Shown here: in pieces, positions 1 through 45,691 of the stretch
Layout: every line of letters begins with the position of its first letter
Position numbering within the stretch: the stretch's first letter is position 1
Source: Desulfuromonas sp.
GTDB lineage: Bacteria; Desulfobacterota; Desulfuromonadia; Desulfuromonadales; Geothermobacteraceae
Assembly: GCA_002868905.1 (NCBI GenBank)
Contig: PKUA01000084.1
Coordinates: 1-45,691 of the forward strand
Length of the DNA stretch: 45,691 bases
Direction of reading: 5' to 3'
Notes under the pieces: generated by a model
What the model was told of the DNA's origin: nothing
The model's database searches: none
What the model saw: only the letters and a program-made list of their open reading frames with translations
Made by a program: the position numbers and the translations under genes

Positions 1-1892
1 AGGTTGGAATTGCCGGTTTGCCACGGGTTGGATGGCTCAGAGACGATCACGTCATATTGCTGCGGGTTGGTTAACAGCAGGTTGCGACCGTCTTTGACCA
101 CCAAGTTGACTTTCGGGTCCTGCAATGCCTCGCCGTTGGCCTGGCGGAAATAGGATTCGGCCTCGACAACTTCGGGGGAGATTTCGACACACGTGATCGA
201 TTCGGTTGGATGATCGGTCATGCCATTGAGAGTAATCCCGGTGCCGAGCCCGATAACAAGAACATCCTGCGGGTCGGGATGAAGCAGCAGTGGCAGGTGA
301 CCGATCAGAACCTGGGTCGCCATGTCGGTGCCGGTTCCGCCGTCTGTCTTGCCGTTGACGGTGAAGAAGCGGAAGGTCTCATCGAGACTTTCATGTACGG
401 CAACAGTCGATTCGGCTCCCTCGATGACATCGAGAATCCGTTCTCTCTCCAATACTTTGTCGATCCCACCCATGCTGGAGTACTTGGGAGCGTAGCAGTA
501 GACCCCGCTGTTGATCAGATGGTCGTTCCAGTTGATCGGGATGAAAACCAGGAGTAGACCAATTCCGAACAAGGCAGGTAACACACGGCTCGGAAAGACT
601 TTTTGGCGGTAATGAAAGGCAAGAACCAGCACCAGCACCAGGTTCAAAATCGCCAGCAGGCGGAAGCTGTTGAGCAGACCGACCCAGGGGACCATGAGGA
701 ATCCGGCCACGAGGCTGCCGAGCACGGCCCCGAGGGTGTTGTGGAGCACCACCAGCCCGACCCCTTCGCCAGTACGGTTCTTGCCGGGATCAAGGATTGA
801 CACCGCCGCCGGCAGCAACGCTCCGGAGAGGACCGTCGGCAGGCCGATGACGAAGAAGACAATCAGGAAGGAGAGCATTGACAGGTGCCACCAGCGTTCC
901 CCCGACGCTTCATGGGCATTTTGGAACAGGTAGGCGAGCTGGTCGTAAAACGGCGCCGAAGCGAGAATCGCCAGCGACATCAAGCCGGCCAGGATGAGGA
1001 AGATTTTCTTTTCGTTCATTCCGGGGTGGACCAGCCGGGCGAAGAGGGCGCCACCCAGGGCGATGCCGACCAGGTAGGCGCTCAGCATCATGGAGAAGGC
1101 GTAACTGGTGTTGCCGAGGAACAGCAGCAGGACCCGGGTCCAGAGGATTTCGTAGGCGAGACTGAAAAACCCGACCAGGCCGATGGCGATCAGGATTGGA
1201 CGAAAACGGAGGCGGGTCGCTGGCTCGGCGGGGGTCCCGGTGTTGTTGACGCCTTCGGCGTCGACGGCACCGTACCGTTTGGCCAACAGGAAAGCGACGA
1301 CGGCAACCAGCAGGTTGCCGGTGACAGCCAGGTAGCCGGTTCTGGAGAGGCCGATGGAGGGGAGAAGAATGTAGCCGGCCGCGAAGGCGCCGACGGTTGC
1401 GCCGAGGGTGTTCAGGGCGTAGAGCCGGCCGATCTGGCCCCCGGACTTGCTGCGTGCAAAGAAACGGCACATCAGCGGGAACGTTCCCCCCATGCAGACG
1501 GTCGGCGGCAGAATCAGTATGCCGCAGAAAATGATATTGATACTGCCGACCAGCCAGGGGAGGTTGGGCAACTGGTTGACCCAGAAAATATAGAGGTGCT
1601 CGACGACCTTCAATGCATACGGGAAGGAGAGGGCGGTCAGGCCGAGGGCGACCTCCAGCAGGGCGTATATCTTGAGCAGGTTGGCCCGGCGATCGACGTA
1701 GCGACCGAGCAGAAAACTGCCGAGGGCGAGACCGCCCATGAAGGTGGCGGCGACAAGGCTGACGGCGAAGATGGTGTTGCCGAAGGTCAGGGAGAGATAC
1801 TTGGTCCAGAGGATTTCGTAGACCAGGGCGCATGCCCCGGAGAGCGAGAAGACGAGATAGACGAGCCGCTTGTCGGACCTGGAGATTTCCAT
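1..1892 (-). CDS. Membrane-embedded spermidine synthase-like protein (MFS/SpdSyn fusion), 3' end outside window
   Basis: Reading the minus strand from ATG 1892, one frame stays open to the window edge, giving about 630 residues without a stop. The N-terminal two thirds is strongly hydrophobic, with repeated segments of the type ALVYEILWTKYL and FSLAYEILWTRVL, typical of the multi-spanning half of fused MFS/spermidine synthase proteins. The soluble C-terminal part shows a Rossmann methyltransferase-like core (VLVIGLGTGITL, then an acidic VEISPEVVE strand end) and the SEPSNPWQTG motif of the spermidine synthase fold. The family is often annotated as polyamine aminopropyltransferase, but substrates of the membrane-fused forms are mostly unproven. 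The stop codon lies to the left of the window. Confidence 0.85.
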   Translation of the reverse strand, partial: MEISRSDKRLVYLVFSLSGACALVYEILWTKYLSLTFGNTIFAVSLVAATFMGGLALGSFLLGRYVDRRANLLKIYALLEVALGLTALSFPYALKVVEHLYIFWVNQLPNLPWLVGSINIIFCGILILPPTVCMGGTFPLMCRFFARSKSGGQIGRLYALNTLGATVGAFAAGYILLPSIGLSRTGYLAVTGNLLVAVVAFLLAKRYGAVDAEGVNNTGTPAEPATRLRFRPILIAIGLVGFFSLAYEILWTRVLLLFLGNTSYAFSMMLSAYLVGIALGGALFARLVHPGMNEKKIFLILAGLMSLAILASAPFYDQLAYLFQNAHEASGERWWHLSMLSFLIVFFVIGLPTVLSGALLPAAVSILDPGKNRTGEGVGLVVLHNTLGAVLGSLVAGFLMVPWVGLLNSFRLLAILNLVLVLVLAFHYRQKVFPSRVLPALFGIGLLLVFIPINWNDHLINSGVYCYAPKYSSMGGIDKVLERERILDVIEGAESTVAVHESLDETFRFFTVNGKTDGGTGTDMATQVLIGHLPLLLHPDPQDVLVIGLGTGITLNGMTDHPTESITCVEISPEVVEAESYFRQANGEALQDPKVNLVVKDGRNLLLTNPQQYDVIVSEPSNPWQTGNSN

Positions 1893-2044
1893 GCGTCCCC
1901 CTTAACGGAAGTTTGGTTAGCCCAAATACATTAGTATACACAAATATTGGGGGTGCACAAGTTTTGGGTGGGGTTTTAATTAAGCGATGTGCGTCCGCAA
2001 TTGGAGTGAATCGTCGTGAAATGAGGCTGGAGACTTGGAGGTTG

Positions 2045-2210
2045 TAGAGACGCATTGCAATGCGTCTCTAACGTGGAGGGAGCGGTGTAGAGACGCCTCG
2101 GTGAGGCGTCTCGTTTTGCGCTTGCGTTCGCCTGACACGGAGACGCCCCGGCGGGGCGCCTCTACCGGTTAAATGGGGTGCAGTAGAGACAGAGTGCAAT
2201 CTGTCTCTAC
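2045..2210. repeat. Cluster of four related palindromes with GAGACGC/GCGTCTC-type arms
   Basis: Four successive inverted repeats share an outer arm of the form GTAGAGACGC. Unit 1 (2045-2070) is a perfect 26-bp palindrome with half-site TAGAGACGCATTG. Unit 2 (2090-2112) has perfect 10-bp arms GAGACGCCTC with loop GGT. Unit 3 (2140-2162) has arms GAGACGCCCC and GGGGCGCCTC with one mismatch and loop GGC. Unit 4 (2183-2210) has arms starting GTAGAGACAGA. The inner stem bases differ between units but change on both sides, so pairing is kept. The cluster fills most of the gap between two minus-strand genes, and unit 4 ends 4 bases beyond the DUF362 stop codon. It resembles dispersed palindromic repeats known in other bacteria; there is no T-run, so terminator function is uncertain. 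Confidence 0.85.
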
Positions 2211-2214
2211 ACCA

Positions 2215-3342
2215 TTACCAGTTCTTCCCTTTCGGCTGCAGTTCGATCAGGTCATAGGAGCGACTGCCGAGACCGATTTTCTCGCCATGTTCCAGGCAGA
2301 CCTGCCAGTCGATGTCCGGGTGGACTCCGCGGAATTTGTCGCCACCCTCCTCATGCCCGTTTGCCAGGGCGGTCTGCGGCAGGCCGACGGCCCGGTTGAC
2401 CAGGTCGGCGCTTGCCTGGTCGATGGCGACCGGGTCGGTGCTGACCAGGATCCCCTGATCGGGAACGATTGGAGAATCGCTGTGGCCGTAGCAGTCGCAG
2501 CTTGGCGAAACCTGGGTGACGAAATTGACAAACAGGGCTTTACCTTTTTTGCCATATAGCGCCCCGAGGGCATATTCGGCCATCTTTTTCATGACCAGCG
2601 CCGATTCGCTCCCCCAGTTGATCAGGATCGCCCGGTCCTGGCAGATGGTGATGCAGCGGGCGCAGCCGACGCAGGCGTCAGGGAGAATCACGGCCTTCCC
2701 CTTTTCGCTGGTAATGGCGTCATGGGCGCAGACGCGGATACAGGCACCGCATGAAGTGCAGCGTTCGGTTTTCACCGTCGGTGCGACGTTGCCGTGCTGC
2801 TCCATTTTGCCGGTTCGGCTCGAGCAGCCCATCCCCAGGTTTTTGATCGCTCCGCCGAAGCCTGTCAGCTCGTGGCACTTGAAGTGGGAGACCACCACCA
2901 GGGTGTTCGCTTCAAGGACCTCGAGACCGATGTCGACGCTGTTCAGGACCTCACCCGGAACCTCGACCCGTCGCGCCGAATGTCCCCGCAGGCCGTCACA
3001 CATGATCAGGGGAGCCCCGGCTACGGCGAAGGCGAAGCCGTTTTCGACCGCGCAGGCGAGGGCGGAAACAGATTCCTTCCGTTCGCCGGGGTAGAGGGTG
3101 CAGGAATCGGTCAGAAACGGTTTGCCGCCGACGGCTTTGATCTCATCCACGACACGGCGCAGGAAGGTCGGCCGGATGTAGGCGTGTCCGCCTTTTTCAC
3201 CAAAGTGGGTTTTGACGGCGACCAGGTCACCACGTTGAACGGTTTTGCCAAGATTCCCTTCGGACAGCAGTCGTGACAATTTGTCAAACAAGTTTTCACG
3301 ATAACCCGCCCTGGCATCCGCCCGGTAGACTTTGCTCGACAT
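2215..3342 (-). CDS. DUF362 domain protein with two [4Fe-4S] ferredoxin motifs
   Basis: A 375-residue protein. The N-terminal half matches the DUF362 family (VAVKTHFGEKGGHAYIRP, later VVVSHFKCHELTGFGGAIKNLGMG). The middle carries two classical ferredoxin motifs, CTSCGACIRVCAHDAI and CVGCARCITICQDRAI, each able to bind a [4Fe-4S] cluster. The C-terminal part contains SPSCDCYGHSDSPIVPDQGIL, also typical of the family. The biochemical role of DUF362 proteins is not established; they are common in strict anaerobes and are assumed to be cytosolic electron-transfer or cofactor-handling proteins. The ATG at 3342 agrees with family length, with an AAGGAGAAG-like Shine-Dalgarno upstream. It appears to be monocistronic. 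Confidence 0.88.
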   Translation of the reverse strand: MSSKVYRADARAGYRENLFDKLSRLLSEGNLGKTVQRGDLVAVKTHFGEKGGHAYIRPTFLRRVVDEIKAVGGKPFLTDSCTLYPGERKESVSALACAVENGFAFAVAGAPLIMCDGLRGHSARRVEVPGEVLNSVDIGLEVLEANTLVVVSHFKCHELTGFGGAIKNLGMGCSSRTGKMEQHGNVAPTVKTERCTSCGACIRVCAHDAITSEKGKAVILPDACVGCARCITICQDRAILINWGSESALVMKKMAEYALGALYGKKGKALFVNFVTQVSPSCDCYGHSDSPIVPDQGILVSTDPVAIDQASADLVNRAVGLPQTALANGHEEGGDKFRGVHPDIDWQVCLEHGEKIGLGSRSYDLIELQPKGKNW

Positions 3343-3505
3343 GGCTTCTCCTTGTGGTTGGTCAGCTTGACAGTGTTACGTTAGCACAATCAAATTGCTG
3401 CGGCAACGTGATCAAAAAAAACATTGTTATATTTAAGACTGTATGGTTTTCTGGCATGGCACGTTAACGAGTTTTCTATGCCTGTTAGCTACTTGGCGGG
3501 TGAGT

Positions 3506-3534
3506 GTTAAAGATCGACGAAAAAATGTTATAAT
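3506..3534 (+). promoter_or_regulatory. Sigma-70-type promoter with extended -10 for the SPFH-Lon operon
   Basis: A perfect TATAAT (3529-3534) preceded by TGT gives an extended -10 element. A weak -35 (GTTAAA, 3506-3511) lies 17 bases upstream. Transcription would start near 3541, leaving a leader of only about 25 bases with the GAGGAGG ribosome site at 3552-3558. Confidence 0.6.
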
Positions 3535-3564
3535 GAAATACTCTCCATATTGAGGAGGAATTAC

Positions 3565-4572
3565 GTGGAAAAAGAACAACGTTATCGTCTGCTGCAGCGT
3601 GCACGAGTGAAAACCTACCTGAGGCGCGGGTTTCTTCTCCTGTTGGTCGGAGCAGTGCTTTATAACGCCATCGCCCTGGTTTATGCGACCAAGACCATCT
3701 TCAAGGTGAGGCGCAATTATGCTGTCATTCTGGAAGACCTCTCCGGGGAAAGACGGGTGGTTTCGACCATCGGTTGGCATCTCAGGTTGCCGTTTTTCAC
3801 CCGGTTGGAACTCGAGGTGCCGTTGATGAACCAGGAGCTGCACCTCGGAGGGAGCCCGGACCGGATGCGGATCATGTCGGCCGGAAACATTGCACTCTGG
3901 TCGAGTGCCATGCTGACTTACCGCATCCGTGACCTGAAACGGTGGGGGATCGAGAACCGTTCGCCGCAAACTCTTCTGCAGACCGATTTTGACGGGATTG
4001 TCATGGACGTGATGCAGAGCCGAGAGGTGAACGACCTGATTTCCGCGCGAGAGAAGGTCAAGGAAGATATTTTCCTGGCGCTTAAGGCCAGACCCATCAA
4101 TGTTGGTGGCTTGACCCTGGAGGAGAAATACGGAATCGAGGTCGTCTCGTTTGTCCTGCGTGATACCCAGTTCGGGGAGAAATTGGCGGCGGCAAGTGAA
4201 GAGAAAAAGCGGCGCGAGCTGATCGCCGAGGCGGAAAACTATGCTGCCGACCAGGAGGCGAGTCGAACCCGCAAGCTTTACGCGGCCTACAGTGATTCGA
4301 TTCGACAGTTCAAAGAGTCGATCGGCCTGCGGGATGGTGACAATGAAGCCTTGTTCGCTTTCCTTAATCAGCAGAAATGGGCAACCGCATATGAGAAAAA
4401 TCAGCACGGACAAAACACCTTCGTCTTGAATAACTCCGGTGGTGCCGTGCCGGTCGTCCTTCCAGCACCGTCCTCTTCTAGCGACGGTAAGGGGGGAGGT
4501 CCGCAACGCGCCACACAGAGTCCTGTGGTTGTAAGGGAATCGGCGCAGTCCGCCAGGACGGACAGTGAATAA
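3565..4572 (+). CDS. Membrane-anchored SPFH/Band 7 protein, HflC-like
   Basis: The chosen start is GTG 3565, six bases after GAGGAGG (3552-3558); the longer frame from TTG 3550 would put the start inside that ribosome site. The product has about 335 residues. A basic N-terminus (RARVKTYLRRG) is followed by one membrane segment (about residues 17-39), an SPFH domain with the HflC-like core from VRRNYAVILEDLSGERRVV to IEVVSFVLRDTQFGEKLA, a charged coiled coil (EEKKRRELIAEAENYAADQE), and an HflC-like tail (ALFAFLNQQKWATAYE). HflK/HflC proteins form cage-like assemblies around the FtsH protease. Here the stop codon overlaps the start of an AAA+/Lon protease gene (TAATG), implying translational coupling and a shared complex. 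Partnership is inferred. Confidence 0.85.
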   Translation: MEKEQRYRLLQRARVKTYLRRGFLLLLVGAVLYNAIALVYATKTIFKVRRNYAVILEDLSGERRVVSTIGWHLRLPFFTRLELEVPLMNQELHLGGSPDRMRIMSAGNIALWSSAMLTYRIRDLKRWGIENRSPQTLLQTDFDGIVMDVMQSREVNDLISAREKVKEDIFLALKARPINVGGLTLEEKYGIEVVSFVLRDTQFGEKLAAASEEKKRRELIAEAENYAADQEASRTRKLYAAYSDSIRQFKESIGLRDGDNEALFAFLNQQKWATAYEKNQHGQNTFVLNNSGGAVPVVLPAPSSSSDGKGGGPQRATQSPVVVRESAQSARTDSE

Positions 4573-7500
4573 TGGGCCAGGTCCGCGTTACTCGCAGCCC
4601 GATTTATATTAAGCTCTCAGAGCCGCGAATCCGCCAGATTGAGGCGTTGGTCGCATCCTGGAGTTTCGAAACCCGCTTGTTCGTCCTGAGGCGTCTGCGC
4701 CAGTATGACCCTGGACATTCTCCCTTGGCTTTTTCGGTCAATTGGTTTCGCCGGACCCTTTTGGCGGAAGAACGGAAGTTCGATCATCTCCAGGACCCGG
4801 AAAAGCTCTCCGACTGGCGGCACCGGATTGAAGTCTCCGGCTCCCAGAATGCGACGGCCACCTGGAACAAGATCCTCGAGAGGGAGCTCGACTGGCACGA
4901 CTACCAGTATCTTCGCCTGTTGTTGGAGCAGCAGAGTTCGGACATTTACGTTCCGCCGGGCCTGTCCCGGCTGTTCGAGAAAATCTACCACGCCCACATT
5001 CTCAAGGAATATTCGGAAGACCCGGAAGTGCCGCGGACTCCGCTTCTGCTGATCATCGGTTCTTCCGGGAGTGGCAAGTCGGTCACGGTCAAGCAGGCAC
5101 TCGAAGAATCGATGTTCCAGGCCGAGGTCCAGCCGGTGATCGATCTGCAGGCAAAGGCGGCCGAAGTCCTGGCCGAAGAGCCGTTCTGGCGTAGCCTGGA
5201 AGATGTCGATTTCGAACTTGCCCACGCCATTGAAAGAAGGCGGAAAATTGAGCTGCTGAAATTCCTGTCCCGTATTCCCCTGCTCAAGTATCTCTACCGC
5301 AAGCGGATCGGGCAGGCCTTGAACCTGCTGCGGGAAGAGGGGGTCAAGGTTGATTACGCCATGATTACCCCGAACGATTACCAGACCGCCTGGGCGGGGG
5401 AGCCCGGTAACTACCTGCGCAAGGCGATGGGTGACCCGCGGCGGACCTGCGTTCGTCACCTGGAGGAGGCGCACAGTGCCCTGGGGCGGCCTGACGGCAT
5501 GAGCACCGCCAAGGGACAGCAGTCGAGTCTGACCGATGCCGCCAATATTATTCTGGACGAAATTGCTTTTGGCCGTAGGGACTGCCTGCTGATTGCGACC
5601 ACGGATCAGCCGGAGCAACTCGAGCCGGCCATTTTTCGAAGATTTGTCGAGCGCGGCATGGTTATCGACATCGGTGATTACTGGCTTGACCGGGAAAATC
5701 TGCGTGAGGTGGTGCGGACCGAGTTGCGCCGTCATAACTACCTGTTCAGCGAGGACGAGCCGGTCGATGGGGTCCCGATACTTCCGGAGTCCGAGCTCGA
5801 CGTGACCGTCGAAAGGCTGAAGCCGATTTTCCGGGAACGTTCGCTCCGTATCACCCCCGCTTACGTGAGGCGGATGATTGCCTCCGTGATCGCCCTGAAG
5901 GGGAGTTTCGCGGCAACGCATCTCGATGATCAACTGGTGGTACGTGATGCCCTGAAATCGGTGGCGAAAAATGTGCACGGGACGCTTTATAAAAAGGTCG
6001 TCGGGTTGATGGATCGCTCGGTCAACTGGTCTGATTATATCGGGGGAATCAAAAACGAATTTTCCGAAATGGCCAATAACGCCCTCTATTACAATATCAG
6101 CGAGGAGAAGGGAGTGGTGCTGACCGGCCCTCCTGGTTCGGGGAAAACCTATATGGTCCAGGCCTGGCTGGGGGATAATCATGATGTGCAGGACCTGGTC
6201 GTCAACCTGAATGACCTGGCCGATCCGATGGCTCCCCTGGAGGGGATGGTCGAGAATCTGGAACGGGTCTATGACATTGCCAAGATGTTGTCCCCTTCGA
6301 TGGTTTTTTTCGACGAGGGGGATGCGGTCGCTCCGCGCCGGTCCCAGTCGGGGGGGAGCCCTTACGACAAGGTGACCAACAAGTTTCTTTCCATCATAGA
6401 CGGGGAATCTCCCCTCAATCGGGTTTTTACCGTGTTGACGACCAATCGTCTCGATATTCTCGACCCGGCCCTGATCCGGTCCAAGCGGCTGAAGGTGTTG
6501 AGCGTGACCGGTCATATGCGCGACGAAGATGCTTTTCGGGTTATCGCCAAAGAGATGCATGGCCTTCCCCTCGAGGAGGGACTCGACTTCGATGGTATTG
6601 TCCGGGTGGCCCGGACACTCTGTGAAACGCCGGCAGATTTTACCGCGTTCGCCGAAAAGGTCCGTTCTCTTCGAACAACTGAAATTGAGGTTTTGGCCAA
6701 GCTTTACCAGGCGGTCAAGGGGAACGAGGAGTTGCAGGCAAGGTTTGTCCGGTTCAATTTCAAGACACTGCTCGGACTTCTCGAGGGGGCGAGCGGGCAG
6801 GGGCCGTTAGTGCTGCAGGCGCGCCAGGGAGAGGAATCCCTATTGAGGGTCCTGCCGCAGGCTGCCATGATGCTGGAGAAGACCTACCGTGACGGTGTCT
6901 ACCCGGTGTCAAACTGGCATCTTCAGTCGGCCCGGCAGCAGCTTGCCAACAGCCCGATGCGCAAAGGGAAGCAGGACCTCGACCAATTCCTCGAGACCGA
7001 ACTCTCCAGGGAGCCGCAAGTCGGTTTTGTCGTCGGGGTCGGTGCCAACGAGTCCTCCGGGGTGTTGTTGCCGATTGCGTCCTCCCTGGTTTACCGCGTC
7101 TTCCCCGAGAAGATTGTTGTGACAGGTGCGGTTTCGACCTCCGCACCGGGTGCGGCCGAACTCGATATGGCAGTCCAGATGACGCATCAGAGTGCGCGTG
7201 AGGCCCTGACTCTGGTGGAGAACTACCTGCAGTCGCTCTGTGAGGACCTCAATGTCCCCAAAATTTTTGGGCAGTTCCTCGACGGTTATACATTGCACCA
7301 TCAACTGCTCTCTGCCTCCTACAGTGTCGGCGGCCCGTCAGCCGGATTTGCCCTGGCGATCAATACTCTCTCCGTTCTGCTCTGTCTGCCAGTTCTCAAT
7401 GATTTTGGTATCACTGGTGCTCCGTGGATCAAGGGAGCCCGCAAGGGGGAGGTCGGGGCTTCGGTCATCATCGGCGGGCACCGTAAGAAGGCGGAGAAGG

Positions 7501-7922
7501 TCCTGCAGTACCTGCAGAGGATGTATATGCCGATGCAGAACTACCAGGATCTCGAACCGGAAATTCTGGAGGCATATCGCGTCGAAGGGAAGGATATCGT
7601 CGGGGTTCAGAGTTTTTCAGCCCTGGTCCCGGATGTGTTCTGTTTCAGCGAGGAATATCAATCGCGGTTGCAGGCGGTGATCAGGGAGCGGGTCAGGCTC
7701 GAGTTGGAACGGGCACAGGGAGTACCGCATCCACGCTGTGAAGCGAGCCTCACGGAAGAGATTGCAGAGTTAAGGCGGTGGGCTGAAGATGAAATTCGTC
7801 ACCGTGTTCTTGCCGCTCGTGATTTTATCCAGGATCCTCCGGGCGACGATATCAGCCTGGAAAACATTTTTCGGTCGAAGGGTTCAACAGGGCGCCGTTC
7901 TCAGGGGCGACTTGCAACCTGA
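4572..7922 (+). CDS. Tandem AAA+ ATPase fused to a Lon-type Ser/Lys protease domain
   Basis: A 1116-residue protein. An N-terminal region of about 150 residues precedes AAA module 1: Walker A GSSGSGKS at 163-170, a diverged Walker B (HLEEAHSA), and a sensor-1-like stretch ATTDQPEQLEPAIFRRF. AAA module 2 is a classical AAA domain: Walker A GPPGSGKT at 519-526, Walker B MVFFDE with Asp581 and Glu582, and TTNRLDILDPALIRS. The C-terminal part has the Lon proteolytic signature: GGPSAG with Ser923, and IIGGHRKK with Lys973, aligning with the Ser/Lys dyad of Lon (GPSAG, GGxxxK). About 100 further residues follow. No membrane segment is evident, unlike LonB. Single-AAA LonA is about 780-800 residues, so two ATPase modules are unusual. 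Proteolysis coupled to the preceding SPFH protein is inferred. The 3' end overlaps the convergent gene by 71 bases. Confidence 0.85.
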   Translation: MGQVRVTRSPIYIKLSEPRIRQIEALVASWSFETRLFVLRRLRQYDPGHSPLAFSVNWFRRTLLAEERKFDHLQDPEKLSDWRHRIEVSGSQNATATWNKILERELDWHDYQYLRLLLEQQSSDIYVPPGLSRLFEKIYHAHILKEYSEDPEVPRTPLLLIIGSSGSGKSVTVKQALEESMFQAEVQPVIDLQAKAAEVLAEEPFWRSLEDVDFELAHAIERRRKIELLKFLSRIPLLKYLYRKRIGQALNLLREEGVKVDYAMITPNDYQTAWAGEPGNYLRKAMGDPRRTCVRHLEEAHSALGRPDGMSTAKGQQSSLTDAANIILDEIAFGRRDCLLIATTDQPEQLEPAIFRRFVERGMVIDIGDYWLDRENLREVVRTELRRHNYLFSEDEPVDGVPILPESELDVTVERLKPIFRERSLRITPAYVRRMIASVIALKGSFAATHLDDQLVVRDALKSVAKNVHGTLYKKVVGLMDRSVNWSDYIGGIKNEFSEMANNALYYNISEEKGVVLTGPPGSGKTYMVQAWLGDNHDVQDLVVNLNDLADPMAPLEGMVENLERVYDIAKMLSPSMVFFDEGDAVAPRRSQSGGSPYDKVTNKFLSIIDGESPLNRVFTVLTTNRLDILDPALIRSKRLKVLSVTGHMRDEDAFRVIAKEMHGLPLEEGLDFDGIVRVARTLCETPADFTAFAEKVRSLRTTEIEVLAKLYQAVKGNEELQARFVRFNFKTLLGLLEGASGQGPLVLQARQGEESLLRVLPQAAMMLEKTYRDGVYPVSNWHLQSARQQLANSPMRKGKQDLDQFLETELSREPQVGFVVGVGANESSGVLLPIASSLVYRVFPEKIVVTGAVSTSAPGAAELDMAVQMTHQSAREALTLVENYLQSLCEDLNVPKIFGQFLDGYTLHHQLLSASYSVGGPSAGFALAINTLSVLLCLPVLNDFGITGAPWIKGARKGEVGASVIIGGHRKKAEKVLQYLQRMYMPMQNYQDLEPEILEAYRVEGKDIVGVQSFSALVPDVFCFSEEYQSRLQAVIRERVRLELERAQGVPHPRCEASLTEEIAELRRWAEDEIRHRVLAARDFIQDPPGDDISLENIFRSKGSTGRRSQGRLAT

Positions 7923-9060
7923 CAGGGGACACTTCACTCAACCGTGATTCCTTCTGGTTGAATTGAACTGCCAGCCGACAGATGCCGTCCCAGGAACGTT
8001 CATCGATCCGGGTGACGGCTGCTTCAATGTCTCGATTGACTGGCCAGAATGGTTTGCGGCAGCGGATTTTGACGGAAAGGCCAGGATCAAATCCCTCTTC
8101 ACACTCAAGAGCCATCCCAATTTCGCTGATATTGCAGCTGATAGCTGGCAGGTAGGAACTTCCGTTTCCGTTGGAAATTTCGAGGAATGTATGGAACGGT
8201 TTACGCAACTGCTTCCGCCTTTCAACGGCCATGGGGAAAATACTGTCGCCGGTTATGGCCGCCTCCTTGAGTTGTTGTTTGGCGACGTGAAGCAGGCGAC
8301 GCGCTGAACAGCCGTCATTCGGGTAGGTGGCGATTCCGGCGCTGATGGTTGTCGGGAACGGAACCGCCTCGGGGATTCGATTCCAGCGCCCGTTCACCAG
8401 GACGGCTTGTAATTTTTCGACCAGTTTGCAGGCTGTATTGAGCGATGAGTAGGGCAGAATGATCCCAAATTCACCGTCACAGAAGCGAACAGCTGTATCG
8501 ATGTCACGAAGCCGTACTTTGATCTCTCGGGCGACATGACGTTGCAGTTGGTCGAGTTCCTGCTGGGAAAAGCTCCAGGAGAGCCGCTCAAACCGATCCA
8601 TGCGGACTTTGACCAGGGCCAGGGATTGGTGGTGATGGAGGTAATTCAGGGTCGCCAACTGGTGGACTAGGTGATGGTGGAAGAAGTTCTCATTGAAGAG
8701 TCCGGTAATGCCATCCAGAGATGAGTTGAGTTTTTCCCCGGCCACCGTCTCAAGGTAATCGAGCAGGGCGGTCTTGATCTGCAGCAGTCCGGGGCGCAAC
8801 TCTCTTTGATGGCGCCAGCGGATAAGCGCGCCGCGCCAAAAGTTCGCCGCCTGTTTTTCGTCGAGGTCTTTTCCGAGCAGAAGGCCGATAGCGGCCTGGA
8901 AAACACTCTCCCCATGATCGGCCGCCAAGTCTTCAAGGCGCTCCATGATGATTTCTTCGTGGCGGGAGTGTTCGGAAAAAATCTGTTTGATGGTATTCTG
9001 TATATCCTTATCCCGAAGCATCGGTTCGGAGTAGGTTGCGCCACTGCCGCGATTAAGCAT
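7852..9060 (-). CDS. Degenerate GGDEF domain fused to a C-terminal PilZ domain
   Basis: The start ATG 9060 (MLNRGSGATY) is preceded by GGAGG at a rather long spacing; 402 residues. After a helical N-terminal region, a GGDEF-like domain is visible (LDGITGLFNENFFHHHL, then SAGIATYPNDGCSARRLLHVAKQQL), but the signature reads CDGEF at about residues 192-196. The metal-binding Asp is replaced by Gly, so diguanylate cyclase activity is doubtful. The C-terminal 100 residues (from about 282) form a PilZ domain with the c-di-GMP motifs RRKQLR and NISEIG. The likely role is a c-di-GMP effector with a non-catalytic or GTP-sensing GGDEF module. Its 3' end overlaps the opposing Lon gene by 71 bases. Confidence 0.75.
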   Translation of the reverse strand: MLNRGSGATYSEPMLRDKDIQNTIKQIFSEHSRHEEIIMERLEDLAADHGESVFQAAIGLLLGKDLDEKQAANFWRGALIRWRHQRELRPGLLQIKTALLDYLETVAGEKLNSSLDGITGLFNENFFHHHLVHQLATLNYLHHHQSLALVKVRMDRFERLSWSFSQQELDQLQRHVAREIKVRLRDIDTAVRFCDGEFGIILPYSSLNTACKLVEKLQAVLVNGRWNRIPEAVPFPTTISAGIATYPNDGCSARRLLHVAKQQLKEAAITGDSIFPMAVERRKQLRKPFHTFLEISNGNGSSYLPAISCNISEIGMALECEEGFDPGLSVKIRCRKPFWPVNRDIEAAVTRIDERSWDGICRLAVQFNQKESRLSEVSPVRLQVAPENGALLNPSTEKCFPG

Positions 9061-9200
9061 GTTTTTACGTTGTCCTCCCGCAGTCGATTGAGGCCTGGTT
9101 ATTCGAAAAAGAATAGCATGGCGGCTAAATGGGAGCAATATTTATTTACATGCGGGGAGATCTCGGTTTAACGTTGCAGAATTTCAAGGAGATACTGCTG

Positions 9201-9608
9201 ATGGGTATGACCCGTGGGAATCCATTGTCGGAGTTGGGGGAGAAACAGCGCCTGATGAGGCGGATGTCTGAGGAGGCCGTCGCACGCCTGGAGGGGCCGC
9301 CTGTTGGTGACGGCGACTGGATGCCGCATGTGGGCATCTTTGAAACAGATTCGACCCTGGTGATCGAAATGGATGTGCCGGGAGTGACCAAGTCCCAGAT
9401 TTCGTTGCGGATCGATGGGCATCTGCTGACTGTCGAGGGGGCGCGCCCCGAGGCCTGCCGGGAAGCATCAACCGTATGTCTCAGAAACGAGCGCAGCTAT
9501 GGTCGATTTACCCGGACATTCATGCTTTCCGAGTCACTCGATAGCGAGGCAATGCAGGTCGCCTGTCAATCGGGAGTATTGAAAATATCACTGCCGAAAC
9601 GAACCTGA
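9201..9608 (+). CDS. Small heat-shock protein, Hsp20/alpha-crystallin family
   Basis: The start ATG 9201 follows AAGGAG (9186-9191) with a 9-base spacer; a longer frame from 9129 lacks such a site. The 135-residue product has an alpha-crystallin domain running from WMPHVGIFETDSTLVIEMDVPGV through LRIDGHLLTVEGARP and RSYGRFTRTFML to the typical C-terminal strand SGVLKISLPK. There is no long C-terminal IxI tail. Such proteins are ATP-independent holdases that keep unfolded clients soluble. Its position near the SPFH/AAA-Lon operon suits a stress-related neighbourhood, but it has its own transcript. No HrcA (CIRCE) element was seen upstream. Confidence 0.9.
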   Translation: MGMTRGNPLSELGEKQRLMRRMSEEAVARLEGPPVGDGDWMPHVGIFETDSTLVIEMDVPGVTKSQISLRIDGHLLTVEGARPEACREASTVCLRNERSYGRFTRTFMLSESLDSEAMQVACQSGVLKISLPKRT

Positions 9609-9620
9609 CCGGATGCCGCC

Positions 9621-10745
9621 TCACGAATTCCCGGAAGGATTTTCCATTCCCGGGAGCATATCACCCTCTTTGTTTTGCAGGTAAATAGTGCGACTCGGGA
9701 AGGCGATTTCCAGCCCCATTCCTTCAAGGAGTTGCATGATCTTCAGACAGAGGTCCTGACGCGCGTCCAGGTATTCTCCCCATTCCGTGGTCGTCGTAAA
9801 GCAATACACCATGATGTCGAGCGACGATGCGCCGAAATCGGTGAAGTTTACCAGCCAGAATTCCTGGTCAATCGCCGGGTGGTTGCGCAGCAGTTCACGG
9901 ATTTTCCCGACGGCCTCATCCATCTGGTCCGGAGTTGTTTCATAGGTGACACCGACAGTCAGTTTGATCCGGCGCTTCGGCATGCGTGAGATATTGTCGA
10001 TCGACTGATTCGCAATCAGCGAGTTGGGGACCGTGATCAGGGTTTTGGCGAAAGTTCGAATCTTGGTTGAGCGGAAGCCGATCTCCTCGATGGTCCCTTC
10101 CAGGTCACCGGTCTTCACCCAGTCTCCGATGCCAAACGGTCGGTCAAGCAGGATCATGATGGACCCGAACACATTGGCCAGGGTATCTTTGGCCGCCAGG
10201 GCGACCGCCAAACCGCCGATGCCGAGGGAGGCGAGCAGGCCGGATATCGAGTAGCCGAGATTCTGGATTGCCATGATCACCGCAATGACCACGATGAAAA
10301 CTCGCAGGCTTTTGCGAATGAACGGGACGATGTGGTCGTCGAGTTCCGATTCGGTTTTCCCGGCCCAGCGGTTCAATAGCGAATCGATCACCGCAACCAG
10401 GTTGAACATGGCCCAGGCGATATCGAAGGTGACCAGCAGTTTGAGCAGGGCTTGGCCGAACAGCCTGAGGTTGACCGGGCTTGTCGGCAGTTGCAGGGTT
10501 TGCAAGGCGATGAAAAGACCGATGATCACCACCAGAAATTCAACCGGCTTGCGCATGGCGAGCAGGATTTTGTCATCGTAGTCACTTCGGGTCCGGGCCG
10601 CAAACGGGCAGAGGACGCGCAGGAACAGCTGCCCGATCAGCTTCTTGATCAGCAAGGCGAAAATCAGGATGCCGAGGGCGATCGCGAATTGTCCGATACT
10701 GATGTTGAGAAATGTTTCTTCAAAAAGTTGCCGAATAGTTTCCAT
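9621..10745 (-). CDS. MscS-family mechanosensitive ion channel
   Basis: Start ATG 10745 (METIRQLFEE) gives 374 residues; the frame continues upstream to 10919 but overlaps the aconitase start region, so the shorter form is preferred. Several membrane segments occupy residues 20-190. The pore-lining helix and cytoplasmic beta domain are recognisable from ASLGIGGLAVALAAKDTLANVFGSIMILLDRPFGIGDWV, followed by GTIEEIGFRSTKIRTF and VPNSLIANQSIDN, the family hallmarks. The protein should form a stretch-gated channel in the inner membrane that releases solutes on hypo-osmotic shock. It converges on hsp20 with only 12 bases between stop codons. Confidence 0.92.
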   Translation of the reverse strand: METIRQLFEETFLNISIGQFAIALGILIFALLIKKLIGQLFLRVLCPFAARTRSDYDDKILLAMRKPVEFLVVIIGLFIALQTLQLPTSPVNLRLFGQALLKLLVTFDIAWAMFNLVAVIDSLLNRWAGKTESELDDHIVPFIRKSLRVFIVVIAVIMAIQNLGYSISGLLASLGIGGLAVALAAKDTLANVFGSIMILLDRPFGIGDWVKTGDLEGTIEEIGFRSTKIRTFAKTLITVPNSLIANQSIDNISRMPKRRIKLTVGVTYETTPDQMDEAVGKIRELLRNHPAIDQEFWLVNFTDFGASSLDIMVYCFTTTTEWGEYLDARQDLCLKIMQLLEGMGLEIAFPSRTIYLQNKEGDMLPGMENPSGNS

Positions 10746-10850
10746 GGGATTCCCATCCTGTCTGAAAAATGAAGTTCTTATCATGGTAAAAAAACATTTA
10801 ATTTGCAAGTCATCCTGACATGTTAGGTCGCAAGCAGTTTGATGTTTTTT

Positions 10851-10859
10851 TGATACAAT
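10851..10859 (+). promoter_or_regulatory. Extended -10 promoter element for acnA
   Basis: TGATACAAT (10851-10859) fits an extended -10 (TGnTAnAAT). No convincing -35 was found at 17 bases upstream. The ribosome site GGAGG lies at 10880-10884, six bases before ATG 10891. Confidence 0.4.
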
Positions 10860-10890
10860 AGTCAAAATCCCGAACAAATGGAGGCTTTTC

Positions 10891-13560
10891 ATGGCTGACG
10901 AAAACAAACTTAATGCCAAAAGAACCCTCAGGGTCGGTGCTGAGAGCTATCAATATTATGCCTTGAAGACGGTGGCCGAAGCGGGTATGGGCGATATCTC
11001 CGCGTTGCCGCTGACGTTGAAGGTCCTGCTTGAAAACCTTCTCCGATTCGAGGACGGGAGCAGTGTCACCCGTGAAGATGTCCAGGCCCTGGTCGATTGG
11101 CAGAAGGAGCGTCGTTCCGATCATGAAATCGCGTTTCGTCCAGCCCGTGTTCTGATGCAGGATTTCACCGGCGTTCCGGCGGTCGTCGACCTGGCGGCCA
11201 TGCGCGATGCCATGGCCCGAGCCGGAGGCGACCCGAGCCGGATCAATCCGCAAATTCCTGTCGATCTGGTGATTGATCATTCGGTCATGGTCGACAAGTA
11301 CGCCATGCCGGAAGCTTTTCAATACAATGTCGACAAGGAGATGGAGCGGAATCGGGAGAGGTACGCTTTCTTGCGTTGGGGACAGGTCGCCTTCGATAAC
11401 TTCCGTGTTGTGCCGCCAGGTACCGGAATTTGTCACCAGGTCAACCTCGAATATCTCGCCAAAACCGTCTGGAGCGAAGAGCGGGACGGAGAACGGTTCG
11501 CCTACCCCGACACCCTGGTCGGAACCGACAGCCACACGACCATGATCAACGGACTGGCTGTTCTCGGTTGGGGAGTCGGCGGGATCGAGGCCGAGGCGGC
11601 AATGCTCGGTCAGCCGGTCTCGATGATCATCCCCGAAGTCGTCGGTTTTCGAATGACCGGTTCCCTGCAGGAAGGTGTGACGGCCACCGACCTGGTCCTG
11701 ACAGTGACCGAAATGCTCCGCAAATATGGCGTCGTCGGTAAATTCGTCGAATTTTTCGGTTCCGGCCTTTCCCGGCTCCCTCTTGCTGACCGGGCCACTA
11801 TCGCAAATATGTCACCTGAGTACGGGGCGACCTGCGGTTGGTTCCCTGTTGATAACGTCACACTTGATTATCTGCGACTCTCCGGGCGGGATGATGACAC
11901 CGTCGCGCTGGTGGAATCTTATGCCAAAGAACAGGGCCTGTGGCGGGAAGACGCAATGGCCGATCCGGCTTACAGCGCGATCCTGGAGCTCGACCTGGCG
12001 ACGGTCAAGCCGAGCCTCGCCGGCCCGAAGCGCCCCCAGGACCGGGTCGAATTGCAGGACCTGGGTACTGCGACGGATAAGGTTGTTCCACAAGGTGAGG
12101 GTGAAAAGCGGGTTCCCGTACAGGGGAGCGACTTTACTTTGGGTCACGGCGATGTCGTCATCGCGGCCATCACCTCCTGTACCAATACCTCGAATCCCGC
12201 CGTCATGATGGGGGCCGGCCTCGTGGCGAAGAAGGCCCTGGAGAAAGGACTCAAGCAGAAACCGTGGGTGAAAACCTCGATGGCCCCAGGGTCGAAGGTC
12301 GTGACCGACTACCTGGAGAAGGCCGGTTTGCAGAGTTGCCTTGACGCGATCGGCTTTAACATCGTCGGTTATGGCTGTACCACCTGCATCGGCAATTCGG
12401 GACCTTTGGTCGGGCCGATCGCCGACGCCATTGCCGAGGGGGATCTCACCGTCTGTTCCGTCCTGTCAGGCAATCGAAACTTTGAAGGGAGGGTCCACTC
12501 CCAAACCAAGGCAAACTGGCTCGCCTCGCCGCCACTTGTGGTTGCGTACGCCCTGGCAGGGACGACCCGTATCGATTTGAGCCGGGAGCCGATCGGCCAG
12601 GGGAAAGACGGCGAGGATATCTATCTGAAGGATGTCTGGCCGAGCAATGCCGAGATCGAGGAGCTGGTCAAGTTGGTTTCTGCCGACATGTTCAGGGAGA
12701 AGTACGCTGACGTTTTCACCGGGGAGGAGAGTTGGCGCAGTTTGCCGATCCCCGAAGGAGAGACCTACGCTTGGGATGAGTCGTCCACCTACGTCAAGGA
12801 ACCGAGTTTTTTCTCGGTGCCGAAAGAGACTCCGAAAGGACTCAACGGCTTTTCCGGCTCCAGCCTGCTTGCCCTGCTCGGCGATTCCATTACCACTGAT
12901 CATATCTCCCCGGCCGGTGCGATCCTGGCCAGCAGCCCGGCAGGAGTCTACCTGCGTGAACGAGGAATATCCCCGGCCGATTTCAACTCTTACGGCTCGC
13001 GCCGCGGCAACCATGAAGTGATGATGCGTGGTACCTTTGCCAATATCCGGTTGAAAAACGAGCTGGTTCCGGGAACCGAAGGTGGTTTCACCAAGTTCCT
13101 CCCGACCGGGGAAGAAATGAGCATTTTCGACGCGGCCATCAAGTATGCCGAGGACGACACCCCCCTGATCATTGTTGCCGGCAAGGAGTACGGAACCGGT
13201 TCAAGCCGGGACTGGGCGGCCAAGGGAACCCTGCTCCTTGGCGTCAGGGCAGTTCTCGCCGAAAGTTATGAGCGGATTCATCGCTCCAATCTTATCGGCA
13301 TGGGAGTCCTGCCGTTGCAGTTCAGGCAGGGGAGTGATCGTAAAACATTGCGACTCGATGGCCGTGAAACCTTTGACCTGCTCGACCCCGAGGACACGCT
13401 GAGACCGGGACAGGAGCTGGTGGTCAGGATTAACCGTTCCAATGGCGACAGTGAGGAGATTGCTGTGACGTGCCGTCTCGATACCGGAAATGAGATTGAG
13501 TATTACCAGAGCGGCGGCATTCTGAATTACGTTTTAGGCAGATTGATGAGTCACACTTGA
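10891..13560 (+). CDS. acnA: Aconitate hydratase A
   Basis: An 889-residue protein of the IRP1/AcnA type, which isomerises citrate to isocitrate via cis-aconitate in the TCA cycle. The three [4Fe-4S] ligands are visible: Cys430 in ITSCTNTSNP, and Cys496 and Cys499 in GYGCTTCIGNSG. Other family motifs include PDTLVGTDSHTTMINGLAVLGWGVGGIEAEAAMLGQP in the N-terminal part, GDSITTDHISPAGAI, and GKEYGTGSSRDWAAKGTLLLGVRAV with the swivelling-domain Ser/Arg residues. Length is normal for AcnA. GGAGG sits six bases before the ATG. The gene is monocistronic, with an extended -10 upstream and a GC-rich hairpin downstream. Confidence 0.97.
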   Translation: MADENKLNAKRTLRVGAESYQYYALKTVAEAGMGDISALPLTLKVLLENLLRFEDGSSVTREDVQALVDWQKERRSDHEIAFRPARVLMQDFTGVPAVVDLAAMRDAMARAGGDPSRINPQIPVDLVIDHSVMVDKYAMPEAFQYNVDKEMERNRERYAFLRWGQVAFDNFRVVPPGTGICHQVNLEYLAKTVWSEERDGERFAYPDTLVGTDSHTTMINGLAVLGWGVGGIEAEAAMLGQPVSMIIPEVVGFRMTGSLQEGVTATDLVLTVTEMLRKYGVVGKFVEFFGSGLSRLPLADRATIANMSPEYGATCGWFPVDNVTLDYLRLSGRDDDTVALVESYAKEQGLWREDAMADPAYSAILELDLATVKPSLAGPKRPQDRVELQDLGTATDKVVPQGEGEKRVPVQGSDFTLGHGDVVIAAITSCTNTSNPAVMMGAGLVAKKALEKGLKQKPWVKTSMAPGSKVVTDYLEKAGLQSCLDAIGFNIVGYGCTTCIGNSGPLVGPIADAIAEGDLTVCSVLSGNRNFEGRVHSQTKANWLASPPLVVAYALAGTTRIDLSREPIGQGKDGEDIYLKDVWPSNAEIEELVKLVSADMFREKYADVFTGEESWRSLPIPEGETYAWDESSTYVKEPSFFSVPKETPKGLNGFSGSSLLALLGDSITTDHISPAGAILASSPAGVYLRERGISPADFNSYGSRRGNHEVMMRGTFANIRLKNELVPGTEGGFTKFLPTGEEMSIFDAAIKYAEDDTPLIIVAGKEYGTGSSRDWAAKGTLLLGVRAVLAESYERIHRSNLIGMGVLPLQFRQGSDRKTLRLDGRETFDLLDPEDTLRPGQELVVRINRSNGDSEEIAVTCRLDTGNEIEYYQSGGILNYVLGRLMSHT

Positions 13561-13611
13561 AGCCTGCGCCTTTTCAAGGCGGGTTCCCTCGAATCTTCTC
13601 AGCGGTTTTGC

Positions 13612-13636
13612 GGCCCCGGATGATAGCTCCGGGGCC
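13612..13636 (+). terminator. GC-rich hairpin downstream of acnA
   Basis: Perfect 9-bp arms GGCCCCGGA and TCCGGGGCC flank a 7-base loop. No T-run follows, so it may be a 3'-end stabilising hairpin rather than a Rho-independent terminator. Confidence 0.45.
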
Positions 13637-13760
13637 GTCGGGAGGGAGTTGGCGGATCAGGAATCCACAATAGAATATTTTTTATTGGACAATCGCATGC
13701 CGCGAACACTATTATTCGATTGTGAATTCAATGACATCGTTTTGTTGCTTTGGGGAGAGT

Positions 13761-14141
13761 ATGTCGAAACGGATTGTGGTTATCGATGACGACCCGGTCG
13801 TGCTGGCCATGGTCAGTGATTATTTGCGGGAAGCCGGCTTTTCCGTCAGTGTCGCAGAGTGTGGAGTCTATTCAAACCACCTGATCTACGGTCGGCAAAA
13901 GCCCGACCTGATCCTTCTCGATGTCATGATGCCGATGATGTCGGGCGACAAGAAAGTCCAGGCGTTGAAAAGGCGGAAGCAGAGTCGTCACATCCCGGTG
14001 GTCCTGATGTCCTCCAAGGAGGAGCTCGAACTCCAGCATTTGACCAAGCAGACCGGAGCCGACGGTTATCTCCGCAAGCCGTTCAGCAGTGATTTCCTGA
14101 TCCAAAAAATAAACACCCATCTCAATCGTAAGGTGAGTTAG
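13761..14141 (+). CDS. Single-domain response regulator (CheY-like receiver)
   Basis: The start ATG 13761 follows GGGGAGAG; the frame also opens at 13722 but without a ribosome site. The 126-residue product is a receiver domain only: an acidic pair in VVIDDDPVV, the phosphoacceptor Asp in DLILLDVMMPMMSG, a switch Ser in VVLMSSKEE, and the invariant Lys in YLRKPF. With no output domain it must act by protein contact or as a phosphorelay intermediate. No kinase is adjacent; the nearest in the window is at 39285. Confidence 0.9.
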   Translation: MSKRIVVIDDDPVVLAMVSDYLREAGFSVSVAECGVYSNHLIYGRQKPDLILLDVMMPMMSGDKKVQALKRRKQSRHIPVVLMSSKEELELQHLTKQTGADGYLRKPFSSDFLIQKINTHLNRKVS

Positions 14142-14513
14142 TTTCCGTCCGGAGACGACCCTTCCTTTGTGGCGGTATCCTTCCTGTGTTCATCCGGAGT
14201 TTCCGGAGGACACCCAATAGGGCCATTCCCACCAATCCGAAAATGAAGTCTTTCTGTCCTGGCCCCTCTGGTCAAGATCGACCAGCCACCTGCATACGCA
14301 GGGCTCTGTTGTCCAATGATCTACCCATGTCGGATAGCCTGGTCCTTTTCGCGCCATGGGATTTTCAGCGATTTGGCCGCCCTGGATGACCTTTCCCGGC
14401 TCAGGACAGGATCGGTGCCAAGAATTGTTTATTCGATACTGGCTTTGCCGAAGTTGCCCACGAAAGAAAAAACCAAAATTTTATAAAGCTATGGAATTGT
14501 TGATCAATTTAAG
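14142..14513. other. Long non-coding gap upstream of a sigma-54 promoter
   Basis: No convincing gene was found; the small open frames here have no ribosome sites or protein-like composition. The last 60 bases become AT-rich. Since a sigma-54 promoter follows at 14514, this stretch is the natural place for activator binding sites 80-200 bases upstream, but no clear repeat could be identified by eye. Confidence 0.5.
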
Positions 14514-14530
14514 TTGGCCCGTACCTTGCC
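14514..14530 (+). promoter_or_regulatory. Sigma-54 (RpoN) promoter of the first DUF4382 gene
   Basis: TTGGCCCGTACCTTGCC matches the sigma-54 consensus TTGGCACG-N4-TTGC, with GG (14516-14517) and GC (14528-14529) separated by exactly 10 bases. The expected start is near 14541, about 107 bases before the gene. Such promoters need an enhancer-binding AAA+ activator. Confidence 0.82.
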
Positions 14531-14647
14531 TTATGACTTGGACATGATCAAGACACTGTTCGGCTTCTAAATCACGGACCAGATGCAAAGAGGATTTGGC
14601 TCGGTTCTGATGCCTTAGTTGATTAAACAAAAGAAGGGAGAAAAGAA

Positions 14648-16159
14648 ATGTTGATGCGAAGAGGGTTAGTGTGGTGGTTACTTATGGTTGCTTGTACTCT
14701 TTTGTTCGGGTGTGGCGGTGGTGGTGGCGGTTCCCAGACGGGTGATACCGGGAACCTGCAGGTCGCTTTGACTGATGCACAGAATCCGGACATGTCAGAG
14801 CTGGTTGTCTCGATTCTCGAGATTCGGGCCATACCTTTTGTTGAAGAGGTCTCTGAAGAAGTCGCTGAGGAAGTCGTTCCAGAGCAGGAAGCAGCCGCCG
14901 ATGAAGAGGAGGAATGGATTGTCCTGGCAACTTTCGATCCTCCGGTGCAGATCAACGTGCTCGACCTGGCGTATCAGCAGGAATTGCTTGCCGATGTGGA
15001 CGTGCCTTTGGGTGACTACGAGCAGGTCCGCCTGGTTCTCGAGGAAAACCCGGTTGATGGTGAGCCGGTCAACTACATTGTGTTTACCGAAGATATTGAA
15101 ACCATGGTGCCGGTTGTGACTCCGAGTGGCCAGGAGTCGGGGCTGAAAATTAACGGGGATTATTCGGTTGAAGAGGATGGCTCAACGGTGGTTGTGCTTG
15201 ACTTCGACCCGAACCGGGCCATCCATCAGAACGGTTCCGGGGACTGGATTTTCAGACCGACCGGTATTCGCCTGGTTGAAAGTCAGGAAGTGCTCTCCGA
15301 ATATGGTGGGTTGTTCGGTCACGTGTTGCAGGAAGTAACCGATCCTGCCACTGCAGAGACGACGACCAAGCCGCTGGTCGGTGCCCTGGTTGAAGTCACT
15401 GACCCGGAAACCGGTGAGGTGCTTGCGTCCACGATCGTCAATCCGGATGATGGCAGTTACCGGGTGTTCCTCCCCAACGGATTTTACGCCGTGACTATCA
15501 CGGCTGACGGGATGTTACCGTTCGAATCGATGCCGCAGGTTTTTGAGATCGTCGAAGGTGAAGAGACTGTTGTCGTCAGTGTTGTGCTGAATCCCGATCC
15601 GGCTGCGGTTGCTGATGAAGAAGTAATTCCCGAAGAGGAGCCGGGAGTCGAAGAGCCGCAAGTTGAGGAGCCTCCCGTCGAGGAACCCCAGGACGAAGAG
15701 GCCCTGCCAGCCCAGGTCCGGTTCTGGTTGGCCGATACCGACGGTCCGGAGATCCCGGGTGGTTTCGTGTCGGTCTCCTCGGTTGACGTTCACACCCCGG
15801 GCGGCTGGGTTAATGTCTTTTCCGGCGAACTCTCACTGGAAATCGGCGCCTTGCCGGCCGAAGAGGCGATGCTGCTTGGCGAAATGACCCTGCCGAGCGG
15901 CAAGTACACGCAGATCCGCATCGGAATCGCCGAAGCCGTCATCATTGGTGAGGAGGAAGATATTGATGTCAAGGTGCCGAGCGGCACGGTCAAGTTGAAC
16001 CGCAACATCGATATCTGTTCCGGTGGCGAAGCGGATATCGTCATCGACCTCGGCGCCGGGAAGTCCCTATCCCATAACGCCAAAAAGAACACCTACCGGA
16101 TGCAGCCCGTGCCATCGCTGGTGGAGACCACGGTTGTCTGCCCGGAATCTGGCGAATAG
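14648..16159 (+). CDS. Lipoprotein with two DUF4382 domains and a carboxypeptidase-regulatory-like domain
   Basis: A 503-residue protein preceded by AAGGGAG. The N-terminus is a lipoprotein signal (basic RRG, hydrophobic core, lipobox LLFGC) followed by a Gly-rich spacer. The first DUF4382 domain runs from GNLQVALTDA through LLADVDVPLGDYEQVRLVL to FRPTGIRLV and contains an acidic insertion (EEVSEEVAEEVVPEQ). Next comes a beta-sandwich like carboxypeptidase regulatory domains (PLVGALVEVTDPETGEV, DGSYRVFLPNG, YAVTITADG), a Pro/Glu-rich linker (EEPQVEEPPVEEP), and a second DUF4382-like domain (VRFWLADTDGPE to GKYTQIRIGI). It is predicted to be anchored in the outer or inner membrane. Function is unknown. 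It is expressed from a sigma-54 promoter and ends at a strong terminator. Confidence 0.82.
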   Translation: MLMRRGLVWWLLMVACTLLFGCGGGGGGSQTGDTGNLQVALTDAQNPDMSELVVSILEIRAIPFVEEVSEEVAEEVVPEQEAAADEEEEWIVLATFDPPVQINVLDLAYQQELLADVDVPLGDYEQVRLVLEENPVDGEPVNYIVFTEDIETMVPVVTPSGQESGLKINGDYSVEEDGSTVVVLDFDPNRAIHQNGSGDWIFRPTGIRLVESQEVLSEYGGLFGHVLQEVTDPATAETTTKPLVGALVEVTDPETGEVLASTIVNPDDGSYRVFLPNGFYAVTITADGMLPFESMPQVFEIVEGEETVVVSVVLNPDPAAVADEEVIPEEEPGVEEPQVEEPPVEEPQDEEALPAQVRFWLADTDGPEIPGGFVSVSSVDVHTPGGWVNVFSGELSLEIGALPAEEAMLLGEMTLPSGKYTQIRIGIAEAVIIGEEEDIDVKVPSGTVKLNRNIDICSGGEADIVIDLGAGKSLSHNAKKNTYRMQPVPSLVETTVVCPESGE

Positions 16160-16195
16160 TATTGCCCTTCCAACGAACTTCAAAGGATGACCTTT

Positions 16196-16228
16196 CACTC
16201 CCGGCGTTTCGCCGGGAGTGTTTTTTTT
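16196..16228 (+). terminator. Rho-independent terminator after the first DUF4382 gene
   Basis: Perfect 10-bp arms CACTCCCGGC and GCCGGGAGTG with a GTTTC loop are followed by eight T residues. Confidence 0.95.
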
Positions 16229-16420
16229 GGCTGGTATGTTTTCTCCGGCAGTTTCTTTTTTTCATTGTGCCTTAAATTGTCTCTGTTTGCGCCGGTCATG
16301 CTTGTCGAGCCTGGCCGTTATGCATGCCAATTATTGTCCCATGCCATCTGTATTTGCCGTAATTGCATGTTTGTCTAGCTCGGGAGATCGCATAACTACC
16401 TGTTTTTATATAAAGATTAT
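16229..16420. other. Non-coding spacer between the two DUF4382 units
   Basis: No gene was found between the terminator at 16228 and the sigma-54 promoter at 16421 (the full non-coding gap is 16160-16549). It may hold activator sites for the downstream promoter; no repeat shared with 14142-14513 could be recognised with confidence. Confidence 0.45.
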
Positions 16421-16437
16421 TTGGCTCGACCTTTGCT
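16421..16437 (+). promoter_or_regulatory. Sigma-54 (RpoN) promoter of the second DUF4382 gene
   Basis: TTGGCTCGACCTTTGCT is a near-perfect sigma-54 site: GG at 16423-16424 and GC at 16435-16436 are exactly 10 bases apart. The predicted start near 16448 leaves a leader of about 102 bases, very similar to that of the first paralogue. Confidence 0.87.
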
Positions 16438-16549
16438 GTTTGAAATGGTTATGGCATTAGCAGAGCCCGTCGATAAATCATGAATCGTAAGAGAAGAGGT
16501 GAGCCATGAGAGCATGGTCAACTCGAAATATCGGGAAGGGAGAAAGATC

Positions 16550-17461
16550 ATGTTAAGTCGCGCAGGTTTGATGAGGTGTTTGGTGTTTATCAGTTGCAGC
16601 TTGTTGCTCGTATGTTTTGGTGCCGTATCGCAGGTTAGCGGGAGCGGCAACGGCAACTCGAAGAAAATGGCAGATACTCAACAACCTGAGGTGGCCGAGA
16701 TTGTGGTGACGATTCGCGAAATTCGTGCAATTTCGACAAACGGAGATCAATTCATTTCTTTGGCGAGTTTTTCCCCCGCTAAGCAGCTCAACGTGCTTGA
16801 CCTTGAATTTGCGCAGGAGTTGCTGGCCGACGTGCAGATTCCCCTGGGAGACTATGAGCAGATCCGCCTGGTTCTCGGAGAAAATTCCGACGACGGTGAG
16901 CCGGCTAACTATCTGGTATTTGCAGACGATCCAGAAACAAGGGTGCCGGTTGACACCCCGAGTGGACAAAAGTCAGGGTTGAAAATAGAAGGCGAATTCT
17001 CGGTTGGTATCAACGATTCCACTGTGGTCGTGCTCGAAATTGATTCAAATCGGGTTATCCATCAGACCGGGGCAGGCGATTGGATTCTTCGGCCGACTGG
17101 AATTCGATTGGTTCAAACCGAGGTTGTCTTGCCTGAAACCGAAGATCCCCTGCCAGGATATGGTCGTTTGTTTGGGTATGTGTATCAGGAATCGACCACC
17201 GGATCCTCCTCGGAACCGATGGTCGGCGCGTTGGTCGAGGCCATGGATCTGGCGACCTATCAAATCGTGGCCGAGACAACTGTAAACCCGGGCGATGGGA
17301 GTTACCAACTTTCCCTTCCTGACGGCAGTTACGCCTTGAGGATCACGGCCGATGGGATGGTGACTGCTTATCCTTCGCCGATGTTCTTTTTTGTACTTGA
17401 AGGAGTGCAGATCCTGGTGGGCAGTGAAATCATGACCTCTGACTCCGCAACGACTTTTTGA
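16550..17461 (+). CDS. Exported DUF4382 protein, shorter paralogue
   Basis: The start ATG 16550 follows AAGGGAG at 8 bases, matching the layout of the first paralogue; a frame from GTG 16499 lacks a signal peptide at its end. The 303-residue product aligns with the upstream protein over most of its length (ELLADVQIPLGDYEQIRLVL, TPSGQKSGLKIEGEFSV, GDWILRPTGIRLVQ, then a regulatory-like domain with DGSYQLSLPDGSYALRITADGM). It lacks the acidic insertion, the Pro/Glu linker and the second DUF4382 domain. Its signal sequence (SCSLLLVCFGAVS) has no good lipobox and may be cleaved after AVS, so it may be soluble rather than lipid-anchored. Function unknown. Confidence 0.8.
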   Translation: MLSRAGLMRCLVFISCSLLLVCFGAVSQVSGSGNGNSKKMADTQQPEVAEIVVTIREIRAISTNGDQFISLASFSPAKQLNVLDLEFAQELLADVQIPLGDYEQIRLVLGENSDDGEPANYLVFADDPETRVPVDTPSGQKSGLKIEGEFSVGINDSTVVVLEIDSNRVIHQTGAGDWILRPTGIRLVQTEVVLPETEDPLPGYGRLFGYVYQESTTGSSSEPMVGALVEAMDLATYQIVAETTVNPGDGSYQLSLPDGSYALRITADGMVTAYPSPMFFFVLEGVQILVGSEIMTSDSATTF

Positions 17462-17522
17462 GTGGTCGTAAAGGGAACGGATTGAAGCCAATCTCGTTTT
17501 CGAACAAATAGGTACAGTTTTT

Positions 17523-17553
17523 GACTCCCGGGTTTTCTCGGGAGTCTTTTTTT
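17523..17553 (+). terminator. Rho-independent terminator after the second DUF4382 gene
   Basis: Arms GACTCCCG and CGGGAGTC flank an 8-base loop and are followed by seven T residues. The stem resembles the terminator of the first paralogue, as expected if the whole unit was duplicated. Confidence 0.92.
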
Positions 17554-17667
17554 GGGTTGAAACGGGAGGAGAATTTTTTTGGCCGCAATCCTGCGGTTTA
17601 GAAACTCAATCAGACGATATCAGCCAAAGGTGCCTGCAACTTCATTCTGTCAGATTAAATTCCAAGG

Positions 17668-18156
17668 TTATTCCCATAGACCAATCCGTTTTTCCCGCGC
17701 CTCTTTTTCTGTCTGTAGAAATTCCCGGCGTCGGCTGAAATCGTAACGCCTGAACACGGTCGCTAACCCCATCTCTATCAGCAAGCGATTCAGCATCCGG
17801 CCGTCCGGCAAATAGAGATAGGCCAGCAATCGGTCATAGGGGTCACGATTCCCCTTATCGTACTCAATTGTGACCTTCTTTCCTTTAAGAGCTTGTTGAT
17901 TGAACTGGCGGGCCTGACGATGGATGGCACGCAGTCGTCGGGGGGGAATATGCCAGCGCTGATAAAATTTGTCCCGGTTGGAGTCCTCACGTTCCGGGGT
18001 GTCGATACCGAGCAGACGCAGTTTGCCAAGGGTTTCAATCTCGACCGTGTCGCCATCGAAAATGCGGGTTACAGTTCCACTGAAAGTTTCGGCATGACCT
18101 GCCGACACGAGGAACAGTAGCAGCAGGGTGAGAATGAAACCAGGTCGAGAAATCAA
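17668..18156 (-). CDS. Secreted thermonuclease-like (SNase) protein
   Basis: The chosen start is TTG 18156, which overlaps the stop of the upstream membrane-protein gene (TTGA) and sits just after GGGGAAGGA; the frame extends further upstream but inside that gene. The 162-residue product has a signal peptide (FILTLLLLFLVSAGHA, cleavage after HA) and a staphylococcal nuclease domain: GTVTRIFDGDTVEIETLGKLRLLGIDTPERED with Asp, Arg and Glu catalytic positions, then RDPYDRLLAYLYLPDGRMLNRLLIEMGLA with the second catalytic Arg. It would cut DNA or RNA in a Ca2+-dependent manner outside the cytoplasm. Start choice is uncertain because spacing to the ribosome site is short. Confidence 0.82.
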   Translation of the reverse strand: MISRPGFILTLLLLFLVSAGHAETFSGTVTRIFDGDTVEIETLGKLRLLGIDTPEREDSNRDKFYQRWHIPPRRLRAIHRQARQFNQQALKGKKVTIEYDKGNRDPYDRLLAYLYLPDGRMLNRLLIEMGLATVFRRYDFSRRREFLQTEKEAREKRIGLWE

Positions 18157-18578
18157 TTCCTTCCCCAGAGCAAACGGGTGAAAAACCCGGTGAATAAGCC
18201 CCAAACGAGATTCAGGGCGAAGATCAGCAGAGGTGTCATCCTGCCGAGGCCGAGGCCGAACATTCCGTGGGATGTCAGGTGGGGGAAAACCAGGAACAAC
18301 TGAACGGCTGTCGGCAGGAGACTGACCCAAAGCCCTTTTCTGACCCAACGTTGCCTTGATCGGGGGCGACCGACGGTAAAATAATAGGCAAGCCCCCAGA
18401 TTCCGCCCCAGACGAGCTGTGGGTAGAGCCAGGCGCTGTTCCAGTCCGGTTTCATCAAGACTTGCAGCATGTCGCTGATGCCGAAATGACCGGCGAGCCA
18501 GGCGGCACCGGCATGGGCGAGACCGCCGAGCAATCCGGCAGTGAACGATACGGCGAGTAAGGCACCTCCGCGATTCAT
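18153..18578 (-). CDS. Small integral membrane protein of unknown function
   Basis: A 141-residue protein with about four hydrophobic segments (ALLAVSFTAGLLGGLAHAGAAWLAG, LYPQLVWGGIWGLAYYFTV, GLWVSLLPTAVQLFLVF, LLIFALNLVWGLFTGFFTRLLW) separated by short polar loops, one of them very basic (GRPRSRQRWVRKG). ATG 18578 is preceded by AGGGAGG. I do not recognise the family with certainty. It is translationally coupled to the SNase gene through a TTGA overlap, so the two are co-expressed; a functional link is only suggested. Confidence 0.72.
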   Translation of the reverse strand: MNRGGALLAVSFTAGLLGGLAHAGAAWLAGHFGISDMLQVLMKPDWNSAWLYPQLVWGGIWGLAYYFTVGRPRSRQRWVRKGLWVSLLPTAVQLFLVFPHLTSHGMFGLGLGRMTPLLIFALNLVWGLFTGFFTRLLWGRN

Positions 18579-18738
18579 GAAACCTCCCTGGGGGATTGGG
18601 AAGCGAATGGCCCTCTATGCGGCAATCCCGCCGGCATCAACACCGGGAGAGGGATTTCTTCAGGCCATTGTCCCTGTCCCCCCCTCGATTGTATATGGCA
18701 AAGACCCGGCACAATGGCCGGAAAACATCACACGTCAA

Positions 18739-19575
18739 TCAGGACTCATTCATGCTGCCGGTGCGGTACCCCTGTAAATCGAGAGCGACATAGGTAAACC
18801 CGGCTTTTTTGCAGGCCGCAACAATGTCCTGTCTCAATTGCGGCTCAAGCAGGGCGGAGATCTCTTCCTGGGATACCTCGATCCTGGCAATCGTATCATG
18901 ATAGCGGACCCGGTAATTTTTAAAACCCCGTTTTCTTAAAAAAGTTTCGCAGCGGTCAACCTGATCCAGGCGCTCCGCAGTGATCTCGGTTCCGTATGGA
19001 AAGCGGGATGAGAGGCAGGCAAAAGCCTGTTTGTCCGCCGTTGCAAGACCGAGGTGCCTTGAGAGGCTGCGAATTTCGTCTTTTGTGAGCCCTGACTCGA
19101 GTAACGGCGAACGAACCTTCAGTTCTCCAGCGGCATCACGTCCGGGGCGAAAGTCTGAGAGGTCGTCGAAGTTGGAGCCGTCCATGATGGTGGCATAGCC
19201 CCGGCGCTTAGCTTCATGTTGGCAGATTGTGAACAGCTCGTGTTTGCAATGATAGCAGCGTCGACGATCGTTTTGGGCAAACCCCGGTATCTCCAGTTCG
19301 TTGCTTTCGACGACAAGCTGTGTCGCTTCGAATTCCCTTGCGAGGCGCTTTGCCTCCTCAAATTCAAACTGGGGATAGGTTGGTGACGTCGCCGTTAAGG
19401 CCAGAACTTTATCCGGGCCAAGGGTGTCAAGGGCGACCCGGAGCAGCAAGGTGTAGTCGACGCCCCCCGAGAAAGCGATGACGGCCGACCCGGCTTCACG
19501 GAGGAGGCCTTGCAGCCGGGAATACTTTTGCGTGAGATCCGGTACGATGGATGTTGCCTGGCGTGCATCTGACAT
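18739..19575 (-). CDS. larE: LarE-like ATP-dependent sulfur transferase, three-cysteine [4Fe-4S] type
   Basis: A 278-residue PP-loop ATPase: SGGVD motif at about residues 36-40 for AMP transfer, TATSPTYPQFEFEEA, RRRCYHCKHELF and KQAFACLSSRFPYGTEIT. LarE delivers sulfur to pyridinium bis-carboxylate during nickel-pincer cofactor synthesis. In some homologues the sulfur comes from a single sacrificial Cys; others have three Cys that bind a [4Fe-4S] cluster and use external sulfide. This protein has the CxxC pair plus the Cys of CLSSR, indicating the Fe-S type. No larB or larC is present in the window. It lies 42 bases downstream of cysK and is probably the last gene of an Rrf2-cysK-larE operon. 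Confidence 0.85.
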   Translation of the reverse strand: MSDARQATSIVPDLTQKYSRLQGLLREAGSAVIAFSGGVDYTLLLRVALDTLGPDKVLALTATSPTYPQFEFEEAKRLAREFEATQLVVESNELEIPGFAQNDRRRCYHCKHELFTICQHEAKRRGYATIMDGSNFDDLSDFRPGRDAAGELKVRSPLLESGLTKDEIRSLSRHLGLATADKQAFACLSSRFPYGTEITAERLDQVDRCETFLRKRGFKNYRVRYHDTIARIEVSQEEISALLEPQLRQDIVAACKKAGFTYVALDLQGYRTGSMNES

Positions 19576-19617
19576 AAACGATTCTGTCTGCTGTGAGGGT
19601 TGTTTTGCGGACTCCGG

Positions 19618-20538
19618 TCAGTCAAACACTCCGGTCGAGAGGTAACGCTCGCCGGTATCACACACGGTCGTTACGACGTTGTGACCCGGGCCGAGCCGTC
19701 GGGCTATCTGCAAAGACGCAAAGATGTTGGCTCCGCTCGATATCCCCGAGAAAATACCTGCTTTCCTGGCGGCGGCTCGTGCCGTTTCCATCGCTTGCTC
19801 ATTAGTGACAGAAAGGATCTCCTGATATACGGTCGTATCAAGGACTTCGGGGATGAATCCGGCTCCGATACCCTGGATTTTGTGCGGGCCTGGGTCACCT
19901 CCGGCCAGGACCGGAGAATCGGTTGGTTCGACAGCGACGATCAGGGCATCCGGGAAGTGCTGTTTCAGAACCTGGCCGACACCGGTAATGGTTCCCCCTG
20001 TGCCGACTCCGGTCACAAAGGCGCTGATCGTCGCATCGAGGGCAGCGATAATTTCTGGTCCCGTAGTGCGCCGGTGAATTTCGGGGTTAGCCGGGTTTTT
20101 GAATTGTTGAGGCATCAAGCAGCGCTTTTTTGCCGCGATCTCTTCCGCCGCTTCGATGGCACCGCGCATTCCCAGGCTGCCAGGAGTCAGGACCAGGTTG
20201 GCACCATAGGCCCCCAGCAATCGGCGTCGTTCCATGCTCATGGTTTCCGGCATGGTGAGGATGAGTTTATACCCCTTGATGGCAGCAACCAGTGACAGCC
20301 CGATGCCGGTGTTGCCACTGGTCGGTTCGACGATGGTGTCTCCCTGTTTGATGCAACCGTCTTCCTCCGCCTTGGTAATCATGGCCAGGGCGATGCGGTC
20401 TTTGACGCTCCCTCCCGGATTTGCTGATTCCATTTTGCACCAGATTGAGGCGCGGCTCGTTTCATTAAAACCGTTCAGCTTGACCAGGGGGGTGTTGCCG
20501 ATTTGGGCAAGGGTGTCATTACTTATGCGGATTGGCAT
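19618..20538 (-). CDS. cysK: Cysteine synthase A, O-acetylserine sulfhydrylase
   Basis: The start ATG 20538 (MPIRISNDTL) follows AGAAGGGG; the frame is open up to 20646 but lacks a ribosome site there. The 306-residue product is a fold-type II PLP enzyme making cysteine from O-acetylserine and sulfide. Motifs: IGNTPLVKLN, the PLP lysine in NPGGSVKDRIA, the substrate loop EPTSGNTGIGLSLVAAIKGY, the phosphate-binding GVGTGGTITGVG, and GISSGAN. The C-terminus lacks the classical Ile used for CysE binding (it ends TGVFD). It follows an Rrf2 regulator by 43 bases and precedes larE. Confidence 0.95.
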   Translation of the reverse strand: MPIRISNDTLAQIGNTPLVKLNGFNETSRASIWCKMESANPGGSVKDRIALAMITKAEEDGCIKQGDTIVEPTSGNTGIGLSLVAAIKGYKLILTMPETMSMERRRLLGAYGANLVLTPGSLGMRGAIEAAEEIAAKKRCLMPQQFKNPANPEIHRRTTGPEIIAALDATISAFVTGVGTGGTITGVGQVLKQHFPDALIVAVEPTDSPVLAGGDPGPHKIQGIGAGFIPEVLDTTVYQEILSVTNEQAMETARAAARKAGIFSGISSGANIFASLQIARRLGPGHNVVTTVCDTGERYLSTGVFD

Positions 20539-20581
20539 TGGTAACCCCTTCTTCCAATTGTCATTTGCAAAGGAAAAACAA

Positions 20582-21049
20582 TCAGATGAAATACATAAAT
20601 CGATGGTCAAGTTCTTTTTCCAGGCCCATATCCCGTCCCATGTCACACATGTCTTTCAGGGTCAATGAGCCGAAATAGCCAGTCAGGCGTTTGTTGGCTT
20701 CGTCCCAGATTTTTTGCGTAACACATTGATCGTCAAAATCGCATTGCGAGGCGCAGTTTTTTTCCCGTTTGGTGCAAGCAACCAGGAAGACTTCTCCTTC
20801 CGCAGCTTCAATGACATCCTTGACGGTCACTTCGGACGGGTCCCTGGCGAGAGTGTAGCCTCCTTGGGGTCCGCGCCGACTTTTAAGCAGACCAGCCCGT
20901 TTCAGGTCCTGGAAGATTTGTTCGAGATAGCGGGGCGAGATTTTCTGACGACGCGAAATGTCCTTGATCTGTACCGGAAGATTGCCGGCATGGTATGCCA
21001 TGTCAAAGATCGCCCTTAGGCCGTATCGGCTTTTTGTCGAAAGTTTCAT
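20582..21049 (-). CDS. Rrf2-family transcriptional regulator with a cysteine cluster
   Basis: A 155-residue Rrf2 protein: winged-helix start MKLSTKSRYGLRAIFDMAYH, recognition region ISPRYLEQIFQDLKRAGLLKSRRGPQGGYTLAR, and the linker segment EVTVKDVIEAAEG. Four cysteines are grouped as C-x6-C-x3-C-x5-C (CTKREKNCASQCDFDDQC), in the position where IscR and NsrR bind an Fe-S cluster. Being first in an operon with cysK and larE, it is likely to sense Fe-S or cysteine status and control cysteine synthesis, as CymR and IscR do. The longer C-terminal tail (LEKELDHRFMYFI) is unlike IscR. Sensing mode is inferred. Confidence 0.9.
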   Translation of the reverse strand: MKLSTKSRYGLRAIFDMAYHAGNLPVQIKDISRRQKISPRYLEQIFQDLKRAGLLKSRRGPQGGYTLARDPSEVTVKDVIEAAEGEVFLVACTKREKNCASQCDFDDQCVTQKIWDEANKRLTGYFGSLTLKDMCDMGRDMGLEKELDHRFMYFI

Positions 21050-21080
21050 CCTGACCTCCTGGAGTTCATGTCCGCGTCAA

Positions 21081-21109
21081 ATTGTCCTTATCTTCACGAG
21101 TTTTGTCAA
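21081..21109 (-). promoter_or_regulatory. Sigma-70 promoter of the rrf2-cysK-larE operon
   Basis: On the minus strand a perfect -35 TTGACA (21109-21104) is followed after 17 bases by GACAAT (21086-21081), matching the -10 consensus at 4 of 6 positions. It lies 32 bases upstream of the regulator ATG. Autoregulation by the Rrf2 protein is plausible but no operator was identified. Confidence 0.7.
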
Positions 21110-21218
21110 GAATGAATTCGGGTTGCCGAGAGAAAAAGACCTGTTTAAATATAAAATAATGGCATTTTTTTGGTGGAAATGTATCGACCTATGACCGGTC
21201 GGTTCAGGGGGTAGTTGC

Positions 21219-21617
21219 ATGAATCAGGCAGGATTGCAGCCAATCCATGTCGGCAAAATCGGATTCGGACGTCGTTTTTCCGAGTCGTTGCTCGGTATGG
21301 GGTGGTACGGGTTCTGTTGTCAGAAGCCGGTCCAGATCATGACCTGGTGCTCGCCGGTCGAAGAGGATCTGGAGCGGATTCTTCACTGTTCCGAGTTTGG
21401 GTTGTGGTTGCCTTATCTCTACCCGAAGGAGGGGGCGGATAAGGTCTCCGTCTCTGAAGACTGGCCATTCCTCATCGCCTGTCGACAGGAACGTAGCTCT
21501 CCACGTGGCGGGCGGCTTTTGCTGCATGGTCGGGTTGAACGTATTTGGCGTCGAGGTAGCAGGGTTTCACTTTCCGTGCTCGAAGCGGTTTGCCAGAACT
21601 GGGGTCGCGCCGATTAA
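21219..21617 (+). CDS. Hypothetical protein, 132 residues
   Basis: I do not recognise this protein. It starts at ATG 21219, seven bases after a good ribosome site (CAGGGGG), and runs to 21617, ending convergently with a 4-base overlap on the NfeD-like gene. The sequence looks natural rather than random: MTWCSPVEEDLERILHCSEFG, a Trp/Tyr-rich centre (GLWLPYLYP), and LLLHGRVERIWRRGSRVSLSVLEAVCQNWG. There is no signal peptide or membrane segment, and there are five cysteines. A 107-codon frame exists on the opposite strand (21204-21527), but it lacks a ribosome site and is less protein-like. Confidence 0.5.
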   Translation: MNQAGLQPIHVGKIGFGRRFSESLLGMGWYGFCCQKPVQIMTWCSPVEEDLERILHCSEFGLWLPYLYPKEGADKVSVSEDWPFLIACRQERSSPRGGRLLLHGRVERIWRRGSRVSLSVLEAVCQNWGRAD

Positions 21618-22036
21618 TTGAGTGTCTTGTCTTTTTCTATGTACAGGGTCATCCCTTGCCGTTTGACAATATGCACTCGCTCTCCTTCAGCGAAGAGCGT
21701 GGTTGCGGGGTTGGTTCCCCGCGCCTTCCAGAGTTCGCCTCCAACCTCGACCCAGGTTTCATCTTTGCCCATGTGCCGTATTTTACCCCACTTCCCTTTC
21801 CAACTTTTGCTGCGGTGGGCGGAGTCGGGGTCGTAGGCTCTCCAGGTCAGTGGAAAGAGGAGTGCATCTTTTCCGGCCCAGAGCAGGGCGCCGACTATTT
21901 TCCACCACGTGGGCAAGTCAAGCCAGTGCTCGAGCAACAGTAATACGATGATGACCAGCGCCAGCCCCGGCAACTGGAGTAATGTGTAGCGAAAAACAAT
22001 TGAACGGTTGCACCCTGAAAATCTTCCTGGCGGCAT
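21614..22036 (-). CDS. NfeD-like membrane protein with C-terminal OB-fold
   Basis: Start ATG 22036 (MPPGRFSGCNRSI) lies 23 bases after the stop of the upstream zinc-ribbon gene; the frame continues to 22108 but would overlap that gene. About 140 residues: two hydrophobic segments (LLQLPGLALVIIVLLLLEHWL and WWKIVGALLWAGKDALLFPLTW), then a soluble domain, KIRHMGKDETWVEVGGELWKARG through AEGERVHIVKRQGMTLYIEK, with the pattern of the NfeD OB-fold. NfeD proteins usually pair with SPFH/stomatin proteins; no such gene adjoins this one. The SPFH gene at 3565 is 18 kb away and is paired with Lon instead. Confidence 0.7.
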   Translation of the reverse strand: MPPGRFSGCNRSIVFRYTLLQLPGLALVIIVLLLLEHWLDLPTWWKIVGALLWAGKDALLFPLTWRAYDPDSAHRSKSWKGKWGKIRHMGKDETWVEVGGELWKARGTNPATTLFAEGERVHIVKRQGMTLYIEKDKTLN

Positions 22037-22058
22037 GATTTCGACCGAGTGAACGTCG

Positions 22059-23720
22059 TCAATAGTTGACGCTGAACTTTTTCGTGCCGCTTTCGTCGGC
22101 GATATCAACCTCTTTCAGGGAGATCTCTTCTCCCGAATCCCAGTCGATGCGGAATATCTTCAGTTTTAGGCTGAAGAAGCTCGCCGTCGGAACCTGTCGA
22201 TATGTGACTACCAACTCGTTCGGACCCGGTTTGAGGCTGATTTCCTGGGTCGTGTTGTAGTTCACGTCCTGTTCCCCTTCAATCGTGTAGATGGTTTCGT
22301 CGTTCAGAAGAACGGTCCCGGTGTAGTTGACCGCGTAGATGTAGACCATGGAGTCGGACATGGTCGGGGCCGGTTCGTTCACGGCGGGTTGTGGGTTGAA
22401 CTGCGTGGGAGTTGAAGGGACGTTGCTGGATCCGGTCTGGAACTGCCCGGTCAGTGAATTGTTTATGGCGCCGGTGCTGATCATCAGAACGACGATAATC
22501 GGAATCACCAGGTAGCCGGCGCAACCGATGGCGAGCCATTTCACTTTGTCGTTCCGTTGACAGGTGAAAATCATGTCCGACTTGATGTTTCGCAGGTCGG
22601 AGTAGATTTCATGGTAGACGATGAGAGTATAAGGCCAGAGTATAAGGCTGATCAGGGGGCCGATAAACGGAATCAGTCCCAAGATTCCGCAGATGAAACC
22701 CATAAGGATGGCGAGGACCAGGACTCGACCCAGAACCGGCCAGAAAAAACCTTTTACATATTCGCGGCTTTTCAATAGTGCTTCCATGCCGCGGCTCTCT
22801 TCTGTTGCCACGATAAACTGCGCGAACATAAACAGGGTCGCCAGAAGCAGGCCTGGAATGAAGAAAACGAGGGAGGCGCCGAAGATGATCAGCCCGAGCA
22901 GGGAAAAAACCCAGAGAAACGGAAGCAAAAGCTTCAGTCCGGCACCGAGGGCCACCCGAACTCCCAGAGCATCGTCGGTGATAGCGCAAATGGTTGCCCC
23001 GCTGAGCCAGGTGACGGCCAGACTTGAGAACGTCAAAGCCAGCAGCGCCACCAGCAGACCGGTGATCATATTCTCGCCGAACAGCTCTGTCAGGTTGCCG
23101 AATCCCGAGGAAAGGATGAAGGCTCCGACGCCAATCAGCAGCATGCCGAGCAGGTTGATGCCGATCAACACCAGGATGCGTTCTTTAAAAATCTGCCAAC
23201 TGTCGCCTAACAGTTCGGGGATTTTGCGCAGAGTACTCCGCTTCGGAGATTCTTCCGGGCCCGTTCGGTCCTGGAGTAAGGGGTGTACAGGTTTGGGCGG
23301 CGGAGGTGGAGCATCCTGTTTTTTTGGGGGTTGGTCGAGTTGATCACCGGAGAACTTGAAGCGGTTTTGGCATTTGCGGCAGGTCAGGTTCACCGTGCGT
23401 GGTGGGATTTTCTCGCGTGGGACGTTGCTGCTGAAATTGCAGGCCGGACAGGTGATAGCGACGAGACCGCCGGCACCGGTTTGATTAAGTGAAGGAGGGG
23501 GCTGTGATGTCGAGGCGGCTGACTCCTCCGGTGCCGACGGTTGCGCGATCGAACCCGATTGAGGTTGAGGTGGGACGCCCACGTTCTGGGAGCGTCCGTC
23601 GCTGCGCCGTAACGGGAACTGATGCTTGCATTTCGGGCAGGTGGCACGAGCACCTTGTGGCATTCCGGTGTCCGGCAGGTCTTTCTGGAAACCACAATAC
23701 GGGCAGCGAATCAGCGGCAT
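22059..23720 (-). CDS. Membrane protein with two N-terminal zinc-ribbon (MJ0042-type) domains
   Basis: A 553-residue protein. The N-terminus has a zinc ribbon IRCPYCGFQKDLPD with CPKCKHQF (Cys6, 9, 28, 31). A second ribbon (ITCPACNFSSNV with LTCRKCQNRFKF) follows after a Pro/Ser-rich linker. Another Pro-rich linker leads to a membrane domain with about five or six segments (for example ILVLIGINLLGMLLIGVGAFIL and FLWVFSLLGLIIFGASLVFFIPGLLLATLFMFA), resembling glycerophosphoryl diester phosphodiesterase membrane-domain or DUF4013-type proteins. A last segment precedes a periplasmic beta-rich tail. Function unknown; it may be a membrane sensor or scaffold. It is followed closely by the NfeD-like gene. 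Confidence 0.75.
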   Translation of the reverse strand: MPLIRCPYCGFQKDLPDTGMPQGARATCPKCKHQFPLRRSDGRSQNVGVPPQPQSGSIAQPSAPEESAASTSQPPPSLNQTGAGGLVAITCPACNFSSNVPREKIPPRTVNLTCRKCQNRFKFSGDQLDQPPKKQDAPPPPPKPVHPLLQDRTGPEESPKRSTLRKIPELLGDSWQIFKERILVLIGINLLGMLLIGVGAFILSSGFGNLTELFGENMITGLLVALLALTFSSLAVTWLSGATICAITDDALGVRVALGAGLKLLLPFLWVFSLLGLIIFGASLVFFIPGLLLATLFMFAQFIVATEESRGMEALLKSREYVKGFFWPVLGRVLVLAILMGFICGILGLIPFIGPLISLILWPYTLIVYHEIYSDLRNIKSDMIFTCQRNDKVKWLAIGCAGYLVIPIIVVLMISTGAINNSLTGQFQTGSSNVPSTPTQFNPQPAVNEPAPTMSDSMVYIYAVNYTGTVLLNDETIYTIEGEQDVNYNTTQEISLKPGPNELVVTYRQVPTASFFSLKLKIFRIDWDSGEEISLKEVDIADESGTKKFSVNY

Positions 23721-23877
23721 TTAACTCTCTCCTCGTAGCGAAAAATGGGTTTCATCCAGATTGTTCAATATTTATACCGCATTAATGCTTAATAGGGAAC
23801 AGGTCCAGGCCAGGTGGTATGAGTGCTTATTGACGTGGTTTGCTCCTGGTGGAAGGGCAAATAGCGTTGATAGAAAT

Positions 23878-23903
23878 AAAAAAGCCGCCCGGGAAGGGGC
23901 GGC
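23878..23903 (-). terminator. Rho-independent terminator of the lrp-lysA operon
   Basis: On the minus strand, arms GCCGCCC and GGGCGGC with a short loop are followed by six T residues, 10 bases beyond the lysA stop. Confidence 0.9.
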
Positions 23904-23913
23904 CGTAGATCAA

Positions 23914-25173
23914 TTATAGAGTCAGTTTGTCTGGGCTGAACTTCTGGGTGGCGAAGTAATCATCATTGGTTTCGGCCCGGCGAATCAACTCGACGCTGCC
24001 GTCGCTGCAAAGCAGTAGTTCCTTGGGGCGGAGCCGCCCGTTGTACTGAAAGCCCATGGCGTGGCCGTGAGCGCCCGAGTCGTGGATCACCACCAGGTCT
24101 CCCTCGTCGATGGGGGGGAGTTGCCTCTGCACTGCGAACTTGTCGTTGTTTTCGCACAGGGAACCGACCACGTCGTAGGTTTCACTGGCGGGCTGATCGA
24201 GCTTGCCGGCGACCTCAATGTGGTGGTAGGCCTCGTAGAGCGCCGGTCGCATCAGGGCCGACATGCAGGCATCGAGGCCGATGTATTTGCGGTAGGTGTC
24301 CTTGTGGTTGATGGCGCTGGTGACCAGGGCGCCATGGGGCCCGGTCATGAAACGGCCGCTCTCCATGTACATCTTCGGCGCGTAACCGTGCTTCTCCTTG
24401 AAGGCCTTGAACAGGACGGTGATGTCCTTGCTCATAGTGGCCAGGTCGAGCGGGTCCTGGTCCGGGCGGTAGGGGATGCCGAAGCCGCCGCCGATATTGA
24501 CGAATTCGAAGCGGATATCGAGTTCGTACTCAACCAGCTCGGCGACCTCCAGAACCATCCGGGCAGTTTCGACCATGTAGGTGTAGTCGAGTTCGTTGGA
24601 AGCGACCATGGTGTGCAGGCCGAAACGTTTGGCTCCCCGCTCGCGAGCCTTGCGGTAGGCATCGATCACCTGCCCATGGGTCACGCCGTATTTCGCTTCG
24701 ACCGGGTTGCCGATGATGACGTTGCCGGTGCGGCGCGGACCCGGATTGTAGCGGAAGCAGACCAGTTCCGGAAAGTTCGGGACCTTGTCAATCAGCGAGA
24801 TGTCGTCGAGGTTCAGCACGCAGCCGCCGTCCTGTTCTGCGAAGCGGAACTCGTCCGGTGCGGTGTTGTTCGAGGTGAACATGATCTCTTCCCCGCTCGC
24901 GCCGATCTGGCGGCTCATGATCAATTCGGGGATGGAGCTGCAGTCGAAGCCAAACCCCATCTCCTGCATGATCTGCAGAATGCGCAGGTTCGGCAGCGCT
25001 TTGACGGCAAAGTATTCCTGGAAGCCATCGATCCCGGCGAACGCCTGCTTGAGCTGGGCGCCGGTTTCGCGAATGCCGGTTTCATCGTAAATGTGAAACG
25101 GCGTGCCGTAATGGTCGGCGATTTTGTCGATGAGCGGGTAGAGACGATTTTTGAAATCCTGCGACATGGGCAT
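23914..25173 (-). CDS. lysA: Diaminopimelate decarboxylase
   Basis: A 419-residue fold-type III PLP enzyme that decarboxylates meso-diaminopimelate to lysine. The PLP lysine is in YFAVKALPN, the His/Gly phosphate-binding region in FVNIGGGFGIPY, and the substrate-binding motif in GSLCENNDKFA, where Cys comes from the partner subunit; GLDACMSALMRPALYEAYH is also typical. AGGAGA precedes the ATG at 25173 by 9 bases. The variant motif CENND (instead of the common CESSD/CESGD) is noteworthy, and related ornithine/carboxynorspermidine decarboxylases cannot be wholly excluded. It lies 54 bases downstream of an Lrp-type regulator in the same operon and is followed by a terminator. Confidence 0.88.
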   Translation of the reverse strand: MPMSQDFKNRLYPLIDKIADHYGTPFHIYDETGIRETGAQLKQAFAGIDGFQEYFAVKALPNLRILQIMQEMGFGFDCSSIPELIMSRQIGASGEEIMFTSNNTAPDEFRFAEQDGGCVLNLDDISLIDKVPNFPELVCFRYNPGPRRTGNVIIGNPVEAKYGVTHGQVIDAYRKARERGAKRFGLHTMVASNELDYTYMVETARMVLEVAELVEYELDIRFEFVNIGGGFGIPYRPDQDPLDLATMSKDITVLFKAFKEKHGYAPKMYMESGRFMTGPHGALVTSAINHKDTYRKYIGLDACMSALMRPALYEAYHHIEVAGKLDQPASETYDVVGSLCENNDKFAVQRQLPPIDEGDLVVIHDSGAHGHAMGFQYNGRLRPKELLLCSDGSVELIRRAETNDDYFATQKFSPDKLTL

Positions 25174-25227
25174 GGTTCTGATTCTCCTGGCTGATTCTTG
25201 GTTCCTTGATCATATAAGTGATGGATT

Positions 25228-25749
25228 TTACCCGGAATGCGATTCGATGTCTGCCGAAAAATGACTTTTCCCGTTCTCTTTCTTGCTGGACAGGTCAAGG
25301 CGGCGTGTCTCCTTTACGGTGGAGAGAACCACCTGGGTCCGGGTGGAGAGGACACCGGGGATGGCGGGCAACTCCTCACGCAGGATGCGGCCCAGCTCAG
25401 TTGGACCAGAGAGCCTGAGCTTAACCAGGTAGCCGTCTTCCCCGGAAATCTGGTGTACTTCCTGGACGCCGGGAACGACGGCGAGGTCTTCAGAGAGTCG
25501 GGGGTGGGCGCCTCGACCGGTGGAAACTGTCACGAAGGCTGAGAGGCTCTGGCCGAAACGGTCGGGATTGAGCCGGACCTCGTACCCTTCGATAACGCCG
25601 CGCTCTTCGAGCTTGCGAATCCTCTCCAGGACGGCCGACGGTGCCATGCCGACCTGACGGGCCACTTCGGCGTTCGGGATTCGGGCCTTTTCCTGAAGAA
25701 TCGTTAGTATTTTCAGATCAATTTCGTCAAACGTTCTTTGATTTTCCAT
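25228..25749 (-). CDS. Lrp/AsnC-family transcriptional regulator
   Basis: A 173-residue protein. The N-terminal helix-turn-helix is clear (FDEIDLKILTILQEKARIPNAEVARQVGMAPSAVLERIRKLEERGVIEGY), followed by the ligand-binding RAM domain (LSAFVTVSTG, VPGVQEVHQISGEDGYLVKLRLSG, IPGVLSTRTQVVLSTVKET). A charged tail of about 25 residues extends beyond the usual end. Lrp-type proteins form octamers and respond to amino acids; being first in a two-gene operon with lysA it probably controls lysine synthesis. An AT-rich inverted repeat at 25761-25776, just upstream of its start, may be an autoregulatory site. Confidence 0.9.
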   Translation of the reverse strand: MENQRTFDEIDLKILTILQEKARIPNAEVARQVGMAPSAVLERIRKLEERGVIEGYEVRLNPDRFGQSLSAFVTVSTGRGAHPRLSEDLAVVPGVQEVHQISGEDGYLVKLRLSGPTELGRILREELPAIPGVLSTRTQVVLSTVKETRRLDLSSKKENGKSHFSADIESHSG

Positions 25750-25760
25750 TGTTAAAGAAT

Positions 25761-25776
25761 AATATTCGAAAATATT
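25761..25776. promoter_or_regulatory. AT-rich inverted repeat upstream of the lrp gene
   Basis: Two AATATT palindromic half-sites (25761-25766 and 25771-25776) are separated by CGAA, 12 bases upstream of the regulator ATG. The AT-rich symmetric layout fits an Lrp-type operator, but it could also be part of the promoter. Confidence 0.4.
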
Positions 25777-25826
25777 GAAGGAGTCAACCGTGGTCCCCTC
25801 CTCATGTCAATACGGAGGACCGGGGT

Positions 25827-25854
25827 TTGAAATCCCCTGGTCGTGTGGTATCTT
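25827..25854 (+). promoter_or_regulatory. Putative sigma-70 promoter of rubrerythrin
   Basis: TTGAAA (25827-25832) and TATCTT (25849-25854) are separated by 16 bases. An imperfect GGGG/CCCC inverted repeat overlaps the -35 (25822-25837). No clear PerR box was found. Confidence 0.45.
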
Positions 25855-25959
25855 TAACGTTCTTTTGCGGGGAGATTTCAACGGGTTTCTCCGCCGGAGT
25901 CAGACACTGTTCTCATAACGGTCCCATCCGGATCTCAATCCAACAAGGAGGATTTCACC

Positions 25960-26460
25960 ATGCCGACCAAGGACAATCTCGCAGATGCTTTTGCCGGGGA
26001 AAGTCAGGCCAACCGCAAATACCTGGCGTTTGCCAAGCAGGCCGATAAAGACGGTTTTCCTGAAGTGGCCAAACTGTTCCGCGCTGCCGCCCACGCCGAA
26101 ACGGTTCATGCCCTTGCTCATCTGCGTGCGATGAAGGGGGTCAACGGAACCGCCGAAAATCTTAAGCACGCCATTGAAGGGGAGGGGTTCGAGTTTCAGG
26201 AAATGTATCCCCCCTACCTGAAGCAGGCGCAGGCAGAGGGTGACAAGCCGGCGGAAATTTCCTTCCGTAACGCACTGGCCGTTGAGGAGATCCACCACGA
26301 TCTCTACCACGAGGCCTTGGCCTCGATCGAAAAAGGCGGCGACCTGCCTGCACGCAAGATCTTCGTTTGCGAGATCTGCGGCAACACCGTCTATGACGGG
26401 GTCGAAGGGCCCTGTCCGGTCTGTGGTGCCGGCGTTTCCCAGTTCTCAGAAATCGCCTGA
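25960..26460 (+). CDS. rbr: Rubrerythrin
   Basis: A 166-residue protein with an N-terminal four-helix diiron domain (DAFAGESQANRKYLAFAKQA, AAAHAETVHALAHL, NALAVEEIHHDLYHEAL) and a C-terminal rubredoxin-like domain (FVCEICGNTVYDG, CPVCGAGVSQF). It reduces hydrogen peroxide to water in the cytoplasm of anaerobes, with electrons entering through the rubredoxin iron. The length is at the short end for the family. AAGGAGG precedes the ATG at 8 bases. The next gene encodes a double-rubredoxin NAD(P)H oxidoreductase, its likely electron donor, although a terminator lies between them. Confidence 0.95.
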   Translation: MPTKDNLADAFAGESQANRKYLAFAKQADKDGFPEVAKLFRAAAHAETVHALAHLRAMKGVNGTAENLKHAIEGEGFEFQEMYPPYLKQAQAEGDKPAEISFRNALAVEEIHHDLYHEALASIEKGGDLPARKIFVCEICGNTVYDGVEGPCPVCGAGVSQFSEIA

Positions 26461-26474
26461 TCGAGGTGAGCGCG

Positions 26475-26508
26475 AAGGCCGACACCGTCAACGGGTCGGC
26501 CTTTTTTT
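26475..26508 (+). terminator. Rho-independent terminator after rubrerythrin
   Basis: Arms AAGGCCGAC and GTCGGCCTT with an 11-base loop run into seven T residues. The next gene starts 46 bases later, so it depends on read-through or on a separate promoter. Confidence 0.9.
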
Positions 26509-26554
26509 CTCTGGCCGACCAAGGAATTCATAACGGTACTTCAGGGAGGATTCC

Positions 26555-28060
26555 ATGAACGCCGAAGCATCGCACTGGCTCTGTACAGTATGCGGTTATC
26601 TCCACGATGGGGCTGAACCACCCGAATGTTGTCCGGTCTGTGGTGCCACCCACGATCTGTTTGAACCGCAGGTCGAGAAGGTGACAGTTGCGCAGCCGCC
26701 TGCAACCGGTCTGTGGCGCTGTCTTAATTGCGACCATCTGCACTCCGGAGATGCGCCACCCGACTGCTGCCCGGTCTGCGGGGCAGAGCCCGAGCAGTTC
26801 GAGGCCTGTGAAGAGGCGACGGTTCAGGAGGTCGAATCCGTCACCGAGCGGCATGTCGTTATCGTCGGAGCCGGGATTGCCGGGGTTTCAGCTGCCGAAG
26901 CAGCCCGGCAGGCGTCATCGACAGCGCGAATCACCCTGCTCAGCAAGGAGGCCGAACTCCCCTATTATCGCTTGAACCTGACCCGCTATCTTGCCGGGGA
27001 AATCGAGGTTGACCAACTGCCGATGCATCCGCCGGGCTGGTATGACGAGCGGGGGATCGACCTGAGGCTTGGAACGGAGTTGCGTCACATCGATGTCAGC
27101 CAACGGTCCCTCGAACTGACCGACGGCTCAGCTCTGGACTACGATCGACTCATTCTGGCGACGGGGTCCCACCCGTTTGTTCCGCCGATCGCCGGGAGCA
27201 ACCGGGAAAATGTTACCGTGCTGCGTACCATCAGGGACGCAGAGCGGATTCTCGCCTCTTTGCGCAAGGGGTTGCAGTGCGTGATGATCGGCGGAGGCGT
27301 ACTCGGGCTGGAAACCGCCGGGGCGCTGTTGCGCCATGGGGTCGATGTTACCCTGCTGGAGGGGTACGGCTGGCTGTTGCCACAACAGCTGAACCGGATT
27401 GCCGGCGAGAAACTTGCGACCTACGCCGAAAATCTCGGCATTCGGGTCAGACAAGACGTGCGGGTGAAACAGATCGTTGGAGACGAGCGTGCCCGCGGCG
27501 TCGCCCTCGAGGAGGGGGAGATTGTCCCGGCCGACCTGGTTGTCGTAACTGCCGGAGTCCGATCCAACAGCTACCTGGCCCGCCTGGCCAAACTCGATGT
27601 CAACCAGGGTGTTCTTGCGGATGACTCTCTCCGGACAAGCCAGCCGGAGATATTTGCTGCCGGGGATGTCGCCGAACATCGGGGTGTCTGTTACGGGACC
27701 TGGGCCCCTTCCCAGTTCCAGGGCGTGATCGCCGGGATGAACGCGGTCGGCGGCGAGGTCGAATTCGGCGGGATTCCCCGCTCCAACCTGCTCAAGGTGC
27801 TCGGCTACGACATGATGAGTATCGGACAGGTCCACCCGGATGACGGCAGCTACCTCACCTTCGAGTGGGGCGATGGTGATGACTACTGTCACCTGGTGTT
27901 TCGGGATGACCACCTGGTCGGTGCGATCCTGCTCGGTGGGATGCACTACTCGGCCGTGGTGAAGCAGCTGATCGAAACGGGTCAGAACTGTGCCGATCTA
28001 TTGCACGGTTCACCCGATGCAGCTGCGGTCGCGGCTTTCCTCGATACCCATTCAGGTTAG
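26555..28060 (+). CDS. NAD(P)H:rubredoxin oxidoreductase with two fused N-terminal rubredoxin-like domains
   Basis: A 501-residue fusion. Two rubredoxin-like iron sites come first: Cys10, Cys13, Cys26, Cys29 (LCTVCGYLHDG, CCPVCG) and Cys56, Cys59, Cys72, Cys75 (RCLNCDHLHSG, CCPVCG). Then follows an FAD/NAD(P) reductase: FAD motif VVIVGAGIAGVSAAEAA near residue 98, ATGSHPFVPPI, NAD motif CVMIGGGVLGLETAGALL near 241, and the second FAD motif EIFAAGDVAEH. It should pass electrons from NAD(P)H through FAD to its own iron centres and on to rubrerythrin. Stand-alone oxidoreductases of this type are about 390 residues; the double rubredoxin head is unusual. AGGGAGG precedes the ATG. Confidence 0.88.
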   Translation: MNAEASHWLCTVCGYLHDGAEPPECCPVCGATHDLFEPQVEKVTVAQPPATGLWRCLNCDHLHSGDAPPDCCPVCGAEPEQFEACEEATVQEVESVTERHVVIVGAGIAGVSAAEAARQASSTARITLLSKEAELPYYRLNLTRYLAGEIEVDQLPMHPPGWYDERGIDLRLGTELRHIDVSQRSLELTDGSALDYDRLILATGSHPFVPPIAGSNRENVTVLRTIRDAERILASLRKGLQCVMIGGGVLGLETAGALLRHGVDVTLLEGYGWLLPQQLNRIAGEKLATYAENLGIRVRQDVRVKQIVGDERARGVALEEGEIVPADLVVVTAGVRSNSYLARLAKLDVNQGVLADDSLRTSQPEIFAAGDVAEHRGVCYGTWAPSQFQGVIAGMNAVGGEVEFGGIPRSNLLKVLGYDMMSIGQVHPDDGSYLTFEWGDGDDYCHLVFRDDHLVGAILLGGMHYSAVVKQLIETGQNCADLLHGSPDAAAVAAFLDTHSG

Positions 28061-28065
28061 TTCCG

Positions 28066-28794
28066 TTACTCTTCCTGCTCTTCCGCAATCACCCGCTGTT
28101 TCTGCAGCCGCTTGTAGTAGAAGTTCTGGCCGTAGAGGACGCTGACCGGGTTGTGCCCGGTGACACGGTCCTTGACCACCAGGGTTGTGACCGGAGCGTC
28201 GGAATACTTGTTAAACAACATGTCGTGTCCGACACAGAGACCGATGATCATGTTCATGTCGGTCTTCTCGGCGTTGAGGATTTTCGCCTGGGCGATCGGG
28301 TTGCAGGCCGGCTCGAAGGTGTTGGGCCGGACCTTCTCCTCCTCGTTCAGGCCGAGATCGAGCTTGTCGATGCTGCCGGTCTTGCAGCAGGCGGAATAGG
28401 GGGCCATCCCCTGGGCGACCAGGATTTCGGAGAGGCGCTTGGTCTCGTCGAGCAGGCCGATGCAGGTAGCGATACCGATCTTCTTGAACCCCATCAACTG
28501 GCAGAGGGCGATGGTGTCCTCGACCCGGGTCCAGCGGGCGTTAACCGCGTCCGAGCCGGGAATTGGCTGGTAGCAGAGCCCCTCGACCTGGGCCGCCACC
28601 TTGGCGAGGCGGGCATCGAAATCGTCCCCGAGATAGCGATCGAATGACTCCCTGATCTCACTGGCATACGGGTCGGAAGGGCAGTAGCCCGGTTTGCCGG
28701 GACCGGTGCCGGGTTCGGACCAGCAATCGGTGGTGCCGGTTTTCTGGAACAGGGCGCTGCAGTGGGAACAGGACGGGGTCAGCTTGTCACTCAT
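28066..28794 (-). CDS. DUF1847 cysteine-rich metal-binding protein
   Basis: A 242-residue protein with the DUF1847 pattern: CSHCSALFQKTG near the N-terminus, DCWSEPG, GYCPSD, then RVEDTIALCQLMGFKKIGIATCIGLLDE, ACCKTGSIDK, EPACNPIAQAKILN and GLCVGHDMLFNKYSDAPVTTLVVKDRVTGHNPVSVLY. Many conserved cysteines indicate zinc or Fe-S binding. The family is found in anaerobes and has no established function. It ends 5 bases from the stop of the convergent oxidoreductase gene and appears monocistronic. Confidence 0.85.
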   Translation of the reverse strand: MSDKLTPSCSHCSALFQKTGTTDCWSEPGTGPGKPGYCPSDPYASEIRESFDRYLGDDFDARLAKVAAQVEGLCYQPIPGSDAVNARWTRVEDTIALCQLMGFKKIGIATCIGLLDETKRLSEILVAQGMAPYSACCKTGSIDKLDLGLNEEEKVRPNTFEPACNPIAQAKILNAEKTDMNMIIGLCVGHDMLFNKYSDAPVTTLVVKDRVTGHNPVSVLYGQNFYYKRLQKQRVIAEEQEE

Positions 28795-28886
28795 GGCGTC
28801 TCCTTTGTTACCGTTATATGCAGGAAAAGCTATCTTAGGAAAAGTTGAGGGAAAATGCTAGGAATTTGCGGCCTGACAACGATCGT

Positions 28887-30026
28887 CTAGGGAGGACCGA
28901 TTCCCTGCAGGGCGAGGGCGGCATAGATTCGGGCCGCGTTTTCGACCTCCTGCAGGGAGGTCTGTTCGTCCGCGGTGTGGGCTGTTTCCAGTGAGCCCGG
29001 GCCGAGGATCAGGGGATTGCAGCCGGCTTGTTGGAACAGGTTGCCATCCGAATGGGACCGGAAGGGTGCAAATTTCAGCGGCAGGTTGAGTTTGGGACAG
29101 GCCGACTCCAGTGCTTCGACGAGGGGATTGTCGAGGTCAAGATCGTACCCTTCGGCCGAAAATTCGAACTCGATTTCCAGGTCCAGGTCTTGAATGGTCC
29201 GCCTCGCCTCGGCTGCGCAGATCTGGATCGCCTCTTTGACCTGGTGGGTGGTGATGCCGGGCGGCAGGTGGAGGTCGATCCAGGTATCGCACTGGTCGGG
29301 AACCACAAAGCCGGCCCGGGAGGAGCTCATCTCTCGGATCGAATAGACCAGTTGGCTCTGTCGTCGGTCAAACAGCGGGTGTCGGTCAAGCAGCAGCAGG
29401 AACCGGAGCATTGACTCGATGGCATTGTGTCCGAGTTCGGGCAGCGAAGAGTGGATACGGCGTCCTTTGGTGGTCAGGGAGACCTCCACGTATCCGTAAT
29501 GATTGAAGCAGGCGACCAGGGAGGTCGGTTCACCGATCACTGCCCAGCGTGGGGTGCAAGTTTTGAGGAAGAGGGAGCTCCCATCACCATTCTCCTCCTC
29601 CCCGACAGCCAGCAGCAGACCGACGGAGGGTTGTTCCGCTTTTGGCAGGGAGGAGAGGGCGAGCCAGGCCTCGATCATTGCGGCACAACCACCTTTCATG
29701 TCGGCGGCACCGAGACCCCGCACCACCCCCCACTCTTCGCTCGGCCCGTAGTCGTCGATGTCCCAGGCCGGGACGGTATCGACGTGGCCGACCAGGAAGA
29801 GGTCCGGTTCCGCATCCCCCATTGTCACAACCAGGTTGAAGCGTTCCTCGTCGACTTTTTGGCGCTGGACCGTTACTCCGGCAGATTGCAGCACCGATTC
29901 GATATGCAGCTGCACGTCCTCCTCTTTGCCGGAAGGGGAATAGATCTCCACCAGGTCGAACAGCAGTTGCTTCAGTCGATCCGGGTCGATGGCGTTCCAT
30001 GTCTGTTCAAGCAGTTGCTCGTTCAA
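28887..30026 (-). CDS. M20-family metallo-amidase/deacylase (ArgE/DapE-like)
   Basis: A 379-residue protein of the ArgE/DapE/CPG2 family. Metal ligands and catalytic residues are visible in GHVDTVP, GLGAADMKGG, GEEENG, GEPT and AHTADE; the dimerisation lid region contains GRRIHSSLPELGHNAIE. It would hydrolyse an N-acyl amino acid or dipeptide with two zinc ions. Start is TTG 30026, which overlaps the stop of the upstream acetyltransferase gene (TTGA), implying coupled translation. The substrate cannot be read from sequence; an N-acetylated amine or amino acid made by the neighbouring GNAT enzyme is one possibility. Confidence 0.85.
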   Translation of the reverse strand: MNEQLLEQTWNAIDPDRLKQLLFDLVEIYSPSGKEEDVQLHIESVLQSAGVTVQRQKVDEERFNLVVTMGDAEPDLFLVGHVDTVPAWDIDDYGPSEEWGVVRGLGAADMKGGCAAMIEAWLALSSLPKAEQPSVGLLLAVGEEENGDGSSLFLKTCTPRWAVIGEPTSLVACFNHYGYVEVSLTTKGRRIHSSLPELGHNAIESMLRFLLLLDRHPLFDRRQSQLVYSIREMSSSRAGFVVPDQCDTWIDLHLPPGITTHQVKEAIQICAAEARRTIQDLDLEIEFEFSAEGYDLDLDNPLVEALESACPKLNLPLKFAPFRSHSDGNLFQQAGCNPLILGPGSLETAHTADEQTSLQEVENAARIYAALALQGIGPP

Positions 30027-30520
30027 TCCGATCGTTTCCTTTTCCGAATCGCCTTTTTGCTCAGGTTGAGGGTCATGTAGACATGCTCGCGCATGTTGTC
30101 GAACCCCTGCTTCTGGAAAAAGCGGATGCCCGCCTCGTTGTCGGCGTCAGTGTCGATAATCATCATCCGCACCCCCTGGTCGAGCATGCGCCGCTTGATC
30201 TCCGTGAACAGCCCGTCGCCGACACCGGCTTTTTGCAGGCCGGGACGGACCCCGATCCAGACCAGGTAGCCGTATTTCCACGAGGAATTGGTTTTTTCGA
30301 CCGTGGTGCCGAGGGCGAAACCGACGATTTCCCCATCGAGTTCGGCGACCAGGCAGAGTTCGCTGTCCGAGTTGAAGAGGGTGGTGATTTCGTACTCGTC
30401 CCAGGTGCGGTACATGCTTGGGGAGTAGTCGGAAGTAAACAGCTCCTCGCCAAGATGAAAGACATCGGCGAAATCGTCGATGGTCATGTCCCGGATGTCA
30501 AGCAGGGCCTCATCGTCCAT
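30023..30520 (-). CDS. GNAT-family N-acetyltransferase
   Basis: A 165-residue protein with a GNAT fold: IRDMTIDDFADVFHLGEELF, ELCLVAELDGEIVGFALGTTVE, YLVWIGVRPGLQKAGVGDGLFTEIKRRM (acetyl-CoA pyrophosphate loop of the Q/RxxGxG/A type, here QKAGVG), and MIIDTDADNEAGIRFFQKQGF. GGAG precedes the ATG by 9 bases. The gene is translationally coupled to the M20 amidase downstream. It may acetylate an amino acid, a polyamine or protein lysines; the target is unknown. Confidence 0.85.
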   Translation of the reverse strand: MDDEALLDIRDMTIDDFADVFHLGEELFTSDYSPSMYRTWDEYEITTLFNSDSELCLVAELDGEIVGFALGTTVEKTNSSWKYGYLVWIGVRPGLQKAGVGDGLFTEIKRRMLDQGVRMMIIDTDADNEAGIRFFQKQGFDNMREHVYMTLNLSKKAIRKRKRSD

Positions 30521-30605
30521 GTTCTATTGCTCCGAAATTTATAGAAATACAACTTGAAAAAGGATAACACACCGGTGTCAAACTGCTTGCATGGCAGAAT
30601 TTTCC

Positions 30606-31232
30606 TTAGTGTTCGGTCGTCGCCAATCGCAGTGCCAGTCCTAGAAAAACGATTCCCGTCAGCTTGCTCAGCACAACCTGGGTTCGTTCTGAGCGATTCA
30701 AAACCCGACCCAGGGTGCCGGCCAGGATGGCGACAGCCCCGAACACGAGGATGGTGGCGAGGATGAACACCCCTCCCAGCAGCAGGATCTGCCAAGTGAT
30801 CGAGCCTCTGGCGGGATCGGCGAATTGGGGAAGGAAAGCCAGGAAGAAGATGGAGACCTTCGGGTTGGTGATGTTCATGACGATGCCCCGCCGGTACAGT
30901 TTGCCGAGGCCGATTTCACTATTTGCTCTGTTCGGAATTTTTTCGGCCGAGGCATGAAACGCTTTCCAGGCGAGATAAACGAGGTAGCCGGCGCCGAGAT
31001 ACTTCAACAGGGAAAAGGCAAGGGCCGATGTCTGGAAAATCACCGCGACACCGAGGGCAACTGCCATGCTGTGAACGATGAGCCCGGTGCAGAGGCCGAA
31101 CGTGACAGCCAGTCCGGCGGTTCTGCCGTGAACGGCCGATTGGGTCAGGACGAAGATATTGTCCGGGCCCGGGGCCAGGGCGAGGAGCAGGGAGGCGGTC
31201 AGAAATGTCAGGAGCGTATCAACGGGTATCAT
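30606..31232 (-). CDS. LysE/RhtB-family amino acid exporter
   Basis: A 208-residue inner-membrane protein with six hydrophobic segments and the family start (LLALAPGPDNIFVLTQSAVHGRTAGLAVTFGLCTGLIVHS), then FHASAEKIPN and the conserved segment GIVMNITNPKVSIFFLAFLPQF. Proteins of this family export lysine, threonine, homoserine lactone or similar compounds using the proton gradient; the substrate is not predictable here. It lies close to amino acid import and drug/metabolite exporter genes. Confidence 0.9.
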   Translation of the reverse strand: MIPVDTLLTFLTASLLLALAPGPDNIFVLTQSAVHGRTAGLAVTFGLCTGLIVHSMAVALGVAVIFQTSALAFSLLKYLGAGYLVYLAWKAFHASAEKIPNRANSEIGLGKLYRRGIVMNITNPKVSIFFLAFLPQFADPARGSITWQILLLGGVFILATILVFGAVAILAGTLGRVLNRSERTQVVLSKLTGIVFLGLALRLATTEH

Positions 31233-31344
31233 CTCGCCTCAAAAGGAATGAGAAGTTTTGTCCTGCAAGCCGACTGTCAATTTACCGCAGTTACGAGGAC
31301 AGGTCAAAGAAAGTGGTGGTACTATCTCGGGGGCCGGGAGTGGC

Positions 31345-32238
31345 TCAAGTGACGCGATCAGTTTTTCTCATCGTCCGCTGAATGGTCAGGCCGAGGATGA
31401 TCAGGAGCAGACCGACAAAGGTCGATGGCAGGATCTCTTCGCCGACCAAAAGGTAAATGAACACCAGGGAGAGGAAGGGGGAGATGAAGATCAGGTTGGC
31501 AATCCGGGCGGTGTTGATCGACAGTTTCAGGGCCTTGAGCCAGAAGACAAAAGTTATCCCCATCTCGAACAGGCCGACGTAGGCCGCCCCGGCCAGACCT
31601 GGCAGGGAAGGAACACGGAGCCCCTCGGTAGCTAACAGGTAGAGCAGGATGAACGGAAGCCCGAACAGGAAATTCAGAAACAGGCCGATAACCGGGTCAC
31701 AACTGCTCCGGGTGTTGAAAATCCAGTAGAGAGACCAGAAGACGGTCGACAACAGGGCGAGCCCGACACCCACCGGATTGTCAAACTGCATGGCCAGCAG
31801 ATCGCCCCGGGTTGAGATCACCACCACCCCAAGGTAGCTGACGATAACCGCCAGTATTTCGCCGGAGGTCACTTTCTGGCGGAGCAGGGGGATCGAGAGC
31901 AGCGTCAGCGTGATGGCCCAGGTGTAGTTGAGCGGCTGAGCCTGTTGCGCCGGGAGCAATTCATACGCTTTGAACAGGACCAGGTAGTAAAGGAACGGGT
32001 TGATCAGGCCGAGAGTAAAGGGGATGGCCAGTTCTCGTTTCTTCAACTTCAGCAGTTGGTTGACCTTGCCCTGGACCAGCAAAACGGAAAAAAGGACGAC
32101 GATTGAAACCAGCGCCGCGTAGAAAAGCAGTTGGGCCGGGGTCAGGTAGCGGAGGGAGAGCTTGAAGGCGCTGGCGACCGTTGACCAGCAGAGTACGGCG
32201 GCAAGTCCGTAAAAAAGTGCCTGGCGCTGGGGGTTCAT
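31345..32238 (-). CDS. EamA-family (DMT) exporter, second of tandem pair
   Basis: A 297-residue protein with ten hydrophobic segments arranged as two EamA repeats (GLAAVLCWSTVASAFKLSLRYLTPAQLLFYA, later ALLSTVFWSLYWIFNTRS and AAYVGLFEMGITFVFWLKAL). It belongs to the drug/metabolite transporter superfamily, members of which export amino acids or other metabolites. Its ATG overlaps the stop of the preceding EamA gene (ATGA), so the two are translationally coupled and may function together. Substrate unknown. Confidence 0.9.
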   Translation of the reverse strand: MNPQRQALFYGLAAVLCWSTVASAFKLSLRYLTPAQLLFYAALVSIVVLFSVLLVQGKVNQLLKLKKRELAIPFTLGLINPFLYYLVLFKAYELLPAQQAQPLNYTWAITLTLLSIPLLRQKVTSGEILAVIVSYLGVVVISTRGDLLAMQFDNPVGVGLALLSTVFWSLYWIFNTRSSCDPVIGLFLNFLFGLPFILLYLLATEGLRVPSLPGLAGAAYVGLFEMGITFVFWLKALKLSINTARIANLIFISPFLSLVFIYLLVGEEILPSTFVGLLLIILGLTIQRTMRKTDRVT

Positions 32239-33154
32239 GCCTGCTCGCCGGCGGGTTGGTAACGGCGGACCGGCAGGGTAAGAATCAACAGTCCGGAAAG
32301 AATCAGCAGCAGGCCACCCCAGGCCGGGGCGGGGAGGCGCTCACCGACGACCAGGACGCCGAGGACGGCCGCCGTCATCGGCTCGGCCAGCGACAGGGTG
32401 ACCGCGGTCGCCACCTTGACGGTCTGCAACCCGCGGGCGAAGAGCCAGTACGACAGGGCCATGGTGAAAAGCCCGAGATGGAGGACGACGAGAATGCTGC
32501 GCGGCTGGGCCAGCCAGGCGAGGTCGCGCCCGAACGCGGTCGGGAGCAGCAACAGCGCGCCGACGCAGACGACCAGGGCCATGACCGTGTTCGGTGACCT
32601 GTCCTCGAGCATCCCCTTGATCACCAGGGTGTAGGCGGCATAGGATGCCCCGGCCCCAACCGCCAGGAACAGGCCGATGAGGTTGATTTCGACGTCACCC
32701 TGTTGTCCGGCAAGGCCGAGCACGGCACAGCCGATTATCGCGAGGGCTGTCGCGCCACCCCAGCGTCGTCCCGGTTGCTCTCCCCGGAAAAAATAGCCGA
32801 GCAGGCCGCCGGCGATCGGGGCACTACCGATCCCGACAATGGTTCCGATCGCAACCCCGGTTTTGGCGACCGCGGCAAAAAAACAGAGCTGATACGACGC
32901 CGTGAAACCGGCGGCAAGAAAGGTCTGCTTCCAGGGCCAGTCGCTTAATCCTCTCAGTTCTCCCCGGCAGATAGCCAGCAGCAGCAACGCGATCCCGCCG
33001 ATCAGCAGCCGGGCGGCCCCGATCACCGCCGGATCGAAGCCATCGGCGGCAAACGTCTGTGCCGTCCCGGTACTGCCCCAGAGCAGCGCCGCCCCGAGTA
33101 TGAACCAGGCTCCCTGGTTCCGATCTGCTTGCATAGGATTGGTTGTCTCCGCCA

Positions 33155-33155
<1 letters not shown>
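32235..33155 (-). CDS. EamA-family (DMT) exporter, first of tandem pair
   Basis: A 306-residue protein with two EamA repeats (FILGAALLWGSTGTAQTFA, ALLLLPTAFG, and LSLAEPMTAAVLGVLVVGERLPAPAWGGLLLILSGLLIL). The chosen start ATG 33155 overlaps the livF stop codon (TGATG), so it is read directly from the liv operon. The sequence is clearly diverged from the downstream EamA protein, so this is not a recent duplication. Export of an amino acid or related metabolite is likely from context but unproven. Confidence 0.9.
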
Positions 33156-33863
<708 letters not shown>

Positions 33864-33880
<17 letters not shown>

Positions 33881-34643
33881 GCTCGCTTCCGAGGTAGGCC
33901 TCGATCACATCCGGGTGTTCCTGAATCTCGTCCGGGGTTCCTTCGGCGATCTTTTTGCCAAAGTTGAGCACGGTCAGGTAGTCGGTTGCCTCCATCACCA
34001 TGTCCATGTCGTGTTCGATCAGCAATACTGTTACTCCCTGCTCGCGAATCCTGAAGATCGTTTGCAGCAGTTCAAGGGTCTCCTTGTCGTTGAGACCGGC
34101 CGCCGGTTCGTCAAGGATCAGCAGAGTCGGCTCCACCGCCATCGCCCGGGCCATTTCGACCCGGCGTTGAATGCCGTAGGGGAGGGAGTTGGTCGGTGTC
34201 GCGGCAAACTCGGAGAGGTTGAAAAAGTCGAGTTGCTGCTCGACTCTCTTCCAGTTCTCGCGTTCGTCACGGCGGGACGCGGGCGTATGGACGATCCCGT
34301 GCCACCAGCGCTGGCGGCTCTTGATGTGACGGCCGCTCATGATGTTTTCGGCAACGCTCATTTCACTGAACAGCCGGATGGTCTGGAACGTCCGAACGAT
34401 GCCGCGCCTGACGATCTGGTAAGGAGTCATGCCGCGAATCTCCTTGCCGCGCCAGTTGATCGAGCCCTCTTCCGATTTGTAGATACCGGTGATGCAGTTG
34501 AAGACGGTGGTCTTGCCGGCGCCATTGGGACCGATCACCCCGTAGATCTGTCCCTCTTCGACCTTCAAGGTTAGGTCGTCGACTGCCGTCAGCCCGCCGA
34601 AACGCTTGGTCACACCGTTCAGAATCAGTTCGTTACGTGCCAT
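33864..34643 (-). CDS. livG: Branched-chain amino acid ABC transporter ATPase LivG
   Basis: A 259-residue ABC ATPase: Walker A VIGPNGAGKTTVFNCITG, LivG-type RTFQTIRLFSEMSVAENIMSG, signature-like region LPYGIQRRVEMARAMA (a diverged LSGGQ, as is common in LivG), Walker B LLILDEPAAGLN, and LLIEHDMDMVME. It forms the ATPase heterodimer with LivF. It overlaps livM by 11 bases. Confidence 0.96.
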
Positions 34644-35589
34644 GATTCGACTCCTTGATCAGGAACTTTGGGATCCGGCCGAAACGGGCAGGCCAGATGC
34701 CGCGGGGGCGCAGAACCATCGCCAGAATCATGGCAAAACCGAAAATGAAAAACCTCCATGTGGCGAACTCCCGGAAAATTTCCGGCAGAACGAACATCAC
34801 GAATACCCCGATCAGAATCCCCGGAACCGAGGAGCCGCCGACGATCACGATGCTGAAGAAGAGTACCGATTGAATGAAATTGAATCCCTCCGGGCTGACC
34901 GCCGAATACTGGGTGGCGTAGACGGTCCCGGCCATTCCGGCGATCCCGGCGCTGAGGGCAAAAGCGAAAATCTTGTAAAACCGGCTGTTGATGCCGATGC
35001 TCTCGGCGGCCAACTGGTCTTCGCGCAGATAATGCAGTGCTCTTCCGGCTCTGCTGGCGTCGAGATTGTGCATGATCCAGAGGGTTGCCAGGAGAATGGC
35101 GAAAGCAAAGTAGTAGACGGATAGCTGGCTGAGAAAGGTCGTCCCGAAGAGACTCAGGGAGTCGAGACCGAAGATGCCGTTCGGCCCGCCGGTTATGCCG
35201 CCGAGATTGTTCTGCACGACCTGGACGAAAACGATGTTGAAACCGATGGTTGTCACCAGCAGGTAATCACCGCGCAAGTGCACGATCGGTCCGGCCAGCA
35301 AAACGCCGAACAGGGCCGGCACCAGGATCGCCACCGGGATGGTCGCCAGGATCGGCCAGCCGTAGGTCGAGTTGAGAATCGCCGTCGCATAGGCTCCCAT
35401 GCCGAAAAACAGTGCCTGCCCCATGTTGAACATGCCGCACTTGCCGAGCACGATGTCCTGGGAGAGGGCGACGATGGTGAAGATCAGGAAGGTGATGGCG
35501 ACCGCTTGCCAGCGCGAATTGAGCAGGTTCGGCAGGATGGCCATGACGGCAATGAACAGAATGTATCCGTAGCGCTGTATCTGCTGCAT
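34633..35589 (-). CDS. livM: Branched-chain amino acid ABC transporter permease LivM
   Basis: Start ATG 35589 (MQQIQRYGYI) overlaps the livH stop (TGATG); the longer frame lies inside livH. About 318 residues with some eight to ten hydrophobic segments and LivM motifs: ALSQDIVLGKCGMFNMGQALFFGMGAYATAIL, GDYLLVTTIGFNIVFVQ, GGPNGIFGL, and FALSAGIAGMAGTVYATQYSAVSPEGFNF. It forms the membrane channel with LivH. Confidence 0.95.
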   Translation of the reverse strand: MQQIQRYGYILFIAVMAILPNLLNSRWQAVAITFLIFTIVALSQDIVLGKCGMFNMGQALFFGMGAYATAILNSTYGWPILATIPVAILVPALFGVLLAGPIVHLRGDYLLVTTIGFNIVFVQVVQNNLGGITGGPNGIFGLDSLSLFGTTFLSQLSVYYFAFAILLATLWIMHNLDASRAGRALHYLREDQLAAESIGINSRFYKIFAFALSAGIAGMAGTVYATQYSAVSPEGFNFIQSVLFFSIVIVGGSSVPGILIGVFVMFVLPEIFREFATWRFFIFGFAMILAMVLRPRGIWPARFGRIPKFLIKESNHGT

Positions 35590-36485
35590 CAGACTTTCTC
35601 CGCGACACGTTCGCCGAGAATCCCGGTCGGACGAATAACGAGGATGGCGATCAGAAGGATAAAGGTGAAGGCATCTGCCCAGGTGCTGGAAATGTAGCCG
35701 GCGATGAAGGCGTTGAACAGACCGAGCAGCATGCCGCCGAGCATGGCACCGGGAATATTGCCGATGCCGCCGATGATCGCCGCGACGAAGGCGTAAAGGC
35801 CGTACTGCCACCCCATGTTAAAGGTGATCCCGCGATAGTAGAGGCCGATAAAGAGGCCGCCGACGGCCCCGAGGGAGGAACCGATAATGAAAATCAGGGC
35901 AATGACCCGGTTGACGTTGATCCCCATCAGCCTTGCCGCATCCTGGTCGATCGAACTGGCCCGGATGGCGGCTCCCATGCGGGTCTTTTCGATGAACAGG
36001 TAGAGCGCGACCATCAACACCAGGGACAGGAGCAGGATCACCACCTGGATCAGGCTGATGACGACATTGCCCAGGTTCCAGTAAACCTGCGGGACGAGTT
36101 CGGGAAATATCCGCATTTGCGGTCCCCAGACCAGCATGATCCCGTTCTGGATCATCAGGCTGGCGCCGAGGGCCGAAACGACCGCCGACAGGCGAGGGGC
36201 GGTGCGCAAAGGTCGATAGGCCAAACGTTCCAGGACGACGCCGATGCAGGCCATGACAATGGCCGTCAGCAGAAAGATCATGATGACGGCGCCGAGGGAC
36301 GTCGCCTCTCCCATGATCTGGGTATAGACGGTCAGGCCGACAAACGCCGCCGCGGCGACCATGTCGCCATGGGCAAAATTGATCAACCGCATGACCCCGT
36401 AGACCATGGTGTAGCCGAGCGCCACCAGGGCGAACATGCTGCCGATGGTCAGGCCGTTGGCCAGCTGTTGAAGAAAAATATCCAT
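35589..36485 (-). CDS. livH: Branched-chain amino acid ABC transporter permease LivH
   Basis: Start ATG 36485 (MDIFLQQLANGLTIG) gives 298 residues; the frame extends to 36674 but across the intergenic hairpin. LivH motifs: GSMFALVALGYTMVYGVMRLINFAHGDMVA, AYRPLRTAPRLSAVVSALGASL, and IDQDAARLMGINVNRVIALIFIIGSSLGAVGGLF. It is a multi-spanning inner-membrane permease. It is separated from livK by a 219-base gap containing a strong hairpin. Confidence 0.95.
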   Translation of the reverse strand: MDIFLQQLANGLTIGSMFALVALGYTMVYGVMRLINFAHGDMVAAAAFVGLTVYTQIMGEATSLGAVIMIFLLTAIVMACIGVVLERLAYRPLRTAPRLSAVVSALGASLMIQNGIMLVWGPQMRIFPELVPQVYWNLGNVVISLIQVVILLLSLVLMVALYLFIEKTRMGAAIRASSIDQDAARLMGINVNRVIALIFIIGSSLGAVGGLFIGLYYRGITFNMGWQYGLYAFVAAIIGGIGNIPGAMLGGMLLGLFNAFIAGYISSTWADAFTFILLIAILVIRPTGILGERVAEKV

Positions 36486-36604
36486 GAAAATGCTCCCGCT
36501 GTTTCGTCCCTGTCTACCAGATGCCGGGAAAAGGGGCAATCCCTCCTGTTGCGTTTGCGATTGGTTTCCGGTGGAATCCGGTATGGTCCAATCCGAAAAC
36601 CGGT

Positions 36605-36637
36605 TCGTGCCCACCCGGAAAGTCCGAGTGGGCACGA
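36605..36637 (-). terminator. Strong hairpin between livK and livH
   Basis: Perfect 10-bp arms TCGTGCCCAC and GTGGGCACGA, extended inward by CGGA/TCCG after one mismatch, enclose an AAG loop. No T-run follows. A partial attenuator or mRNA-end stabiliser would give more binding protein than permease. Confidence 0.6.
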
Positions 36638-36704
36638 GAACAGGAAAAGGGGCGGAGGCTTGCCTGACTGGCACTCCCCGCCCCGAGGATGTTGTCCAGA
36701 GATC

Positions 36705-37832
36705 TTATTGCGCGTGAGCGACCTTGTATTTTCCGTCAGCCTGGATTTCGAAGGTCATGTAGCTGCTGCCGATACGGTTGCCGTCCTTGGCGAACTGCAG
36801 CGGTCCGGTAATTCCCGGGATCGGTTGCTTCATGTTCATCAGGTAGTCAGCCGCTTTTTTGGTGTCGAAGCTCTTGTTCTGCTCCATGGCATGGATGAAG
36901 GCCCGCATGCCATCCGCGTTCATGATAGTCCAGATCGAGGGGGGGAGGGATCCGTACTTGGCCTTGTAGTCCGCCAGGAAGTTCTTGGCGACTTCGTAAG
37001 GGAGCATCTCCGGGGTCGGGACGTTGATGATGTAGGCTCCTTTGGCAGCCGATCCGGCCAGTTTGACAAAGTCGGGGTTGTCGTTGGCGTCGCCACCGAT
37101 GAAGTCGGCCTTGATGCCGAGAGCGACCTGCTGCTGGCGGATCAGCCCACCGTCGGTGTAGTAGCCGGCGTAGAAGATGGCGTCCGGGTTTTTCGATTTG
37201 ATCCCGGTCAGGACCGGGGTAAAGTTCTGTGAGTCAGCCTTGACCTTCTCCCGGGCGACGACATTGCCGCCCTGCTTTTTGATCGCGGCTTCGACGGCAT
37301 TGCCGAGGCCGTCTGCATAGCTGGAGAAGTCAGAAATGACGACGATACGTTTGTATTTCTTGACGTTGACCATGTAGTCAGCAGCGAATTCGGCTTCGGC
37401 ACTGTTCGGGAACGAATTGCGGAAGAAGGTCCAATAACCATGCTCGGTCAGGCTGTCGGCGGTGCCGTCGGAGGTTTGCAACACGCCGGCGTTGAAATAG
37501 GTCTTCTGGGCCGCTTCGGCGCAAGTCGAAGTGTAGGAGCCGATCACCATTGAGACGCCCTGGTTGACCAGTTCCTTGGCGCAGATCGCTGCGGCCATGG
37601 CGGTGCCTTGGTCGTCGCAGGGGATGATTTCGATCTTCTTGCCCATGACGCCGCCCTTGGCATTGATCTGCTCGGCCAACAGGCGGGCCGAGTTTTCGAT
37701 TCCCTGACCTTCGTTGGCGTAACTTCCCGTGATCGGGGCCTGAACGCCGACCTTCAGGGTGTCGGCCAGAGCCGGGGTGGCGCAAAGTGCTACCGCCAAT
37801 AATGCAACAGTCATCTTGAACAGCTTCTGCAT
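36705..37832 (-). CDS. livK: Branched-chain amino acid ABC transporter substrate-binding protein
   Basis: A 375-residue periplasmic-binding protein of type I. The signal peptide MQKLFKMTVALLAVALCATPALA is followed by the mature start DTLKVGVQAPITGSYANEGQGI. Family motifs include AAAICAKELVNQGVSMVIGSYTSTCAEAAQ and FYAGYYTDGGLIRQQQVALGI. AAGGAGG lies 6 bases before the ATG. It would capture leucine, isoleucine, valine or related compounds for LivHMGF; actual specificity cannot be read from sequence. Confidence 0.94.
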   Translation of the reverse strand: MQKLFKMTVALLAVALCATPALADTLKVGVQAPITGSYANEGQGIENSARLLAEQINAKGGVMGKKIEIIPCDDQGTAMAAAICAKELVNQGVSMVIGSYTSTCAEAAQKTYFNAGVLQTSDGTADSLTEHGYWTFFRNSFPNSAEAEFAADYMVNVKKYKRIVVISDFSSYADGLGNAVEAAIKKQGGNVVAREKVKADSQNFTPVLTGIKSKNPDAIFYAGYYTDGGLIRQQQVALGIKADFIGGDANDNPDFVKLAGSAAKGAYIINVPTPEMLPYEVAKNFLADYKAKYGSLPPSIWTIMNADGMRAFIHAMEQNKSFDTKKAADYLMNMKQPIPGITGPLQFAKDGNRIGSSYMTFEIQADGKYKVAHAQ

Positions 37833-38032
37833 CTGGTGCCTCCTTGTCGAATGGGATATTAAGTCGCCAGGAATTTGTTTGCTGGCTCCAAACGTGGGTT
37901 TGCCTGGGCGATACTACAATTTTTTGCTTTCAGTTTCCAGCGTCAAATAAGGGCAGGTTGATTGGTAAGTCAACTTTCATAGGGAATCCTGCTGAGAATT
38001 GCTCTGGACTCCTTGGCCCGCAGAATGCCGAA

Positions 38033-38908
38033 TCAGGACCCCAGCATGATCAGGGCGACCCCCACGACCATCAGGGCCGCACCGAACAGGCGCTGTTTCA
38101 AGTCCTCCTCGCCGAACAGCAGGTAACCGTAGAGGACCCCGAACAGCAGGCTCAAGCGCTTAACCGAAATCATGTAGGCGACCTCGACCAGGTTGACCGC
38201 CACCATGTGACTCATGATCATCAGCCCGAACAGGATGCCCGGGAGCATGGTCGCCTTCAACGTTCCCTTCTCCGATCCGATTCGTCGGTTGCGGTGCAGG
38301 CGCCAGAAGGCGTAGGGGGTCATCAGGATAGCGAGCAGGGGAAAATAGAAAGCGGCAAAGGCAACCGGCGAAGAGGCGGTGATCGCTTGCTTGCTCAGGG
38401 TCGAGGTGAAGCTGTAGAGCAGGGCCACGCCAATCATGCAGAGGGAACCAGGTTCCCGGCCAATTTTCCTGAAAGGAGCGAGCAGTCCGTGGCGCAGGCT
38501 GCCGAGATGAAGCGAATAGCCGCCGATGGCGATCAGCGCCACACCGAATCCGCCAGTTAGTGAGAGGGACTCTCCGAGCAACAGGGTCGGCACCACCAGC
38601 AGGAAGACCGGCGTCAGTGATAAGAACGGCACCGTCAGGCTGAGCGGAGAAAGCTTGAGCGCCTTGACGTAGAGCAGCAAGGCAGCCAATTCGAGTGGCA
38701 AGGCGAGTAGCGTAGGGGTAAAGAATTCCACGCCGTGCAACGGTGCCGGAAATATGAAATAGAGCGGAATGATAATCGGCAGGGCCCAGAGCAGGCGGAA
38801 CCAGGCGACCAGGTAGTCGTCATGCCCAGAGCCGAGCACCCTTTTGACCAGGGCGTCGCTGGTCGCCAGAGCCAGGGCACAGAACAGGGAGAGGGGGAAC
38901 CAGAGCAT
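38033..38908 (-). CDS. EamA-family (DMT) transporter
   Basis: The start chosen is ATG 38908 (MLWFPLSLFCALALATSDALV); an upstream TTG at 38950 would prepend a basic stretch. About 291 residues with ten hydrophobic segments in two EamA repeats (ALATSDALVKRVLGSG, LLAIL and VAVNLVEVAYMISVKRLSLLFGVLYGYLLFGEEDLKQRLFGAALMVVG). The GEEDLKQRLFG turn is typical of the family. It lies upstream of livK on the same strand but is separated by about 200 bases. Substrate unknown. Confidence 0.88.
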   Translation of the reverse strand: MLWFPLSLFCALALATSDALVKRVLGSGHDDYLVAWFRLLWALPIIIPLYFIFPAPLHGVEFFTPTLLALPLELAALLLYVKALKLSPLSLTVPFLSLTPVFLLVVPTLLLGESLSLTGGFGVALIAIGGYSLHLGSLRHGLLAPFRKIGREPGSLCMIGVALLYSFTSTLSKQAITASSPVAFAAFYFPLLAILMTPYAFWRLHRNRRIGSEKGTLKATMLPGILFGLMIMSHMVAVNLVEVAYMISVKRLSLLFGVLYGYLLFGEEDLKQRLFGAALMVVGVALIMLGS

Positions 38909-39284
38909 GGCGTGCGGTCTCGGGAAAAACGATCTGCCGGCTTTGACCAAATCTAAGGGCGCGAAAACGCCGTCACGGTTACCAACAACACCGGGCGAAG
39001 TTCAATGTAGTCGAAACCTCCGGGCAAGTCAAAGCAGAGTGGAGTCTCTTGCCGACGGTTGGAAATCGCCCGTTCTCGACCGGCATGAATAGTGTGGAAA
39101 CCCGCATCGCGGCGCTGACTGGACGGGATATCTTACAGGCCTATGATTCCGTTCAATATCTGGTAGCTTATTAGAAAGGACCTTGAGAATTAATCTTGGT
39201 GGACTTCTCCCGGAATGAGACGTGATCCCTGGGGATTTGGGCCAAGACGGATCGGAATATTCCTGGTAGGAGAGGCGATTTTTC
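38909..39284. other. Intergenic region between divergent EamA and histidine kinase genes
   Basis: No gene was recognised in this 376-base gap. It must contain both divergent promoters. The only clear element is the ribosome site GGAGAGG about 9 bases before ATG 39285. No riboswitch-like fold or terminator was apparent. Confidence 0.5.
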
Positions 39285-40421
39285 ATGCCAGTTAACGAAA
39301 AAAAAGAAGCGGGCGAATCAGGTCACACCCCCTCACGTCTTCAGCATGAACTCTTTGCCGAAGGGGTTGTGTCGCGCCAGGTGCTTGACGCCGTTCCGAG
39401 TCCGATCCTGATTATCGACCCTCACTGGCGGATCATTTATGCAAACAAGGCGATCTTGTCCCTGGTGGACCAGTCCAATGCCGGGGCGGGCTCAGGCCTG
39501 ATGGAGGGGGAGGCTTTTCACTGCGTCCATGCCCGGAACAAAAAGAGTGATGATCAGGAATATGCCAGTTGCCAGGTCTGCGGCATCGCCCGGGTTTTGT
39601 CGCGTTCTCTCAACGGAGAGGAGACCTGTGAAGATTGCCAGTTGAATTGTGACCTCGGCGGCAAGGGGTCGAACCTGAGCCTGCGCGTCGGGGCAACCCC
39701 GTTGACCTTTCATGGTGAACATTTTTCCATTCTCAGTCTGGTGGATCTCAGTGACAAACAGAGAAGAAAAATGCTCGAAAATGCCTGTTTCCATGACCTG
39801 TTGAATACCCTGACCAGCATTCGGGGGGTGCTCTCCGTCATGAAGGATGGCACGGTCGAGAACGATCTTGAGATATGTGACCTGTTGGAGCGGATGACGC
39901 AGAATTCCATCGACGAGATCACCTCGCTCCGTTTGCTGGAGAAAGTTCGGCAGAAGGAGATCAAGCCAAACCTGGTTTCGGTCGATATCCCGGACTTGTT
40001 GAACCTGGTCCGGCAAAGTTTTTTGCTGCATCCGGCTGCCGAAGGCAAATCCCTGGAACTTGCTGAAGAATTGGCGAACCGGATCGTCAACAGTGATCGG
40101 CAATTGCTGCAGCGGGTGGTTGGCAACATGATCGTCAACGCCCTTGAGGCGACCGATTGTGGCGGGACAGTGACCATGGGAGCGCGGGCGGATGATGGCC
40201 ACGTGACGATCTGGGTTCACAATGAAGGCCAGATCCCGCTCGATATCCAGGCCCAGATTTTCCGGGGCGATTGTTCCTCGAAAGGGCACGGTCGAGGCAT
40301 CGGCACCTACAGCATCAAGCTTCTCAGCTCGATCCTTGGTGGAGATGCCCGGTTCATGAGTAATCCGAAGGATGGAACGGTTTTTTCAGTCTCGATTCCC
40401 CTGCAACCAAGTCCCCCATAA
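39285..40421 (+). CDS. PAS-domain sensor histidine kinase with cysteine-rich PAS segment
   Basis: A 378-residue soluble kinase. A PAS domain (VLDAVPSPILIIDPHWRIIYANKAIL) contains an unusual insertion with paired cysteines (FHCVHAR, CQVCGIARVL, CEDCQLNC). The phosphoacceptor region reads FHDLLNTLTSIRGVLS. The ATPase domain has N box NMIVNALEATD, a diverged D/G1 region and RGIGTYSIKLLSSILGG. There is no membrane segment, so it senses a cytosolic signal; the cysteines could bind a metal, heme or Fe-S centre, or sense redox. A PilZ protein with a pseudo-receiver follows after 214 bases, but that protein lacks the phosphoacceptor, so the cognate regulator is probably elsewhere. Confidence 0.85.
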   Translation: MPVNEKKEAGESGHTPSRLQHELFAEGVVSRQVLDAVPSPILIIDPHWRIIYANKAILSLVDQSNAGAGSGLMEGEAFHCVHARNKKSDDQEYASCQVCGIARVLSRSLNGEETCEDCQLNCDLGGKGSNLSLRVGATPLTFHGEHFSILSLVDLSDKQRRKMLENACFHDLLNTLTSIRGVLSVMKDGTVENDLEICDLLERMTQNSIDEITSLRLLEKVRQKEIKPNLVSVDIPDLLNLVRQSFLLHPAAEGKSLELAEELANRIVNSDRQLLQRVVGNMIVNALEATDCGGTVTMGARADDGHVTIWVHNEGQIPLDIQAQIFRGDCSSKGHGRGIGTYSIKLLSSILGGDARFMSNPKDGTVFSVSIPLQPSPP

Positions 40422-40635
40422 TTGTTAAAGTCAGAACGGACTCTGCCAGTGTTTTTGGATTCATTCCCCATCTTGGCGAGGGGATACCGGGCCTGAGGCT
40501 GTTATTCGTGCCCAGAACAGCTCGCCTCGAACCATCACGCCATTCCATCTGAAATGAACTTTCTGCCCCATGACCCAAAACATTAGGTTGGTCTATGGTA
40601 TTTTCTAAGAAAGCGCATTTCATTGGAGGGGAGCG

Positions 40636-41352
40636 ATGGGAAAGAATAATAAAATCCTGATTTCCGATGATGTTGAGCTGTTTATGGAAATCGAGCGGAA
40701 TTTCCTTCAATGCAATGATGTCGAGTTGCTGGTCGCGAGTGATGGTTTCAAAGTGCTCACTATGGCCAGGGAATACTCGCCGCGGATTATTTTTCTGGGG
40801 GAGACATTGTCGGGTTTGTCAGGACCCGAATGTTGTCGTGTCATCAAGAACGATCCTGCCCTGGTGAAAACCACTGCCGTCATGGTTGTGAGCTCCGACG
40901 ATGAGGAACTCGCCGAAATGTGTTGGGCTGCCGGTTGTGACGAGATTCTTGCCAAGCCGTTTGATCATCAAAAGCTTGTCGAATTGATTGCCCGGAATAT
41001 CGAGGCCACAGTATGTAACCGGCAACGGTTTAAGGCACGAATAAAGATTTTTTACGGGCCTGCGCCGCAAACCCTCCTGTCCGAATATTCCGTCGATTTG
41101 AGCCCCGAAGGGCTCTATGTCAAAACCGATTTTCCTCTCCAGGCTGATGAGATTTTGGCGCTACGTATTTCCCTGCCAGGCCAGGACGATATAACCTGTA
41201 ACGTCAGGGTCGCCTGGGTCAATCAAAAACAGAATCCCCTGAAACCCAGTTTGCCCCACGGTGTTGGACTCCAGTTTGTCGATTTGCCGGAAGCAGAGAT
41301 GGAGATCATCGCCAGGTTTTTAGAGAAGGATGGTTTGGAGCCATCTTGGTGA
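40636..41352 (+). CDS. Pseudo-receiver domain fused to a PilZ domain
   Basis: A 238-residue protein. The N-terminal receiver fold has the acidic pair (ILISDDVEL) and the conserved Lys (EILAKPFD), but the phosphoacceptor position reads IIFLGETLSG, with Gly (GGG codon) where Asp is expected, so normal phosphorylation is ruled out. The C-terminal PilZ domain keeps both c-di-GMP motifs: RFKAR (RxxxR) and DLSPEG (DxSxxG), followed by VRVAWVNQ and GVGLQFVDL. The predicted role is a c-di-GMP effector working by protein contact. GGAGGGGAG precedes the ATG. Confidence 0.85.
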   Translation: MGKNNKILISDDVELFMEIERNFLQCNDVELLVASDGFKVLTMAREYSPRIIFLGETLSGLSGPECCRVIKNDPALVKTTAVMVVSSDDEELAEMCWAAGCDEILAKPFDHQKLVELIARNIEATVCNRQRFKARIKIFYGPAPQTLLSEYSVDLSPEGLYVKTDFPLQADEILALRISLPGQDDITCNVRVAWVNQKQNPLKPSLPHGVGLQFVDLPEAEMEIIARFLEKDGLEPSW

Positions 41353-41391
41353 CAACCGTTTGGGAAATATCGACCTTCCTGGCCGGGCGAC

Positions 41392-41420
41392 AAAAAATGC
41401 CCCGGTGTTGCCACCGGGGC
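41392..41420 (-). terminator. Rho-independent terminator of the lldG-lldFE operon
   Basis: Arms GCCCCGGTG and CACCGGGGC with a 4-base loop are followed, on the minus strand, by ATTTTTT. It lies 36 bases after the lldFE stop codon and also faces the convergent PilZ gene. Confidence 0.88.
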
Positions 41421-41455
41421 CATGGAGAGTAGTCGTCTGAGGAGAGGAGTGACAA

Positions 41456-43597
41456 CTACTTGAGAGATTCTGCCAGCAGTTCGATGGTGTGTTTGACGCG
41501 CACCTTCGAACCGGTTTTGTCGAGGCCTCCGGCGAGCTGCAGCAGGCAGCCGGGGCAATCCATGGCAACGCAGGCGGCCTCGGTTTGTTTGATGTCGTTG
41601 AGTTTGTCTTCCAGGATCCGCCGGGCGATGTCCGGATGACTCGAGAATGAATAGCTCCCGCCGAAGCCGCAGCAGCGGTCGGCGTGTTCCATCTCGACCA
41701 GTTCGTGTCCGCTCTGGGTCAGCAGTTGCCGCGGCTCCTGCCAGACGCCGGCGCCCCGCTTCAGGTGGCAGGAGTCATGGTAGGTGACTTTCTCAGTCAC
41801 CTTGCCGAAGGTCCCCTCCTCCGGTTGCAGGACGTTACTGATGAAGCCGGCGACGTCGATGGTCTTCTCCGCCAGCAGTTCGGCTTTGGCGGCCCAGACC
41901 GGGTTGTCTTTCAGGTGCTCGACGAAATCGCGTTGCAGCGCCATGGTGCAGGTCGGGCAGGTGGTGACGACGTAATCCGGTGCGTCTTCGAGCATGGCGG
42001 CGACATTCTGGCGGGCGAGTTCCACCGCCGTCTCGCTGTCGCCGGAGTAGAGGGCCGGGACGCCGCAGCAGTTCTGCTTCTGCGGGAAGGTGACTTTCAC
42101 GTCGAGCCGGTTCAGTACCTTGACCAGGTCTTCTCCCATTTCCGGGTAGACGAAGTCATTGAGGCAGCCGGCGTAGAAGGCGACGGTGTAACGTGGTTTT
42201 TCGACCTGCTGCGGGATGTCCTTCCAGAGGTCGCGCAGCGGCTTCTCGGCGACTGCCGGCAGAGAGCGCCACTCGGTCAGCGACGAGAAGAACAGGGGGA
42301 GATGGCGGATGGTTCGTTCCCCCCTGGTCACAGGTTTCTGCAGTTTGCTCGCCGCCCGCAGCAGCGAATGGAACAGGGCGCGGTTACGCAGTACCTTGCG
42401 GAACACCAGCGACTTGCCGGTGCCGATCCCTTCCTCCTCGCCGATGGTCTCCCGCAGGTGCAGGATGATGCTCTCCAGGTCGATACCGGAGGGGCAGACT
42501 TCGACGCAGGCACGGCAGCCGATGCAGGCGCGGACGATTTCGGTGGCTTTGTCGAGGCCGTGGAAGAAAGCGGTGAGGATGATGCCGATGGCGCCGATGT
42601 AGACATGGCCGAAGACATGGCCGCCGACCGTCTGGTAGACCGGGCAGACGTTGGCGCAGGCGCCGCACTTGATACAGCGCAGGGCGTCCTTGCAGCGCTC
42701 TGACTTGGCCAGGGCGCTCCTGCCGTTGTCGAGCAGCACGATGTGCAGTTCCTTCTCCTCGTCGCCGCAGGGGACCGCACCGCGAATCCAGGTGATGTAA
42801 CTGGTGATCGCCTGGCCGGTGGCGTTTTTCGGCAGGGTCTTGATGATGGTCGCGGCATCCTCCAGGGTCGGCACCAGCTTTTCGGTCCCGACCAGGGCGA
42901 CATGGATTTTCGGCAGGGTGGTGCAGAGCCGGGCGTTCCCTTCGTTGGTGACCAAGGCGAGTCCGCCGGTCTCGGCGATTGCCATGTTGGCGCCGCTGAT
43001 CCCCATGTCGGCGTCGAGATATCCCTGGCGCAACTGTTCGCGGGCGACCCGGACCAGGTGCTCGATCTCGGATGGCTCGGTTTTTCCGGTCACCTTGCTG
43101 AACAGGTCGGCGACCTCTTCCTTGAACATGTGGATGGCCGGCATCACCATGTGGCTCGGCCGTTGACCCGCAAGCTGGATGATCCATTCGCCGAGGTCGG
43201 TCTCCAGGGGCTTGATGCCGGCCTTCTCCAGTGCCTGGTTGAGATGAATTTCCTCGCTCGCCATGCTCTTGCTCTTAGCAACAAGTTTCACCCCGCGCTG
43301 TTGCGCCAGGTCGGTGATGTAACGATTGGCGTCGTCGGCGTCTTTCGCCAGGAAGACGGTGGCGCCGGCCGCCGTGGCGTTCTCGATGAACTGGTCGAGG
43401 TAATGCTGGCGGTTTTCCAGGATCTTGTTCTTGGCGGCGGCGATAGCGGTCCGCAGCGCCTCGAAATCGTAGTCGGCAAAGGCCTTCGCGCGCGCGGCGA
43501 CGAAAGCGTCGCCGAATTTGTGCAATGCCTCCTGCAGCTTCGGCGTCGCCAGGGCTTGGTCGATTCTCTGCTTGTATTCCCGGGTCCGTTGTTTCAT
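41456..43597 (-). CDS. Fused LldF-LldE (LutB-LutA) lactate dehydrogenase iron-sulfur subunit
   Basis: Start ATG 43597 (MKQRTREYKQ) follows GGAGA and lies one base after the lldG stop (TGATATG); 713 residues. The N-terminal 460 residues are LldF/LutB: GISGANMAIAETGGLALVTNEGNARL, then two ferredoxin motifs CIKCGACANVCPVY (near residue 306) and CIGCRACVEVCPSG (near 359). From about residue 470 the protein is LldE/LutA: VAFYAGCLNDFVYPEMG, QNCCGVPALYSGD, TTCPTC, DSCHLKRG and DRCCGFGGSYS, the double CCG motifs that bind a non-cubane [4Fe-4S] cluster. It passes electrons from L-lactate oxidation onward. In many bacteria LldE and LldF are separate proteins. Confidence 0.92.
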   Translation of the reverse strand: MKQRTREYKQRIDQALATPKLQEALHKFGDAFVAARAKAFADYDFEALRTAIAAAKNKILENRQHYLDQFIENATAAGATVFLAKDADDANRYITDLAQQRGVKLVAKSKSMASEEIHLNQALEKAGIKPLETDLGEWIIQLAGQRPSHMVMPAIHMFKEEVADLFSKVTGKTEPSEIEHLVRVAREQLRQGYLDADMGISGANMAIAETGGLALVTNEGNARLCTTLPKIHVALVGTEKLVPTLEDAATIIKTLPKNATGQAITSYITWIRGAVPCGDEEKELHIVLLDNGRSALAKSERCKDALRCIKCGACANVCPVYQTVGGHVFGHVYIGAIGIILTAFFHGLDKATEIVRACIGCRACVEVCPSGIDLESIILHLRETIGEEEGIGTGKSLVFRKVLRNRALFHSLLRAASKLQKPVTRGERTIRHLPLFFSSLTEWRSLPAVAEKPLRDLWKDIPQQVEKPRYTVAFYAGCLNDFVYPEMGEDLVKVLNRLDVKVTFPQKQNCCGVPALYSGDSETAVELARQNVAAMLEDAPDYVVTTCPTCTMALQRDFVEHLKDNPVWAAKAELLAEKTIDVAGFISNVLQPEEGTFGKVTEKVTYHDSCHLKRGAGVWQEPRQLLTQSGHELVEMEHADRCCGFGGSYSFSSHPDIARRILEDKLNDIKQTEAACVAMDCPGCLLQLAGGLDKTGSKVRVKHTIELLAESLK

Positions 43598-43598
43598 A

Positions 43599-44162
43599 TC
43601 AATTCTCCAGCGGGTCGTCAGACAGACCATCCAGCAGCAGGATGTGCAGTTCGCGCGGTCCGTGGACGCCTATTGTCAGCACCCGCTCGATGTCGGCGGT
43701 CCGTGACGGGCCGGTCAGGTAGGCGAGAAAGTTGCGCGGCTGCTCCTGGTGGAAACGGCGCAGCAGGGGGACGGCGTCATCGCCGTCGTCAATGATCTTG
43801 GACGGGTCGAGCAGCACAAAATGTTTTTCCGGCAGGGTGCTGGCAAGGCGGGTCGCCTCGGGAGTGCTCTCCAGAACCACGCTGCCGGTTTCGGCAATAG
43901 CGAAGTTGGCTCCGGTGACTCCGGCTGACGCCTGCGCCGCCTTGGTGCGGAACTCGTCCTGAATCAGCTCCGAATCGTGCTTGGCCAGTTCGTTGGCCAG
44001 CCCGAGTCGTTCGAGGGACGAGGAGGGGGGAAGGATGATGGCCCCTGCAACGTGCTCGGATATGTAGGTCGCGGCCTCGGCAGCATCGGTGAGGCTGGCA
44101 ACAACGGCACCAACAGCATTTGCCGCAGTGGAAAATCGCTCGATGTTTTTTTTGTTTGGCAT
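43599..44162 (-). CDS. lldG: Lactate utilization protein LldG/LutC
   Basis: Start ATG 44162 (MPNKKNIERF) is preceded by GGAGAG; a longer frame to 44192 would run through the operator. The 187-residue product is of the LutC/LldG family (DUF162): VTGANFAIAETGSVVLES, ASTLPEKHFVLLDPSKIIDD, and the C-terminal TGPSRTADIERVLTIGVHGPRELHILLLD. It is the third component of the LldEFG L-lactate dehydrogenase complex. It is translated in coupling with the fused lldFE gene. Confidence 0.92.
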   Translation of the reverse strand: MPNKKNIERFSTAANAVGAVVASLTDAAEAATYISEHVAGAIILPPSSSLERLGLANELAKHDSELIQDEFRTKAAQASAGVTGANFAIAETGSVVLESTPEATRLASTLPEKHFVLLDPSKIIDDGDDAVPLLRRFHQEQPRNFLAYLTGPSRTADIERVLTIGVHGPRELHILLLDGLSDDPLEN

Positions 44163-44178
44163 GACAATCTCTCCACTT

Positions 44179-44194
44179 AATGGTCTTACCAATT
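44179..44194. promoter_or_regulatory. PdhR/LldR-like GntR operator upstream of lldG
   Basis: On the minus strand the site reads AATTGGTAAGACCATT. The core TGGT-AAG-ACCA is a perfect inverted repeat and closely matches the known E. coli PdhR box (ATTGGTnnnACCAAT) and the general FadR-subfamily form. It ends 17 bases upstream of the lldG start, between the putative -10 and the ribosome site, a position suited to repression. No GntR gene is in the window. Confidence 0.65.
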
Positions 44195-44195
44195 T

Positions 44196-44224
44196 ACCCT
44201 ATTGACACATGGTGCACCTGTCAA
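44196..44224 (-). promoter_or_regulatory. Putative sigma-70 promoter of lldG-lldFE, with inverted repeat
   Basis: On the minus strand, TTGACA (44224-44219) and a weak TAGGGT (44201-44196) are 17 bases apart. TTGACA (plus strand, 44202-44207) and TGTCAA (44219-44224) also form an inverted repeat around the palindrome GGTGCACC (44211-44218), which may be a second regulator site. Confidence 0.45.
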
Positions 44225-44237
44225 GTCAAAAAATGTT

Positions 44238-45677
44238 TTATTTGAGTGGGATCTGGTATTTGACCAGTTTCTTATACAATACCGTTCTATGGATGCCGAG
44301 CAACCTGGCGGCCGCTACTTTGTTGTTCCCGGTCAAGTCCAGAGCCTTGCGCAGGGCTTCCCTTTCAGCCTCGGCCATCACCTCGCTCAGGTTCCAGGTT
44401 CCCCCGCTCGAGGTGTTCCCCGTTGATCGATTGAGGTAGAACGGAAGGTCGCAGGCCTCGATCACGTTCCCTTCAACGGTGAATGCAGTCCGTTCCAGAA
44501 CATTGAGCAGTTCGCGGACGTTTCCCGGCCATGGGCTGTCGAACAGCACTTTTTCGGCGCTCGGCGTCAATTCGTAGCGTGCGCCGGGATAACGCTCGGC
44601 GATTTTGTCGAGCAGTTGCCAGGCAATTGGGATGATGTCCTGGCGCCGTTCCCGCAGTGCCGGTACTGCCAGAGACGCTACATTGAGACGGTAATAGAGA
44701 TCTTCCCGGAATGATTTCTGCTGTACCATCTGCAGCAGGTCGCGGTTGGTCGCGGCGATGATGCGGAAATCGCTCCGTATCAATTTGGTGCCGCCGACCC
44801 GCTCAAACATCTTGTCTTCGAGAACGCGCAGCAGCTTCGGTTGCAACTCCAACGGCATTTCCCCGATTTCGTCCAAAAACAGAGTTCCCCCGTTTGCCAG
44901 TTCCAGCTTGCCGGGTTTGCCCCCCGGATGTGCTCCGGTAAAGGCACCTTTGGCGTAGCCGAACAGCTCCGACTCAAACAACTCTTTTGGGATCGCGGCA
45001 CAGTTGAGATGAATCGATGGATTCTCGCGGCGGCTGCTTGCCTGGTGGATCGCCTGGGCGAAAAGCTCTTTGCCGGTTCCCGATTCGCCGGTGATCAGGA
45101 CCGGAAGATCGGTTGCGGCTGCTTTGATCGCTTCTTCCTTGAGCGCGACAATTTCGGGGCTCGTGCCGATGATGCTGTCGAAGGAGTAGCGTCGTTCTCT
45201 CAGTGTGGCGAGTTCCTGCTGGTAGAGTTGAAGTTTCGATTCGAGCAGGCTCAGGTTGCTGGCGAGTTTGCCGACGTCGCTGACATGCTTGAACATCAGC
45301 TGTCCGAAGACGGCGACCACTTTGCCGTCCTCGAGAATCGGGATGCGCTGGACCACCATGTCCCGCCCCTTGGCGGTGAACAATTCGTTAACCTCGGCCC
45401 GGCCGGTTTTGGCGACAATATGCATCCGGCTGTTGTCGAGAACATCGGTGACATGTTTGCCGATCATTGCTTCGGCGTCGACCCCCAGGAAGCGGGCGTA
45501 GGGGCGGTTGAAGTAGAGGATGATACCGTCAGCATCGGTGACGATGGCGCCGTTTTCGATGTGGTCGAAGATCAGGTTGGCCATGTTGAGCTGCTTGGTA
45601 AGGCCCTGAATCAGCTCTGGCAGGTTCTTTGCCGGCATCGGTTGCGGGGTCGCAGGGTCCTGCGGATATGGACTCAT
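44238..45677 (-). CDS. PAS-domain sigma-54-dependent transcriptional activator
   Basis: A 479-residue enhancer-binding protein. An N-terminal PAS domain (LIFDHIENGAIVTDADGIILYFNRPYARFLGVDAEAMIGKHVTDVL) is linked by a coiled segment (LLESKLQLYQQELATLRERR) to an AAA+ domain: Walker A LITGESGTGKELFA, the sigma-54 contact loop GAFTGA in YAKGAFTGAHPGG, Walker B GTLFLDEIGEMP, sensor ATNRDL, and SWPGNVREL-like SPWPGNVRELLN. A Fis-type helix-turn-helix closes the protein (ALDLTGNNKVAAARLLGIHRTVLYKKLVKY). TGGAG precedes the ATG. It is upstream of lldG on the same strand and may regulate lactate genes, or the sigma-54 DUF4382 genes. Confidence 0.94.
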   Translation of the reverse strand: MSPYPQDPATPQPMPAKNLPELIQGLTKQLNMANLIFDHIENGAIVTDADGIILYFNRPYARFLGVDAEAMIGKHVTDVLDNSRMHIVAKTGRAEVNELFTAKGRDMVVQRIPILEDGKVVAVFGQLMFKHVSDVGKLASNLSLLESKLQLYQQELATLRERRYSFDSIIGTSPEIVALKEEAIKAAATDLPVLITGESGTGKELFAQAIHQASSRRENPSIHLNCAAIPKELFESELFGYAKGAFTGAHPGGKPGKLELANGGTLFLDEIGEMPLELQPKLLRVLEDKMFERVGGTKLIRSDFRIIAATNRDLLQMVQQKSFREDLYYRLNVASLAVPALRERRQDIIPIAWQLLDKIAERYPGARYELTPSAEKVLFDSPWPGNVRELLNVLERTAFTVEGNVIEACDLPFYLNRSTGNTSSGGTWNLSEVMAEAEREALRKALDLTGNNKVAAARLLGIHRTVLYKKLVKYQIPLK

Positions 45678-45691
45678 TTTTTACTCCATAA

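Follow-up and report, generated by a model that had tools for sequence, protein, structure and literature searches.

There is a strong probability that the two neighboring DUF4382 genes of this Desulfuromonas sp. form a duplicated sigma-54 unit whose exported products serve an attached or particle-associated lifestyle, the corresponding gene of relatives in the rest of the class being usually controlled by GEMM-I riboswitches of the A20 (cGAMP) type. The pair lies in a window (the whole stretch of DNA analyzed) of 45,691 nt, taken from a genome of 3.30 Mb in 84 contigs that is 99.98% complete. Its features are:

14416-14456, + strand: candidate activator region of gene 1, blocks TGCCAAN2ATTGT and TTTGCCGNANTTG, weak
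14514-14530, + strand: gene 1 promoter of the sigma-54 -24/-12 type, 17-mer TTGGCCCGTACCTTGCC, with the exact consensus core TGGCCCGTACCTTGC at 14515-14529
14541-14647, + strand: predicted leader of gene 1, GEMM-I riboswitch not found
14648-16159, + strand: gene 1, 503 aa, ATG at 14648; signal peptide with lipobox (LFGC), DUF4382, CarboxypepD_reg-like domain, acidic linker, second DUF4382
16196-16228, + strand: terminator-like element of gene 1, a hairpin (16196-16220) followed by a run of 8 T
16325-16365, + strand: candidate activator region of gene 2, the same blocks TGCCAAN2ATTGT and TTTGCCGNANTTG, weak
16421-16437, + strand: gene 2 promoter of the sigma-54 type, 17-mer TTGGCTCGACCTTTGCT, with the exact consensus core TGGCTCGACCTTTGC at 16422-16436
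16448-16549, + strand: predicted leader of gene 2, riboswitch not found
16550-17461, + strand: gene 2, 303 aa, ATG at 16550; signal peptide (Cys22, weak lipobox LLVC), DUF4382, CarboxypepD_reg/CnaB-like domain
17523-17553, + strand: terminator-like element of gene 2, a hairpin (17523-17546) followed by a run of 7 T

These are the only DUF4382 genes of the host genome (three domain matches), and the domain was not found in four other genomes of the same family. Profile searches placed PF14321 well above its gathering score of 25 both in gene 1 (4e-44, 150.6 bits) and in gene 2 (3e-21, 76.5 bits); the CarboxypepD_reg match that follows DUF4382 in both proteins is weaker and below the Pfam cut-off, and neither gene had an NCBIfam match above cut-off. 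The architecture of gene 1, with its second DUF4382, is also present in a relative from the same order (L038). By eye, LFGC is a good fit to a lipobox, and the product of gene 1 is very likely a lipoprotein. The signal peptide of gene 2 retains Cys22, with V at -1 by eye, and this cysteine is invariant in alignment A4. The predicted model of gene 2 has a mean pLDDT of 79.9 and is similar, over its C-terminal part, to domains of the CnaB and carboxypeptidase-regulatory kinds (Foldseek 8bdw_A, TMt 0.68). Fold matches of gene 2 are dominated by this C-terminal domain and not by DUF4382, those from VIA falling mostly on residues 199-302 (best Z 11.8). The CnaB/carboxypeptidase-regulatory fold is common to many surface proteins and shows no function by itself. 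The two products would be cell-surface or periplasmic beta-sandwich proteins, presumably exposed at the surface.

An earlier note on this DNA had described promoter, gene and terminator as a duplicated unit, and this description is supported. The proteins are 53% identical and are sisters in the tree (support 100/100). The leaders, measured from a predicted +1 (12 bases past the GC element) to the ATG, are indeed 107 and 102 bases long, with promoter-to-ATG distances of 117 and 112 bases; a strong terminator-like hairpin of its own lies 3' of each gene, and ACTCCCGG...CGGGAGT is common to both. The weak upstream blocks also point the same way. The pair is most simply explained as a one-gene unit that was duplicated in tandem. 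The range given previously for the unit, 14514-16437, needs correction, since it ends at the second promoter; gene 2 extends to 17461 and its terminator to 17553.

Both promoter sites are of the sigma-54 type, as had been proposed, with GG and GC 10 bases apart and exact matches to TGGCNCG-N4-TTGC. There is no other exact TGGCNCGN4TTGC match in the window, and with up to two mismatches 47 matches were found vs. 60.8 expected, which is no excess. The exact motif is not enriched in the genome as a whole, because both strands together hold eight matches vs. nine for the pattern read backward as a control, and of the six matches elsewhere in the genome three fall within likely coding frames (on contigs C1, C45, and C78). 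This lack of enrichment favors a reading in which the sites arose by chance and ordinary sigma-70 promoters drive both genes. Against it, a genome-wide motif search, as the earlier note had suggested, found that two of the eight exact sites precede the only two DUF4382 genes of the genome. The chance of an exact site in any one 280-bp upstream region is 3.4e-4, or about 1e-7 for both genes. In a simple scan of 13500-18200, sigma-70-like sites on the + strand stopped at 13715, though weak ones may lie farther on, and the site is shared by four of the five other genes of the same subfamily in the order (see below). We therefore regard chance matches with sigma-70 transcription as very unlikely.

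Within the window's order, taken to be Desulfuromonadales, 41 of 136 genomes carry DUF4382, with 47 domain matches that correspond to 45 genes; two further DUF4382 genes (G007 and G021:C399) stand outside these counts. The sigma-54 scan covered 40 genes including the window's two, G093 and G123 (weak) and L048, L051, and L053 (no usable start) being excluded; for L012, where an ATG start was not found, an assumed start was used. When each 280-bp upstream region was compared with shuffles of itself, 14 of the 40 genes had a site at p<=0.05 on the coding strand, vs. 2 of 40 on the reverse strand. The genes closest to those of the window (subfamily A2) are L027, L029, L031, L032, and L038. With the window's two, six of these seven order subfamily genes are preceded by a site scoring at least 12, where 0.012 would be expected per region (binomial 2e-11), and without the window's own genes the count is four of five (about 1e-7 by hand); the score matrix was our own and the thresholds were set after the scores had been seen. 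The RpoN consensus published for Geobacter sulfurreducens, TTGGCACGGTTTTTGCT (PMC2725144), applied with GG and GC required, picked out the same six of seven when at least 11 of the 17 letters had to agree (p 5e-8), and three of seven at 12 or more letters (p 6e-5). It is this recurrence of the site before relatives that argues for sigma-54 control of both genes. Judged from sequence alone, they would depend on RpoN, which the host genome encodes. Among the other DUF4382 types of the order, 4 of 33 genes (L014, L025, L028, and L033) had a site scoring at least 12 (p 6e-4).

The one order subfamily gene without a sigma-54 site, L032, lies 114 nt behind another gene that, on a longer record, is headed by a riboswitch (L055 4675-4754; RF03168, 66.2 bits vs. 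a cut-off of 65.9; E 2e-5 with model R1), and may be co-transcribed with it. This aptamer has G, not A, at the position compared below. Apart from L032, an Rfam scan of all 41 order loci (L012-L053; L041, the rpoN locus, is not among them) found no riboswitch directly upstream of a DUF4382 gene. A same-strand riboswitch lies farther off in L050, about 1.26 kb upstream, and the one in L020 is divergent.

Outside the order, the picture is different. The DUF4382 subfamily is common elsewhere in the class (families f23-f25, probably Geobacterales), where 63 loci were compared after exclusion of 11 remote hits (E above 1e-8) and of L126, a repeat of L076. A c-di-GMP-I (GEMM-I) riboswitch, RF01051, lies upstream on the same strand in 48 of the 63; the loci are not independent, two genera contributing 18 and 14 of the 63, and L118 and L124 (cut at the gene start), L123 (partial match), and L125 (remote type) are counted as misses. 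By genus, 14 of the 17 examined have a riboswitch-preceded subfamily gene. In 32 loci the aptamer lies 56-93 nt before the chosen start codon; the distance is 133 nt in a single locus and 385-439 nt in the other 15, all of one genus. All 48 aptamers have A at the compared position; it precedes a two-base helix close to the 5' end of the aptamer, and from the Rfam alignment and the numbering of Vc2 we take it to be nucleotide 20.

Sigma-54 sites are rare there. A score of at least 12 was reached in 5 of the 61 loci with upstream sequence (L118 and L124 have none), vs. 6 of 7 in the order (Fisher, 3e-5); the first 24 outside loci gave two sites at p<=0.05 vs. one on the reverse strand, and the published consensus at 11 or more letters matched 6 of 61 (p 0.05, not significant). 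L074 and L094 have no riboswitch and a sigma-54-like site scoring 11.9 and 16.1, respectively, and nine full loci have neither device. In four loci (L082, L087, L093, and L102), a sigma-54-like site is followed by a GEMM-I aptamer and then the DUF4382 gene, with 121, 57, 56, and 52 nt, respectively, between site and aptamer. In eight (L078, L084, L090, L092, L095, L096, L105, and L106), a second GEMM-I riboswitch lies 483-534 nt past the DUF4382 gene, and in L090 a gene for a Ysc84-domain protein stands behind it.

In the tree, which leaves out L118, L122, L123, L124, and L125, the order's sigma-54 genes form a poorly resolved grade outside a clade that contains the riboswitch genes. Sigma-54 control is thus possibly older and the riboswitch a later gain; the reverse is also possible, as the root and the long branches are unsure.

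The riboswitches of relatives give an indication of what the protein may do. In Geobacter, replacing A20 by G turns a GEMM-I riboswitch from cGAMP to c-di-GMP, GacA-made cGAMP matters for growth on Fe(III) particles, and such riboswitches have been tied to that growth, as has been reported (PMC6456294). Because the gene of relatives in the rest of the class is usually under an A20 (cGAMP) GEMM-I riboswitch, the protein most likely serves an attached or particle-associated lifestyle. This suggests that it is part of the switch between free-swimming and surface-attached states, and it may have a role in attachment. The earlier idea of a regulated surface structure is plausible.

Such riboswitches are not foreign to the host genome, which has 16 c-di-GMP-I matches, all but one of them above the cut-off; A occupies the compared position in 11 and G in 5, and none lies in the window. 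One of them belongs to a unit at G000:C8:4716-4822 (L006, L158) in which a sigma-54 17-mer of exact consensus is followed, after 16 nt, by the riboswitch and a histidine kinase gene; the aptamer (C8:4716-4790) is of the G type. This unit, together with the four outside loci with site, aptamer and gene in that order, gives some ground for supposing that a diverged GEMM-I riboswitch is hidden in the two leaders, sigma-54 starting the transcript and a cyclic dinucleotide deciding its fate. The leaders themselves speak against it: neither matched a GEMM-I riboswitch with Rfam at E values up to 10, neither matched, with filters off, a model built from the DUF4382 gene's own riboswitches, and neither folds better than its shuffles. 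Of the explanations weighed here, we consider a concealed riboswitch the least probable, at a shade below even the sigma-70 reading. Our preferred reading remains that the window's two genes are controlled by sigma-54 at initiation.

The activator was sought upstream of the promoters. A motif search, also proposed earlier, brought out two short blocks that recur at nearly equal distance, lying 98 and 70 bases ahead of the 17-mer in gene 1 and 96 and 68 in gene 2; the likeness is weak (the best shared 45-mer is 27/45 identical, equalled in 2% of 60 shuffles). The blocks could be activator sites or leftovers of the duplication. None of the four remaining subfamily loci with a sigma-54-type site (L027, L029, L031, and L038) has them (best 2-5 mismatches), so they give no sign of a common activator. 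A repeat search found nothing common to both upstream regions; it returned an imperfect AT-rich palindrome at 14473-14494 and the gene 1 terminator. By eye, a perfect dyad, CTGGTC-N6-GACCAG, lies at 14268-14285, about 230 bases before promoter 1, and was not seen upstream of gene 2.

There is no activator gene adjacent to the pair. Between an aconitase gene and gene 1, at 13758-14141, lies a stand-alone CheY-like response regulator, in which a receiver domain alone was found, so that it would not act as a sigma-54 activator on its own. A single activator gene was found in the window (44238-45677; PAS, AAA+, and Fis-type HTH domains); it is near a gene for a LUD/Fe-S protein (41456-43630), and we claim no link to the pair because it is 27 kb away. 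An activator with a FleQ domain (PF06490) had no match in the host genome, which may yet encode other activators that bind cyclic dinucleotides. The genome has 25 Sigma54_activat matches, 22 of them strong. NtrC- and DctD-like activators are common among sigma-54 systems, and with so many activators to choose from the pair might be under nitrogen or carboxylate control through one of this kind, its proteins being unrelated to attachment. The riboswitch link of relatives points instead to cyclic-dinucleotide physiology, and although rewiring is conceivable, we hold nitrogen or carboxylate control to be unlikely and favor the link to attachment.

Under sigma-54 control, RNA polymerase would wait in the closed state at each -24/-12 site until an AAA+ activator, bound perhaps 70-100 bp upstream of each promoter, fires. 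If both promoters are gated by one activator signal, both exported proteins would be made together, and their expression would be joint and tightly gated. In relatives, a cyclic-dinucleotide riboswitch would gate the same gene once transcription has begun, or the two devices would act together. One could go further and regard sigma-54 and the riboswitch as interchangeable inputs to one surface lipoprotein family, between which the gene has been handed over repeatedly, with an activator that itself answers to a cyclic dinucleotide or to surface contact, the same signal being kept; we think this improbable. These observations give a regulatory handle on DUF4382, a family of unknown function, and a testable prediction of its function in surface or particle attachment and extracellular electron transfer. 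They also offer a natural case in which a riboswitch is replaced by, or layered with, an activator-dependent promoter.

Sigma-54 promoters, GEMM-I riboswitches, and DUF4382 are each known already; the apparent novelty lies in the duplicated sigma-54 unit and in a single gene family whose control alternates. Titles and the opening parts of abstracts of the papers found on sigma-54, riboswitches and c-di-GMP hold nothing on a DUF4382 gene, and such a gene is likewise absent from those of the listed matches on GEMM-Ib and lipoproteins and on Geobacter cyclic AMP-GMP riboswitches. Geobacter GEMM-I riboswitches were reportedly described by Kellenberger et al. and Nelson et al. in 2015, where the orthologue may be listed as a hypothetical protein. 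For DUF4382 itself, the literature found comes to one table row, that of Haloferax HVO_1030 (PMC8241124). Going by that row, HVO_1030 is like the window's proteins an exported DUF4382 (PF14321) protein with a lipobox, whereas the latter add a CarboxypepD_reg/CnaB-like domain and, in gene 1, a second DUF4382.

Among regulatory systems, the closest parallel on the promoter side is the RpoN regulon of G. sulfurreducens, which has the same -24/-12 element as the window, controls pili, flagella, and other exterior functions, and includes hypothetical proteins, with no DUF4382 gene named in the parts consulted (PMC2725144). More broadly, sigma-54 has been portrayed as a controller of the bacterial exterior, its promoters being associated with lipoproteins and exterior functions as here, in a general survey whose abstract does not mention the DUF4382 family (PMC3162934). 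On the riboswitch side, the comparison is with the GEMM-Ib (cGAMP) regulon of Geobacter (PMC6456294, PMC8835794): outside the order the DUF4382 orthologue usually lies behind an A20 aptamer, whereas in the window each copy has a sigma-54 promoter and no riboswitch was detected.
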